Assembly (NCBI GenBank): GCA_903911085.1
Contig: CAIWCC010000106.1
Location: forward strand, 1 to 54,745
Length of the DNA: 54,745 nucleotides
Direction of reading: 5' to 3'
DNA from: an uncultured Bacteroidales bacterium
GTDB taxonomy: Bacteria > Bacteroidota > Bacteroidia > Bacteroidales > Paludibacteraceae
Shown here: piece by piece, positions 1 to 54,745 of the stretch
How positions within the stretch are numbered: position 1 is the stretch's first letter
How the letters are laid out: each line of letters begins with the position of its first letter
The notes under the pieces: generated by a model
Databases searched by the model: none
Told to the model about the DNA's origin: nothing
Seen by the model: only the letters and a program-made list of their open reading frames with translations
Position numbers and translations under genes: made by a program

Positions 1-120
1 AATAGACAAATACCTATCGGTATTTTAAGACTTAATACACTATAATTATGCTGAAAGCATTATTTCTATTGTGAACTATTGATTCCATTGTGATTTAAAT
101 ATCTTTCAAGTTATATTTTT
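1..120. repeat. Palindromic dispersed repeat, left copy
   Basis: Two small hairpins lie in a row: AATACCTATCGGTATT (9-24) and ATGCTGAAAGCAT (48-60), followed by CTATTGTGAACTATTG. A second copy in the same order (AATACCTTTCGGTATT at 1636-1651, AATGCTTTCAGCATT at 1661-1675, then the same CTATTGTGAACTATTG) lies beyond the DUF6266 gene. The pair therefore flanks that gene. This is REP-like intergenic sequence; no coding potential is seen. Confidence 0.7.
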
Positions 121-608
121 ATTGTTGTCCGATAAACTTTTTATTTTACAACAGAAAAAACGCTTCCAATAATGCTTTGAGATAATTTCGCCCCGATGGG
201 TAGGGTGTCCAATATGATGTTCTCATTTTCATTCAGAAAGGTGACAAATTTGGTTTGTAAACGACTGACTATCTGCCAGTTTTCAACAAATATACTCAAG
301 CATTTTGAGAACACATTTTATGTAGTCATTTTTTGTCTGTTGATATAGTTATAACCGACTTATTGTTAGTGTAATGCGACGATTATTATATAAGATTTTA
401 AACAAAAAACAGGAACATCAAATTGGACACCCTACCCGATGGGGCTTAGATTTTGTTTTTGAAAATTTACTACCATAATTTCGTCCCGATGGGACTTTTT
501 ATAAATAGCTTCGGAGAAGCGATATTATGGTAATCAATAAGTTACAAGTATTACCAGAGCTCCTTAGGAGCGACATTATTTTTTCTTTTGTTTTTACCGG
601 ACAACAAT
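121..608. repeat. Inverted-repeat-bounded unit with a nested insertion
   Basis: ATTGTTGTCCGATAAA (121-136) and TTTACCGGACAACAAT (593-608) are inverted repeats matching at 15 of 16 positions. Inside are the MITE-like insertion at 198-437 and short palindromes such as AGCTTCGGAGAAGC and AGCTCCTTAGGAGC (510-575). No gene is visible. It may be a non-autonomous transposable unit or a composite of REP-like repeats; no target duplication was identified for the outer repeat. Confidence 0.5.
198..437. mobile_element. 240-bp MITE-like insertion with 3-bp target duplication
   Basis: The element starts GGGTAGGGTGTCCAAT (198-213) and ends with its exact inverse (422-437). The similarity continues inward with TGATGTTC and a pyrimidine-rich stretch, giving terminal inverted repeats of about 28 bp. 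It is flanked by GAT on both sides (195-197 and 438-440). Removing it and one GAT restores TTCGCCCCGATGGGGCTT, which matches the neighbouring uninterrupted repeat TTCGTCCCGATGGGACTT at about 479-496. It has no room for a transposase, so it would need one in trans. The IS family was not identified. Confidence 0.8.
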
Positions 609-666
609 ATTATATTTTTAGGAAAGTAGAACTAATCTCTATCCACTAATCACTACCAACCACCCA

Positions 667-1476
667 CTACCTACTACAAAGCACTTTTCCGCATCCCGCA
701 TACTTCACTTCCACTGGTTGTCCGGTAAAACCCACATTACCAAACTCTACCGCCATGCTTACCAGCACAGTTACGTTATTGGTAAGCTGTTTGGCTTCAT
801 CTTCGGGCATTTTTACCGTCATAATGTGTTCATCCAATATAGTTTGGGTACTATGCCATTCACCCGTAAGTGTTTCGCTCACACCGTGCAAATTGAAAAC
901 CAAAGGCTCATAATTATCAATCACTGGATTGTAAACCAAATCGGACACCGTACCAATGGCCAGCAGAATCCTAAAAAACGGTAGCCTCTGAATGTTCAAC
1001 AAGTCAATGTCTGTATTAATGCGTGGCACTTGTACCGACACTTCTAGCCGTTCACGGTGCAATTCACATCGTGGTGCCACCCGCAAAACTGTATTGAAAG
1101 GATAGTTGCGGTTAAAATTAAACCCTTCTAGTGCAGGGCGATATACTGACAGTTTCAGGCTTCGTTTACCTGTTTCTAGTTCATTGTCTAGTTTCATCAG
1201 ATTTTTACCAATACCATAGAGCACCGGCGAAAGGTTATAATCGGCAATGCGGTTCAAACCACCAAATGCATGTCGTGCCACCGAACCAAATTTAGTACAA
1301 CCGCTCCACTCCTTTTGTTGCTTACGCAAGCCCTCAAACTTGGGCGAATTTGCTATTTTATCTTTGCTAGCACCGCCTTTGGTACGCATTATCACTTTAT
1401 CGCTGCCCCGTACAGAGTAAAAAGAAACACCCTTGATGCTTCCTGTCATTTGAAGAAATCCTTTGATTATTGCCAT
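667..1476 (-). CDS. DUF6266 family protein
   Basis: A 269-aa protein of the Bacteroidota-specific DUF6266 family; its function is unknown. The N-terminus (MAIIKGFLQMTGSIKGVSFY, followed by VIMRTKGGASKDKIANSPKF) is the family's conserved region: a short beta-rich start, a Gly/Lys segment, then a helical stretch leading into a less conserved beta-rich domain. No signal peptide, transmembrane segment or catalytic motif is apparent. The ATG at 1474-1476 is the only sensible start because family similarity begins at residue 1. The gene stands alone, flanked by palindromic repeats on both sides, and diverges from everything to its right. A second, shorter family member (20381-21010) lies at the other edge of the defence region on the opposite strand. 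Confidence 0.8.
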   Translation of the reverse strand: MAIIKGFLQMTGSIKGVSFYSVRGSDKVIMRTKGGASKDKIANSPKFEGLRKQQKEWSGCTKFGSVARHAFGGLNRIADYNLSPVLYGIGKNLMKLDNELETGKRSLKLSVYRPALEGFNFNRNYPFNTVLRVAPRCELHRERLEVSVQVPRINTDIDLLNIQRLPFFRILLAIGTVSDLVYNPVIDNYEPLVFNLHGVSETLTGEWHSTQTILDEHIMTVKMPEDEAKQLTNNVTVLVSMAVEFGNVGFTGQPVEVKYAGCGKVLCSR

Positions 1477-1826
1477 AATGAACCTTACCCCTTAAAGGGG
1501 ATTTTTAGTTAGTATTGATTATTAACAATGGTTCTACACTCAACCGTGTTGGTTTTTAGTCTCATAAACCTATAAAAATTAAACCACAATAGTCACATTA
1601 GAAGATATTTAAATTAAAGAAGATCACAATAGCTAAATACCTTTCGGTATTATCATTATAAATGCTTTCAGCATTTATTCTATTGTGAACTATTGTGTCT
1701 ACTGTGGTTGTATTTTTTTGTAAATGAAGTAAGGATTTAAAATATCAACCCACACGAATAGTGGTAGAACCTTATCAATAGAGTTTATATTGATTAAATG
1801 ATTATTATGCTTAAAAACAAAGAATT

Positions 1827-1990
1827 AAGATTCACCACTAAGATACTAAGTGCACTGAGATTAGCTACGCTGACCGTTGGTTCACTAAGAATATCAGATG
1901 AACAAAGAACACTAAGGAAAAACATAAATGTTTTTTTACTGCAATAGTTTCTCTATAAAACATTTATGTTTTATACTTAGTGATCTATAT
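1827..1990 (+). repeat. Dispersed intergenic repeat, left copy
   Basis: The core at 1861-1889 (TTAGCTACGCTGACCGTTGG followed by TTCACTAAG) is identical over 29 bp to 54631-54659. Both copies are preceded by CACTAAG-type direct repeats and followed by inverted AAAACATAAATGTTTT-like arms. They lie in the same orientation about 52.8 kb apart. No protein is encoded. Confidence 0.75.
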
Positions 1991-2428
1991 TTGGTTTAAA
2001 ATTAAACTTAGTGTTTCTATGTGGTCTATGTGAACTTAGTGTTAAGTCTCTTAATTTTAATTGCGTAGCAATTTAATCTATATAAAGTCTAATAGTTCGT
2101 TATAAAAAAGATTTTTTGAACGCAAAGCCGCAAAGTTGCAAAGCCGCAAATGTATCAATCCGAGAATCGGATGAAAAACTGAAAGTTTTTGTCTTAGCGT
2201 TTTTTCTCTTGTTGTTGAAAATAAGGCATTTAAAACTTAGCGGCTTTGCATTAAATTTTTATTTTGAGCAAAGTTACAGTCAGTTAAATTATGATATATG
2301 ATCATATTAATCAATTCGATATGATATTTTTTAACGACCCATTGTGTTATGTTAAATTTGTTCTAATGCAAACAATATGTAGAATAAACTTGATTAATTC
2401 CCCTTTAGGGGCTAGGGGTTCTCTCATT

Positions 2429-2623
2429 CGCTGCAAGTCCGTACCACATCCGCACCATGTTATAGATACAAAGGTACTCTATTTTATTGATAAATAAAAA
2501 AAACACCTTAATAATATAAAACTAAATAATTAAGTATTATCACAGTTTAAATATAGTATTAGTATAGTATTATATTAGTATTATTAGACAATCAATGGCG
2601 GATGAGGTACGGACATGCGACGG
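2429..2623. repeat. Inverted repeat, about 25-bp arms
   Basis: The arm at 2429-2453 contains AAGTCCGTACCACATCCGC and the arm at 2598-2623 contains GCGGATGAGGTACGGACAT, near-perfect reverse complements with about 145 bp of very AT-rich DNA between them. It could be a small MITE or a large cruciform. No target duplication was found. Confidence 0.5.
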
Positions 2624-3480
2624 AGGTAAGTCGAACAAATGAAAAACTGAATACGGGATATGCAATGCTTTCTTGGTTGGATATTGCTGTACATTGCACC
2701 TTAAAACGAGACAATGATGTAAAATGCTACAAATGTTACGCAACGCTGTCCCTGCATTAAGATGCAGAAGCTACATTCCGACCTGACGAAAGCACCGAAA
2801 TATCTGTAGAAACTTTACAGATAAATAGGTTCTACTCAAAAACTATTTAAATTTAATGTGATTAGCCCCCAATGATATTCGGGGATGAAATGTATTCTAA
2901 TGGCAGAACTCTGAAGGTGTTCAATATCATCTATCAATTGAAATTAAACTCCTTCAGAGTTTTTTATGCCCATACATTTTAATCCATGGGTTACCACCCA
3001 TGGCTAATCATATTAAACTCCTTCAGAGTTCATTGATGAGGAACCAATAAGTTTAATGCATGGTTCTTACTAAATGACAAAATTTTACGAATTTATGTAA
3101 TTAATTGTAAATAAACTGATTAAACATGGGGCTTTCTTGGTAAACCAAGCGGCAGAGTCGAGCGGCCCCAAACCCTACTCACTTTTTTGCCTTGATGCAA
3201 AAAAGTAAGCAAAAAAAATCAAGACTTCGCCTGCTTCACTCGAAAAATTTGTCGTTTGTATGCTGAAAACTTTTAAACTCGTACCGACGAAATACGTCGG
3301 CACTCAAACACAAAAGTTTTCTACGCACACTTCACTCCATTTTTCGGCTCACCAGACGATGTCAGTCCAGTGCGAGATTCGTACATATTGGTAACACACA
3401 CATTTCAACAATATAAAATTCTATGTTTTTTTGTCATGTACTAAGTGCCTAGTTATAAAAAATACATTTTAATAACCTGA

Positions 3481-3510
3481 TTGTAAAAACAAATCTTATT
3501 CGTACATTTG
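3481..3510 (+). promoter_or_regulatory. Bacteroidota-type promoter of element A
   Basis: TTG (3481-3483), a 19-nt spacer and TACATTTG (3503-3510) fit the TTG/TAnnTTTG promoter form of this phylum. The same promoter, with near-identical flanks, is repeated at 4673-4702. Confidence 0.6.
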
Positions 3511-3860
3511 CAATTCCAAATTAAAAAAAACAATTAATCATTATGTACCAACGCGGCGTGCCACGTTTCTACTTGAAAAAACAATCAAAAATAAAATTGC
3601 AACAGGTACAGTAGCGGTATGCATCGTCTCTACCAAATCGACAACAAATCGATAATAATACATTTTTCAACATTTTATAAATAGCATTTAGCTATTGTTC
3701 GCAAGTTCGAAACCTAGGAAATTTCAAAAAAAGCGAATATAGAAACGAATAATTGAGCAAAAATGCTCACGCCAATTGGCGTGGGCTTTTGACTTGTCTT
3801 TTGTGTGGGTAAAAATTAAATACCTTAACAAACGAACGGAGTTGAGCTCACGCTTTTTTT
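3511..3860 (+). ncRNA. Structured RNA-like element, copy A
   Basis: Order of parts: leader with CGACAACAAATCGAT; small hairpin AATAGC/GCTATT (3680-3696); outer arm GTTCGAAACCTAGGAAA (3705-3721); conserved AAGCGAA; then GCTCACGCC (3765-3773) paired with GGCGTGGGC (3778-3786), followed by TTTT. The strand GCGTGGGCT (3779-3787) can instead pair with AGCTCACGC (3845-3853), which is followed by seven T (3854-3860) like an intrinsic terminator. The two pairings exclude each other. The outer arm has no partner inside copy A; its exact partner is in copy B at 4552-4569. It precedes the small membrane peptide/HTH pair. RNA identity and function are inferred; no known riboswitch family was recognised. 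Confidence 0.55.
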
Positions 3861-3905
3861 GTGCGCTAATTTCCCAAAATAACGGCTAAAACCAAACAAA
3901 AATCA

Positions 3906-4082
3906 ATGAAACAAATTCAACACACACTGCTGATAATCAGTAAACACTTATGCTTTTCAATATGCTGCTTTTTCAGCGTGGGATTGCTATGTGCGGTTGT
4001 GTGTGTCGCTTTTTGTATTGGAGATTTGTACAAAATTAGAAAGACAGTAGAATTAAACCCTTTAATTCTCACCTGTCTATGA
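3906..4082 (+). CDS. 58-aa small membrane protein
   Basis: A short open frame starting MKQIQHTLLIISKHLCFS and ending at TGA 4080-4082. Residues about 8-42 form a strongly hydrophobic, cysteine-rich stretch compatible with one or two membrane-spanning helices, followed by a short basic tail (LYKIRKT). The stop overlaps the ATG of the helix-turn-helix gene (ATGA), the usual sign of translational coupling, so the frame is likely real despite its length. It starts 46 nt after the T-run of element A. I recognise no family. A holin-like, toxin or signalling peptide role would be speculation. Confidence 0.5.
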   Translation: MKQIQHTLLIISKHLCFSICCFFSVGLLCAVVCVAFCIGDLYKIRKTVELNPLILTCL

Positions 4083-4420
4083 GGAAAGCCAAACCAAGTG
4101 TACTGGTAGAATTAACGGGACCGATTGCCGAAGTATTTCTGGCAAAATTCCAACATCTCGAAGAGCAAAATGAAAAGCTGATAAAAAGCGTTGAGCAGAA
4201 TAAAAACTTAATGGATAAAATGATGGAAGAAATAAAAAATCTGAGAAATAATCCCAAAATATCATTTACAAGAAAAGAAACAGCTAACATGTTAAATATG
4301 TCGGTCAGAACACTCGATAAATGTAGAGATCAAAACCTAATAAAATACTGTAAACGTGATGGCAAAGTATGGTTTACAATGAAACAGATGGATGATTTTA
4401 ATAACGGATGCGAGGTTTGA
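4079..4420 (+). CDS. Helix-turn-helix (excisionase/MerR-like) DNA-binding protein
   Basis: A 113-aa protein. Residues about 20-58 (LEEQNEKLIKSVEQNKNL and onward) have the heptad pattern of a coiled coil, suggesting a dimer. Residues about 62-110 (SFTRKETANMLNMSVRTLDK, then KVWFTMKQMDDF) form an HTH_17/excisionase-type winged helix as found in small regulators on Bacteroidota mobile elements. The start ATG overlaps the stop of the upstream 58-aa membrane peptide, so the two are probably co-translated. The pair sits between two copies of the element's 3' half. A hairpin follows the stop. It could regulate neighbouring genes or the element itself; the target is unknown. Confidence 0.75.
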   Translation: MRKAKPSVLVELTGPIAEVFLAKFQHLEEQNEKLIKSVEQNKNLMDKMMEEIKNLRNNPKISFTRKETANMLNMSVRTLDKCRDQNLIKYCKRDGKVWFTMKQMDDFNNGCEV

Positions 4421-4422
4421 AA

Positions 4423-4455
4423 AGTGAGGGCTTCACTTTGAGTGAAACCCTCACT
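4423..4455 (+). terminator. Hairpin after HTH gene
   Basis: AGTGAGGGCTTCACT (4423-4437) pairs with AGTGAAACCCTCACT (4441-4455) apart from one internal mismatch. It begins 3 nt after the HTH stop codon. No strong T-run follows, so it may be a weak terminator or a palindromic repeat; a related hairpin lies at 20011-20043. Confidence 0.5.
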
Positions 4456-4478
4456 AGAGCCACTTCAGCCAAATCGAA

Positions 4479-4510
4479 TTTGACCAGACCAATCATTTTT
4501 TGTACTTTTG
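4479..4510 (+). promoter_or_regulatory. Bacteroidota-type promoter before element B 3' half
   Basis: TTTG (4479-4482), a 20-nt spacer and TACTTTTG (4503-4510) match the phylum consensus closely. Transcription would run straight into the 3' half of element B, giving a short RNA of about 85 nt ending at the T-run 4592-4598. Confidence 0.6.
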
Positions 4511-4598
4511 CAACTTAAGCGTGGGCTATTTACTTATTTTTCTATGTGGGCTTTCCTAGGACCTCGAACGCGGATAAGGAGTAACTCACGCTTTTTTT
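4511..4598 (+). ncRNA. Structured element, copy B 3' half
   Basis: It begins with AAGCGTGGGC (4517-4526), which pairs with CTCACGCTT (4585-4593) followed by a T-run, making a closing stem plus terminator. Inside it are TTTCTAT (4539-4545) and TTTCCTAGGACCTCGAAC (4552-4569). These complement ATAGAAA (3739-3745) and GTTCGAAACCTAGGAAA (3705-3721) of copy A, about 840 bp upstream. The conserved GCGGATAAGGA follows, as in copy C. This half looks like the original 3' part of copy A, displaced by insertion of the HTH unit. Confidence 0.5.
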
Positions 4599-4672
4599 GT
4601 GCAATAATATCGTAAACTTAAAAAGCACATTGACTGAAATGTGTTGTAGGGAAATTTATTTTATTAAATAGA

Positions 4673-4702
4673 TTGTTCAAACAAATCTTATTCGTATATT
4701 TG
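4673..4702 (+). promoter_or_regulatory. Bacteroidota-type promoter of element B 5' half
   Basis: TTG (4673-4675), a 19-nt spacer and TATATTTG (4695-4702). The segment AACAAATCTTATTCGTAnAT is shared with the promoter of copy A. Confidence 0.6.
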
Positions 4703-4900
4703 CAATTCAAATTATCATATTAACAAACTATCGAATACCCATCGACAACAAATCGATGCAATGATATATGGCGTAAGGTAGAGACAGGGCATGCCCTGTC
4801 TCTACCTGAAAACCATTTTTTCAACATTTTATAAATAGCATTTAGCTATTGTTCGTGTGATAGCAACCTAGTAAATTTCATTAAGCGAAATTACAAATAA
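4703..4900 (+). ncRNA. Structured element, copy B 5' half
   Basis: It repeats the leader of copy A (CGACAACAAATCGAT, then TTTTCAACATTTTATAAAT) and its small hairpin AATAGC/GCTATT. It carries a perfect 30-bp palindrome at 4777-4806 built on GAGACAGGGCATGCCCTGTC. The outer arm is altered (AACCTAGTAAA) and no matching 3' arm is found downstream, so this copy appears incomplete. It ends just before the promoter and start of the HEPN gene. Confidence 0.45.
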
Positions 4901-4962
4901 GAAAATGTAAAAAGCTTTCGATAGCGAAGGGAGAATATGACCGAAAAATCTATTGGTATTTG

Positions 4963-4970
4963 TATATTTG
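4963..4970 (+). promoter_or_regulatory. Probable -7 box of the HEPN/MNT operon
   Basis: TATATTTG fits TAnnTTTG and lies 21 nt before the HEPN start codon; TTCTTAAGGATATG around the start offers a weak ribosome-binding site. No clear -33 box is seen. Confidence 0.4.
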
Positions 4971-4991
4971 CAAAAATAAATTCTTAAGGAT

Positions 4992-5369
4992 ATGATTAAC
5001 ATAGACAAACAAGTAGATTATTGGTTTAATAGTGCTTCTGACGATCTTGAATCAGCTAAATTACTAATTGTAAATAAACGGTATTTGCATGGTTTGTTTT
5101 TTTGTCATTTGGTTATAGAAAAAGCAATTAAAGCAATCGTTGTAAAACAAACTCAAGAAATTGCACCCCGATCACACAATCTTTTATATTTAGCTGAAAT
5201 TGCAAAATTAGCTTTTTCAGATGAGGATGAAATCTTTCTTGGAATACTTATGAAGTATCAACTTCAGGGTAGATACCCAGACTATCAGCCAAACATACCT
5301 GATAATGATAAGATTAATAACTATTTGATTAAAACGGAAAGTTTATTATTATGGCTACAACAGAAGTAA
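4992..5369 (+). CDS. HEPN domain protein (toxin partner of MNT)
   Basis: A 125-aa all-helical HEPN domain protein. Recognisable blocks are YWFNSASDDLESAKLLIVNK at the N-terminus, FFCHLVIEKAIKAIV (about residues 37-51), RSHNLLYLAE (R60, H62) and QGRYPDYQP (about 97-105), all typical of HEPN proteins paired with minimal nucleotidyltransferases. In characterised pairs the HEPN protein is usually a ribonuclease toxin, neutralised by the MNT partner. The canonical R-x4-6-H ribonuclease motif is not obvious here, so catalysis is uncertain. Its end overlaps the MNT gene by 19 nt, showing an operon. Confidence 0.85.
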   Translation: MINIDKQVDYWFNSASDDLESAKLLIVNKRYLHGLFFCHLVIEKAIKAIVVKQTQEIAPRSHNLLYLAEIAKLAFSDEDEIFLGILMKYQLQGRYPDYQPNIPDNDKINNYLIKTESLLLWLQQK

Positions 5370-5668
5370 TTGAAATATTAAAAAAATATATCCTGCTATT
5401 AAACAGCAACGGAATATCGGTTTACAAAGCAATTTTATTTGGAAGCTACTCCAACAATACAGCAACCGATGCTAGCGATATAGATGTTATGATTGTATCT
5501 GAGAAATACGATGAAACAGATGATGAGGCAGCTGGAAAAATTTGGAAACTTACCCGATTGGTGAGTACTAAAATTGAACCGTTTTTAATTGGAAAAAACA
5601 AGTTTAACAGTGATGAAGTATCGCCGTTGATTCAGCTAATCAAAGAAAAAGGCATTGAAGTTGCCTAA
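5351..5668 (+). CDS. Minimal nucleotidyltransferase (MNT) antitoxin
   Basis: A 105-aa protein with the nucleotidyltransferase signature LFGSYSNNTATDASDIDVMI: G31-S32 and the metal-binding D43-x-D45. Proteins of this size and motif pair with HEPN toxins and in studied cases inactivate them, some by transferring AMP to the toxin. The catalytic residues look intact. The start ATG overlaps the HEPN gene by 19 nt. Substrate and toxin role are inferred from family and context. Confidence 0.85.
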   Translation: MATTEVIEILKKYILLLNSNGISVYKAILFGSYSNNTATDASDIDVMIVSEKYDETDDEAAGKIWKLTRLVSTKIEPFLIGKNKFNSDEVSPLIQLIKEKGIEVA

Positions 5669-5778
5669 TAGTAGTTTAAATTACAAAAATACCCGTACAA
5701 ATACGGCTGATTTAGACCCTGAAATACTTTATTATGACAGTAAAATTTTAAACGAATAGAAAAAATAACAATTTCGGA

Positions 5779-6001
5779 CAAGGGGGCATGCCCCCTTGCA
5801 TTAAACATTTTTCAATATATTAATTAAATAGCATTCTGCTATTGTTCGCGCCTTCGAAACCTGAGAAATTTCTTAAAGCGAACATGTAAATAGAGTAATG
5901 AGCAAAATGCTCACGCCAAACGGCGTGGGCTTTTGACTTATCATTTACATGTGGGCTTCTCAGGGCCTCGAAGGCGGATAAGGAATTAGTTCACGCTTTT
6001 T
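5779..6001 (+). ncRNA. Structured RNA-like element, copy C (complete)
   Basis: The most compact copy. A perfect 20-bp palindrome CAAGGGGGCATGCCCCCTTG (5779-5798) is followed by hairpin AATAGC/GCTATT (5827-5843), then outer stem CCTTCGA-AA-CCTGAGAA (5851-5867) with TTCTCAGG-GCC-TCGAAGG (5957-5974), inner stem ACATGTAAAT (5882-5891) with ATTTACATGT (5943-5952), and hairpin GCTCACGCC/GGCGTGGGC (5909-5930). GCGTGGGCT (5923-5931) can alternatively pair with AGTTCACGC (5988-5996) using G-U pairs, just before T5997-6001. Both outer and inner stems differ in sequence from copy A/B yet keep pairing. It ends 59 nt before the TPR-peptidase gene, so it may be its leader. Confidence 0.6.
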
Positions 6002-6060
6002 GCATCTATAAAGCTGGACTTCAAATCTTATCTGACCAATGGCAGCCGCTCGGCAAGCCA

Positions 6061-8046
6061 ATGACAATTATATACCAAAAAGAAGATTTCCTTTACACCT
6101 TATTTCCTGAACTTGCCAATGGCAACGACGATCTGATAATCAGTACTCTTACTGCTTATTACAGCTTTGGTACTTATAAACCTACTGTAGTAATATCCGG
6201 TGATATTATTTGCATCGAAATTGATACCATAAGCATTCAGAAACACGAAGCCGATTACCGACGAGTGGTTACATTGTGCGAAAAAGGAAATTATGCCACT
6301 GCCAAACCCATCCTGACTAAACTTATTGAACAAAATCCCACCAATTCGGAATATTACCGCATAATGGGACAAATACTTTCCGACGAAGGTAACCAGGAAG
6401 AAGCCATTAATTGCCTGATAGATGCCCTGCGCTGGGATGCAAATAATAACTGGGCACTTACCATGATGGGCAATATTTTTGCCAACTACAAAGCCGACTT
6501 GCCAACGGCAATGAAATACTATCAACGGGCTATAGAGTTGCACCCCGAAGATTATACTACCATTTACAATGTGGGTGCGTTGCATTTCAAAGCGGGCAAT
6601 TTCGTCGAAGCCAAAAAATACCTGTATCAATCGCTCAGTATCAACAACACTTACCCAAACACGCATCATGTGCTTGCACTGATGGCAATGGCCGAAAAAG
6701 ATTTAGCATCCGCATTTTACAGTGCCACACAAAGTTTGCGTTACAATAAACGGCAGGATGAACTGTACCGCAAAACGCTTTCGCTTATGGTGGATGCAGC
6801 GCAAAAACTGATTCAGACCGACACAGGAAGAACCACTTACCGTAACTTTCGGAAACAGTTGGAGACAGAATGTGGAAAAACCATCGACATAGTAAAAGAT
6901 ACCACCATCATAACTGCTGCAAAATGTGAATTTGCCGAAGTGCATCACCGCGACCGCCATATTGTGCTCTTCAACCCCGACTACAAAGCAGTGGAACACC
7001 TAATAATGCACGAACTTTGCCATTTGCAATTGGCTACCGAAGCCCGCAAAGCAGGACTTAACAAACTTTTTACCTCCGATGCTACTAAAAGAGCTGCTTT
7101 TGCTAAAAGCATAGAACCAACCGTACAGCGATTGCGAAAAATGCGGTTAGAAGAAACCGAAATCAGCAAATTTGCAAACGGGCTGTTCGATGGCATAAAC
7201 CTGCAAGCCTACAACGCACCCATCGATTTGTTTATCGAAGATATGTTATATAGCTCCTATCCCGAATTACGACCTTACCAGTTTATTTCGCTCAATAATC
7301 TTCTCGAAGAATCGCTTAACGGCATAACCGACAAAGGTATAGTGGAAATTACACCCAAAGATATTTTCTCGAAAAACAAAACCTACAACCTAGTAAACGC
7401 CTTGCAATTAAAGGACTTATACGGCATTGACCTCACAGCCGAATTCCATGCCACCAAAGCTGAATACCAAACGGCAACCGCTTTTTATAGCGAATACATG
7501 GAATACAAAGACGACCGCCAACCAGCCGAGGAATATGAACTGCTGCAACATTGGGCGGACGACCTGAACCTTAGCGCCTATTTTCAACTGGTGGACGAGG
7601 CTACTTTTTACGATGAAAATACGGCTCAGAAATCCATGTCGGATTTATTTGACAAATTCAGTGCACCAACTTCCAACAATTCTGACAATAATGATGATGA
7701 CCAAGAAGCCCTGATGCGCCGCTTCATAGCCACTCAAAAAGCCAACGGTACCAATGCCGATGTGGTGATATACATGGTGGAAGCCCTCAAGTATTTCGAA
7801 AACATGACCGTGGAACAGATTAAAAACATAGCAGTAGCCATTGCCATGCAAGGTGCGCAAGGTTATGACCCACTCAAACAATACAGCGTGGAGGCCATTC
7901 CCAACAAAACCTTCATGGGACTTCAAATTCTATCTTACTACTACGTGAGCTTTGCCCTGGCACTGCCCGACGTACTGATGGAACTGAACCTGAATTACCA
8001 TGAGGAGTTTTTGCTGGCGAAGGGAATGAAAAATGGGGTGAATTAA
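6061..8046 (+). CDS. TPR protein with HExxH metallopeptidase-like domain
   Basis: A 661-aa cytoplasmic protein (no signal peptide). Residues about 75-250 contain four to five tetratricopeptide repeats (NYATAKPILTKLIEQNPTNS, then further helical pairs ending in NP/HP turns). Residues 317-321 read HELCH inside HLIMHELCHL, the zinc-binding HExxH signature with glutamate 318 as catalytic base; E393 in LFIEDML is a possible third ligand. The C-terminal 260 residues are unrecognised and include an acidic Asn/Asp linker near 540-550. It starts 59 nt after structured element C and ends 40 nt before hsdR, so it may be co-transcribed with the restriction genes. A protease or its inactive relative used in defence is plausible; the substrate is unknown. 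Confidence 0.65.
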   Translation: MTIIYQKEDFLYTLFPELANGNDDLIISTLTAYYSFGTYKPTVVISGDIICIEIDTISIQKHEADYRRVVTLCEKGNYATAKPILTKLIEQNPTNSEYYRIMGQILSDEGNQEEAINCLIDALRWDANNNWALTMMGNIFANYKADLPTAMKYYQRAIELHPEDYTTIYNVGALHFKAGNFVEAKKYLYQSLSINNTYPNTHHVLALMAMAEKDLASAFYSATQSLRYNKRQDELYRKTLSLMVDAAQKLIQTDTGRTTYRNFRKQLETECGKTIDIVKDTTIITAAKCEFAEVHHRDRHIVLFNPDYKAVEHLIMHELCHLQLATEARKAGLNKLFTSDATKRAAFAKSIEPTVQRLRKMRLEETEISKFANGLFDGINLQAYNAPIDLFIEDMLYSSYPELRPYQFISLNNLLEESLNGITDKGIVEITPKDIFSKNKTYNLVNALQLKDLYGIDLTAEFHATKAEYQTATAFYSEYMEYKDDRQPAEEYELLQHWADDLNLSAYFQLVDEATFYDENTAQKSMSDLFDKFSAPTSNNSDNNDDDQEALMRRFIATQKANGTNADVVIYMVEALKYFENMTVEQIKNIAVAIAMQGAQGYDPLKQYSVEAIPNKTFMGLQILSYYYVSFALALPDVLMELNLNYHEEFLLAKGMKNGVN

Positions 8047-8086
8047 GAAAGCATACATAACATTTATCCACAAACAATTATATACT

Positions 8087-11000
8087 ATGGCATTTAATGA
8101 GAATACACGCGTAAAAATTCCTGCTATCTTGCATTTGTGCCGTTTGGGGTATACTTATCTTTCGTTGAAAAACGCTCAGTGGGATATCAATACAAATATA
8201 TTCACTGATTTATTTAGCGAAAGTATGCTGAGGATAAATCCTGAGTTGGAGAAAAGTGATATTAAAAAGGTTTTTGAGAACGTATCTCTTGCACTTGATA
8301 ACGAGGATTTAGGACAGGCTTTTTTCAATATGCTTACTGCCACTTCCGGCACAAAGTTGATTGACTTTGCCGATTTCAGTAATAATTCGTTTCATGTTGT
8401 AACAGAGTTGCCCTGCAAAAATGGGGATGAGGAATTCCGCCCCGACATAACGCTCTTAATTAATGGAATGCCTTTGGCTTTTGTTGAGGTAAAAAAGCCA
8501 AACAATCATGAAGGAATACTTCAGGAGCGTGACCGAATCAATGTTCGATTTAAAAACAAGAAGTTCCGCAAATTCATAAATATTTCGCAGGTATTGGTTT
8601 TCTCCAACAATATGGAGTACGACAATGAATCTATTGAACCAATTCAAGGTGCATTTTATTCCACCACTTCCTATTCAAGTGCCAACTTCAACTGCTTTCG
8701 GGATGAGGAAACATTTGATTTAAAAACGCTGTTAAGACCTGAGGATGATACCTTGGAGAACGTGGTTTTAAAAGACAACAATCTTTCCACCATTAAATAC
8801 TCACCGGAGTTTATCACCAACAAAGAACCCAATACGCCCACTAATAAGATATTGACTTCTTTGTTTAGTTATGATAGATTATCAATGCTTTTAAAATACT
8901 GCTTTGCTTATGTGCAAGAGGTCAAAGGGCTTGAAAAGCATATCATGCGTTATCCTCAATTGTTTGCGACCAAAGCAATTGAGCGTACCATTGAAAAAGG
9001 AATCAAAAAAGGCATTATCTGGCACACCCAAGGAAGTGGCAAAACAGCTCTTTCATTTTACAATGTGCAATACCTCACCGATTATTTTCAGCGAAAATCC
9101 GTAGTTCCAAAATTCTATTTTATTGTTGATCGCATAGATTTGCTGGAACAAGCAAAGAAAGAATTCAGCATGCGTGGTTTGGTGGTGAATACGGTAAGTT
9201 CAAAAGATGAGTTGTTGGCAAATTTTAGATTACGGCAAGCCACTCATAACCTATCAGGCAAGCGGGAAATTACAGTGGTGAATATCCAAAAATTCAAAGA
9301 TGATACCGAAGTGTTGAGAGCAAATGATTATGACATTAACTCACAGCGTATTTACTTTTTGGACGAAGTACACAGGAGCTACAACCCAACAGGTAGCTTT
9401 CTGGCAAACCTTATTAATTCCGATAGAGAAGCAATTATTATCGGCCTAACCGGAACGCCACTGATAGCCAACGACAGACGGTCGAAAGATACTTTTGGGG
9501 ATTACATACACAAGTACTATTACAATGCTTCCATAGCCGATGGTTATACCTTGAAGCTGATACGGGAGGACATTGAAACCACTTATAAAATTCAATTACA
9601 ACAGGCATTAAAAGATATTGAGATATTAAAAGGCGATTCGGACAAGCGTGTAGTGTATGCGCATGAGAAATTCACCGAACCTTTGATAGATTATATTGTA
9701 GAAGATTTTGTTAAGAGCAGAATCCGTTTTGGCGACCATACCATTGGCGGTATGGTTATTTGTGATAGTTCAAACCAGGCACGCAAGTTGTTTGAGATTT
9801 TTATCAATAAATACAATCCTTCTCAAAAAGTGGTTGAAACTGTTCAGCCCTATTTGATAGCTGCCGAACCGTCGCCTGAATATGGTACCTATAAGAAAAA
9901 ACAAAAGAATCTGACTGCTTCGCTTATTTTGCACGATGTGGGCAGTAAAGAAGAACGCAAAAAAGAAGTGGAAGATTTCAAAGATGGAAAAATCGACATA
10001 CTTTTCGTTTTCAACATGTTATTGACTGGCTTTGATGCCAAACGACTTAAAAAACTATACATTGGTCGGGTAATAAAAGATCACAATCTGTTGCAAACGC
10101 TAACACGTGTAAATCGTCCTTATAAAAAATTCAAATACGGTTATGTGGTTGATTTTGCCGATATACGCAAAGAGTTTGATGCTACCAACAAAGCCTATTT
10201 TGATGAGTTGAAGGATGAGTTGGGCGATGAAATGCAAAACTACACCAACCTGTTTAAATCGACAGAAGAAATTGAAGAAGAACTCAGAGATATAAAGGAA
10301 AAATTATTTCATTACAATTTAGCCAATGCCGAAATCTTCTCACAGCAAATAAGCTTGATTGAAGACCGTAAAACGGTATTGGATATCAAAAAAGCATTGG
10401 AAAATGCCCGTAACTTGTACAATCTTATCAGGTTGTCCGGTCATTTTGATATGTTGGAGAAAGTGGACTTCAAAAAATTGAATGAGCTGTACAACGAAAC
10501 AACAAGGCATTTGGCTTTGATTAATCTGAAAGAATCGATTCAAAACAATGTTGACTCCACCAATCTGCTGAATGTGGCATTGGAGAATGTTGTGTTTATG
10601 TTCCGCAAAATATCGGAAGCAGAAATGGTTATTGCCGACCAGCTCAAAGATACACTTCGTAAAACCAGGGAAGCATTAAATAGTAACTTCGACCAGACCG
10701 ACCCCGAATTTATTTCGTTATACGAGGAACTCAAACGCTTGTTCGACAAAAAGAACCTCGATGAAATTACGCAAGAGGATATGAAAAACAATATCGGTTC
10801 ATTGCAACAGATTTACGATACGGTAAGCGAGCTTAACCGCAAGAACAACTTGCTGAAAGCCAAATACGAGAACGACAAAAAATACGCTCGCATTCACAAA
10901 CGGATTTTAGAAAATGGTACTGTCTCAAAACGGGAAAGTGAGATTTGCGAAACCTTGTTGGAAATAAAAAAACAAGCTGACGACAAGGTGTTGATAAATA

Positions 11001-11167
11001 CACAAATGCTCAACAATGAAAGCTATTTTGATAAAATGATGATTCAAATGGTGATTGGCAACTTCGGGAAAAGCAAAATTGAATTGAACCCCGAATCAGC
11101 CAAATACATAAATAACTGTTTGGTAAAAGAATACATAAACGAATATCAAGGTAGGTATCAATGGTAG
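8087..11167 (+). CDS. hsdR: Type I restriction enzyme R subunit
   Basis: The 1026-aa motor and nuclease subunit of a type I restriction-modification complex, which translocates unmethylated DNA and cuts it. The N-terminal nuclease domain shows a PD-(D/E)xK core: D120 in RPDITLL, then E134-V-K136 in VEVKK. The SF2 translocase follows, with Walker A at 316-320 (QGSGKT) and DEVH box at 426-429; LTGTPLI and LTRVNRP motifs follow. The C-terminal 300 residues are helical (R-subunit C-terminal domain). Length is normal for the family and all catalytic motifs are intact, so the gene should be functional. It precedes hsdM but is separated from it by 449 bp holding an inverted-repeat element. Confidence 0.95.
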   Translation: MAFNENTRVKIPAILHLCRLGYTYLSLKNAQWDINTNIFTDLFSESMLRINPELEKSDIKKVFENVSLALDNEDLGQAFFNMLTATSGTKLIDFADFSNNSFHVVTELPCKNGDEEFRPDITLLINGMPLAFVEVKKPNNHEGILQERDRINVRFKNKKFRKFINISQVLVFSNNMEYDNESIEPIQGAFYSTTSYSSANFNCFRDEETFDLKTLLRPEDDTLENVVLKDNNLSTIKYSPEFITNKEPNTPTNKILTSLFSYDRLSMLLKYCFAYVQEVKGLEKHIMRYPQLFATKAIERTIEKGIKKGIIWHTQGSGKTALSFYNVQYLTDYFQRKSVVPKFYFIVDRIDLLEQAKKEFSMRGLVVNTVSSKDELLANFRLRQATHNLSGKREITVVNIQKFKDDTEVLRANDYDINSQRIYFLDEVHRSYNPTGSFLANLINSDREAIIIGLTGTPLIANDRRSKDTFGDYIHKYYYNASIADGYTLKLIREDIETTYKIQLQQALKDIEILKGDSDKRVVYAHEKFTEPLIDYIVEDFVKSRIRFGDHTIGGMVICDSSNQARKLFEIFINKYNPSQKVVETVQPYLIAAEPSPEYGTYKKKQKNLTASLILHDVGSKEERKKEVEDFKDGKIDILFVFNMLLTGFDAKRLKKLYIGRVIKDHNLLQTLTRVNRPYKKFKYGYVVDFADIRKEFDATNKAYFDELKDELGDEMQNYTNLFKSTEEIEEELRDIKEKLFHYNLANAEIFSQQISLIEDRKTVLDIKKALENARNLYNLIRLSGHFDMLEKVDFKKLNELYNETTRHLALINLKESIQNNVDSTNLLNVALENVVFMFRKISEAEMVIADQLKDTLRKTREALNSNFDQTDPEFISLYEELKRLFDKKNLDEITQEDMKNNIGSLQQIYDTVSELNRKNNLLKAKYENDKKYARIHKRILENGTVSKRESEICETLLEIKKQADDKVLINTQMLNNESYFDKMMIQMVIGNFGKSKIELNPESAKYINNCLVKEYINEYQGRYQW

Positions 11168-11616
11168 TGACATCACCTTGTAATGACCTCACCCCCAACC
11201 CCTCTCCTTGAGGAGAGGGGAGTAAGACGCAGTTTGTAGCGAGTGTAGGGTTTAAGGAGTAAGATAAATATCGGATTGTTTTTTGGGGCTAAAGCCGAAA
11301 ACTTCTAATCTTTTTTCCTCCAGCTAAAGCAGGAGGCAATTGATTGGCAGTGTGCAAAGAATGAAAAGGAGGCAATTGACTGGAATTAATGATAATTATT
11401 CAAAATAATATAAAAAAACAGGATATATTACATTACCTAAAAAATATATAAACTACGTCTTACCCCCCTCTCCTCAAGGAGAGGGGCTGGGGGTGAGGTG
11501 TAAAAATATGATAGATGCGAAATCGCATAGGTTCAATAGGATTGGGCTTTAGCCCATTCTTCATAAATAAAAAAGATATTGGCTTTAGCCAAAATGATAT
11601 TAAAAATACAACATAC
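11168..11616. other. hsdR-hsdM spacer with inverted-repeat element
   Basis: No gene. It contains the 43-bp inverted repeats at 11187-11229 and 11456-11498, a CCTCC-AGCTAAAGCA-GGAGG hairpin near 11318-11337, and two GGCTTTAGCC-type palindromes near 11540-11595. Such palindromic repeats are common in Bacteroidota spacers. No consensus promoter for hsdM was identified. Confidence 0.7.
11187..11498. repeat. 312-bp element with 43-bp inverted ends
   Basis: The left arm (11187-11229, beginning CCTCACCCCCAACCCCTCTC and ending TAAGACG) is the reverse complement of the right arm (11456-11498) with about two mismatches. Each arm is itself palindromic around CCTCTCCTTGAGGAGAGG. The internal 225 bp has no coding potential. 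It is MITE-like or a pair of opposed REP units; no clear target duplication was found. Confidence 0.65.
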
Positions 11617-13242
11617 ATGGTAACACAAGATTTCACGGTACAAACAAAAGAGCTGATTGATAACCTAAAAGGAGTTTGTACTTCATACGGGTTGGGAAAC
11701 GATGGCAATGAATTTAAAATCATTACACAGGTATTCCTCTATAAATTTATGAATGATAAGTTTGGCTATGAAGTAAAACATATAGATGCAAAACTAAAAG
11801 AATCGGATAATTGGGAACAGGTAATAGCCGGTTATTCCGACAATCAATATGAAATGCTATTGTTGCAGATGAACCCCGACAGTGCCAAGCTGAAACGGGA
11901 ACATTACCTGTCGTACCTCTACAACAAACAAGACGGAGAAGAATTTGCCAAATTATTCGACGATACATTGCGTGATATTGCCATTTTCAACAACGATATT
12001 TTTTCGGTAAAAACTGCTACTGGTGCAAAAATCACCCTGTTCGACGAATTAAGCAATTACATTACCGACAGTTCACAACGCGACAATTTCTGCAAAGCCA
12101 TTATCAACCAGTTGGTAAATTTCAGTTTCGAGAAAATCTTTAGCCAAAAGTTCGATTTCTTCTCTACCATTTTCGAATACCTGATAAAAGATTACAACAA
12201 AGATGGTGGCGGAAAATATGCCGAGTACTATACACCGCACGCAGTAGCCAAAATTATGGCCGCTATTCTGGTAGATGGTCCGGTGAGCAATGTTACGTGC
12301 AATGACCCTTCGGCTGGTTCGGGTACTTTGTTAATGAACTTGGCACATGCCATTGGCGAAGACCGCTGTACTATTTACTCGCAGGATATATCCCAAAAGT
12401 CGAGCAGTATGTTACGACTCAATTTGATTTTGAACAACCTGGTACATTCCATTCAAAATATTATACAAGGCAATACCATACTCGCACCCTATCACAAAGA
12501 CGGTGAGAAACTCAAGAAATTCGATTTCATTGTTTCCAATCCACCATTTAAACTCGATTTCAGTGATTATGCAGCAGACTTGGACAGCAAACAAAACGCT
12601 GAACGTTTCTTTGCAGGAATACCCAATATCCCCAAAAAGGATAAAGATAAAATGTCCATTTATCTGCTATTCATTCAGCACATTATGTATTCTTTATCAA
12701 GTACAGGAAAAGCAGCCATAGTGGTACCCACCGGATTTATTACGGCTCAAAGCGGCATTGAAAAGAAAATACGCGAACGCTTGGTAGAAAAGAAAATGCT
12801 TCGGGGAGTGGTAAGTATGCCGAGCAATATCTTTGCCACTACCGGTACCAATGTGTCCATTTTGTTTTTAGATAAAGCTAATACCAAAGGCGATATTGTA
12901 CTGATGGATGCTTCCAAACTCGGTACTACCGTAAAAGAAGGTAAGAACCAAAAAACGGTACTATCAGACGAAGAAGAACAATTGATTATCAATACTTTTA
13001 ATCAACATAAAGCAGTTGAAGATTTTACGGTGGTGGTTTCGTACGACCAAATAAAAGAAAAGAACTATAGCTTTAGTGCCGGACAATATTTTGAAGTCAA
13101 AATTGAATATACCGATATTACAGCAGAAGAATTTGAGGCTAAAATGAACGGGTTTAAACGCAATTTAGCGTCTCTTTTTGCCGAATCTAAAACCTTAGAA
13201 ATGGAGATTCAGAAACAATTAAACAGTCTGAGTTATGAATAA
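11617..13242 (+). CDS. hsdM: Type I DNA methyltransferase M subunit
   Basis: A 541-aa N6-adenine methyltransferase that, with HsdS, methylates host DNA and forms the core of the restriction complex. The helical HsdM N-terminal domain (about 1-125) is followed by the methyltransferase domain, with SAM-binding DPSAGSGT at 230-237 and catalytic NPPF at 308-311. Both motifs are intact. I place the start at 11617 (MVTQDFTVQTKELIDNLK) because family similarity begins there; the frame is open back to 11515 but that part comes from GGCTTTAGCC repeat sequence. The end overlaps the YhcG-like gene by 8 nt, indicating one transcript with it and hsdS. Confidence 0.95.
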   Translation: MVTQDFTVQTKELIDNLKGVCTSYGLGNDGNEFKIITQVFLYKFMNDKFGYEVKHIDAKLKESDNWEQVIAGYSDNQYEMLLLQMNPDSAKLKREHYLSYLYNKQDGEEFAKLFDDTLRDIAIFNNDIFSVKTATGAKITLFDELSNYITDSSQRDNFCKAIINQLVNFSFEKIFSQKFDFFSTIFEYLIKDYNKDGGGKYAEYYTPHAVAKIMAAILVDGPVSNVTCNDPSAGSGTLLMNLAHAIGEDRCTIYSQDISQKSSSMLRLNLILNNLVHSIQNIIQGNTILAPYHKDGEKLKKFDFIVSNPPFKLDFSDYAADLDSKQNAERFFAGIPNIPKKDKDKMSIYLLFIQHIMYSLSSTGKAAIVVPTGFITAQSGIEKKIRERLVEKKMLRGVVSMPSNIFATTGTNVSILFLDKANTKGDIVLMDASKLGTTVKEGKNQKTVLSDEEEQLIINTFNQHKAVEDFTVVVSYDQIKEKNYSFSAGQYFEVKIEYTDITAEEFEAKMNGFKRNLASLFAESKTLEMEIQKQLNSLSYE

Positions 13243-14254
13243 ACCAATTCAAAATATTTCTGTTGCTTTTTTACACGAAATAAAAACTATTATAGGTCAA
13301 TCCCGCACCAATGCAGTACGCAGCGTAGAGTTTTACAGGGTGGAAATGTATTGGAAATTAGGTGAGCGCATTTTCAAAGAAGAACAGCAAGGAAAAGAGC
13401 GTGCCGATTACGGCTCTTATTTGATTCAGAATCTTTCCAAAGAATTAGAACCTGAGTTTGGCAGCGGGTTTTCTGTCAGACAGTTGGAACGGTGCAGGCA
13501 ATTTTATCGCAATTATCCAATTGCGTCCGCAGTGCGGACGCAATTGAACTGGATGCAATACAAAATGCTTATTTCCATTGAAGATGCCTCAAAAAGAGAG
13601 TATTACGAACTGGAAGCGGTGAAAAATGCCTGGACAGGGCGTGAGTTGGAGCGACAAATCAACTCAAATCTTTTCGAACGATTGCTATTGAGTACCGACA
13701 AAGAAGCGGTGATGGCAATAGCACGTAACGAGCGACTGCCCGAAACGCCACAGGAAATAGTGAAAGACCCCATGATACTGGAATTTCTGGGACTGGAACG
13801 CAAACCGCATTACTACGAAAAAGAACTGGAAACAGCTCTTATCGAACATTTACAGCATTTTATGCTCGAGCTGGGCAATGGTTATTGTTTTGTAGCCCGA
13901 CAAAAACGCTTTCTGATTGAAGACGACGAGTTTTTTGCCGATCTTGTTTTTTACAACCGCCTATTGCGCTGCTTTGTAATTGTGGATATTAAAACCGAAA
14001 AGATAAGCCATAAAGACCTGGGACAGTTGCAGATGTATGTAAACTATTACGACCGACACGAAAAACTGCCAGAAGAAAATCCAACCATTGGGATTTTGCT
14101 CTGTGCCAATAAAAACAACGAAATGGTGAAACTGGCACTGCCCGAAAACAATCAAACCATACTGGCAAGCCAATACAAATTGTATTTACCCACCGAACAG
14201 CAACTGTTGGACGAAATTAAAAAAGAAATGGAAATTGGAGGGATTGAAGTATGA
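13235..14254 (+). CDS. YhcG/DUF1016 family PDDEXK nuclease
   Basis: A 339-aa protein of the YhcG family: N-terminal DUF1016 helical domain (about 10-150, with YWKLGERIFKEEQ and GSGFSVRQLERCRQFYRNYP) and a C-terminal PD-(D/E)xK nuclease-like domain (about 165-325). Putative catalytic residues are D236 (FFADLVFYN) and D251-I-K253 (IVDIKTEK). Members occur often inside type I R-M operons, though their role there is unsettled. The gene overlaps hsdM by 8 nt and hsdS by 4 nt, so it is translated with them. A perfect 14-bp-arm palindrome (13518-13546) lies in frame at about residues 95-104 in the linker after NYP, which looks like an in-frame repeat insertion. Confidence 0.9.
   Translation: MNKPIQNISVAFLHEIKTIIGQSRTNAVRSVEFYRVEMYWKLGERIFKEEQQGKERADYGSYLIQNLSKELEPEFGSGFSVRQLERCRQFYRNYPIASAVRTQLNWMQYKMLISIEDASKREYYELEAVKNAWTGRELERQINSNLFERLLLSTDKEAVMAIARNERLPETPQEIVKDPMILEFLGLERKPHYYEKELETALIEHLQHFMLELGNGYCFVARQKRFLIEDDEFFADLVFYNRLLRCFVIVDIKTEKISHKDLGQLQMYVNYYDRHEKLPEENPTIGILLCANKNNEMVKLALPENNQTILASQYKLYLPTEQQLLDEIKKEMEIGGIEV
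13518..13546. repeat. Perfect palindrome inside the yhcG-like gene
   Basis: CAATTGCGTCCGCA, one central G, then the exact inverse arm. It is translated as PIASAVRTQLN within the coding frame and keeps the frame open. Confidence 0.8.
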
Positions 14255-15543
14255 GTAATTATGATTTCGTAAAGTTAAATCAATTATGCCTCAAAATCAC
14301 CGATGGCTCTCATTATAGCCCGAAAGGGATCAATGAAGGAATTCCCATGTTATCAGTAAAAGACATGTTGGATAATCGTTTTTCTTACAATGATTGTAAA
14401 TTCATATCAACTTCCGATTATCTTGACTTAGTCAGAAGTGACTGTAAGCCACTAGTTAATGATGTAGTAATAGCAAAGGACGGAAGTTATTTGAAATATG
14501 TTTTTGTAATTAAGGAAGAAATTGACCAAGCAATTTTATCCTCAATTGGTATTTTAAGACCAAATTTAAAAAAAATAATTCCTGAATATCTGAAGTACTA
14601 TCTACAAACAAAATCAGTAAAAGAGACGGTTGCAAAGAAATACGTTTCAGGTAGTGCATTGCCAAGAATTATTCTAAAAAACTTTGGGGAGATTGATGTA
14701 GTTTATACTAACATTCTAACCCAACAGAAAATCGCCTCAATCCTTACTTCCTTAGATTCTAAAATCGAACTCAATAACCGCATTAATGCCGAGTTGGAAG
14801 CAATGGCTAAAACGCTGTACGATTATTGGTTTGTGCAGTTCGATTTTCCGAATGCCGAAGGCAGACCCTATAAGAGTAGCGGTGGTAAAATGGATTGGAA
14901 TGTGGAGTTAAATAGGGAGATACCGGAAGGATGGGATTTGGGAGAATTACAAGATATTGCTAACATAAAGATGGGGCAATCACCTCCCGGAGAATCATAT
15001 AATGATGAAGGGGAAGGAATGATTTTCTATCAAGGTTGTACCGATTTTGGAAATCGCTTTCCTACCGTTCGTAAATACACAACTCAACCAACACGTTTTG
15101 CCAAAGAAGGCGATATTCTTTTAAGTGTAAGAGCACCAGTAGGAACTCTCAATATTGCAAAAGAAGATTGTTGCATTGGGCGTGGTCTTTCGGCATTAAA
15201 CAGTAAAGATAATTGCATTGCTTACCTTTTTGGGGTAATGGTAAATTTAAAGCAAATTTTTGATAGACGAAACGTTGACGGAACAACCTTTGGGTCAATA
15301 ACCAAAGACGATTTGTTTTCTTTGAAAGTTGTAAGACCCGACAAAGATATTCTAAAACAATATCACAATATAATCAGTCCTGCTTTTGAGAAGCAAAATC
15401 AAATCGCTCTCGAAAACCAACAACTCTCTTCCCTTCGTGATTGGTTGTTGCCAATGCTTATGAATGGGCAAGTGAAAGTTGGAGAAGATAAGGAATCCGA
15501 AATATCAATGGCTGCAGAGCCAAAAATAAAATATGGGAAATAA
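14251..15543 (+). CDS. hsdS: Type I restriction specificity subunit S
   Basis: A 430-aa DNA-recognition subunit that sets the sequence recognised by both methylation and restriction. It has two target-recognition domains (about 5-150 and 225-385). The central conserved helical region (TQQKIASILTSLDSKIELNN, then AKTLYDYWFVQFDFP) and the C-terminal conserved region (ENQQLSSLRDWLLPMLMNGQ) separate and close them as in normal HsdS. It seems full length. The start overlaps the previous stop (ATGA). A decayed copy of its last 17 codons lies downstream at 16039-16104, showing that a second hsdS end once existed here. Confidence 0.95.
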   Translation: MSNYDFVKLNQLCLKITDGSHYSPKGINEGIPMLSVKDMLDNRFSYNDCKFISTSDYLDLVRSDCKPLVNDVVIAKDGSYLKYVFVIKEEIDQAILSSIGILRPNLKKIIPEYLKYYLQTKSVKETVAKKYVSGSALPRIILKNFGEIDVVYTNILTQQKIASILTSLDSKIELNNRINAELEAMAKTLYDYWFVQFDFPNAEGRPYKSSGGKMDWNVELNREIPEGWDLGELQDIANIKMGQSPPGESYNDEGEGMIFYQGCTDFGNRFPTVRKYTTQPTRFAKEGDILLSVRAPVGTLNIAKEDCCIGRGLSALNSKDNCIAYLFGVMVNLKQIFDRRNVDGTTFGSITKDDLFSLKVVRPDKDILKQYHNIISPAFEKQNQIALENQQLSSLRDWLLPMLMNGQVKVGEDKESEISMAAEPKIKYGK

Positions 15544-15545
15544 AT

Positions 15546-16034
15546 ATGAGAAAGGAAATGAATTACACTAAAGATAAAGCAAAGATTATTATTTCTGATG
15601 CAGGCATAAAGCCGGTAGATAGAAACGCATTTGATGGAAAAGTATTCAATAGTTCCAACTTTAAAATCTACATTTTAAAACATGCAGATGATTATTTGTA
15701 CGTGGGTAAAACCAAACAGAAAATTGGCACGAAGTTTCTACAAGGATTTAGATCCCACAACAAAGACTTAAACGGAGAGAGACAAGCCGGATATGGCGGT
15801 TATAAGTGGATTACTCCCTTTAAAAACACGAATGACATTTTGCAATTATATGTTTTCGATTTGGGAGCTTTATGCAATGGTGAACATACAGAAGCAATTG
15901 AAGCCGAAATCGTATTTGAAATAAGAAAGGCTTCAAATAAATGGCCATTATGGCAAAATGAAATTCATTTTTTCAATGAATACCCTGATGCCAGTAATGA
16001 GGCAAAGGCAATATTAGATGAAACGAGAGATTAA
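15546..16034 (+). CDS. GIY-YIG-like nuclease family protein
   Basis: A 162-aa protein. IYILKHADDYLYVGKTK (about residues 38-54) matches the GIY-YIG core, with FRSH following and the conserved acidic helix EAIEAEIVFEIRKASNKWP (about 117-135) supplying the likely metal-binding glutamate. This small family with the EAIEAE...NEIHF ending is a frequent neighbour of R-M genes; activity on DNA is inferred. It starts 2 nt after hsdS; ATG at 15558, preceded by GAAAGGA, is an equally good start. It lies between intact hsdS and an hsdS remnant, so it probably arrived by recombination at the hsdS end. Confidence 0.65.
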   Translation: MRKEMNYTKDKAKIIISDAGIKPVDRNAFDGKVFNSSNFKIYILKHADDYLYVGKTKQKIGTKFLQGFRSHNKDLNGERQAGYGGYKWITPFKNTNDILQLYVFDLGALCNGEHTEAIEAEIVFEIRKASNKWPLWQNEIHFFNEYPDASNEAKAILDETRD

Positions 16035-16038
16035 TACA

Positions 16039-16104
16039 AACCAACAACCATCCGCGATTAGTTTTTGCCAATGCTAATGAATGGGCAGGTATGTGTGGGT
16101 TGAA
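16039..16104 (+). pseudogene. Vestigial hsdS 3' end
   Basis: ACCAACAAC and then a frame reading RD-stop-FLPMLMNGQVCVG align with the hsdS end (ENQQL...RDWLLPMLMNGQVKVG at about 15415-15487) at both DNA and protein level. TGG has become TAG and a few bases before it are lost. This is a scar of a second hsdS copy. Confidence 0.8.
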
Positions 16105-16109
16105 GTTTA

Positions 16110-16209
16110 AGTAATAGTATGACTTGAAGTCATGCTATTACTAATGGAGACCGTTCATTCTACTTAGCTCTTTTGTAGTCGGGGCGCGACTTGGAGTCGC
16201 ACTCCGACT
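16110..16209. repeat. Two-hairpin palindromic repeat, copy 1
   Basis: Hairpin 1 (16110-16142) is AGTAATAGTATGACTT facing its inverse; hairpin 2 (16177-16209) is AGTCGGGGCGCGACTT facing AGTCGCACTCCGACT. The same pair occurs at 17607-17678 and 19911-19980. The organisation resembles REP/BIME elements. Confidence 0.8.
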
Positions 16210-16223
16210 AAGGTGAAACAAAA

Positions 16224-16283
16224 GATGATTTCTACAACCAGCACGAATTATCAGATGGCTATTTAATTACCACACAATCCACC
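16224..16283 (+). pseudogene. Fragment of split gene, 5' piece
   Basis: The frame DDFYNQHELSDGYLITTQST matches residues DDFYNQHELPGGYLILTHSS of the gene at 16901-17587. It stops being similar exactly after TCCACC (16278-16283). The similarity resumes at TCCACC 19820-19825 with the remainder of the same protein. Confidence 0.75.
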
Positions 16284-16295
16284 CCCTGCTGGCGC

Positions 16296-16391
16296 AGGTT
16301 TGTAACCTGTGACAACAAAAATTTGTCACTTTGTTATGTTCACTATATCCCATTCAATCAAAAAGAGGCATCACACACGAGTGCCTCTTTT
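16296..16391 (+). repeat. Direct repeat plus terminator-like hairpin, copy 1
   Basis: AGGTTTGTAACCTGTGACAA (16296-16315) recurs at 16755-16774, and both copies are followed by TTCACTATAT about 20-35 nt later. Here the unit ends in AAAAGAGGCA (16361-16370) pairing with TGCCTCTTTT (16382-16391) and a T-rich tail, a credible intrinsic terminator. Confidence 0.6.
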
Positions 16392-16423
16392 CTTTTTATT
16401 ATCAAAAATATTTCAAATTATAT

Positions 16424-16455
16424 TTTGACATTTATGAATTAATTGTTTAATTTTG
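16424..16455 (+). promoter_or_regulatory. Bacteroidota-type promoter
   Basis: TTTG (16424-16427), a 20-nt spacer and TAATTTTG (16448-16455), 45 nt before the 75-aa gene. Confidence 0.65.
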
Positions 16456-16500
16456 TACTCAAATTCAATTGCAAAATTATTAATCATTATTAGTACCTAA

Positions 16501-16728
16501 ATGAACAAATTATTAGAAAAAAAGGAACTTACAATCAATGTAAGTCCGGTTATGCTTTTAATACTCACTCAAACAATCGAAAATAATCAAGAAGGATTGC
16601 TTAAATACCTTGAAAAAAATTTAGGTTTCACACTAAGTGGTCAGGAAGACATCAAAGAAGTTATCAGAGAATTAAAAGAAGTCGCAAAAAAAGATGTCGG
16701 TGTGAATTATCTTAACCTATATAACTAA
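16501..16728 (+). CDS. 75-aa hypothetical protein
   Basis: A small soluble, charged, mostly helical protein starting MNKLLEKKELTINVSPVMLL, with no recognised domain. It has its own good promoter and is followed by a terminator hairpin (16855-16880), so it is likely an independently transcribed real gene. It lies within the 3.5-kb segment that interrupts a degraded gene. Small-regulator or antitoxin roles are possible but unsupported. Confidence 0.55.
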   Translation: MNKLLEKKELTINVSPVMLLILTQTIENNQEGLLKYLEKNLGFTLSGQEDIKEVIRELKEVAKKDVGVNYLNLYN

Positions 16729-16854
16729 AAAAAAACTTACCCTCCTGCTCCCGAAGGTTTGTAACCTGTGACAACATTAATCCTGTCTCTTCACTATCTT
16801 CACTATATCTTTCTGATTGCAAAAGGCAGTTACTATCAAATGTACTGACCTTTA

Positions 16855-16880
16855 AAAGCCACTCAAAAGTGGCTTTTTTT
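16855..16880 (+). terminator. Intrinsic terminator
   Basis: AAAGCCACT (16855-16863), loop, AGTGGCTTT (16868-16876), followed by T to 16880. It closes the transcript of the 75-aa gene. Confidence 0.75.
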
Positions 16881-16900
16881 GTACCCATAAATTTAAAAGT

Positions 16901-17587
16901 ATGGAATACAACCACTTCAGCTATGCCGAAATGCTTGCAAATAAGCACAAAGCATTAAACCCAACCGACTTTTTTACTTGTTCCGAAAGTGATAATCGCA
17001 ATCGCTTATGGAGCGAATTAGTACTGTAAACAGTTGTCTAGATCAAGGAGGAATTAATCAAAAATGAAATTATTCCACGTCTATCGAGCAGTATCGAACC
17101 CATTATCACCCAGATACAACGCCCTATTGTGTTGGTAGTAGATTATGTGCCAGGCGAAGCACTCAGTGTACGTCTTACCCGCAAGCGTGTCATCACCGAA
17201 GAAGGCGAAACCAAACAATATTCACTTGCTCCACTACCCAATAAAGAGCGCATGAAAAAGACAGATAAAACCATTACTTCGTCACCAAAATCGTCGTGGA
17301 CGGGTCTGGTGGTTACATTTCCAGATGGCAAAGTAGTGAATAACCGTTATGCTTACGAATCATTGATAGAAATAGTACAGAGTGTAGGCATAGAAAAAGT
17401 GGCTGCATTAGGTATTAAGCATGTTGGGTTGGATTTTATCAGCAAAACCCGTGATGATTTCTATAACCAGCACGAACTTCCGGGTGGTTATCTTATTCTC
17501 ACACATTCGTCCACCGATAAAAAGAAAAGGCAATTGGAGGAAATCTCTCAGAAACTGGGGTTGGGGTTGAAGGTAGAGGTGGTGTAA
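16901..17587 (+). pseudogene. Unrecognised gene with two in-frame stops
   Basis: One reading frame starts with ATG at 16901 (MEYNHFSYAEMLANKHKALN), meets TAA (17027-17029) and TAG (17039-17041), and then stays open to 17587 with 29 sense codons before the first possible start, GTG 17129. The downstream part reads LVVDYVPGEALSVRLTRKR, a KTDKTITSSPKSSW linker, and ends THSSTDKKKRQLEEISQK...LKVEVV. I do not recognise the family. The two stops and the lack of an ATG suggest a decayed gene of about 229 codons, though a shorter 152-aa protein from GTG 17129 could still be made. A second member of the family is split at 16224-16283/19820-19891. Confidence 0.6.
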
Positions 17588-17606
17588 ATCGAGGTGTTCA
17601 AATTGA

Positions 17607-17678
17607 AGTAATAGTATGACTTGAAGTCATGCTATTACTGCACATAGCTGGGGCGAGTCTTGGAGTCGCACTCCGGCT
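17607..17678. repeat. Two-hairpin palindromic repeat, copy 2
   Basis: AGTAATAGTATGACTT hairpin (17607-17639) and AGCTGGGGCGAGTCTT hairpin (17646-17678), directly after the decayed gene. Confidence 0.8.
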
Positions 17679-17922
17679 GCTCACAAATAGCAGCATCCTG
17701 CACCTTCGCCCCCACATCGCTTCTTAAAACCATTATCAATCGGACGAGGGAATTATTCTCTTACTCATTGTCTTTGTCATTGTCATTCCGATGCGCAACG
17801 AGTGATAAATTCCTCAATATGCGTTCTTATGTTAAAAGAAGTTATAAATGCGGTGTAAGATAAAATAACCAGATTATATGTAGTATTTTTGGATATTATT
17901 TCCAAATAAAACAAATATAATC
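17679..17922. other. Spacer before RloA-like gene
   Basis: No gene is seen. A -7-like TATTTTTG (17884-17891) without an evident -33 box is the best promoter candidate for the ATPase gene, giving a leader of about 25-30 nt. GGATATTATTTCC nearby (17891-17903) is a short palindrome. Confidence 0.4.
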
Positions 17923-19191
17923 ATGATTCAGGAATTTTACGTCGAAAACTTCATGTCATTTGGAGAGCGACAATACGTATCATTTGAAGCAAGCAGCGAT
18001 AAAACATACCTCGATGAACTAACCGTAGAAGTAAAGCCAGGAGTTCGGTTACTAAAAACTGCCATCATTTATGGTGCAAATGCTTCAGGTAAATCTAATT
18101 TGCTTATAGCCATTGAAACACTTTGGCAATTACTTATCACACCAAAAGATGTAAAAAGCAAGTTGATATCAAATTACAAACCTTTTGCATTAAACATTGG
18201 CGAACCAACTGTAATGGGTATTACATTTTACATAGGAGATATAAAATATACTTACGAAGTAATTTATAATGCATCTTGCATTCTTTCTGAAAAAATGGAA
18301 TATCTAAATGGGGTTCGGAAGGCGTTGTTTTACGAACGAAGCGATGGAAATAAAATCTCATTTGGTACAACTATTGGATTGTCGAAAAATTCTGCTAAAA
18401 CAATTATTTCGAATAGTTTAAATAATCATACTGTATTGTCGACCTTTTCGAAAGTGATAATTGAGGATGAAAATTCTGAATTTGAAAAATTATTCCACTG
18501 GATTGAAAAATATGTACATAAAATCGGTTCACATACCAAATCGTTAAATATTGGATTAGAGGCTGAGCTTGACACGAATTTAAAAAGCTTTATTGTAGAT
18601 GCCCTTCGTGTTTCTGATTTTAACATCACTGATTTTAAAATAATTGAAGAATTAGAAGATGATGTTGACTTACCGGATGATTACATAATTAAATCGAATA
18701 TCGTATCTGAAGAAAAAGCAAAATATCTGTACAAAAGACGAGTAAAGAAAATCCAACTAACGCATTCAAGTTCGAAAGGTGAATTTTTATTGAAATTAGA
18801 AGAAGAGTCGTTAGGTACTATTGAATACTTTAGGTTAAGCAGAAAAATGTATGACTTAATACGCTTTGATTGTATTTATTTAATAGATGAATTGGAAGAC
18901 AGTATTCACTACGATTTAATGCTAAATGAGTTACTTCGATTTTTAAGAAATAGTAATCGGTCACAATTGATTTTTACAACTCATAATCAACAACTTTTAG
19001 ACGAAGACTTTATACGCCGTGACATGGTAAAGTTGGTTGAAAAATCGCATGAAACTGCTGAAAGTCAAGTATATTCGGCTTCAGATTTTAAATTGCATAA
19101 GAAGTTGTCGTTGTTTAATGCCTATAAAATTGGTAAATTTGGAGCAAAACCTGAATTGGGTTCTACTTTAATTGATAATTCAGAAAACTGA
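17923..19191 (+). CDS. RloA-like AAA/ABC-type ATPase
   Basis: A 422-aa SMC/ABC-related ATPase of the AAA_15/AAA_21 group (COG1106-like). Walker A GANASGKS spans 51-58 near the N-terminus after FYVENFMSFGERQ; a degenerate ABC signature ESLGT precedes Walker B LIDELEDS with catalytic E323; the switch histidine is H354 in FTTHNQQLLD. The middle region (about 150-280) is helical and variable. The next gene, 5 nt downstream, is RloB, so this corresponds to RloA of the R-linked ORFs originally noted in Campylobacter type I R-M loci. Such pairs are regarded as defence modules; trigger and effector are not shown by the sequence. Confidence 0.85.
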   Translation: MIQEFYVENFMSFGERQYVSFEASSDKTYLDELTVEVKPGVRLLKTAIIYGANASGKSNLLIAIETLWQLLITPKDVKSKLISNYKPFALNIGEPTVMGITFYIGDIKYTYEVIYNASCILSEKMEYLNGVRKALFYERSDGNKISFGTTIGLSKNSAKTIISNSLNNHTVLSTFSKVIIEDENSEFEKLFHWIEKYVHKIGSHTKSLNIGLEAELDTNLKSFIVDALRVSDFNITDFKIIEELEDDVDLPDDYIIKSNIVSEEKAKYLYKRRVKKIQLTHSSSKGEFLLKLEEESLGTIEYFRLSRKMYDLIRFDCIYLIDELEDSIHYDLMLNELLRFLRNSNRSQLIFTTHNQQLLDEDFIRRDMVKLVEKSHETAESQVYSASDFKLHKKLSLFNAYKIGKFGAKPELGSTLIDNSEN

Positions 19192-19196
19192 TTTGT

Positions 19197-19808
19197 ATGG
19201 CAAGAATTAAACAACTTGAACGAAAACAGATTGTTATTATTGGCGATGGCAAAACTGAATCAATTTATGTTGAGTCATTGAAAGATGTTTTTAAGGATAA
19301 ACTATCGGGATATAATCCTAAACCATTAATACCCAAGCATACTTCTGTAGCTGAATTGAAAAAGCTTATTGAGGCAAATATCGGCTATGATAAGGTCTTG
19401 TGTGTTGTTGATATGGATACAAAATTGAAAGATCCGAAAGAAATGACACAGTACCTAAAATTAAAACAAAAATACCGAAAGAGCAAAAATGTGATATTCT
19501 ACGAAACACATCCATGCACCGAATTATGGTTTAATTATCATTTTCAATATACTACGGCAGAATTTGGATTATTTGAGCCCGATTTAAAAAGACAACTTGA
19601 CAGAAAAATACCTGGTTATGAAAAGAAATCACCCTTTTGTACACATCAACATTTAATTAAATGCGGTGGTAAATTTGACACTGCTGTTTTAAATGGTCGC
19701 AAATCAATTGACTCCAAAAAATCAGATGACAGAAATTACACCTATTCGGAGATGGTTCGTTTTTTTGAAGAAATAGGTGTTGTAGATAAACTGGATGATA
19801 AAAAATAA
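19197..19808 (+). CDS. rloB: RloB family protein (TOPRIM-like)
   Basis: A 203-aa RloB protein. The N-terminal IIGDGKTESIYVESL (E21) and VVDMDTK (D72-x-D74) form an acidic triad like that of TOPRIM-type nucleases, and ETHPCTELWFNYHF with YEKKSPFCTHQHLIKCGGKF are conserved family blocks. It is probably the effector of the ATPase encoded 5 nt upstream; nuclease action is inferred from the fold. It ends 11 nt before the C-terminal piece of a split pseudogene, so the pair entered as a unit by insertion into that gene. Confidence 0.85.
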   Translation: MARIKQLERKQIVIIGDGKTESIYVESLKDVFKDKLSGYNPKPLIPKHTSVAELKKLIEANIGYDKVLCVVDMDTKLKDPKEMTQYLKLKQKYRKSKNVIFYETHPCTELWFNYHFQYTTAEFGLFEPDLKRQLDRKIPGYEKKSPFCTHQHLIKCGGKFDTAVLNGRKSIDSKKSDDRNYTYSEMVRFFEEIGVVDKLDDKK

Positions 19809-19819
19809 GGATGTAAGCC

Positions 19820-19891
19820 TCCACCGATAAAAAGAAAAGAAAGTTGGAAGAAATTTCACATAAACTAGGGCTGAAGGTAGAGTTGGTGTAA
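19820..19891 (+). pseudogene. Fragment of split gene, 3' piece
   Basis: The frame STDKKKRKLEEISHKLGLKVELV and stop corresponds to the C-terminus of the gene at 16901-17587 and continues exactly where the piece ending at 16283 stops. TCCACC is present at both junctions (16278-16283 and 19820-19825). Confidence 0.8.
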
Positions 19892-19910
19892 TCTGAAGTG
19901 TTCAAATTGC

Positions 19911-19980
19911 AGTAATAGTATGACTTGAAGTCATGCTATTACTGCACATAGTCGGGGCGAGACTTTGAGAGGCACTCCTC
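19911..19980. repeat. Two-hairpin palindromic repeat, copy 3
   Basis: AGTAATAGTATGACTT hairpin (19911-19943) and a partly decayed AGTCGGGGCGAGACTT hairpin (19950-19980), placed after the pseudogene end just as copy 2 is. Confidence 0.8.
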
Positions 19981-20010
19981 TTTGGCGCAGTAAACAATAG
20001 TAAATACTAA

Positions 20011-20043
20011 CCGAAGGCTTCACTCCCAAAGTGAAGCCTTCGG
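20011..20043. terminator. Perfect 14-bp hairpin
   Basis: CCGAAGGCTTCACT (20011-20024), CCCAA loop, AGTGAAGCCTTCGG (20030-20043). No strong T-run follows, so it may be a rho-independent stop of low strength or a palindromic repeat related to the one after the HTH gene. Confidence 0.5.
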
Positions 20044-20210
20044 TGCGTTTAGGAGCAGAATAAATCGGCATTTTACAGAAATAGATTGGATAAATTAAAA
20101 AAAAACACCCAAAAAGACAGCAGAATATCAGTAGTATTCTAGTTCATAAGTTAAACTTTACATAGCTAAAACATAATGTTCGTTAAGAAAAAAATAGGGC
20201 GTTGCGCAGA

Positions 20211-20241
20211 CCAACGCAAACGAGCGCAAACGGACGCAAAC
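20211..20241 (+). repeat. Three tandem 10-bp repeats
   Basis: CCAACGCAAA, CGAGCGCAAA, CGGACGCAAA and a final C: three units with one-turn spacing, about 75 bp upstream of the promoter -33 box of the DUF6266 gene. It could be a regulator-binding array or simple repeat. Confidence 0.5.
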
Positions 20242-20286
20242 TAAACATAAAGTACTGATATAGTGAAATATGTGATGTTTTTGTTG

Positions 20287-20318
20287 TTTGCAGAATATAA
20301 AAAACAGCATTACTTTTG
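20287..20318 (+). promoter_or_regulatory. Bacteroidota-type promoter of DUF6266 gene
   Basis: TTTG (20287-20290), 20-nt spacer, TACTTTTG (20311-20318): a full consensus match, 62 nt before the chosen start. Confidence 0.7.
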
Positions 20319-20380
20319 TACAGTTATTCTGAAAAAAGACAAGCGATTCAGCTTTTTCGGTAAGTCGAATAACAATGCTT

Positions 20381-21010
20381 ATGGCCCAGGCCCAAAACCC
20401 CTTAACGGGACAGATGAGCGGCACAGTTGCAAATTTTGTTACCAGCACACACGGTACAAAAAATGTAATCCGCTCTAAAGCGTTTAATCCACGAAACGCT
20501 AACACAGCAGCTCAGCAATTGCAGAGAGCGTGTTTTTCATTAGTCGTGGACGAGTATCAATCTTGGGGTGGTATCACCGACCTTGGTTTTCCGGAATATT
20601 CGGAAGGACAATCGGCATATAACCTCTTTATGGCTGCCAATCTGCCTGGCGCTATAGATAAAAGTGGGGCAGAACCTATAATAGATTATAGTCTTTTGCA
20701 GGTGTCAGCTGGGTCATTGCCCATTGTCGTTGTGGGGAATGTGACAGTAGGAGCTGCTGGAATCAGTATTAGTTATCAGACGAATGTAAGAATTCCGAAG
20801 ATAAACGCCACCGACGAGGTAGTGGCAATTGCCAAAACCAATATCGGTGAAATACTGATGGACACCAAAGCCCGAGGTGCTGAAACAACCGGAACAATCT
20901 TGATTGATTATCCTGGCATAAAGGCAGCAGATGTGAAGTGTTGCTACTTATTTGTACGCAGTGCCGACGGAAGCAAAGCATCAAGGTCAGTGCATATACC
21001 AATAAATTGA
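20381..21010 (+). CDS. DUF6266 family protein (short form)
   Basis: A 209-aa DUF6266 protein, function unknown. The N-terminal half carries the family signature: MAQAQNPLTGQMSGTVANF, then KNVIRSKAFNPRN and QQLQRACFSLVVDEYQSWGG. The C-terminal half is a beta-rich domain ending SRSVHIPIN. No signal peptide. An ATG two codons earlier (20375) is possible, but MAQAQNP fits the family better. It has its own promoter and a bidirectional terminator after it. It is on the plus strand at the right edge of the defence region, mirroring the minus-strand member at 667-1476. Confidence 0.8.
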   Translation: MAQAQNPLTGQMSGTVANFVTSTHGTKNVIRSKAFNPRNANTAAQQLQRACFSLVVDEYQSWGGITDLGFPEYSEGQSAYNLFMAANLPGAIDKSGAEPIIDYSLLQVSAGSLPIVVVGNVTVGAAGISISYQTNVRIPKINATDEVVAIAKTNIGEILMDTKARGAETTGTILIDYPGIKAADVKCCYLFVRSADGSKASRSVHIPIN

Positions 21011-21045
21011 CTTGTGTAGGTATTAGTCAATAGGTATTAAAAACG

Positions 21046-21077
21046 AATCCCTGCATGTTGTGTGACATGCAGGGATT
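21046..21077. terminator. Bidirectional terminator
   Basis: AATCCCTGCATGT (21046-21058) and ACATGCAGGGATT (21065-21077) form a perfect 13-bp stem flanked by T on the plus strand and, less strongly, by A before it. It serves the convergent DUF6266 gene and the 3816-aa gene. Confidence 0.85.
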
Positions 21078-21120
21078 TTTGTATTAAATAGGATCAGCGT
21101 AATCCACATTCTATTTCTTT

Positions 21121-24100
21121 TCAATTGTGGTTTGCTACAATCTTCCTCACCCACCTCTTCGCTCCCACTTCCATTTGTACTGTGTACATACCTACCACTT
21201 CAATTGGTATTTCCAACGAACTATTGCTTGTGGTTTTATTTACCAACATACGTCCAACCGCATCATATACCCGAATATGCGTTTCACCATTCAAATTATT
21301 AATTATTAATTTTGAATTATTAATTGTCAAAGTTGGGCAATCAGATTCGTTTTCAACTGTTGTTTCGGTTGGAATACGCTGTGCGGTAATGGTAAAACGA
21401 CTATTGTTGATGCCAGCAGCAGCTGTAAAACTATAACTGCTTGTCAACAAATCAGTAACTTTACCATTTGATTTGTCGGTTAATAGCAATTGTGATAAAC
21501 TAGGTGCACTTGTTGCGTCAACACTTATAGTGCAGCTGCTTGCTGTTTGGGTGTAAATACCTACTGGTAAATTAACTACACTTGAAATTGGCAATCCGTT
21601 ATATGCATAATTTACGCCACCAAGTATGGTGTAAACTTGCGGTTTGGCGGTGCCAGTACCAAGCCATTTTTCCATATCTTCGCCAATTCGATAATCAACA
21701 GATTGGTTATTATCCATTTTCAGATTGGTATAGTCGGTGCCAGTAGCCGTTGTAAAGTTCAATTGTACACGGTCGGACAAATCGAATGCTACAGCAGATG
21801 GTGCAGATTGACGACCAGAAGTAGAAAATGTTATACCTGATGACTCGAGAGCTGCGTCGGCTTGTACAAAATACGCTACAAATGGATCTACTATTTTACC
21901 CTTGAAAGTCTCGATTGTTGAATAAGTTTTACCCGTTAAACCATCTGCAAACAACATTAAATTCACATTGGTGTTACTTACTTGGTATTTGCTTAAATAA
22001 GGTTGACCTACTAGATTCCATCCTTTGTGAGTTTCACCAATTATAACATTATTCGAATTTGTTGTCATACCTTTTCCGTGAGCTATCGTGCCTATGGACT
22101 TGTTACTTTCGGGATGCTCCACAAGGTTTTTATCCAGAATAAATGCCACATCCATTGTTGTTGGAGTATCGTAATTCAAACCAAAAGCATATCCTTTGTT
22201 GGCTTTTAGACTATCGGTAATAAGTACTGACTTCCAATTAGATACCTTTCCAAGGTTTTGAACACGCGATTCACCATCATAGTATTTTATCAACCATTGA
22301 GTACCCAAAGTTCCCATCGGGCTGCCATTAGCTTGCTTGATATCCGACACCTTGATATTGCAAGGGAAAGACATAAAATACCAACGGGTTTCGTCCATCG
22401 TTTTTACATATTTCAAGAGTCCACTTACCAACATACTATGACTACCTTCTGCTACCGTATTTGATATATTAAAGGATTTGTTGTTGGCATCCGATTTTAG
22501 AATTACATCCGACACCGTCAACAAATTATTTATTGTAAGTTTAGCACCTGCATTTACAGTAATACTATTTATGGTTTTTGATGCATTGTCAATTATCATT
22601 GTTTTAGTATCGGGTATTACAATATCTGATTTAGGAGTGGAAATTGTAGTCGAAATTGTTGATTCGGTACTTAAATAAGTGAAATTAACCTCATTTCCAT
22701 AAGTTGTAATGCCGCCAGTGGTAGCATAGGCCCGCACATAATATGTTGTGCCTGCTGTTAAGCCAGTTATCGAGGCGGTAAATGCTCCTATTGAATTGGC
22801 TGCTCCTTTATCCACTTTGCTATCAGTAATTGTTGGTGTGCCGCTGGTATTCCAACAAACACCATGAGCGGTTGGTCTTGGCGTGCCCAAAACAGTTATA
22901 GTACCATTGCCTGTAGCTTTGGTAGCTTCAATATCGGTAACTGCTTGGGTGCCAAGCGTCAATCCACAAGCTGCTTGCGTTACAGTAATTGTTTGAGTGC
23001 TTTTACCAACAGCCGATATATTAACTTCGGCACTACGAGGACTATCTGAAGTGTTTTCAGTAGCAGTAAATATAAGTTCTGCATCGCCAGTAACGGTAGT
23101 TTGATTTGCCGTCAACCATGTTTTTGCTGGGTCAATGCTAACATTCCATGTAGTGTTCGATGTTATATCTATGCTAGCTTTACTGTTATTGACAGCAGCT
23201 ATTGGTACTGATACTGAAGACAAAGTAACATACAATAAACTATAATCTACAGCAGCTTTCACTTTGGCAATACCTTGCTGCATTTTACTATCGATAGTAT
23301 AAAATTCACCACCTACATAAATATCATCGTCTACTTTACTCATAGAATATATCATTCCGTCAGCATTCGGATTCCATGCATCAATAACCGCATTGCCAGT
23401 ATTTAATTTAGCAATATTGTTTCGTGTTTCCCCATCAATAGTTGTAAATTCCCCTGCAATATAAACATCAGCACCATCAAGCAATAGAGATGTTACACCA
23501 CCATCAACCATTGGTTTCCAATTGGCATCCAAACTGCCATCAAGTTTGCTTATTTTGGCTACATTGCCTCTCTCGGTGCCACCAATGGATGCAAATTGTC
23601 CACTAATATAAATATCAGTTGTGTTGCCTGTTGTGGTAGAAACAAAGCCATCTTCCCAATTTGGGTCTAGGTTTGGATTCCATGAATCGGCATTTCCATT
23701 CGTGGTGTTAATTCTTGCTATTGAGTTTCGTGCTTCCCCACCTATTTGGCGAAACATACCGCCAACGTAGATATCGCTTCCATCAATTTCGATACTTGCC
23801 ACTACATTATCTGCATTTGCGTTCCAGTTGGCACTTACTGCCCCATCGGAATTATTAAGTTTTGCTATGCCAATTCTTTCTACATCATTGATATAATTAA
23901 AACCACCTCCAACATAAACGTCATTCCCTTGGGAGGCTATGCTGTAAATTTCACCTTCAGGGTTTGGCTTCCAGTTTGCATCGAGCATCCCTGTCGTTGT
24001 ATTTAATTTTGCTAGTGCATTTCTATCTTCACCCTCCACATTAGAAAATTGTCCACCAATATAAATATTATCACCATTGAGTGCCATTGTCTGAACTGAT

Positions 24101-27100
24101 CCATTTACAATTGGCTTCCAATTGTTATCCAAACTGGCATCTGAATTATTAAATCTAGCTATGTTGTTTCTTACTATTCCTTCCAATGAGCCAAAACAAC
24201 CTCCTATGTACATGTCGGTACCATTGATTGCTATACAATTTACTGCATTATCGGGATTTGCATTCCAAGATGGATCCAATGAGCCGTCATCTAAGTTTAT
24301 TTTTGCAATATTGTTTATCAATTCTCCAGCAATTTCACTAAAAGAACCACCAATGTAAAGGTTATTTCCACTGATAGCTATAGATCTTATGGTTATATAA
24401 TCATTATTAGAATTAGGATTCCAGTTTTCATCAGCATTTCCATTTGAACTATTCAATTTTGCAAGATGACTCCTATTTTGACCACCGATATTAAAAAAAT
24501 ACCCTGAAACATAAATATCTTGCCCGTTGAATTTAATTGAATTGAGGGACATCAGATGATTATCTGGATTTGGATTCCAATTTACATCAGCATTTCCATT
24601 TGAACTATTCAATTTTGCAAGATGACTCCTATTTTGCCCACCGATATTATTAAAATCACCACTTACATAAATGTCAGTTCCATTGATTGCAATAGTCCTT
24701 ACATCATTATCTGGTTCAGGTTTCCATGTATCAATTGCATTCCCATTGGTGTTGTTTAATTTTGCAAGGTTATTGATAGACTGCCCACCAATAGAGCTGA
24801 AACTTCCACCAACATAAATGTCAGAACCACTGAAAGTAATACAATTTACATCAAGGGAACTACCTTCTGGATTTGGATTCCATTCGGAAACAACAATGCC
24901 ATTGCTATTCAATTTTGCAATTCTATTTCTGTTTTCTCCCCCAATAGAGCTAAAAGATCCAGTGATGTAAATATCCGTTCCACTCAAAACTATATTTGTT
25001 ATGTTTCCATTGGGGTTTGGATTCCAAGAAGTTACTTCACCAGCAGCATTTATTTGAGCCAAATAATTACGGTCTGATGACCCAACTTTTGTAAATTCTC
25101 CACCAATATACCATCCACCATTTCCATCAGGAATACAAGTAATAATAATTCCATTCACTTTTGCAAATGACAAATCAGGTGTAGTAGAAGCAGTACTTAT
25201 TTTTGCTCCAGTACCAATAGTATGACTAACACTCGAAAAGTCGCCAGCTATATAAGTATAAACATCGTCCGATATTACTTTATATACATCACCATTTGTA
25301 GCCCAAATATCATTGCTAGGCACTGTTCCATTGGCAATAGTGGCAACTTTTGAGTATGAATTGGTGTTATCAGAATTTGAAGCATCCATAACTGTGTATA
25401 TTGACACATAATAAGCTTCATTTTCGGTTAATCCCGTTATCGACACACTGTTTCCATCGCCTTTGTAAACACAATAAGCTGCTGCGTCATGTTGGTATAC
25501 AGTGCCCGAACCAATTACCGAACTAGCTGTGTAGCTTGCTGGTGCATTGGTTGGAGTTTCAGTATTGATGGCACTTGCTTGTTTTACAAAAACCAAAGTA
25601 CTGTGTTTCGATTTATCGTAGCTGGCAGCTGAAGTCCATACAATGTTGGCAGTGGTTGATCCTGTAAGTGTATAAGATTGACCACTTACCTTGGCTGGAA
25701 GTGTGGCTTGCGACAGAACAGGTGCTGAATTTAGGTTGAAATTAATTTGTGTACCTGAATTTGTGTACGAATAAATTTTGTAATTGTACATTGTGCCTGC
25801 TTTTAATCCACTAAAACTAGAGGCAGAAGTAGCAGTGCCAGAAATTACTTTTTTATTCGCAGCATTGTTTGTTAGACTCATAACATCAGCTGGGTCAGTT
25901 CCATTTGCAGGATTGTCGATATTTGATGTGTTTAATTTTATCAAATAACCATCTGGCGCTTGAGAACCTGTAGCTGCTGTCCACTTCAATGATATGGAAG
26001 TGGAACCTACTACATTTTTAGCAAAGTTGGTAACTTGACTGCTTGGTGCAATTTTATACGAAGTGCTATTACTATCCGAGTATGAATTTGTGCCATTAAA
26101 ATTAACGGCATCTACAACCGTATAAACAATCACATAATAGGAAGTGTTGGCTGCCAATTGCGTAATAGAAACATTGGTGCCATCGCCTTTATAAACGCAA
26201 TGAGCCGCTGCATCATATTGTAATGCAGTGCCTAATCCAAAGATGCTATTTGCTTCATAGCTCGATAGTAAATTGCTTGGCGTTCCTGCATTTATATCAT
26301 TTACAGCTTTTACAAATACCAATGTGCTGTGGTTTGCACTATTGTAGGTAGCAGGTAAAGTCCACGATATATTGGCTGTAGTTGTACCTGTTAATGCAAA
26401 ACTTGCTCCATTTACACTTTCGGGAAGTGTGGCATGATACAAACTTGGTGCTGAAGTAAGATTAAAATCAATAATAGCACCTGTATTGGTATAAGAGAAA
26501 ATACTGTAATTGTACATTGTGCCTGGTGTTAAACCGGTAATTGTATTTGAAGAACCGGAAACATTGGATGGGACAAAAATATTGGCTTCACCATTGGTTA
26601 CAGATGTAACATCAGTAGGTGTAACTTCATCTTCAGGATTAACCACAGCACTTTCGTTTAGTTTAATCAGATAACCATCGGGGGCTTGAGTACCGGCATC
26701 CGCAGCAGTCCATGTTACTGGAATGCCGTTAGTTGTAACCGTTCCTACTGCAAAATTACTTGCTTGGTTAGTCGGTTCGGGCTTAATAGTGGTGGCAATA
26801 ATCTTGACATCATCCATTGATAATTCAGCCCAAAAAGTTGCATGAAATTTGAATCCGATATAAATTGTTGCCTTGTTTAATGCTCCCTGAGGAAGTCTAA
26901 TCGATTTAAGAGTCCATCCATAATCATCAACACCAAATTTATATATTTTTGATACCTCATTCCAATTAACACCATCTGTAGAGTATTCAACATCTACATA
27001 ATCATTGGTGACAAATCCATTATAATAGTTCCATTTAAACTGAACATCTACACTTTTGATGGCTAAGGTATTAATGGCAGGAGAAACTAAACGTGTTTCT

Positions 27101-30100
27101 TCATAGCTAGAAGACGAATTTTGATTATTAATACTAACATAATTCGTGCCTTCTGGAGCTTCATTATCAGGAAATTGCAGGTCTGTAGTTCCAGTTACAT
27201 ACTGCTGATTCCAACAGTTTGGCAAGGTAGAAGCGTTAAACCCTTGGCTATAAGGTAAAGTTTCATTACCACATGATGTAGTAAAAGATAGTTCAGTGCC
27301 ATAACTAGTATCGAAACTATTGGTGGCATAAGCCCTTACATAATAGGTGGTATTAGCTTTTAAACCTGTAATTTCGGATGTATAAGTACCAACATCAGAC
27401 ACTTTACCTTCAGTAGTTTTTGTGCTAAGTGCTTCCGTTGGATTGGTGGAAGTACTCCAAACCACACCATGTTGTGTAGGTTTATCAATTCCAAAATCTG
27501 TAATTTCGGCATTCACATTTGCAGTAATGGAGGTAATATCTGTAACCGTTTTGGTGCTTACAATAGCTGGACCGGCAGTAAATTTCAAATATACTGTACG
27601 TAATGCATTTGAAAACTTGAAGTCCGGAAATGCTGCATTGCTCATATAACATGCTATGCTATCAGCAGGAGTTTTCAAGAAGGTAAATACGCCGTTTGAT
27701 AGAGTATAATCAGTATCCAAAATTAAATCATCTCCATTGGTTTTGGTGCGCCAAGTATAAACTGTAGTTTGCGCCTTTGTTTCTATATCATTGGCTGTAA
27801 GCTGACTGCTTAAATCTACAATACCATTGCTAGCACTTGCAGCAAGAATTGCTTGAGGTGCATAATAGTAATAACCATAATCCGATTTCCTTTGTGGCAA
27901 ACTAGTTAGGGAAAGCTTGTTGTTGTCGCAACTTAAACCAGTTAATGAATTGTTTTTGCTGACATCGAGTAATGTAAGCTTGTTGTTGTCGCAGCTTAGG
28001 CTTTCTAGAACCGCATTTTGACTGGTGTTCAGCGCAGTAAGCCGATTGCTGGAGCACGATAACTCAACCAATGCAATATTTTTGCTTACATCTAATGTAC
28101 TAAGTTGATTGCTGTAGCACACAAAATTAGTCAATTTAGTATTTTTGGTAACATCCAAAGTTGTAAGTTGATTTGTATTACAATTCAGAATTAATAGTGC
28201 AGTATTTTTAGTTACATCAAGTGTAGTAAGTTGATTGTTGTTACACCATAACGTCTCTAATGCCGTACTTTTGCTTATATCCAAGGATGTAAGTTGATTG
28301 CTTGAGCATCCCAATGCTAACAATGTTGTATTTTCATTTACAACAAGATTAGTTAAGTTTTGTGTATTGGCTGTAAATAAAGCAATTGTAGCGCCATATA
28401 TTTTAACCGTATTTTCCGCCACATAAGAAGATGTGTTATAAAAGAGTTCACCTGTAGAACCTGTTTTTGGCACCAATGTTCCATCACCCCAATCGACATA
28501 AAATGTGGCATTAGCAGTTAATGCAAGACTAAATTGCACAAAATCATTTTTTGATGAGATAAAAGTGATGGCAGGACCACTTGTTGTAAATGTTACTTCA
28601 TCGCCATAAGAAGTTTCTGAACCATTGGTTGCATAAGCTCTTACATAATAAGTTTTGCTTGCTGACAAGCCAGTTATAGGGGCGGTAAAAGCTCCCGTTG
28701 CACTAGCCGTTCCAATGTCCACTTTGCTGTCGGTTATTGTTGGTGTACCAGTGGTATTCCAGCATACACCGTGGGCGGTTGGATTTGAACATCCCAAATC
28801 CTCAATAGTTCCATTGCCTGTTGCAGTAAAAGCATCAATGGCTGTTACTGCCTGAGTAGTAACGGTTGAAGCAAGCCCTGCCTCCTGTGTAACAGTTATG
28901 GTTCTGTCGGATAACCCATTGGCCGATAATGTTACATAAGCAGTTCGAGTAGAAGTGCTTGGATTGGCTGAGGCAGTCAATACGATTGGTTTATTGCCCA
29001 AATAAGGATATGGGCTGCCAGTGATTACTTTTTCCTGTACACTACCTACTTTTTCGGGGGCACTCACTATAATAGTAACTTTAACAGTAAGCCAGCTTTG
29101 ATTGGAACTTATATTCCAACTTGTATTTGAAGTTACGTTGGCACCAACTTTACTTCCTGCAGAATGTCCAATAGAAAGTATTGATGATGAAGATGTAAGA
29201 GTAAATGCGGAGGTGGTAAATGTTACTTCATTGCCGTAGTTAGTTCCAGCATTATTGGTGGCATAAGCTTTTACATAATAAAGCGTATTAGCCGTTAAAC
29301 CAGTCATATTAGATGTAAATGCACCAATAGTAGCACCAGCTCCTATGGTGGTTTTGGTAGAAAGTGCTACTGTAGGGTTGGTAGCAGTACTCCACACCAC
29401 ACCGTATTGGGTAGGATTTGGAATCCCTAAACTGGTAATGGTTCCATTGCCTGTGGCAGTAATTAGTCCTATATTGGTTACAGCCTGAGTAGTAAGGGTT
29501 GGTGCATCTCCAATAACATCATTTATAGTAATGGTAAATGCCTTTTCGGTATATAATAAACCTCCTTGGTCGGTAGAGCGAACACGTACCTTATAGCTAT
29601 TTTTAGCTTCAAAATCAGGGCTTGCAATTATTCGCAAGTTGCTTCCGTCGATATCAAAGGCTGCATTGTCGGTATCGTCTGTTCCTGCTACCAATGTGTA
29701 AGTAAAGGTATTGGCAGCATCAGGGTCAGTTGAACTCAATGTTCCAACGGCTGAATTGGCAACTACGTTTTCGTTTATTGCACTTGCTGATAAAGCTATA
29801 TCTGTAGGCGTTTCATTTACATCATTTATAGTTATGATAAATGCCTTTTCAAAAGTCAAATTGCCTTGATCGGTAGTGCGAACCCGTACCGAATAACTGC
29901 TTTTTGTTTCAAAATCTGGACTGTTAGTAATCCGCAAACTACTTCCGCTAATATTGAACGATGCGTTGTCGGTACTTCCATCTCCTGTTACCAATGTGTA
30001 AGTAAATGTATTAGCACTATTTGGGTCGGTAGAACTCAATGTTCCTACTTCAGAATTTGCAGTTACGTTTTCGTTGATGGAAGACGCCGACAAAGCAATG

Positions 30101-32571
30101 TCGGTAGGAGTTAAATTTATAACTTCTCCAGTTACCGTCATTTTTTTTGTCGTTAATTCACCAGATGTACAAACCACATCACCCGAAACAGTTCCCAAAG
30201 GAGCATTTTCTGCCAGTCTTATTTCGATGGTTTTAGATAATATTACATCCGCAACTTTAGTAAATGTAACCGATGAGCCGAAAGCACCTGTTGTTCCATT
30301 TTCACGTATTTCGTAACCTGAAGGTGCAGTAACCACTAAATCGGTAGAAACCGATGGAGATAGACCAACAGTGATTTTTTCTGTTGGAGTAGATGCAACT
30401 CCTTTACCAGTGGAGAAAGTGTTTAATAATGTAGGTGTAGGTGATATTATCGAAAAGAAATCTGACCAAAGTGTTGCCGTAGCATATTTCAAATTTGAAT
30501 CGGTAGGTACACTCAATAAGCAGTTTTGCTTATCAACGCTGTGAAACACAAAATCAAGATTATTAAATACAATTGGAGTAGTTTGATCAACAGAAATTGT
30601 ACTTAGTTTTGAACAACTTAAAGCATAAGCTCCTATTGAAGTTACTCCGCTTGGTATGGAAACAGAGGTCAAATTGTTACACCCTGAAAATGCGCTTATA
30701 CCAATAGAAGTAACTGTTGAAGGGATGGTTAATGAGCCCGTAAGACCCGTGCAATTTTTAAACACATTGTTACTTATTGATGTTAAAGATGATGGTATGG
30801 ACAATGAACCATTAAATCCAAAACAACCAGAAAAAGCACCATCTCCAAGAGTTTTAACTGATGTAGGAATCGTCAAATCTCCTGTTAAGCCACTACAATC
30901 AGAAAAAGCCTCTTGATTGATTGTAGTTACCGTTGTTGGAATTGTCAATGTGCCATTTAAGCCAATACAACCTGCAAATGCAGTAGATCCGATAGTAGTA
31001 TTCCCGCTAGGGATTGCCAATGAGCCTGTCAGTTTCTTACAGTCCCTAAAGATATTGTTGTTGATAATTGTAAGTGATGTAGGAAGAGCTATGGTCCCAG
31101 TAAGTTGCTCGCAATAAGCAAAAGCTGAATTTCCAATAGAAGTAACAGTTGAAGGGATGGTTAATGTGCCATCTAAACCTTTACAAAGATAAAATGCTCG
31201 TTCTCCGACACTTGTAACCAAAGATTTAATATTAATGGAACCTGTAAGTTTTTGGCAGTTATAAAAAGTATTGTCTTCGATTATAGTAAGATGAGGTGGA
31301 ATAATCAACTCGCCAGTCATATTTTGGCAATTATAAAATGCTTCTTTTCCAATTTTAGTTATTGTAGAAGGAAGTGTCAAATCCCCATTCAGACCTACAC
31401 AATTAGTAAAAGCATTATCTCCTATTTCAGTTACCCCCATCGGGATATTTAAAGCACCAGTAAGTCCTTCGCACCCATCAAAAGCGTAATTCCCGATACT
31501 TTTGAGTGCAGAAGGGAGTGTTAATGTACCGGTTATTTTATTACAATTTGTAAAAGCATTACTGGAAATTGTAATTACCCCCGATGGAATTGTCAATATA
31601 CCAGATAACCCTTTACAATCATAAAAAGCACCGATTCCAATTGAAGTAAGCGACGATGGCATAATAACTGATGTCAATGATGTTTTGGCAACCGACCCAA
31701 TAGAGAAAGCATACCCTGGTATCCCATTGGCAGGATAAATCTCTCCAGAACCTGTATTGTATTCCATTATCGTTGCCACACTCATGTCTATCACTTCTAG
31801 TAATGGCATTTCATCGCGCAAGGACACAAAATCTCTTTGATCTATGGTACCTGTAAAAGTAAGATTTTTAACAGTAGCTAAATCTAAGCCAGCATTGGTT
31901 ATTGTTGTAGCCAAATTTCCGGCTGTTGAAACTATACCTGTAGCCCAAGTAAGGCTTGATGCACTTGTGGCTATACCTCCTGGAGTAGTTACAGTTATAG
32001 TCCCTGTGGCTTCAGTTCCCATAATGGCTGAAATTTGAGTGTCAGAATCAACTTTGAATGACTTTACCGAAGTGCCGCCGATACTTATAGCTGTTGTGCC
32101 AGTAAAGTAAGTTCCAATAATAGTTACGGTTGAACCGCTCCCTACTTTGTCTGGAGTAAAGGAAGTGATCACTGGCTTCGCTTTTTGTGTTACCGTAATC
32201 TTTTGGTCAGCTACACCAGTTGCCGATAGAGTTACTACGGCTGTTCTTTCAGCTCCTGTATTTGCACTTGCCGTCAAAGTTAGCGTAGCATTGCCATAGG
32301 TGGCGATACTTGGACTTACCGATAACCACGTTTGAGGTGTTGTAGCTGTCCATGAAGCATTGGAAGTTACACTCATCAATGCCGTACTGTTGGCAGCCGC
32401 TGCCACCTGTGCGGTGGAAGATACTGTTACATAAGGATCTCCTCCTGGATTAACAACCTCAGCTTGTAAATACAAACTGCTATTCAATAATGAAACAAGC
32501 ATTAGCACCCCTAAACCAAACACTCTACATGTTCCTTTTATGCTTTCTGAATTAATTATATTTTTCATCAT
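21121..32571 (-). CDS. 3816-aa T9SS-exported mosaic surface protein
   Basis: A giant secreted protein. A signal peptide (hydrophobic core GLGVLMLVSLLNSSLYL, cleavage near residue 37) is followed by these approximate domains: BACON (45-135); IPT/TIG (135-211); BspA-type LRR_5 repeats (215-715); cadherin-like repeats (821-1024); FN3-like VTTQAV modules (near 1030, 1240, 1670, 3200); BACON (1125-1232, 3118-3200); classical LRR with NQLTTLDVTKN (1338-1568); a MAM/cleaved-adhesin-like domain (1763-1933); FN3-like modules (1935-2415); and a long run of IYVGGSFSSIGG/IAKLN repeats like the Delta-60/beta-propeller family (2418-3112). The last 80 residues (IRVYDAVGRML, then WVRKIV) are a T9SS type A sorting domain. 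It is probably an adhesin. The start is 8 nt after the stop of the 5228-aa gene, so they form an operon. Confidence 0.9.
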   Translation of the reverse strand: MMKNIINSESIKGTCRVFGLGVLMLVSLLNSSLYLQAEVVNPGGDPYVTVSSTAQVAAAANSTALMSVTSNASWTATTPQTWLSVSPSIATYGNATLTLTASANTGAERTAVVTLSATGVADQKITVTQKAKPVITSFTPDKVGSGSTVTIIGTYFTGTTAISIGGTSVKSFKVDSDTQISAIMGTEATGTITVTTPGGIATSASSLTWATGIVSTAGNLATTITNAGLDLATVKNLTFTGTIDQRDFVSLRDEMPLLEVIDMSVATIMEYNTGSGEIYPANGIPGYAFSIGSVAKTSLTSVIMPSSLTSIGIGAFYDCKGLSGILTIPSGVITISSNAFTNCNKITGTLTLPSALKSIGNYAFDGCEGLTGALNIPMGVTEIGDNAFTNCVGLNGDLTLPSTITKIGKEAFYNCQNMTGELIIPPHLTIIEDNTFYNCQKLTGSINIKSLVTSVGERAFYLCKGLDGTLTIPSTVTSIGNSAFAYCEQLTGTIALPTSLTIINNNIFRDCKKLTGSLAIPSGNTTIGSTAFAGCIGLNGTLTIPTTVTTINQEAFSDCSGLTGDLTIPTSVKTLGDGAFSGCFGFNGSLSIPSSLTSISNNVFKNCTGLTGSLTIPSTVTSIGISAFSGCNNLTSVSIPSGVTSIGAYALSCSKLSTISVDQTTPIVFNNLDFVFHSVDKQNCLLSVPTDSNLKYATATLWSDFFSIISPTPTLLNTFSTGKGVASTPTEKITVGLSPSVSTDLVVTAPSGYEIRENGTTGAFGSSVTFTKVADVILSKTIEIRLAENAPLGTVSGDVVCTSGELTTKKMTVTGEVINLTPTDIALSASSINENVTANSEVGTLSSTDPNSANTFTYTLVTGDGSTDNASFNISGSSLRITNSPDFETKSSYSVRVRTTDQGNLTFEKAFIITINDVNETPTDIALSASAINENVVANSAVGTLSSTDPDAANTFTYTLVAGTDDTDNAAFDIDGSNLRIIASPDFEAKNSYKVRVRSTDQGGLLYTEKAFTITINDVIGDAPTLTTQAVTNIGLITATGNGTITSLGIPNPTQYGVVWSTATNPTVALSTKTTIGAGATIGAFTSNMTGLTANTLYYVKAYATNNAGTNYGNEVTFTTSAFTLTSSSSILSIGHSAGSKVGANVTSNTSWNISSNQSWLTVKVTIIVSAPEKVGSVQEKVITGSPYPYLGNKPIVLTASANPSTSTRTAYVTLSANGLSDRTITVTQEAGLASTVTTQAVTAIDAFTATGNGTIEDLGCSNPTAHGVCWNTTGTPTITDSKVDIGTASATGAFTAPITGLSASKTYYVRAYATNGSETSYGDEVTFTTSGPAITFISSKNDFVQFSLALTANATFYVDWGDGTLVPKTGSTGELFYNTSSYVAENTVKIYGATIALFTANTQNLTNLVVNENTTLLALGCSSNQLTSLDISKSTALETLWCNNNQLTTLDVTKNTALLILNCNTNQLTTLDVTKNTKLTNFVCYSNQLSTLDVSKNIALVELSCSSNRLTALNTSQNAVLESLSCDNNKLTLLDVSKNNSLTGLSCDNNKLSLTSLPQRKSDYGYYYYAPQAILAASASNGIVDLSSQLTANDIETKAQTTVYTWRTKTNGDDLILDTDYTLSNGVFTFLKTPADSIACYMSNAAFPDFKFSNALRTVYLKFTAGPAIVSTKTVTDITSITANVNAEITDFGIDKPTQHGVVWSTSTNPTEALSTKTTEGKVSDVGTYTSEITGLKANTTYYVRAYATNSFDTSYGTELSFTTSCGNETLPYSQGFNASTLPNCWNQQYVTGTTDLQFPDNEAPEGTNYVSINNQNSSSSYEETRLVSPAINTLAIKSVDVQFKWNYYNGFVTNDYVDVEYSTDGVNWNEVSKIYKFGVDDYGWTLKSIRLPQGALNKATIYIGFKFHATFWAELSMDDVKIIATTIKPEPTNQASNFAVGTVTTNGIPVTWTAADAGTQAPDGYLIKLNESAVVNPEDEVTPTDVTSVTNGEANIFVPSNVSGSSNTITGLTPGTMYNYSIFSYTNTGAIIDFNLTSAPSLYHATLPESVNGASFALTGTTTANISWTLPATYNSANHSTLVFVKAVNDINAGTPSNLLSSYEANSIFGLGTALQYDAAAHCVYKGDGTNVSITQLAANTSYYVIVYTVVDAVNFNGTNSYSDSNSTSYKIAPSSQVTNFAKNVVGSTSISLKWTAATGSQAPDGYLIKLNTSNIDNPANGTDPADVMSLTNNAANKKVISGTATSASSFSGLKAGTMYNYKIYSYTNSGTQINFNLNSAPVLSQATLPAKVSGQSYTLTGSTTANIVWTSAASYDKSKHSTLVFVKQASAINTETPTNAPASYTASSVIGSGTVYQHDAAAYCVYKGDGNSVSITGLTENEAYYVSIYTVMDASNSDNTNSYSKVATIANGTVPSNDIWATNGDVYKVISDDVYTYIAGDFSSVSHTIGTGAKISTASTTPDLSFAKVNGIIITCIPDGNGGWYIGGEFTKVGSSDRNYLAQINAAGEVTSWNPNPNGNITNIVLSGTDIYITGSFSSIGGENRNRIAKLNSNGIVVSEWNPNPEGSSLDVNCITFSGSDIYVGGSFSSIGGQSINNLAKLNNTNGNAIDTWKPEPDNDVRTIAINGTDIYVSGDFNNIGGQNRSHLAKLNSSNGNADVNWNPNPDNHLMSLNSIKFNGQDIYVSGYFFNIGGQNRSHLAKLNSSNGNADENWNPNSNNDYITIRSIAISGNNLYIGGSFSEIAGELINNIAKINLDDGSLDPSWNANPDNAVNCIAINGTDMYIGGCFGSLEGIVRNNIARFNNSDASLDNNWKPIVNGSVQTMALNGDNIYIGGQFSNVEGEDRNALAKLNTTTGMLDANWKPNPEGEIYSIASQGNDVYVGGGFNYINDVERIGIAKLNNSDGAVSANWNANADNVVASIEIDGSDIYVGGMFRQIGGEARNSIARINTTNGNADSWNPNLDPNWEDGFVSTTTGNTTDIYISGQFASIGGTERGNVAKISKLDGSLDANWKPMVDGGVTSLLLDGADVYIAGEFTTIDGETRNNIAKLNTGNAVIDAWNPNADGMIYSMSKVDDDIYVGGEFYTIDSKMQQGIAKVKAAVDYSLLYVTLSSVSVPIAAVNNSKASIDITSNTTWNVSIDPAKTWLTANQTTVTGDAELIFTATENTSDSPRSAEVNISAVGKSTQTITVTQAACGLTLGTQAVTDIEATKATGNGTITVLGTPRPTAHGVCWNTSGTPTITDSKVDKGAANSIGAFTASITGLTAGTTYYVRAYATTGGITTYGNEVNFTYLSTESTISTTISTPKSDIVIPDTKTMIIDNASKTINSITVNAGAKLTINNLLTVSDVILKSDANNKSFNISNTVAEGSHSMLVSGLLKYVKTMDETRWYFMSFPCNIKVSDIKQANGSPMGTLGTQWLIKYYDGESRVQNLGKVSNWKSVLITDSLKANKGYAFGLNYDTPTTMDVAFILDKNLVEHPESNKSIGTIAHGKGMTTNSNNVIIGETHKGWNLVGQPYLSKYQVSNTNVNLMLFADGLTGKTYSTIETFKGKIVDPFVAYFVQADAALESSGITFSTSGRQSAPSAVAFDLSDRVQLNFTTATGTDYTNLKMDNNQSVDYRIGEDMEKWLGTGTAKPQVYTILGGVNYAYNGLPISSVVNLPVGIYTQTASSCTISVDATSAPSLSQLLLTDKSNGKVTDLLTSSYSFTAAAGINNSRFTITAQRIPTETTVENESDCPTLTINNSKLIINNLNGETHIRVYDAVGRMLVNKTTSNSSLEIPIEVVGMYTVQMEVGAKRWVRKIVANHN

Positions 32572-32579
32572 CTTATTTT

Positions 32580-35500
32580 TTAGCGGATTATTATTTTTGC
32601 TGTTACTTGATTGATTCCATTACCGGTTTTTGCCAAATAGGCTCCAGGAGTTAATCCTTGCGTGGAAATATACGTTACCTTGTTAGCATCGAATTTCGCT
32701 GCTTTTACCGCTATTCCTTTCATGTCGTAAAGGATTAATGTACCTTTTTGGTCGCTGAAGTTTTCAATGAATAATGTCTCATTCGAATAGAATACATTTA
32801 TTTTTCCATCGGCAATACCTGTTTTGCCCGTAATGCTGCCCGTACTGGTCACAATTTTGAAGCGTTGTATTGGAGTAGGAGTCGATTCGGCACTAAAGCT
32901 ATATTCCGATCCATCGGCAGTAATATCGGTAATGTCGCCTTCCACTAAATCCATCAAATACACTTTGCTGTAGGCCGAAGTTATATTTTGTTGTGTGAAC
33001 TTAAGTGTAAATTCAGTGTCCACACCGGCTTGGAATCCGAGATATGTATCATTGATATCCGGTACAGCATCAATTTGGTAATTACCATCTTTTTCCATGG
33101 CAAAAAGCTGTGGATTAAGGGCTGATCCCATTATCTTGTATCCATCCCAGCCGTTGTCGAATTTCCTCGTACTCGTTGGTTCGGTGAATATCCACATACG
33201 GTCGGCAGCATGAGCACTTGTCACATCGATACGAGTGATTACTTTTTCGGCAGCTGCTACTTTCTGTGGCGTGCGTTGCATTTCACTATTGCTGAAATTA
33301 GATGCTATAGCGCTGTATGGGATAGTGATTAATCCGTCAGAAGCTGTTGCTTTAACCAAGAATCCCTGCATGGATGGTATTTGTCCAGGGACTTCAGATT
33401 CTCCAGCAGTGCCTATAGTTGATACTGTGTATTGACCAGCCGATGTAGTAGTTCCACTATAAGTACTTGTAGCCGACCAGTTATTATAAGTTCCAGTATT
33501 GTAAAGATAAACAGACGCTTCAGTATTGTCACCAAATACAATTTGCTTAATATCTATGGCAGCAGTATATGGATTTCCAAAAATATGCTGCCCTGGATAT
33601 TTAGCATTTGTGGTATAAGGTAATGTTCTTATAAAAGCAGCATTGGTCAACTCGCCCTTAAACGAATAGGTTTTCCCTGTTGCTTGTACTATTTCATAAC
33701 CAGTACCCGAAGTTAATGAAGAACCTGCAAGTTGCATTTCCCAAAGTGCAGCATTATCAGTTGCTGTTTCATTGTATTTCCGTACTATCGAATTGCTGAA
33801 AGCATCATTATAAGCAAGTGTTTTGACTGGAATGCCAAAGAACTGCCAATTGTACCTACTTAGCGCTGCTGCTTCTAAATTCCAATAAGCCTTGGAGTAC
33901 ATTTCTACCGTTGCAGAAGGTGAACCCTTAGCATAAATGAGTGACCCATTGGTTTCATCAACTGCCGATTTAATCACCAATCCATCAGCTCCGGCATTGT
34001 TAGTAAGTGTACCTAACACCGATAATGACGAACCAGCATTGATAGTTAGTGTTTTCCCTGAGTTTATAGTCAGATTTGTACATTTGTACGATGATGACAA
34101 AGCACAAGATGCATTTATGACAGGGCTATCATCATTAGCTCCATTACCCTCTGGTGATTTAGTGTTGATACCCGGAATTTCGCCTACATTCCATTTAGTT
34201 GCATCTTCCCAATTTCCTGTTTCTGTAAATATTGGTACATTGGAGAAACTCGCTTCGTTGTCCGACAAAATAGTTCCCCTTGCATTTGTTAGATAGGTTC
34301 TATAATAAATAGTCTTACTTCGAGTTAGGCCTGTTACATCTACTGTAAATAGTCCACCTTTTACTCCACTTTCGGACGTTTTGTTGTCTGAACTTAAAAC
34401 TCCCGGAGTGGTTTTCCAGCATATACCTCTGTCAATTAACTGTGCATCGGCTGGTGCAATGGTTGCACCAAGTGTTGCGCTTGTGAGCTTGATATTGGCA
34501 ACTGTGGGACTTGTTATTGTGTAAACACCATATTCAATAGCTCCCATGGCAGGCATTGAAGTACTTCTGGTTGCTCCGTCATAATCGGTGGCAACATCGG
34601 CTATAGCTACACCAATTAAAGTGCTGCCTGCCGGTAGATAGTAAGCTGCCGGTGTTCCACCTTCATTGGCAAACAACGGATCGGTATTTATACTATGGAT
34701 ATCAATACCAACCCCGCTTGCAATAGGCAATGCTCTTTTATTTTCAAAGTTGTAATATCCCAGCACGCCACCTGTTCCGGGAGCATAATAATCGTTATAA
34801 TCGCAGGTTAGTGTTCCGCTGGTAGCTGCAAAATAAGCCGCGTAATGCAGATTGCTACCTTCAACCGTCGAACGTGTATTGCTGAAAATATTATTCCGGA
34901 AATTACGGATATTTGTATTTACAGCGCTGTATAGCGCATACGATGGATTAGTTGCACCCGAAGCCAGAGAGCCACTTATATTCACCGTATTGAAATACAA
35001 GTTATTGTTGTGAGATGTTGAACCGGTTTCAAAGATACCATATATTTTGGTTTTGGTATTTCCGCCCAGGTTGATAATATTGTTGGCATAGGTGGTTTTT
35101 CCGGTGGCAATTTTAATCCCATAAACGTTTGCATCTGTACTCTCTGCATGTACACTCAATCCATAAATATAGTTCTTGGTAACTGTACTTGCTATAGTGC
35201 TTCCGTAAAAATATAATCCTATTACACTCCCTGCAAATGAATCGTAGGTATTCGACAAGTTGTATATGGTATTGCCCGATATGGTTTGAGCTGCTGCTGT
35301 TGAACTATAAACGACTATTCCGCTTACAGCTGCACTCATAGTGTTAGAGTTATTGGCATTTGCAATAGTTAAATCACTAATCGTATTATTCTGAATTGTA
35401 TTAGCACCGGAGGAAACAAATATACCGCTTGTTTTTCCTGACAATGCAGATGAACTTTTGGTGTCATTAGTAAGCTTCGAAATGGTATTTTCCGAAATAA

Positions 35501-38500
35501 CTGCTGTTCCTTCACCCAAATTCCCTATTCCATAAACTGACTGAGAACTACCCGAAGCAATGGAACTTGCATATAAACTGTTTGTTGTTTCTGGATCCTT
35601 ACTGCCTATCGTATTCTTAGTGATTGTTACCTTTCCAGTCGAAGTTGATGTATATATACCATAAAGAGAATGGGGTAAGGTTTCAGAACCTATTGTTGTT
35701 ATAGAGCCAATCTGATTGTTGTCTACTGTAACTATTCCCGAACTTACGTTATATATTCCCATGGAACTTGCAGAACTACCTGAGCTTGTACTTGTGATAG
35801 ATCCTTTTCCACTGGCAGAACCAATTGTATTACCTGTAACATTTACATCTCCTCCAACAACATGAATCCCTTTAAATGCGGTGTTAGATTTGGTTATGCA
35901 AATGATGTTTCCAATTGTGTTATTTTGAATGGATGAAGCTGTAGTGCTTCCGGCATTTATTGATATGCCGACAAATGAATGAGAAAATGTGCTGCTTATA
36001 ATAAATGAGCCAGTGTGGTCAGCCGAACTGCCCCCGATAAAATTATCTTTGATAAGATAATTATTCCCGCCATCAATTTGTATCCCTTTATAATTATATG
36101 AATTTTCCGGGGAAAGTGATTCAGTTAAATAAATAACATTTCCTTCAATTGTAAAGTCCGATGAATTAGCGGTATTTATTGCATACGAAGAGCTGGAAGA
36201 TCTGAAACAATCAAAGATATTATTATGGCTGATTATATTTTCACTGTTTTCCTTACCGCTTGTACCTACTGAGGTTATACCACAATATGTACTGCCAAAT
36301 GATGTGCCGGAAATATCATTAAAGGCAATGGTGTTGTTATCATTCCCTGTCCCTGTAAGTGCTGTAGCTGTACCTATTAATACTACTCCTGCTGATGCAT
36401 TGGTTGAGGAACCTTTAATTGTACAATATTTCACTGTATTGCCCGTAGCATCATTGATTAGGCGTATAGTGGAAGTCTCCGGTTGGTTAGAAGTACTATT
36501 GTTTACAATCACTAATCCTTTTCCTGCATCCAGGCCATCAATACTGCCGTTTAGGGTAACATTATCCGCTCCATACAAATCGATAAGAGGAGCTGCTATA
36601 TTTCCGCTTATACTAAGTCCTGTTTCCGTAGGGTAAATGTTTACCGAAGTATAATTGGAGGTGCTGTTGTAACCGCTTTGATAAAGTTTGGCGATAGCAG
36701 TCTCAACAGTGTTGCTTTTTACTTTTATTGTAATTGCACCCTGATGGCTGCCTAAATTTATTGCAGCGAATGCTTCATTTAAAGTACTATAATAGGTTGG
36801 ATTCATAATACTCGCTGTGGCGGTTACTTCAATTTTACCTGTAACGAAAGGAAAGCCATCGTTATTGGTAGCATCCATTCCCCAGTAATCATTTGTCCCA
36901 TTTGTAATTTCAGAGATGAAATCCCATCCGGCATTGGTAAACGTGGACTGCGTTTTCATTTCAGCTGTAGTTTTGGCTGTGGCACCGGTTGCTGTTGTTT
37001 GATTTGAAAGGTCAACATCCCAAAAATTATTGAGGTAGCTGCCGCTAGAGCTAATTCCAACAAAACCTTTATTTGTGAAGCTTGTGCCTTTAATACTGCT
37101 TGTGGAGTAACAGTTTTGTAATATACTGGCACTATTATTGTCAAAACCAACAAATCCGCCTATATATTCTGACGTTCCCGATAGCCGTGTTACATCTCCC
37201 CTGCAAAAGCAATTGCTCACCGGAAATTTAGAATCATTGTAACCAATAAATCCACCGGTGTTAGTTATTCCACTCACCATGCTGGTACTGTATGAGTTAT
37301 TCACATAACTATCATAATTATAGCCAATCAATCCTCCAATTCCACCACTTAAATAACTACTCACTCCATTCCCACTTACATTTCCAGTACTGTAGCAATA
37401 ATTTACTTTTGCAACATAGCTACGCCCAAGCAACCCACCAACTGAACTCTCTCCGTTTACATCGCAAGAGCTGTGGCAGTAATTCAATGAAAGAATACCA
37501 TAACTTCCAGTGAAGGATTCCCCTACGAGTCCTCCTACGTAATTATTTCCAGTTACACGGCCGCTACTATAACTATATTCTACCTGTCCCCAACTGTACC
37601 CGACTAATCCACCTACATAATCTTTCCCAGTAATTAAAACATTGGTTACCGCAAGATTTTTAAGATTACCATGCACATAACCAAATAGTCCAATATAATT
37701 TGTTGAAGGACGGTTGATATATAACCCATCAATAGTATGGCATAGCCCATTGTAATTACCTGTGAAATTGGTGGAAGCGTTCCCGATGGGTGTCCATCCC
37801 GCGCCGCCATCCCAACCAGATGAAGCGGATGCGTCAATGTTGGCTGTTTGAATGTAAGATGAACTCCACTTTGTTGGGTTTTGACTTAACCAGTATAGAT
37901 TATTTAATGTGGCAATCTGGTATGGATTAGCCGTTGTACCGTCACCTAAAGCAGGTGCGATTTGATCTATTGCATTTGTGGTAAAAGACACTTGCGTACC
38001 ATAATTTGTTCCGGCAGCATTGGTAGCATACGCTTTTACGTAATAGGTGGTATTTGCCACAAGTCCAGTCATTGAGCTCGTAAATGCTCCGGTTAAAGCA
38101 ATTGCACCCTGTGATGTTTTGGTGGTTAATTCCACAGTCGGATTTGTCGATGTACTCCAAACTACTCCGTATTGCGTTGGATTAGGGACACCCAAACTGG
38201 TGATATTTCCATTACCTGTAGCTGTTGTAGTTGCAATGCTGCTTACAGCCTGAGTGGTTACAGTTGGATCCAATGGTAATGTTGTAAAGGTTTGATCTTC
38301 TCCAGTAGTTGTACCATCCGCACTTACACATTCAACACGATAATGATAGGTTGTATTTAACTGTAAACCTGTAACTTCGGCGGTAACATCTGTGTTTGTT
38401 GCACCAGTAACAGTTGCTGGAGTGGTAGATATAGTTGAGCCATAAGTATTTGTCAATCCATATTTAATAGCAATTGTTGTACTTACAGTATTCGCATTGA

Positions 38501-41500
38501 TGGTAGCATTGAACGTTGCTGAAGTAGGTCTACTTGTCGCTGCTATAGATATTATACTCGGCACTTCAGTTACGTTATTAATCGTAATAGTAAATGTTTT
38601 TTCATACCATAAATTACCTTGGTCGGTAGTGCGAACACGTACCTTATAACTGTTTTTTGTTTCAAAGTCTGGACTGTTTGTAATTTGTAAATTACTTCCA
38701 CTAATATTGAACGATGTGTTGTCGGTACTTCCATCTCCTGCTACTAATGTGTATGTAAAGGTATTAGTTGCATCAGGGTCGGTGGAGCTCAATGCTCCCA
38801 CAACTGAATTGGCTACCACGTTTTCATCTATTGCACTTGCTGACAAAGCAATATCCGTAGGGGTTTCATTTACATTATTAATTGTAATGGTAAACGCCTT
38901 TTCGGTATATAATAATCCACCTTGGTCGGTAGTGCGAATACGTACTTTATAACTGTTTTTTGTTTCAAAGTCTGGACTGTTTGTAATTTGTAAATTACTT
39001 CCACTAATATTGAACGATGTGTTGTCGGTACTTCCATCTCCTGTTACCAATGTATAAGTAAAGGTATTAGTTGCATCAGGGTCGGTGGAGCTCAATGCTC
39101 CCACAACTGAATTGGCTACCACGTTTTCGGAGATGGCACTTGCTGACAGAGCAATATCTGTTGGTGATTCATTTACATTGTTGATAGTAATAGTAAATAC
39201 CTTTTCAAAAGATAAACCTCCTTGATCGATCGTTTTAACCCGTATAGAATAACTGTTTTTTACTTCGTAATTTGGACTATTGGTTATCTGTAAGTTGCCA
39301 CCACTGATATTGAAAGCTCCATTGTCAGTACTTCCATCTCCTGTTACCAATGAATAAGTAAAGGTATTAGTTGCATCAGGGTCGGTCGAACTCAATGCTC
39401 CAACGGTTGAATTGGCTGCCATGTTTTCGTTGATGGCTGTAGCAGACAAAGCTATTGCTGTTGGTGCTGCATTAGGGATTACGGCTTCAGAGGCATCCGA
39501 AGCGCTACTTGTACCTGCTGCATTAGTAGCAGTTACGGTAAAAGTATAAGCAGTTCCATTGGTCAAGCCAGTAACAATTATCGGACTGGTGGTCCCAGTT
39601 CCTGTTTTTGCTCCAGGACTAGAAGTTACAGTATAACAGGTGATGGCACTTCCGCCATTGCTTAATGGTGCTGTAAAGCTTATTGTTGCCTGTGTGTTAC
39701 CCACTATTGCCGAAACGTCAATAGGTACTCCTGAGATGGTAATGGTTGTAAAACTCACTTCTTCTCCATAATTTGTCCCTGCACTATTGGTGGCATACGC
39801 TTTTACATAGTACGTGGTATTGGCTGCAAGCCCTGTTATTGAGCTCATAAATGCTCCAGTCGAAGCAATTGCACCCTGTGATGTTTTGGTGGTTAATTCC
39901 ACAGTCGGATTTGTCGATGTACTCCAAACTACTCCGTATTGTGTTGGATTAGGAACACCTAAGTTGGTAATATTTCCATTTCCGGTTGCTGTTGAAGTTG
40001 CAATACTGCTTACTGCCTGTGTAGTTACCGTTGGAGCAATTGGAGAAGTAGTAAAACTAACTTGCGTACCATAATTTGTTCCGGCAGCATTGGTAGCATA
40101 CGCTTTTACGTAATAGGTGGTATTTGCCACAAGTCCTGTCATAGAGCTGGTAAATGCTCCGGTTAAAGCGATTGCACCCTGTGATGTTTTGGTGGTTAAT
40201 ATCACAGTCGGATTTGTCGATGTACTCCAAACTACTCCGTATTGCGTTGGATTAGGAACACCCAAACTGGTGATATTCCCATTACCAGTAGCCGTAACTG
40301 TACTTATGTCGGATACTGATTGCGTAGTTACAACGGAAAGTTCATTTTCCATACCTCCATCGGTAATTTTCCAACCATTTGTTCCGGTTAGTACTAACTT
40401 TGCATCTGCCGGGTTTCCGTAATTGTATTTACTTGTTCCTCCATTGAAGATAACGTTAGGCTTTAGTGTTAATGCCGCCCAACTAGTCAGAAGGCTGTTA
40501 TAATTCGCAGTAGAAAGTTTAAGCCCAGCAAACATATCGCTCATGTCAGTCACATTCTCCACCCTCCATGCACCCAGGTTCTGATTGAAACTTGTTGCCG
40601 AGGAGAACATGCTACCCATTTTAGTTACTTTACTTACATCCCAATTTCCAATATTTTGATCAAAGTGAGAAGCCATGTGGAACATGTTTCTCATATCAGT
40701 TACATTGCTTGTATTCCATGCTCCTGTGCCAGGTTTAAAACTGATGTCCTGATTAAATTTTGAATTACCGTCAAACATGTAATACATCATTTTAACACTG
40801 CTAACAATCCAGTTGCTGATATTATTATTGAATGAAGTATATGAAAACATACAACCCATGTCTGTTACTTTACTTACATCCCAATTTCCAATATTTTGAT
40901 CAAAGTTAGAAGCGGATGAGAACATGTAATTCATATCTGTTACTTTACTTACAATCCAATTTCCAATATTTTGATCAAAGTTAGTAGCTTGTCGGAACAT
41001 GGAATTCATAGTTGTTACATTACTTACATCCCACTTCCCAATATATTGATTAAAGTTACTAGCGTAGAAGAACATATAACTCATATCTGTTACTTTAGTT
41101 ACAATCCAATCTCCAATACTTTGATTAAAGTTAGTAGCATTTCGGAACAAATAACTCATATTTGTTACTTTACTTACATCCCAGCTACTGATATCCTGAT
41201 TAAAGGAAGATGCCTGGTAAAACATATTTGATAAATCTGTGATGCCGGAAGGTAACGAAGCAGGAACAGATGTGAGATTTATTGCGCCACTGAATGCTCC
41301 CGATAGGTTGGTAATACCTAAACTGCCAAAACTGCTTACTGATACCAATTTATTGATATTGGTGCCAGTGGAAGAGCCAAATCCATATTGCGTGAGGCTT
41401 CCTGTGATTGTTACTTTATAAATACCGCCCGTGACATAAGAATGATCCTTATTACCATTGGTATTCAATTCCTCCGGTTTTGTTCCATCACCCCAATCTA

Positions 41501-44500
41501 CAACTACATTTACCGTACCTCTCAAGGGCAAAGTTACTGTGGTGCCTGTACCTTTGTCGGTATTAAAGGTTAGAATCATGGCGTCGAGGGTTGTAAATGT
41601 CATATCTTCTCCTAATGTAGTACCAGCACTATTTACACCTACCAATCGATAATGATAAGTTGTATTTGCTGTTAATTCAGTAAGGACACAACTAACTGCT
41701 GTATTTGAAGTTTCAGTAACAGTACTTGGACTAGCAGACACACTTTTTCCATATTTATTATCCAATCCATATTCAAAAGTTACCGTTGTGCTTATATTGT
41801 TCGCATTTATTATACCGCTAAGTGTTGCTCCAGTTGCACTTATATTCGTAACTGTACTATTGGTTGTTGCTATTGGTGCTTCAGCTACATCGTTTATAGT
41901 AATGGTAAACTCCTTTTCAAAAGTCAAATCACCTTGGTCGGTAGTGCGAATACGTACTTTATAACTGTTTTTTGTTTCAAAGTCTGGACTGTATGTAATT
42001 TGTAAATTACTTCCACTAATATTGAACGATGTGTTGTCGGTACTTCCATCTCCTGCTACTAATGTGTATGTAAAGGTATTAGTTGCATCAGGGTCGGTCG
42101 AACTCAATGTTCCAACTGCTGAATTGGCTGCCTCGTTTTCGTTGATGGCACTTGCCGACAAAGCGATATCTGTAGGGATTTCGTTTACATTGCTGATGGT
42201 AATGGTAAACGCCTTTTCGGTGTATAAGAATCCTCCTTGGTCGGTAGTGCGAACACGTACCGAATAACTACTTTTTGCCTCAAAGTCAGGACTGTTGGTA
42301 ATTTGTAAATTACTTCCGCTAATATTAAAGGATGCGTTGTCGGTATCGCCTGCGCCTGCTACCAATGTGTAGGTGAAAGTATTACCAGCGTCTGTATCGG
42401 TCGAACTCAATGTTCCAACTGCTGAATTAGATGCTACGTTTTCGTTGATGGCTGTGGCTGACAAGGCTATATCCGTAGGTGCTACGTTTCGAATGCCCGT
42501 AAACTCATCTGCTCCTATATCGGGTGTGCTTTCATTTCGGTTATTGCCATCAAAGTCATCGGTAAAGTCAGTTATTGGCGTACCACCACTTTCTATTTGT
42601 GTGCCTGGTGTGGTATTAATATGCAAATATGTAGCATCGGCTCCAGTAGTACTTACCCAAGTTGGATTTTCGGTAACGGATGCTGCATCGCGGGTTATCA
42701 TGGCTTCTTTGTAACTTGTCAGTGTTTGATAGCTGTTAGTACCATCGTACATAATAAGATTACTTTCACTTGGTGTACCTGCATATAACAAGTTATTGTT
42801 AGACGAAGCATCATAGCTAGTTAACGTTGTGTACGACCGTTGATAAGCCACAGTTTTGCCCGTACCATTGGCAGTAGAAGTATTTACCAGAATATTGTTT
42901 CGCAAATTAACCGCAGGCGTAGTCGAAGCCCAGATGGCAGCTGTCCCGAAGTTTGTTCCTGTGCTCGTAGCATTCAGGTTTACCGTATTGTAATAGGCGT
43001 TTACCGTAGTGCCTCCATTTATATATATACCTGCTATCGAAGGTGCTGGAGCTGTTAGAGTTCCTGCTGGAGCTTTCAAATCCGCTATCAGATTATTGTA
43101 AACACCCACGGTTGGTCCATTATTGATATATACACCAAAAACTTTACTGGCAGCTAATGTGGCATTTAAATCGTAAATTTTGTTTTTGGTGATAGTTGGT
43201 GAACCCTCCGATTGATAGATTCCATACACCAAAGCAGCAGCTGAATTGGTATAAATGCTATTGCCCGAAATTGTTTTACTATCGCCCGAATTACCCGCTG
43301 CATATACACCATACATATTATATGTATTTGTTCCATTGGTTTTAGTATTTCCATATATTTCATTATTATTTACAATTAGAGGATTTCCAGAGTTAGTTCG
43401 TAAACCATAAAAGTACACACTACCTATAAGAGTATTGTTTCGTATTTTATTGGAACTTATATTAACAGAAGGTGAATTTGAATTTTGTTCTTTAAAAATT
43501 CCATAGAAAGTACCTGTTGAATTGCAAGTATACTTATTCCCCGATATTGTATTTCCGGTTATAGTAGTGGTGTTTCCGGTTGATGATGTAGAATCATAAA
43601 TACCATAAAAAGTACCATTTCTTGCTGCAAAATCACAATTTTGTATGGTGTTATTTGTTATATCTATTTTATTTCCAGACCCAACAACAGAAATACCATA
43701 TAAATTAATATTGTTCCATGTAACAGAAGTAATAGAAATAGTGTTGGCATTGATTTTTATATCTCCACTAGTGTTAGTAACATATATAACATTTACATTT
43801 GCACCTTGCCCTTGAGCTGTAATTGAATTATTCTCTATTTTAGGGGCTGTTTGATTATTTATTTGAATTCCATTGGGGCTAGACAAAATGGTATTGCCAG
43901 TGGTAGTACCTATCTCCAAGCCAGAATCGTAATAGGTAGGATTAGAACAGCCATTAATATAAATTGGAATGTTACAATTTGAAATTGTGCATCCTTTTAT
44001 TTTTATATTGGCATTGGTACCTGTTGCCGAAGATATAGTTAATGCTGTAGTTGATATTGCAGTATGATTTCCGCCATAAATGCCATAAGAATAGGTTTTG
44101 CTTAAGCTAATAACACAATTGCTGATAGAGATATTCTGTGTACCATCCGTGGCATTTAGTTTTAATATGGCATATCCCCACTCCATTAGTTGGGTACTGG
44201 AAGTATTAGTTGCATTTTCCTGCAAGTCTATTCCATCTATGGTTACATAATCCGTTCCCAGTATTTTCCAGATACCATCGGTACTAGAAGATATTTCAGG
44301 TGTAAATGCAGTAATCAATGGATTAGCACCTGTACCCGATTTTTGAAAAGTAATGGTTTTGGTAGCCGTAGTAAGCGCATTGAGGGTTTCATTGCCCAGT
44401 AAGTATCCATCCACAGGTGCGGTTTCGGTAGTGCCGGCAGCCATATTGATAATAACTGGTCCGGTCATGGTGGTAATACTATTTATTGCGGCTATGGCGT

Positions 44501-47500
44501 TTGCTAATGAACTGTATGAACTTGCCAATGACACTCCTTCTATTTTTGCGTTGCTTGGATTGGTTATAGTTATCACTGGAATTAAAGGAGTTATACTATT
44601 TGAAGCATCAGATGCACTTCCGATTCCAATCTCATTTGTTGCAGTTACCGTAAAAGTATAAGCAGTTCCATTGGTTAAACCTGTAACCGTAATAGGACTT
44701 GCTGAACCAGTAGCAGTAATTCCTCCAGTGCTGGAAGTTACCTTATAGCTGGTAATGGCACTACCATTGCTTGCAGGTGCTGTAAAACTAACAGTTGCGC
44801 TCGCATCCCCTTCGGTTGCCGTAACAGATGTTGGTTTACTTGGTACTGCTTGAATGTTTGGCAAAAAATCATTCCACTTATCTGCAGTTGTATAGCTTGT
44901 GTAAGAATCTGCAGGCACAATTAGTTTACAGGTGGTTTTATTCACGCTTAAAAACACATTGTCAGAGGTAGATAAATCGACAGGCGTAGTAGGATAAGCG
45001 TTGATAGAACTAAGACTGGTGCAACTTTGAAAAGCATTTTGACCAATAGAAGTAACTAAAGTAGGTATTGAAATTGAAGTAATACTGCTACACCACGCAA
45101 ATGCATATTCACCTATTAGTGTTAATGAAGAGTTGTTTTCAAATACAATGGAACTTAATTTGTTACACTTATAAAATGCACTATTTCGAATCTCTTCAAC
45201 AGATGATGGTATTGTTAAAGTTCCAGTCAAACTATTACATTCATAAAAAGCATTTACATCAATTATTTTCAACGCAGAGCCAGATTCAAAAGTAAGAGAT
45301 TGCAGATTGGAGCAATTGGCAAAACCATCAAATCCAATGCTAGTTACAGAGGCTGGAATATTTAAATTTCCAATCAAACCCGTGTTGTTCATAAACGCAT
45401 GATAACCAATTGTTTTGAGGCTCGATGTAGATTCAAAGCTAATACCTGTCAAGCTTATACATTCGTAAAATGAATTAACCCCAATAGAAATTATAGACTT
45501 TGGAATAGTTAAAGTTCCAGTGAAACCACTACAAGCATTATAAGCCTCATCTCCTATTTTAGTGATTGACGAAGGTATTACTAATGTTCCAGTAAAACCT
45601 GTGCAGAATGCAAATGCCCCTTTTCCTATAGAAGTTGTAGAAGTTGGAAAAGTAAACGAATTCAATGAGGTTTTACCTGTATTGGTGTCAGGATTATAAA
45701 ATGCATATTGCGGTATTTCATTGGCTGGATAAACAGTACTGCTTGCTCCCGCAGCAGTTCCATCAGTTCCAGTATATTCAATAATCGCCGTCGCACTAAT
45801 ATCCAATACAGCCAACAATGGCATATCATCGCGCATAGTTTTAAAATCACGTGCATCAATGGTACCTGTAATTATGAGGTTAGTGAGGTTTGCTTTTTGG
45901 GTAGTGGTAAGTAACGACCCAAGCCCACCTGCAGTTAAGGCAATAGTAGGTGTGTATGTAAATTCGTTTGTGCTGTTAGTAGTTCCACCAGCCGTTGTAA
46001 CAGTAACATTCACTTTTCCATTAATACCTGCTGGGGAAACAGCTGTTATTTCCGTGTCAGAATTTACTGTATAGTTTGTTACATTGGTAGTACCAAACTT
46101 AATAGTAGCCGCGGTTAGGTTTGTTCCTGTGATAACAACCGATGTTCCACCGGTTATAGGGCCGCTTGTTGCCGAAATGCTTGTAATGGTTGGAGGAAAA
46201 GGATTCACTGTGAGTTGCGAAAAAACGGGAGTACTCCATCCACAACAGGCGTGTCTTTCTCTGTATCGGATATTGTAATTGCCAACTGTGGCAAATGCAG
46301 GTGTTGTAAATGAACTGGCTGTTTTGCTAAACAATACATCGGTTGGGGATGAAGCATACACCAACCATTCATATTCTAATATAGAGCCGGCATCATAACT
46401 ATTTGTTACGCTCAAATCAATTGTTGCGCCAACAAGTATTACCGAAGCACTTTTTACTATTACCGGCAATGTACGTGCATCACTAGCAACGTTTAAATAG
46501 TTTTTATACAGCCCACCATTTACCGTAAGGTCTTTGACACCCGCAGTGCTTGCCGTAATTCGTATAGCAGTACTTGAAAGTGTATATGAGGATGTTGATG
46601 CATTCAAGTCATTCACCAATGTTACTCCTGTAGGAAGCACCCAATTGCCCGAAGCTACCGAAGCTGCTGTCAATTCTGTTTCGGAGTTGATACATGATTT
46701 CCCAGGAATGTAATTATCAGCATTTCCCCTTGTATAATTTATAGTTAATGTTGTTGGATTAGGTATTGATGCCGTGGGAGATGTACTACCTACACCAGAA
46801 GTATATACCTGAGCAGAAATACCAGCAGATCCGTCGCCACCTTTTCCTCCAGCACCACCAGCACTACCATTACCACCTGCTCCACCATAATTAATCTGAC
46901 CACCACCTTGATACGTGTTGGAAGAGTTTCCTGAACCACCTGCGCCTCCTGCACCACCTGCGCCACCAATACCTGCCGCTCCAGCAGTTCCTGACAGAAT
47001 TGTGTTCCCTGTTAAATCGCCATTGCTGCTATAAACATAAATGCCAAAAGTACTTCCACCACCTTGACCTCCAATACCACCTGACCCGCTGCCGCCGCCA
47101 CCGCCGCCACCAGATCCGCCGTTGCCAGATGCAGTATTACCCGCACATTGATTTCGACCACCACCACCGCCGCCGCCGCCACCAGACCCTGCTCCTCCAG
47201 CAATTCCGTTGGTGCCATTGCCAGGTACAAAAAATGTGCTGGATAATGCAGTTCCAATTGAACCATCACTTCCTGTAGCACCATTTGAATAACAAGTACC
47301 ACCAGCAGCACCACTATTAAGAGTATAGCTGTTGTTACTTACAGAACCTGCACCTCCGCTAGCACATGATGTACTCTCCCCAGGGTAACCAGCATAAGAA
47401 TTAATGTTTTCATAATCATTCGCACCACTTCCACCACCTCCTCCGTAACCTCCTGATACACCACCGTTAGCTCCAGCATTACCACCAGCTCCACCTACTC

Positions 47501-48266
47501 CACCTACTCCAGCAGGACTCTCATTTTTTGTATCCGCACCATAGCCTCCAAATCCACCAGTACCACCTGCTCCGCCATTATTACCAGCAGCTCCATTTAA
47601 GCCAGCACTCGCATTACCAGAAGTTATATTGCAGCGAGTAATTTTATAATCAGTACAGTCATTGGTATAAACGGCATAATTCGATTTTCCATTGCCAGAA
47701 GTAGTTTGTCCTGAAGCTGTCGCAGTTGTTATAGTTAAATCTTGTAATGCCCAGCTAGTTACTGATACAGCTTTAATGCCCATTACATGTGCTGTATTAG
47801 CATCAATAGTTTCAGTACCTGAAAAGTTGATGGTAGTTGCCGAAGCAGCAGCACTTGTTTTTGTCCAGATATAGTTATTGATTGATGTTCCAGTTCTTTC
47901 AAAACCTCCCTCAATAGTTACCCCTGTTTTCATTGCCAAAATAAGATTCTCGTTGTAAGTGCCCGATTTCATGCGTATAATGCTACCCGAGACAGCTACC
48001 GACATGGCTTTGTTCAATGTTTTGTATGGATAATCGGATGTCCCAGTTCCTGAAGTATCATCACCATCGGTGGAAACATAAATAAATCCGCACAAAGGCA
48101 TCGTAAAAGAGGATGTACTAGAAGTAGTAAGATTTGCAGCCACTACGCTATTTGGTAACCAAAAAGCAGTGATAAGGAAAAGGCTAAATATTGCTTTTGA
48201 TATTTTGCTACCAAGTATTATTTCCTGAATTGATTGCGAAATGAACTTTTTTGTAATCGTTTTCAT
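32580..48266 (-). CDS. 5228-aa T9SS-exported mosaic surface protein
   Basis: A single open frame of 15.7 kb. A signal peptide (FSLFLITAFWLPNSVVAA, cleavage near 43) is followed by approximate domains: DUF1565-like beta-helix (60-215); a glycine-rich GGAGG-type region (218-485); Ig-like; IPT/TIG (692-772); LRR_5 (775-1130); FN3 (1142-1225); parallel beta-helix (1226-1925); cadherin-like repeats (1929-2130, 2930-3236); PKD-like VVVDWGDGT (near 2250); DUF285/BspA repeats with FNQDISSWDVSKVTNM (2310-2630); FN3-like modules; GLUG repeats (3440-3815); second beta-helix (3820-4580); and a T9SS sorting domain ending GAYLAKTGNGINQVTAKIIIR-like at 5155-5228. The repertoire predicts adhesion or biofilm matrix function; ligands are unknown. 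Several internal modules are near-identical in DNA, so misassembly or recombination should be kept in mind. Confidence 0.9.
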   Translation of the reverse strand: MKTITKKFISQSIQEIILGSKISKAIFSLFLITAFWLPNSVVAANLTTSSTSSFTMPLCGFIYVSTDGDDTSGTGTSDYPYKTLNKAMSVAVSGSIIRMKSGTYNENLILAMKTGVTIEGGFERTGTSINNYIWTKTSAAASATTINFSGTETIDANTAHVMGIKAVSVTSWALQDLTITTATASGQTTSGNGKSNYAVYTNDCTDYKITRCNITSGNASAGLNGAAGNNGGAGGTGGFGGYGADTKNESPAGVGGVGGAGGNAGANGGVSGGYGGGGGSGANDYENINSYAGYPGESTSCASGGAGSVSNNSYTLNSGAAGGTCYSNGATGSDGSIGTALSSTFFVPGNGTNGIAGGAGSGGGGGGGGGRNQCAGNTASGNGGSGGGGGGGSGSGGIGGQGGGSTFGIYVYSSNGDLTGNTILSGTAGAAGIGGAGGAGGAGGSGNSSNTYQGGGQINYGGAGGNGSAGGAGGKGGDGSAGISAQVYTSGVGSTSPTASIPNPTTLTINYTRGNADNYIPGKSCINSETELTAASVASGNWVLPTGVTLVNDLNASTSSYTLSSTAIRITASTAGVKDLTVNGGLYKNYLNVASDARTLPVIVKSASVILVGATIDLSVTNSYDAGSILEYEWLVYASSPTDVLFSKTASSFTTPAFATVGNYNIRYRERHACCGWSTPVFSQLTVNPFPPTITSISATSGPITGGTSVVITGTNLTAATIKFGTTNVTNYTVNSDTEITAVSPAGINGKVNVTVTTAGGTTNSTNEFTYTPTIALTAGGLGSLLTTTQKANLTNLIITGTIDARDFKTMRDDMPLLAVLDISATAIIEYTGTDGTAAGASSTVYPANEIPQYAFYNPDTNTGKTSLNSFTFPTSTTSIGKGAFAFCTGFTGTLVIPSSITKIGDEAYNACSGFTGTLTIPKSIISIGVNSFYECISLTGISFESTSSLKTIGYHAFMNNTGLIGNLNIPASVTSIGFDGFANCSNLQSLTFESGSALKIIDVNAFYECNSLTGTLTIPSSVEEIRNSAFYKCNKLSSIVFENNSSLTLIGEYAFAWCSSITSISIPTLVTSIGQNAFQSCTSLSSINAYPTTPVDLSTSDNVFLSVNKTTCKLIVPADSYTSYTTADKWNDFLPNIQAVPSKPTSVTATEGDASATVSFTAPASNGSAITSYKVTSSTGGITATGSASPITVTGLTNGTAYTFTVTATNEIGIGSASDASNSITPLIPVITITNPSNAKIEGVSLASSYSSLANAIAAINSITTMTGPVIINMAAGTTETAPVDGYLLGNETLNALTTATKTITFQKSGTGANPLITAFTPEISSSTDGIWKILGTDYVTIDGIDLQENATNTSSTQLMEWGYAILKLNATDGTQNISISNCVISLSKTYSYGIYGGNHTAISTTALTISSATGTNANIKIKGCTISNCNIPIYINGCSNPTYYDSGLEIGTTTGNTILSSPNGIQINNQTAPKIENNSITAQGQGANVNVIYVTNTSGDIKINANTISITSVTWNNINLYGISVVGSGNKIDITNNTIQNCDFAARNGTFYGIYDSTSSTGNTTTITGNTISGNKYTCNSTGTFYGIFKEQNSNSPSVNISSNKIRNNTLIGSVYFYGLRTNSGNPLIVNNNEIYGNTKTNGTNTYNMYGVYAAGNSGDSKTISGNSIYTNSAAALVYGIYQSEGSPTITKNKIYDLNATLAASKVFGVYINNGPTVGVYNNLIADLKAPAGTLTAPAPSIAGIYINGGTTVNAYYNTVNLNATSTGTNFGTAAIWASTTPAVNLRNNILVNTSTANGTGKTVAYQRSYTTLTSYDASSNNNLLYAGTPSESNLIMYDGTNSYQTLTSYKEAMITRDAASVTENPTWVSTTGADATYLHINTTPGTQIESGGTPITDFTDDFDGNNRNESTPDIGADEFTGIRNVAPTDIALSATAINENVASNSAVGTLSSTDTDAGNTFTYTLVAGAGDTDNASFNISGSNLQITNSPDFEAKSSYSVRVRTTDQGGFLYTEKAFTITISNVNEIPTDIALSASAINENEAANSAVGTLSSTDPDATNTFTYTLVAGDGSTDNTSFNISGSNLQITYSPDFETKNSYKVRIRTTDQGDLTFEKEFTITINDVAEAPIATTNSTVTNISATGATLSGIINANNISTTVTFEYGLDNKYGKSVSASPSTVTETSNTAVSCVLTELTANTTYHYRLVGVNSAGTTLGEDMTFTTLDAMILTFNTDKGTGTTVTLPLRGTVNVVVDWGDGTKPEELNTNGNKDHSYVTGGIYKVTITGSLTQYGFGSSTGTNINKLVSVSSFGSLGITNLSGAFSGAINLTSVPASLPSGITDLSNMFYQASSFNQDISSWDVSKVTNMSYLFRNATNFNQSIGDWIVTKVTDMSYMFFYASNFNQYIGKWDVSNVTTMNSMFRQATNFDQNIGNWIVSKVTDMNYMFSSASNFDQNIGNWDVSKVTDMGCMFSYTSFNNNISNWIVSSVKMMYYMFDGNSKFNQDISFKPGTGAWNTSNVTDMRNMFHMASHFDQNIGNWDVSKVTKMGSMFSSATSFNQNLGAWRVENVTDMSDMFAGLKLSTANYNSLLTSWAALTLKPNVIFNGGTSKYNYGNPADAKLVLTGTNGWKITDGGMENELSVVTTQSVSDISTVTATGNGNITSLGVPNPTQYGVVWSTSTNPTVILTTKTSQGAIALTGAFTSSMTGLVANTTYYVKAYATNAAGTNYGTQVSFTTSPIAPTVTTQAVSSIATSTATGNGNITNLGVPNPTQYGVVWSTSTNPTVELTTKTSQGAIASTGAFMSSITGLAANTTYYVKAYATNSAGTNYGEEVSFTTITISGVPIDVSAIVGNTQATISFTAPLSNGGSAITCYTVTSSPGAKTGTGTTSPIIVTGLTNGTAYTFTVTATNAAGTSSASDASEAVIPNAAPTAIALSATAINENMAANSTVGALSSTDPDATNTFTYSLVTGDGSTDNGAFNISGGNLQITNSPNYEVKNSYSIRVKTIDQGGLSFEKVFTITINNVNESPTDIALSASAISENVVANSVVGALSSTDPDATNTFTYTLVTGDGSTDNTSFNISGSNLQITNSPDFETKNSYKVRIRTTDQGGLLYTEKAFTITINNVNETPTDIALSASAIDENVVANSVVGALSSTDPDATNTFTYTLVAGDGSTDNTSFNISGSNLQITNSPDFETKNSYKVRVRTTDQGNLWYEKTFTITINNVTEVPSIISIAATSRPTSATFNATINANTVSTTIAIKYGLTNTYGSTISTTPATVTGATNTDVTAEVTGLQLNTTYHYRVECVSADGTTTGEDQTFTTLPLDPTVTTQAVSSIATTTATGNGNITSLGVPNPTQYGVVWSTSTNPTVELTTKTSQGAIALTGAFTSSMTGLVANTTYYVKAYATNAAGTNYGTQVSFTTNAIDQIAPALGDGTTANPYQIATLNNLYWLSQNPTKWSSSYIQTANIDASASSGWDGGAGWTPIGNASTNFTGNYNGLCHTIDGLYINRPSTNYIGLFGYVHGNLKNLAVTNVLITGKDYVGGLVGYSWGQVEYSYSSGRVTGNNYVGGLVGESFTGSYGILSLNYCHSSCDVNGESSVGGLLGRSYVAKVNYCYSTGNVSGNGVSSYLSGGIGGLIGYNYDSYVNNSYSTSMVSGITNTGGFIGYNDSKFPVSNCFCRGDVTRLSGTSEYIGGFVGFDNNSASILQNCYSTSSIKGTSFTNKGFVGISSSGSYLNNFWDVDLSNQTTATGATAKTTAEMKTQSTFTNAGWDFISEITNGTNDYWGMDATNNDGFPFVTGKIEVTATASIMNPTYYSTLNEAFAAINLGSHQGAITIKVKSNTVETAIAKLYQSGYNSTSNYTSVNIYPTETGLSISGNIAAPLIDLYGADNVTLNGSIDGLDAGKGLVIVNNSTSNQPETSTIRLINDATGNTVKYCTIKGSSTNASAGVVLIGTATALTGTGNDNNTIAFNDISGTSFGSTYCGITSVGTSGKENSENIISHNNIFDCFRSSSSSYAINTANSSDFTIEGNVIYLTESLSPENSYNYKGIQIDGGNNYLIKDNFIGGSSADHTGSFIISSTFSHSFVGISINAGSTTASSIQNNTIGNIICITKSNTAFKGIHVVGGDVNVTGNTIGSASGKGSITSTSSGSSASSMGIYNVSSGIVTVDNNQIGSITTIGSETLPHSLYGIYTSTSTGKVTITKNTIGSKDPETTNSLYASSIASGSSQSVYGIGNLGEGTAVISENTISKLTNDTKSSSALSGKTSGIFVSSGANTIQNNTISDLTIANANNSNTMSAAVSGIVVYSSTAAAQTISGNTIYNLSNTYDSFAGSVIGLYFYGSTIASTVTKNYIYGLSVHAESTDANVYGIKIATGKTTYANNIINLGGNTKTKIYGIFETGSTSHNNNLYFNTVNISGSLASGATNPSYALYSAVNTNIRNFRNNIFSNTRSTVEGSNLHYAAYFAATSGTLTCDYNDYYAPGTGGVLGYYNFENKRALPIASGVGIDIHSINTDPLFANEGGTPAAYYLPAGSTLIGVAIADVATDYDGATRSTSMPAMGAIEYGVYTITSPTVANIKLTSATLGATIAPADAQLIDRGICWKTTPGVLSSDNKTSESGVKGGLFTVDVTGLTRSKTIYYRTYLTNARGTILSDNEASFSNVPIFTETGNWEDATKWNVGEIPGINTKSPEGNGANDDSPVINASCALSSSYKCTNLTINSGKTLTINAGSSLSVLGTLTNNAGADGLVIKSAVDETNGSLIYAKGSPSATVEMYSKAYWNLEAAALSRYNWQFFGIPVKTLAYNDAFSNSIVRKYNETATDNAALWEMQLAGSSLTSGTGYEIVQATGKTYSFKGELTNAAFIRTLPYTTNAKYPGQHIFGNPYTAAIDIKQIVFGDNTEASVYLYNTGTYNNWSATSTYSGTTTSAGQYTVSTIGTAGESEVPGQIPSMQGFLVKATASDGLITIPYSAIASNFSNSEMQRTPQKVAAAEKVITRIDVTSAHAADRMWIFTEPTSTRKFDNGWDGYKIMGSALNPQLFAMEKDGNYQIDAVPDINDTYLGFQAGVDTEFTLKFTQQNITSAYSKVYLMDLVEGDITDITADGSEYSFSAESTPTPIQRFKIVTSTGSITGKTGIADGKINVFYSNETLFIENFSDQKGTLILYDMKGIAVKAAKFDANKVTYISTQGLTPGAYLAKTGNGINQVTAKIIIR
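37975..40320 (-). repeat. Near-identical internal modules (FN3-like and cadherin-like)
   Basis: FN3-like modules at about 37975-38260, 39740-40030 and 40040-40310 share long identical DNA blocks (around GTTTTGGTGGTTAATTCCAC and TACTCCGTATTG). Cadherin-like modules at 38575-38870 and 38875-39170 share about 180 bp nearly identical at a 300-bp period, with more distant copies at 39175-39470, 41890-42190, 42190-42490 and in the downstream gene at 29517-30110. The pattern shows recent duplication or gene conversion. Confidence 0.8.
46790..47620 (-). repeat. Glycine-rich coding repeat region
   Basis: Residues about 218-485 of the 5228-aa protein consist largely of GGAGG, GGVGG and GGGGGSG runs encoded by CCACCACC/GCCGCC-type repeats on the plus strand. 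It sits inside a beta-helix domain and is likely a flexible or polyglycine-helix-forming insert. The DNA is low-complexity and prone to slippage. Confidence 0.8.
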
Positions 48267-48370
48267 AATGTTATTTTTTATCGGTAAATTATTATAACTT
48301 TTGTGAAGTTGCTTTCTAGTATTTAACCCATCGTTTTGTGACGGTAAATCTATTTATTTATTTTAAATAT

Positions 48371-48446
48371 CAACCGTTCAATTCGTAAAAACTTTCGTCC
48401 AAAACGTAAAAACTTTCGTCCAAAACGTATGAGCAACCGTTCAAAA
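48371..48446. promoter_or_regulatory. Four direct repeats at exact 21-bp spacing (LytTR-like sites)
   Basis: Cores AACCGTTCAA, TTTCGTCCAA, TTTCGTCCAA and AACCGTTCAA have their CGT at 48375, 48396, 48417 and 48438, a strict two-turn period. The outer cores resemble the LytTR-family direct-repeat site (ACCGTT-like boxes about 21-22 bp apart). The array lies about 105-195 bp upstream of the 5228-aa start codon, suitable for an activator of this operon. Assignment to LytTR is inference. Confidence 0.55.
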
Positions 48447-48639
48447 GGTAAATTCATGTAGTAATAATTTTTAAGGCTGTAGCAGGTACTTTTATTGTTG
48501 TAGTAAATAGTATTTAAGTGATTAATTGTATGTTTTTTAGCAGTTTTTTAGTTTGCAAGATTTAATCATTAATCTTTGAATAGAAAATGTCAATAGTACA
48601 AATTCTCAGGAAGCAAATTTACATTTTTAGAAAATAAAG

Positions 48640-48681
48640 AGAGCCAATCGGAAACGATTTTCTTCGTTTCTGATTGGCTCT
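48640..48681 (-). terminator. Second hairpin downstream of 1690-aa gene
   Basis: AGAGCCAATCGGAAACGA (48640-48657) pairs with TCGTTTCTGATTGGCTCT (48664-48681) with one mismatch. On the minus strand it is followed by TTTATTTTC. It could back up the first terminator. Confidence 0.6.
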
Positions 48682-48686
48682 AAATT

Positions 48687-48745
48687 GTTTCGGGTTTGCG
48701 TTCCGGGTTTCGCGTTTCGCGTTTCGCGTTCTGTTTCGTGTTCGT
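48687..48745. repeat. GTTTCGC tandem tract
   Basis: Three perfect GTTTCGC units (48707-48727) are flanked by degenerate versions (GTTTGCGTTCCGG, GTTCTGTTTCGTGTTCGTGT). It lies between the two terminator hairpins. Confidence 0.6.
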
Positions 48746-48763
48746 GTTTACAGTCTGAAAAAA

Positions 48764-48801
48764 AACCTCAAAGATCAGCAAAACACCGACTCTTTGAGGT
48801 T
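48764..48801 (-). terminator. Intrinsic terminator of the 1690-aa gene
   Basis: AACCTCAAAGA (48764-48774) and TCTTTGAGGTT (48791-48801) form the stem; the plus-strand A-run 48758-48765 gives a T-run after the stem on the minus strand. It lies 18 nt after the stop codon. Confidence 0.85.
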
Positions 48802-48819
48802 CTTTTTATCACTTATTAT

Positions 48820-51800
48820 TTATCTAACAACCACTTTTCTCACCCAACTCTTCGCTCCCACTTCCATTAGCACTGTGTACATACCTGCCACATTTACAGG
48901 CATTTCAACCGTGCTATTGCTTGTAGTTTTACTTGCCACCATGCGTCCAACTGCATCATAAACCCGAACAGCAGTTTTACCACTCAAATTATTAATTATT
49001 AATTTGTAATTATTAATTGCCAGTGTAGGACATCCAGTTTCTGTTTCTACCACGTTTTCGGTTGAAATACGTTGAGCAGTGATAGTAAAACGTGTATTAT
49101 TAGTACCAGCATCTGCTATAAAACTATAACTGGAAATCAACAAATCGGTAGTAGTTCCATTCGAACTATCAAACAATAGTAATTTAGATAAACTTGGTGC
49201 TTGACCAGCCGAAGCACTGATAGTAGTTGTACCAGCTGTTTTGGTATAAATTCCAACAGGCAAGTTTTGCACATCAGTCATTGGCAAGGCATTATAACCA
49301 TAGTTTACACCACCTAATTGTGTATAAATTTGTGGTTTGTCGGTATCTGTACCTATCCATTTTTCCAAATCCTGACCAATTTGATAAGCTGTAGTTTGAT
49401 CATTGTCCATAATCAAATTTGTGTAATCAACGCCTGTTGCACTTGTGAAATTTAGTTGCACGCGGTCTGACAAATCGGTAGCCACAGCAGCAGGAGCCGA
49501 TGAGCGACCAGCAATATCAAATGACATATCACCATCAGCAAGAACTTGTACAAAATAAGCCGAAAATGGTTCGAATGTGGCACTCGCCATTGTTGGTTGC
49601 GTGTAGGTCATGCCATTGATAGCATCTGGGATTGTTACTCCCTGTGGGGCGCCTGTAATCTTATTTCCAGCAAAACGGCTAAGGTATGGTTGTCCCACCA
49701 AATTCCAACCGGCATGTGTTCCAGCAGCAGCATCCCACACACTTACCCCAACGGGACGAGATGAAGTTTCAGCTGTTTTGACAATTGCATTATCCAATAC
49801 GAATGATAACTGTTGAGTACCAACACCAGTTTTTAAGCCAATAATGTAGCCTTGGTTAGCGGTAAGAGTTCCAGTAATTTGGTCTGTTATTGCCACCCAG
49901 TTTTTACCTCCTCTATTGGTGGCACGTGTTTGTCCATTATAGTATTTGATATACCAATCTTGTCCCAAAACAAATGCTCCACCACCAACTTGTGTAATTT
50001 CAGCAATATTTACCGTACAAGGGAATGATAAGAAATACCATTTGGTATCGAGCATGGTTTTTACATACTTTACTTTACTGTCTGTAGCTAAAGTAACAGC
50101 ATTACCCACTTTGGCATTGAACGAACCTGTTTCATCAGCTTTGAAAATTAAATCGCCTGTAATTGTCAAGGCGTTTGTCAAATCGAGTTTTGCACCTGGT
50201 TCTACTGTTACGCTGTTAAATGTTTTTGGGTCTTTAACGGTAAATACTGTATTTGTGCCAGTTACTGTTAAATCTGCTGTTTCGCTATTTGTTATAGTAG
50301 AAGCATCGGTATCAGTGTCAACCGCAATTTGAACCGAAACATTAGTTTGCCAAGCCAAATACGGATAGCCGTAGTTTTTATTGCTTTCAATTTTCCAAAT
50401 AGTTGGAAAATCCCAACTGTCAAAGGTAGCCTGCATTTTCATTTCGGCTGTGGTTTTGCCAGTAGCGCCATTGTTACTTGTGCCGGAAATTGTAGCCACC
50501 AAGCCATCAACATCTGCATCAAAATAGCAATTGGTGATTGTACCCAATGTATAATTACCAACAAAACCATTGATGGCAGTAGGACGATCTATTTTCATGA
50601 TGGGACTATTAAATTTTGATGGAACTGGCACAGGAGCTGACCTTAAAGTTACCACCGAACGGCTGTAACATTTACTAATAGTTCCATTATCAAAATCTGT
50701 TGTTCCTACAAAGCCACCTATTGAATTAGTCCCTGTAACTGCTCCTGTAGCATAACTATTCGTGATATTGACAGGGTTCATCATATTCGCAACAATTCCA
50801 GTAAAGCCACCAACATTATTTTTTCCACTTACATTGCTTGTACTAAAACAATTAGCGATAGTCGGTCCCATACAAGAACCCATAAAACCACCAACGTTAT
50901 TTGCCAAAGTGGCATTTACAGCGCCTGTAGAATAACAGTTTGTAGCAGCTCCATACAAATCGCCAAAAATACCACCAATATTGCTTCTTACATTGCTTTC
51001 ACTGCTTACACTGCTTACTATACATGAACTGTTGCAATTTGTAAAACTACCTCCTGCTTCTCCAGCTAATCCGCCTATTAAGTATCCGGTACCTGAAATA
51101 GTACCTGTTGAACTGCAATTTGATACGGTGCCATTTCCATTTCCTACAAGTGCACCTATATAGTTTACTCCAGTTAAATTGCAGTTTATCAGTTTTATGT
51201 TACTTAAAACAGTAGTCGATGAAATATTTCCAAACAAACCTATATATTCAGTAGCCGGACGATTAATATACAAACCTGTAATGGTGTGATTCTGCCCATC
51301 GTAGTTACCGTCAAAACTAACAGAACCTGAACCAATAGGCGAAAAACCATCTCCCCTCGACCAACCACTTGTAGTCGAAGCATCAATATCGGCCGTTTGG
51401 ATAAAATACTTACCTGCTGCCCAATAGGCGGAGTTAAAGCATAGAAATTCTAAATCGGCAAGTGTAGCAATTTTGTAAGGATCTGCCTGTGTACCTGCAC
51501 CCCCTGAGAATAGTGGAAACACTTGCCAAGCCAAATACGGATAGCCATAGTTTTTATCGCTTGCTATTTTCCAAATAGTTGGAAAATCCCAACCGGTGAA
51601 AGTAGCCAGCGTTTTCATTTCGGCAGTGCTTTTGCCTATAGCTCCATTGTCAGTACCTGATATTGTGGCATCTATTCCATCAATATCAGCATCGAAATAA
51701 CAATTGGTAAATGTGCCTTGCATTAAATATCCAGTAAAACCATTTACATTAGTAGTCCCATTAACAAATGAGCGACTATAACAATTAGAGACAGAACCAT

Positions 51801-53892
51801 CAGTGAAATTCACTAAGCCAATAAAGCCTCCAACTACATTAATTCCAGTTACATTGCCTGTTGAGTAACAATTAGTAATAACAATTGAACTATTATTTGA
51901 CGAAATAAAACCGGCAAATCCACCAACATAATTGCCTAGATTAACTTTACTGGTACTATAACAATTACTAACAGTCGCATCTTCAATGTAACCTGCAAAA
52001 CCTCCAACCGTAGTAGATCCTGAATTAGCCGTTACATCACCTGTGGAAAAGCAGTTAGTAACTGTATTGCCTATGGCAGAACCAAGAAACCCACCAATAA
52101 TTTCAGTAACTCCACTTACAGTACAAGAGCTGTAGCTATTTGTAACATCTGACCTAGATTCACCAATCAAACCACCAATAAATTCTTTTAATCCTGAAAC
52201 TGAACCAGTTGAGCTGCAATTTGTAATTCTACCATAAGCCCGTCCCACAATTGCTCCCACATAAGAATTTCCAGCAATATTGCAATTTATTAGTTTTATA
52301 TTGCTTAAATTTGAGTTATTAGCTGTACTCCCAAATAATCCAACACTACTAGTAGCTGGTCGATTAATATACAATCCTGTAATACTATGGTCTTGTCCAT
52401 CGTAATTGCCATAAAATTTTTCTGAAAAATTTCCAATTGACGAGAAACCCATAGCTACTGTTGGTGTAACTGCGTTGTTATCATGGTTTCCAACATTCCA
52501 CGTATTTGTAGCCGTTGCATCAATATCGTCAGTTTGGATAAAATAAGTATCTGCTGCCCATAATCTATTGTTTTCGGAAAGGAAACGCAAGTCGGCAAGT
52601 GTGGCAATTTGGTATGGATCAGCCTGCGTACCTGCTCCTAAGCCAGGATAAGGCGTTACTCCAGTTCCTGTAATCGTAAAGTTATACGGATTTTCATCAG
52701 CATCCTGGTTGTCAAACGAAACAGTAGCTGTTTTTGAACCTGCGCTTGTAGGCGTAAAGCGAATAGTAAATGTAGTGGAACTTGCATTGGCTACTGTTGT
52801 AGGATTTGTTCCCTGTAAACTGAATTGGTCGGCATTGGTGCCGCCTAAAGTGAAACTACCTAATGTAGAAACAGCAGTTCCAGTGTTTTCGATTGTAAAA
52901 ACAATATCGGTATTGGTGGCAGTAATCTTGCTGCCAAAATCGTAAGTGCTTGTGGCATCAATAATGGTTGTTGCGCCTTGTTTTACATCAATTTCGGGGG
53001 CCGGAGCTAACCACACCAAATAGGGATAACCGTTATTTGTAGTACCGTCTATTTTCCAATTTGCAGCAAAATCCCAGGTGCTAAAAGTAGCTTGCGTTTT
53101 CATTTCGGCAGTAGTTTTGCCTGTTCCGCCACCTCCAGTTGCTTTGCCCGAAGACTCAGTATCCCAATATGAATTACCAACTGTACCGCTGTCATTTCTT
53201 CCAACTAATCCAACTCCATACATTGTTGCAGATACAGCACCAGTGCTGTAACAAAAAGAAACTGTTCCATAAAGATTATAGCCCAACAAACCAGCCACAT
53301 TAATCGTACCGCTTACACTACATGTGCTGTAGCAGTTTGCTATAGAACCATAATTATATCCAATTAAACCTCCAATATCATTAGCACTACCAATCACGCT
53401 ACCCGTACTATAGCATTTTGACACAGCACCTCTCAAATTACCAACTAAACCACCTACAGAGCTGTTACCATAAATGGTTGATGTTAGTAAACCAAGATTT
53501 CTTATTGTTGCCGTCAATGCTGTACTACCAAACAAACCAACATAATCTGTAACCGGACGATTAATATACAAGCCCGAAATTGTATGACCATCGCCATTGT
53601 AGTTACCTTCAAAACTAATAGTACCGTTTCCAATAGGCGAAAAACCTGCTCCTGAGTTCAAAGTACTAGTAGAGCTAGCATCAATATCGGCAGTTTGTTC
53701 AAAATACTTACCTGCTGCCCAGTAGGAAGAATTTGTTGATAGTATTTTCAGATCATTTAAATTGGCAATCTTGTAAGGAGTTGCCGCTCTACCATCACCA
53801 CCACCTGAAAAAGGTGGCAAAATAGCTCCATACATAAACGTAGATGACATAAGCCAAATACTGACTAATAGAAGTTTAATTTTTTTGTTCAT
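48820..53892 (-). CDS. 1690-aa T9SS-exported GLUG-repeat protein
   Basis: A secreted protein with signal peptide (IKLLLVSIWLMSSTFMYGA, cleavage near 22). Three blocks follow, each opening with the A-TPYKIA-L-DL/GYWAAGKYF-QTADIDA motif and the GNYNGDGHTISGLYINRP motif, then GLUG repeats (VGGLVG...NCYSTG): about 25-300, 420-790 and 795-1195. Between the first two is a choice-of-anchor-D/ASH-like beta domain (300-412, EIDVKQG...FTITGTG). The C-terminal ~490 residues are closely related to the 3816-aa protein's C-terminus and end in a T9SS type A sorting domain (VRVYDAVGRMVASKTT, then SWVRKVVVR). A role in surface attachment is likely. It has its own terminator, so it is probably transcribed apart from the operon that follows. 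Confidence 0.92.
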   Translation of the reverse strand: MNKKIKLLLVSIWLMSSTFMYGAILPPFSGGGDGRAATPYKIANLNDLKILSTNSSYWAAGKYFEQTADIDASSTSTLNSGAGFSPIGNGTISFEGNYNGDGHTISGLYINRPVTDYVGLFGSTALTATIRNLGLLTSTIYGNSSVGGLVGNLRGAVSKCYSTGSVIGSANDIGGLIGYNYGSIANCYSTCSVSGTINVAGLLGYNLYGTVSFCYSTGAVSATMYGVGLVGRNDSGTVGNSYWDTESSGKATGGGGTGKTTAEMKTQATFSTWDFAANWKIDGTTNNGYPYLVWLAPAPEIDVKQGATTIIDATSTYDFGSKITATNTDIVFTIENTGTAVSTLGSFTLGGTNADQFSLQGTNPTTVANASSTTFTIRFTPTSAGSKTATVSFDNQDADENPYNFTITGTGVTPYPGLGAGTQADPYQIATLADLRFLSENNRLWAADTYFIQTDDIDATATNTWNVGNHDNNAVTPTVAMGFSSIGNFSEKFYGNYDGQDHSITGLYINRPATSSVGLFGSTANNSNLSNIKLINCNIAGNSYVGAIVGRAYGRITNCSSTGSVSGLKEFIGGLIGESRSDVTNSYSSCTVSGVTEIIGGFLGSAIGNTVTNCFSTGDVTANSGSTTVGGFAGYIEDATVSNCYSTSKVNLGNYVGGFAGFISSNNSSIVITNCYSTGNVTGINVVGGFIGLVNFTDGSVSNCYSRSFVNGTTNVNGFTGYLMQGTFTNCYFDADIDGIDATISGTDNGAIGKSTAEMKTLATFTGWDFPTIWKIASDKNYGYPYLAWQVFPLFSGGAGTQADPYKIATLADLEFLCFNSAYWAAGKYFIQTADIDASTTSGWSRGDGFSPIGSGSVSFDGNYDGQNHTITGLYINRPATEYIGLFGNISSTTVLSNIKLINCNLTGVNYIGALVGNGNGTVSNCSSTGTISGTGYLIGGLAGEAGGSFTNCNSSCIVSSVSSESNVRSNIGGIFGDLYGAATNCYSTGAVNATLANNVGGFMGSCMGPTIANCFSTSNVSGKNNVGGFTGIVANMMNPVNITNSYATGAVTGTNSIGGFVGTTDFDNGTISKCYSRSVVTLRSAPVPVPSKFNSPIMKIDRPTAINGFVGNYTLGTITNCYFDADVDGLVATISGTSNNGATGKTTAEMKMQATFDSWDFPTIWKIESNKNYGYPYLAWQTNVSVQIAVDTDTDASTITNSETADLTVTGTNTVFTVKDPKTFNSVTVEPGAKLDLTNALTITGDLIFKADETGSFNAKVGNAVTLATDSKVKYVKTMLDTKWYFLSFPCTVNIAEITQVGGGAFVLGQDWYIKYYNGQTRATNRGGKNWVAITDQITGTLTANQGYIIGLKTGVGTQQLSFVLDNAIVKTAETSSRPVGVSVWDAAAGTHAGWNLVGQPYLSRFAGNKITGAPQGVTIPDAINGMTYTQPTMASATFEPFSAYFVQVLADGDMSFDIAGRSSAPAAVATDLSDRVQLNFTSATGVDYTNLIMDNDQTTAYQIGQDLEKWIGTDTDKPQIYTQLGGVNYGYNALPMTDVQNLPVGIYTKTAGTTTISASAGQAPSLSKLLLFDSSNGTTTDLLISSYSFIADAGTNNTRFTITAQRISTENVVETETGCPTLAINNYKLIINNLSGKTAVRVYDAVGRMVASKTTSNSTVEMPVNVAGMYTVLMEVGAKSWVRKVVVR

Positions 53893-54745
53893 ACTGTTTT
53901 TGCTTTTTTTAAGTTATGTTAAATTAATTGTAAGATATTTTTTTCTTTGATTTATTGGAAGTCATAAAGTCTAATGAGTGTTGTTTAATTTCTGGTCGCA
54001 GTAATAATCGACAGATATTGTTACTCAGTGTTTTTTTTATTTTAAAGTGCTTGATGTCTTGTTCAAAACCATCCGTAAGGATTTTTGATACACGCATCCA
54101 AGCGGCAAGTATAAATTACCAAAAGAAATAATTCTTCGCAAAGAACTAAAAAAGTTAGTTTCGTGCTAATAATGATTTCTTTTGCTCTTCTATTCCCATT
54201 GGTAAAGAAATGTAAAAGTTATTTAGTATTTTATGTTAATATATGTAAAAATACAGTTTAAAACTGACTGTAATTTCTCGAATTTTAAAAGAATTTCGTT
54301 TGTATCAATTAATTCGAGACTAGCTTGTAATTATTTTGAACCATAATAGCGATCAATACAAGTATATATTATAACTTTGTAATGATTACAATAGCCCGTA
54401 TATCAATTATTTAAGCAAAGATAAATAAATATATTTAATATGCAAATTATATGGATGGACAAAAAGTGTACATTTTACCGTTTTCTTTAAAATATAACAA
54501 CTACAAATGAAATTAAGTATAAATTCGCTCTTTTTAAGCAACAATGACAAAAAATTAGACTTTATATAGATTAGTATACTATGTGATTTAAAATAAAAGA
54601 TTTACCACTAAGTTACTAAGGGCACAAAGTTTAGCTACGCTGACCGTTGGTTCACTAAGGTTCTTTTAATCATTTATTATAAGAACACTATGATAAAACA
54701 TAAATGTTTTATAATAAAACGACTATTCTAAAAAAAACATTTATG
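53893..54745. other. 853-bp gene-free region upstream of the 1690-aa gene
   Basis: No open frame worth calling and no consensus minus-strand TAnnTTTG promoter was identified, although the promoter of the 1690-aa gene must lie here. The last 150 bp are a dispersed repeat copy. Confidence 0.6.
54592..54745 (+). repeat. Dispersed intergenic repeat, right copy
   Basis: It contains the same 29-bp core (54631-54659) as 1861-1889, the CACTAAG repeats before it, and AAAACATAAATGTTTT (54695-54710) facing AAACATTTATG at the window end. The element is probably cut by the window edge. Confidence 0.75.

Follow-up and report, generated by a model that had tools for sequence, protein, structure and literature searches.

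What sort of element recurs in front of genes at this locus, and why should its strands be able to pair in two mutually exclusive ways? The window, a 54,745-nucleotide stretch of an uncultured Paludibacteraceae genome, was originally predicted to hold three copies (A, B and C) of an RNA-like element with common motifs, an AATAGC/GCTATT hairpin, and an outer and an inner stem, all of which are present in the sequence, as are both alternative partners proposed for the strand GGCGTGGGC. The comparisons described below suggest, with a probability of about 0.6, that the element belongs to a family of terminator-bearing 5' leader RNAs (attenuators) of accessory genes. All features discussed lie on the + strand.

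A folded RNA family of the Bacteroidota

The complete copy, element C (5827..6001), scores 193 bits with search model R1, of which it is a training sequence, and consists of helices P1 (5827-5843), P6 (5844-5849/5878-5883), P2a (5850-5857/5968-5975), P2b (5860-5867/5957-5964), P3 (5882-5891/5943-5952) and P4 (5909-5917/5922-5930), followed by a terminator arm (5988-5996) and a T-run (5997-6001). Its predicted fold of -71.7 kcal/mol, as compared to -40.9 +/- 3.8 kcal/mol for 200 shuffles (z -8.1), is far beyond chance. The helices are stacked in the order P2a-P2b-P3-P5-P4 to form a rod of 54 pairs, and in 46 distinct strong copies 97.5% of cells are paired, versus 39-44% when the strands are slid, with two-sided, compensatory change in 24 of the 54 pairs, a value reached by none of 500 shuffles. 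Similarly, 93.9% of cells are paired in 24 divergent copies, with compensatory change in 27 of 43 pairs. The proposal that structure is maintained by compensatory change is thus borne out by many further homologues that co-vary, including homologues of C itself.

Per taxonomic rank, model searches recovered the RNA from 87 of 150 genomes (family), 87 of 295 (order) and 30 of 395 (a draw from the phylum). Element C is one of 14 matches in its own Paludibacter-type genome, and congeners carry between 0 and 15 copies. Plasmid and phage records held no match to C; among viral contigs there was a single pattern match. The covariance models of Rfam 15, the library against which a comparison had been suggested, gave no match over the gathering score in the window and sub-threshold matches only (E up to 10) between 3400 and 6100, and among 20 element loci no family fell on the element itself, the sole match being a DUF805 RNA beside the element at locus L213. 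The element is a large folded RNA, present in many Bacteroidota, without a counterpart in Rfam 15.

Competing pairings at the terminator

The T-run is present in all 88 copies examined, and the arm preceding it, G[TC]TCACGC, can pair with either of two strands that also belong to the rod. Compensatory change affects 7 of 9 pairs in terminator T1, which has strand P2a' in common with the rod, and 3 of 8 pairs in terminator T2, which has P4' in common with it; because T1 and the rod have letters in common, part of the T1 co-variation follows from P2a. When each copy's own pairing was set against permuted pairings, the terminator arms (88 copies) exceeded all 5000 permutations. A terminator/antiterminator layout had been proposed for this locus, and the terminator-type competing pairings themselves co-vary. 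A further competing pairing, absent from the original prediction, is helix P6, formed by GTTCGC and its partner within the AAGCGAA motif, which likewise exceeded all 5000 permutations (74 copies). Double changes are few both in P6 (1 of 6 pairs) and in P7 (1 of 9 pairs), a helix found alongside P6 in divergent copies.

How strictly the rod excludes the terminator was judged from arm occupancy in predicted folds, energies with forced arm pairing having been set aside because the constraint was unenforced in at least two printed examples. In divergent copies, at least 5 arm bases are paired in 34 of 69 folds, so that rod and T1 can partly coexist and exclusivity is not absolute. The arm is paired in 7 of 45 strong-copy folds and is otherwise free, such that the switch would simply stay on without a factor. 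Pairing of the arm with sequence 3' of the T-run was above permutation in 74 divergent copies and in 8 phylum-draw copies (p 0.009), and was not above permutation in 45 strong copies (p 0.05).

Genes behind the element and the split loci

A co-directional ORF begins within 300 nt 3' of the element in 108 of 120 copies, at a median gap of 60 nt, and a promoter-like box occurs in only 3 of these 108 gaps; the gene therefore probably needs read-through. Upstream, a promoter-like box lies within 260 nt of 62 of 75 divergent copies, versus 22 on the reverse strand; the corresponding signal in strong copies is modest (19 of 45 versus 13), and an upstream element accompanies none of those 19 boxes. 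The first ORF behind 42 Paludibacter-type copies is of restriction-modification type in 34, a link that had not been part of the original prediction; the 42 include close relatives drawn from separate genomes and so are not fully independent. This set comprises 43 strong copies, less four without a usable ORF within 300 nt (L188, L142, L133 and L152), plus three added; single scans underlie 19 of the 34 restriction-type assignments, and the other 15 come from family totals together with sequence. ORFs were called mechanically, and those of L013 (135 aa) and L055 (85 aa), both counted as non-restriction, may be spurious. No restriction-modification type appears among the families listed for 39 genes upstream of the element. 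Among divergent copies (usable ORF in 63, of which 62 were scanned, L092 being left out), many stand before genes whose products are secreted or of unknown kind, and not before restriction genes; the scan of subgroup A9 covered 23 proteins, with no union tallied.

Element C exemplifies the arrangement. The first gene behind it, at 60 nt, encodes a TPR protein (6061..8046; Pfam TPR), and is followed by a type I restriction-modification operon (8087..15543; Pfam HSDR_N, N6_Mtase, YhcG_C and Methylase_S) encoding the R subunit (8087-11167), the M subunit (11515-13242), a YhcG-type nuclease (13235-14254) and the S subunit (14251-15543). With R1, the window showed no element where this operon ends.

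Copy A is organized differently. A box (TACATTTGCA, 3490..3512) that we take to be promoter-like from the promoter consensus, and of a kind enriched upstream of copies, precedes the leader (3680..3860; R1 match 3681-3858, 82 bits), which contains P1 (3680-3696), the left strands of P2a (3704-3710), P2b (3713-3721) and P3 (3738-3746), and P4 (3765-3773/3778-3786). The right part of this leader is degenerate, pairs poorly with the left half, and ends in a terminator-like arm (3844-3853) and a T-run (3854-3860). The stems attributed to A and B do pair, but their strands belong to A's left half (3680-3786) and to a right half (4519-4598) some 840 nt away, across a gene. That gene (4079..4420) encodes a helix-turn-helix protein resembling HTH_17 (Pfam E 6e-4, below the curated cut-off). 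The orphan right half follows a promoter-like box (TANNTTTG, 4503..4512) that occurs in the 4 split loci, and carries P4' (4519-4526), P3' (4539-4545), P2b' (4552-4560), P2a' (4564-4569), an arm (4585-4591) and a T-run (4592-4598). It looks like a separate small RNA (about 4514..4598) encoded behind a helix-turn-helix gene, a pattern seen in all four loci. The left half of A and this right half have a predicted pairing energy of -40.8 kcal/mol, and the split systems range from -36.6 to -40.8 kcal/mol. B, at first taken for a copy of the element, proved to be a 5' fragment only: an orphan left half (4817..4903, 36.6 bits) before a HEPN/nucleotidyltransferase pair (4992-5668), with an upstream promoter-like box (4682..4704) 96% identical to 3490-3512, and a search for its right half found none.

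The three readings initially offered for the element, namely cis-regulatory leader, small RNA and mobile cassette end, can now be weighed. If each element were a full promoter-to-T-run transcript acting in trans, serving its neighbour gene only incidentally, one could readily account for the T-run at its 3' end, for the promoter-like box upstream of many copies, and for right halves resembling free small RNAs at the split loci. Such a reading is unlikely for the family as a whole, given the short, nearly box-free gaps to co-directional genes and the occurrence of restriction genes behind the element and not before it; moreover, the left half pairs best with the copy's own right half in 30 of 36 solo copies, which speaks for pairing in cis. 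The leader reading suits most copies, the small-RNA reading suits split right halves such as that of A, and the cassette end finds little support. The last would cast the element as a recombination site acting as folded single-stranded DNA, akin to integron attC, behind which accessory genes are gained. Pairing kept while stem letters vary, element-plus-gene units repeated in one orientation (at L170 and L155 as well as in the window), copy numbers differing from 0 to 15 between congeners, and the accessory nature of the cargo would all fit; yet a DNA site needs neither a T-run nor a terminator arm that co-varies with a rod strand, the far end of the window operon is without an element by R1, C is absent from plasmid and phage records, and the upstream proteins (about 380-450 aa), considered as candidate recombinases and read by eye, show no evident common family. 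We regard this explanation as improbable.

An attenuator might also be operated by translation of a short frame over P4 (MLTPNGVGF and variants), ribosome stalling picking the fold. A 9-codon frame is kept at this site in 29 of 46 strong copies, whereas start or frame is lost in the other 17, an ATG stands there in 42 of 75 divergent copies with frames of 2-72 codons, none conserved, and the frame has no run of one amino acid. A leader peptide is accordingly rejected as very improbable.

A probable leader RNA shared by restriction systems

Transcription attenuators of the trp, TRAP, antiterminator and riboswitch types consist of a promoter, a folded leader with mutually exclusive antiterminator-type and terminator helices, a T-run and a gene close behind. 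The element has each of these components, lying between promoter-like box and co-directional gene, with a terminator hairpin and T-run that compete with a conserved helix, albeit with partial coexistence in folds. It differs from such leaders in its long rod, in stem letters private to each copy, in lacking an Rfam 15 match, in standing before unrelated operons, restriction genes above all, and in its natural two-piece cis/trans version.

From the sequence we infer regulated termination and its sign. Transcription would start upstream, cross the folded RNA and meet the T-run, the gene being reached only by read-through. The left half alone would form the local hairpin P6 (plus P7 in divergent copies) until the emerging right half pulled it into the rod, which would occupy P2a' and P4', strands that could otherwise form terminators with the arm. 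The rod would thus favour read-through, and a left half held back, termination; a protein or an RNA in trans may be what is sensed. For the window this predicts gating of the TPR/type I restriction operon by element C, and gating of the helix-turn-helix gene by the 4514-4598 small RNA, which would bind the left half of A in trans. In pT181-type plasmids an antisense RNA binds the replication-gene leader and chooses between terminator and read-through, as is proposed for the small RNA of the split copies; here, in contrast, the small RNA is read from the strand of its target gene, at a site downstream of that gene, and the cis element's right half is its homologue.

The main known means of keeping arriving restriction systems quiet, to be turned up later, is the C-protein. 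A few antisense RNAs also control restriction systems, and EcoRI and Eco29kI are controlled by reverse-promoter antisense RNAs inside one system (PMC3874152). Control at the RNA level would be common to these systems and the element, the difference being that one leader family here precedes several restriction types. The FopS RNAs of Bacteroides, as described, are likewise a multicopy Bacteroidota family with promoter and terminator, consisting of a single-stranded 5' stretch and one terminator hairpin and acting in trans on SusC mRNAs; by that description the element, a 54-pair rod before a gene, falls outside the FopS family (PMC11697453).

If restriction systems of unrelated types throughout the Bacteroidales are served by one leader RNA, which has relatives elsewhere in the Bacteroidota, they would share a control layer; the family also contributes a large structured RNA that matches nothing in Rfam 15. 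The natural cis/trans split pair makes RNA-RNA recognition measurable. A more tentative and rather unlikely extension is that each acquired operon, restriction operons foremost, carries private self-complementary leader halves that work as lock and key: joined halves would let polymerase through, a split right half would be a dedicated small RNA setting a linked regulator, and the private codes would prevent cross-talk among up to 15 copies per genome. If this were true, a single bacterium could maintain a large set of immunity operons, each with an RNA switch that is addressed independently of the others.

Copies of the element and their distribution

Three stretches of the window belong to the element: a complete copy, C, at 5827-6001; the leader of a split copy, A, at 3680-3860, separated by about 840 nt from its proper right half at 4514-4598; and a 5' fragment, B, at 4817-4903. 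Element C folds far better than shuffled sequence both as RNA (z -8.1) and as DNA (z -8.4), so that folding alone cannot decide between the two. A DNA search with C as the query found 14 places in the same genome, some of them halves, and the model R1, made from six complete copies, one on each of contigs C106 (the window), C131, C191, C202, C150 and C111, gave 14 matches there.

Genome tallies, which include this genome, were made at an E limit of 0.001 per genome, with E-values that are rough and filters that miss weak matches; going by the stated E-values, this limit leaves fewer than one chance genome expected per search. Within the family, R1 matches occur in 87 of 150 genomes, spread over 24 of 33 genera; within the genus they occur in 25 of 40 genomes, at 0 to 15 per genome. 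A search with a single IUPAC pattern recovered 69 stretches; the named genomes that carry them are all titled as Bacteroidota or a taxon inside it, including Paludibacter, Paludibacteraceae, Prolixibacteraceae, Salinivirgaceae, one Prevotella and several Porphyromonas cangingivalis, and R1 matched all 69, one of them truncated by the end of its locus. A second model, R2, made from 24 divergent copies, has matches in 87 of 295 genomes from the order, representing 63 of 184 genera, and in 30 of 395 genomes of a phylum-wide draw; these 30 are this genome, one from its order, 27 from its class and one outside the class.

No published description of the element was found among the open-licence PMC papers searched, including passages of PMC8040213, PMC3874152, PMC11697453, PMC9723704, PMC2864571 and PMC10994844. 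The element may overlap unnamed entries of two of these: the Flavobacterium study (PMC9723704), which speaks of 64 structured 5' regions, and PMC8040213, with its list of thousands of candidates. We file it under a known kind, the terminator-bearing leader RNA.

A conserved rod and its competing helices

The left and right halves of the element are joined by a long helix, the rod (P2a-P2b-P3-P5-P4). Across 46 distinct strong copies (the Paludibacter-type set), in an alignment fitted to the model, 97.5% of rod cells are paired, as against 39-44% after sliding by 1-3 columns, and both-sided change affects 24 of 54 pairs, with 313 such cells versus 81.5 when shuffled. The 24 divergent copies, aligned with MAFFT and with the rod columns picked from that same alignment, have 93.9% of cells paired (35-43% when slid) and compensatory change in 27 of 43 pairs.

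A column scan of the divergent alignment also yields helices that cannot form fully alongside the rod. Terminator helix T1, which has the right-half strand P2a' in common with the rod, contains 7 compensatory pairs of 9, and T2, which has P4' in common with it, 3 of 8; the local left-half hairpins P6 and P7 contain 1 of 6 and 1 of 9. Own-versus-permuted scores were 14.20 for P6 (74 copies) and 14.28 for the terminator arms (88 copies), exceeding the respective maxima of 13.54 and 12.98 in 5000 permutations. By eye, loci from the phylum draw keep P6 while its letters differ (for example GTTCTTGT/ACAAGAAC in L217 and TTATTCTGT/ACAGAATAA in L219). In L217-L223, which lie outside the order, the arm (AGTTCC, AGTCCC, AAACCC) has a matching complement just 5' of the start codon, which may be a further pairing within the read-through RNA.

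We propose that rod and terminator would compete over strands P2a' and P4'. The arm is mostly free in the predicted folds of strong copies (7 of 45 folds pair at least 5 bases of the arm), and read-through is therefore predicted unless the left half is held back; in divergent copies, rod and terminator are predicted to coexist in part (at least 5 arm bases paired in 34 of 69 folds).

Position, promoters and neighbouring genes

Position was counted in 124 distinct copies with flanks, 4 being dropped as too near a contig end. A same-strand ORF follows within 300 nt in 108 of the 120 (median 60 nt); in the remaining 12 the ORF is farther off (6), on the other strand (5) or absent (1). The TANNTTTG box, which we take to be the Bacteroidota promoter core, occurs between T-run and ORF in 3 of 108 gaps. 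Of 75 divergent copies, 62 have it within 260 nt upstream and 27 of these also have a second box, as against 22 and 7 on the reverse strand and means of 11.1 and 0.6 after base shuffling; of 45 strong copies, 19 have it and none has a second (13 and 1 on the reverse strand, 4.5 and 0.2 when shuffled). Judged against these controls, the promoter signal is clear in divergent copies, where 58 of 71 boxes lie 47-131 nt from the element, and modest in strong copies; promoters farther upstream may serve some of the latter. Just upstream of several elements (window 4776-4807 and 5779-5798; L011, L013) stand perfect palindromes that look like short repeats; they share a GGCATGCC core and are of a GTAGAGACAGGGCATGCCCTGTCTCTAC type and a GGGGGCATGCCCCC type.

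A restriction-type gene lies behind 34 of 42 strong copies, a tally from Pfam totals, single scans and PADLOC that counts ResIII, SNF2 and PLD helicases as restriction-type and assigns L187, whose Pfam match falls below cut-off, through PADLOC. The Pfam totals are N6_N4_Mtase 14, EcoRI_methylase 5, N6_Mtase 4, ResIII 4, SNF2 2, HSDR_N_2 2 and PLDc_2 2. The other eight are window C and L054, both ahead of a TPR gene (which in the window is followed by a type I operon), L155, L156, L147, L013, L164 and L055. In this genome, 3 of 4 N6_N4_Mtase matches are directly behind an element (C111, C131, C150) and 2 of 16 N6_Mtase matches are in operons behind one (C106, C202), so that a known copy precedes only a minority of its type I methylases.

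The genes behind divergent copies are mixed: methylases and helicases are joined by lipoproteins, secreted proteins and small regulators, and the cargo extends beyond restriction genes. Five divergent elements (L074, L079, L103, L111, L124) stand before look-alike ORFs of 69-110 aa, by eye partly small XRE-type regulators.

For the genes upstream of 39 copies, the 25 families listed out of 29 contain no methylase; they include ORF6N (4), DUF2442 (4), nucleotidyltransferase (4) and PIN (3). Small ORF6N, KilA-N, DUF2442, PIN and HEPN/nucleotidyltransferase genes recur directly upstream of strong elements (for example window 4992-5668, L015, L146, L150, L187). Elsewhere in the window, an AAA ATPase gene paired with an RloB-like gene (17923-19808) is probably another defence module, and giant minus-strand ORFs of 3816, 5228 and 1690 aa (21121-53892) look like secreted surface proteins.

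The split form and a possible trans-acting RNA

At four loci (window A, C223, L170, L154) a lone right half of about 84-111 nt, bearing a promoter-like box and a T-run of its own, lies behind a helix-turn-helix gene whose protein matches HTH_17, in two cases under the Pfam cut-off. Other lone halves (C191b, B and contig-edge cases) lack this layout. In both L170 and L154 the interval from the split copy to the following element contains a Y1 (IS200-like) transposase gene, with GTCGC..GCGAC palindromes resembling REP sequences on either side.

For three split loci, the left half pairs with its distant right half at -40.8, -36.6 and -37.1 kcal/mol, and with its own downstream part at -18.2, -5.7 and -10.5 kcal/mol, respectively; 0, 2 and 1 of 36 solo right halves pair equally well with these left halves. 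Among the 36 solo copies themselves, the own partner is the best in 30 (mean -47.0 for own versus -28.0 for cross pairings).

A separate right half acting in trans could bring about either termination or release. Our guess is that it would occupy the left P4 strand, freeing P4' for the terminator and so lowering the helix-turn-helix gene.
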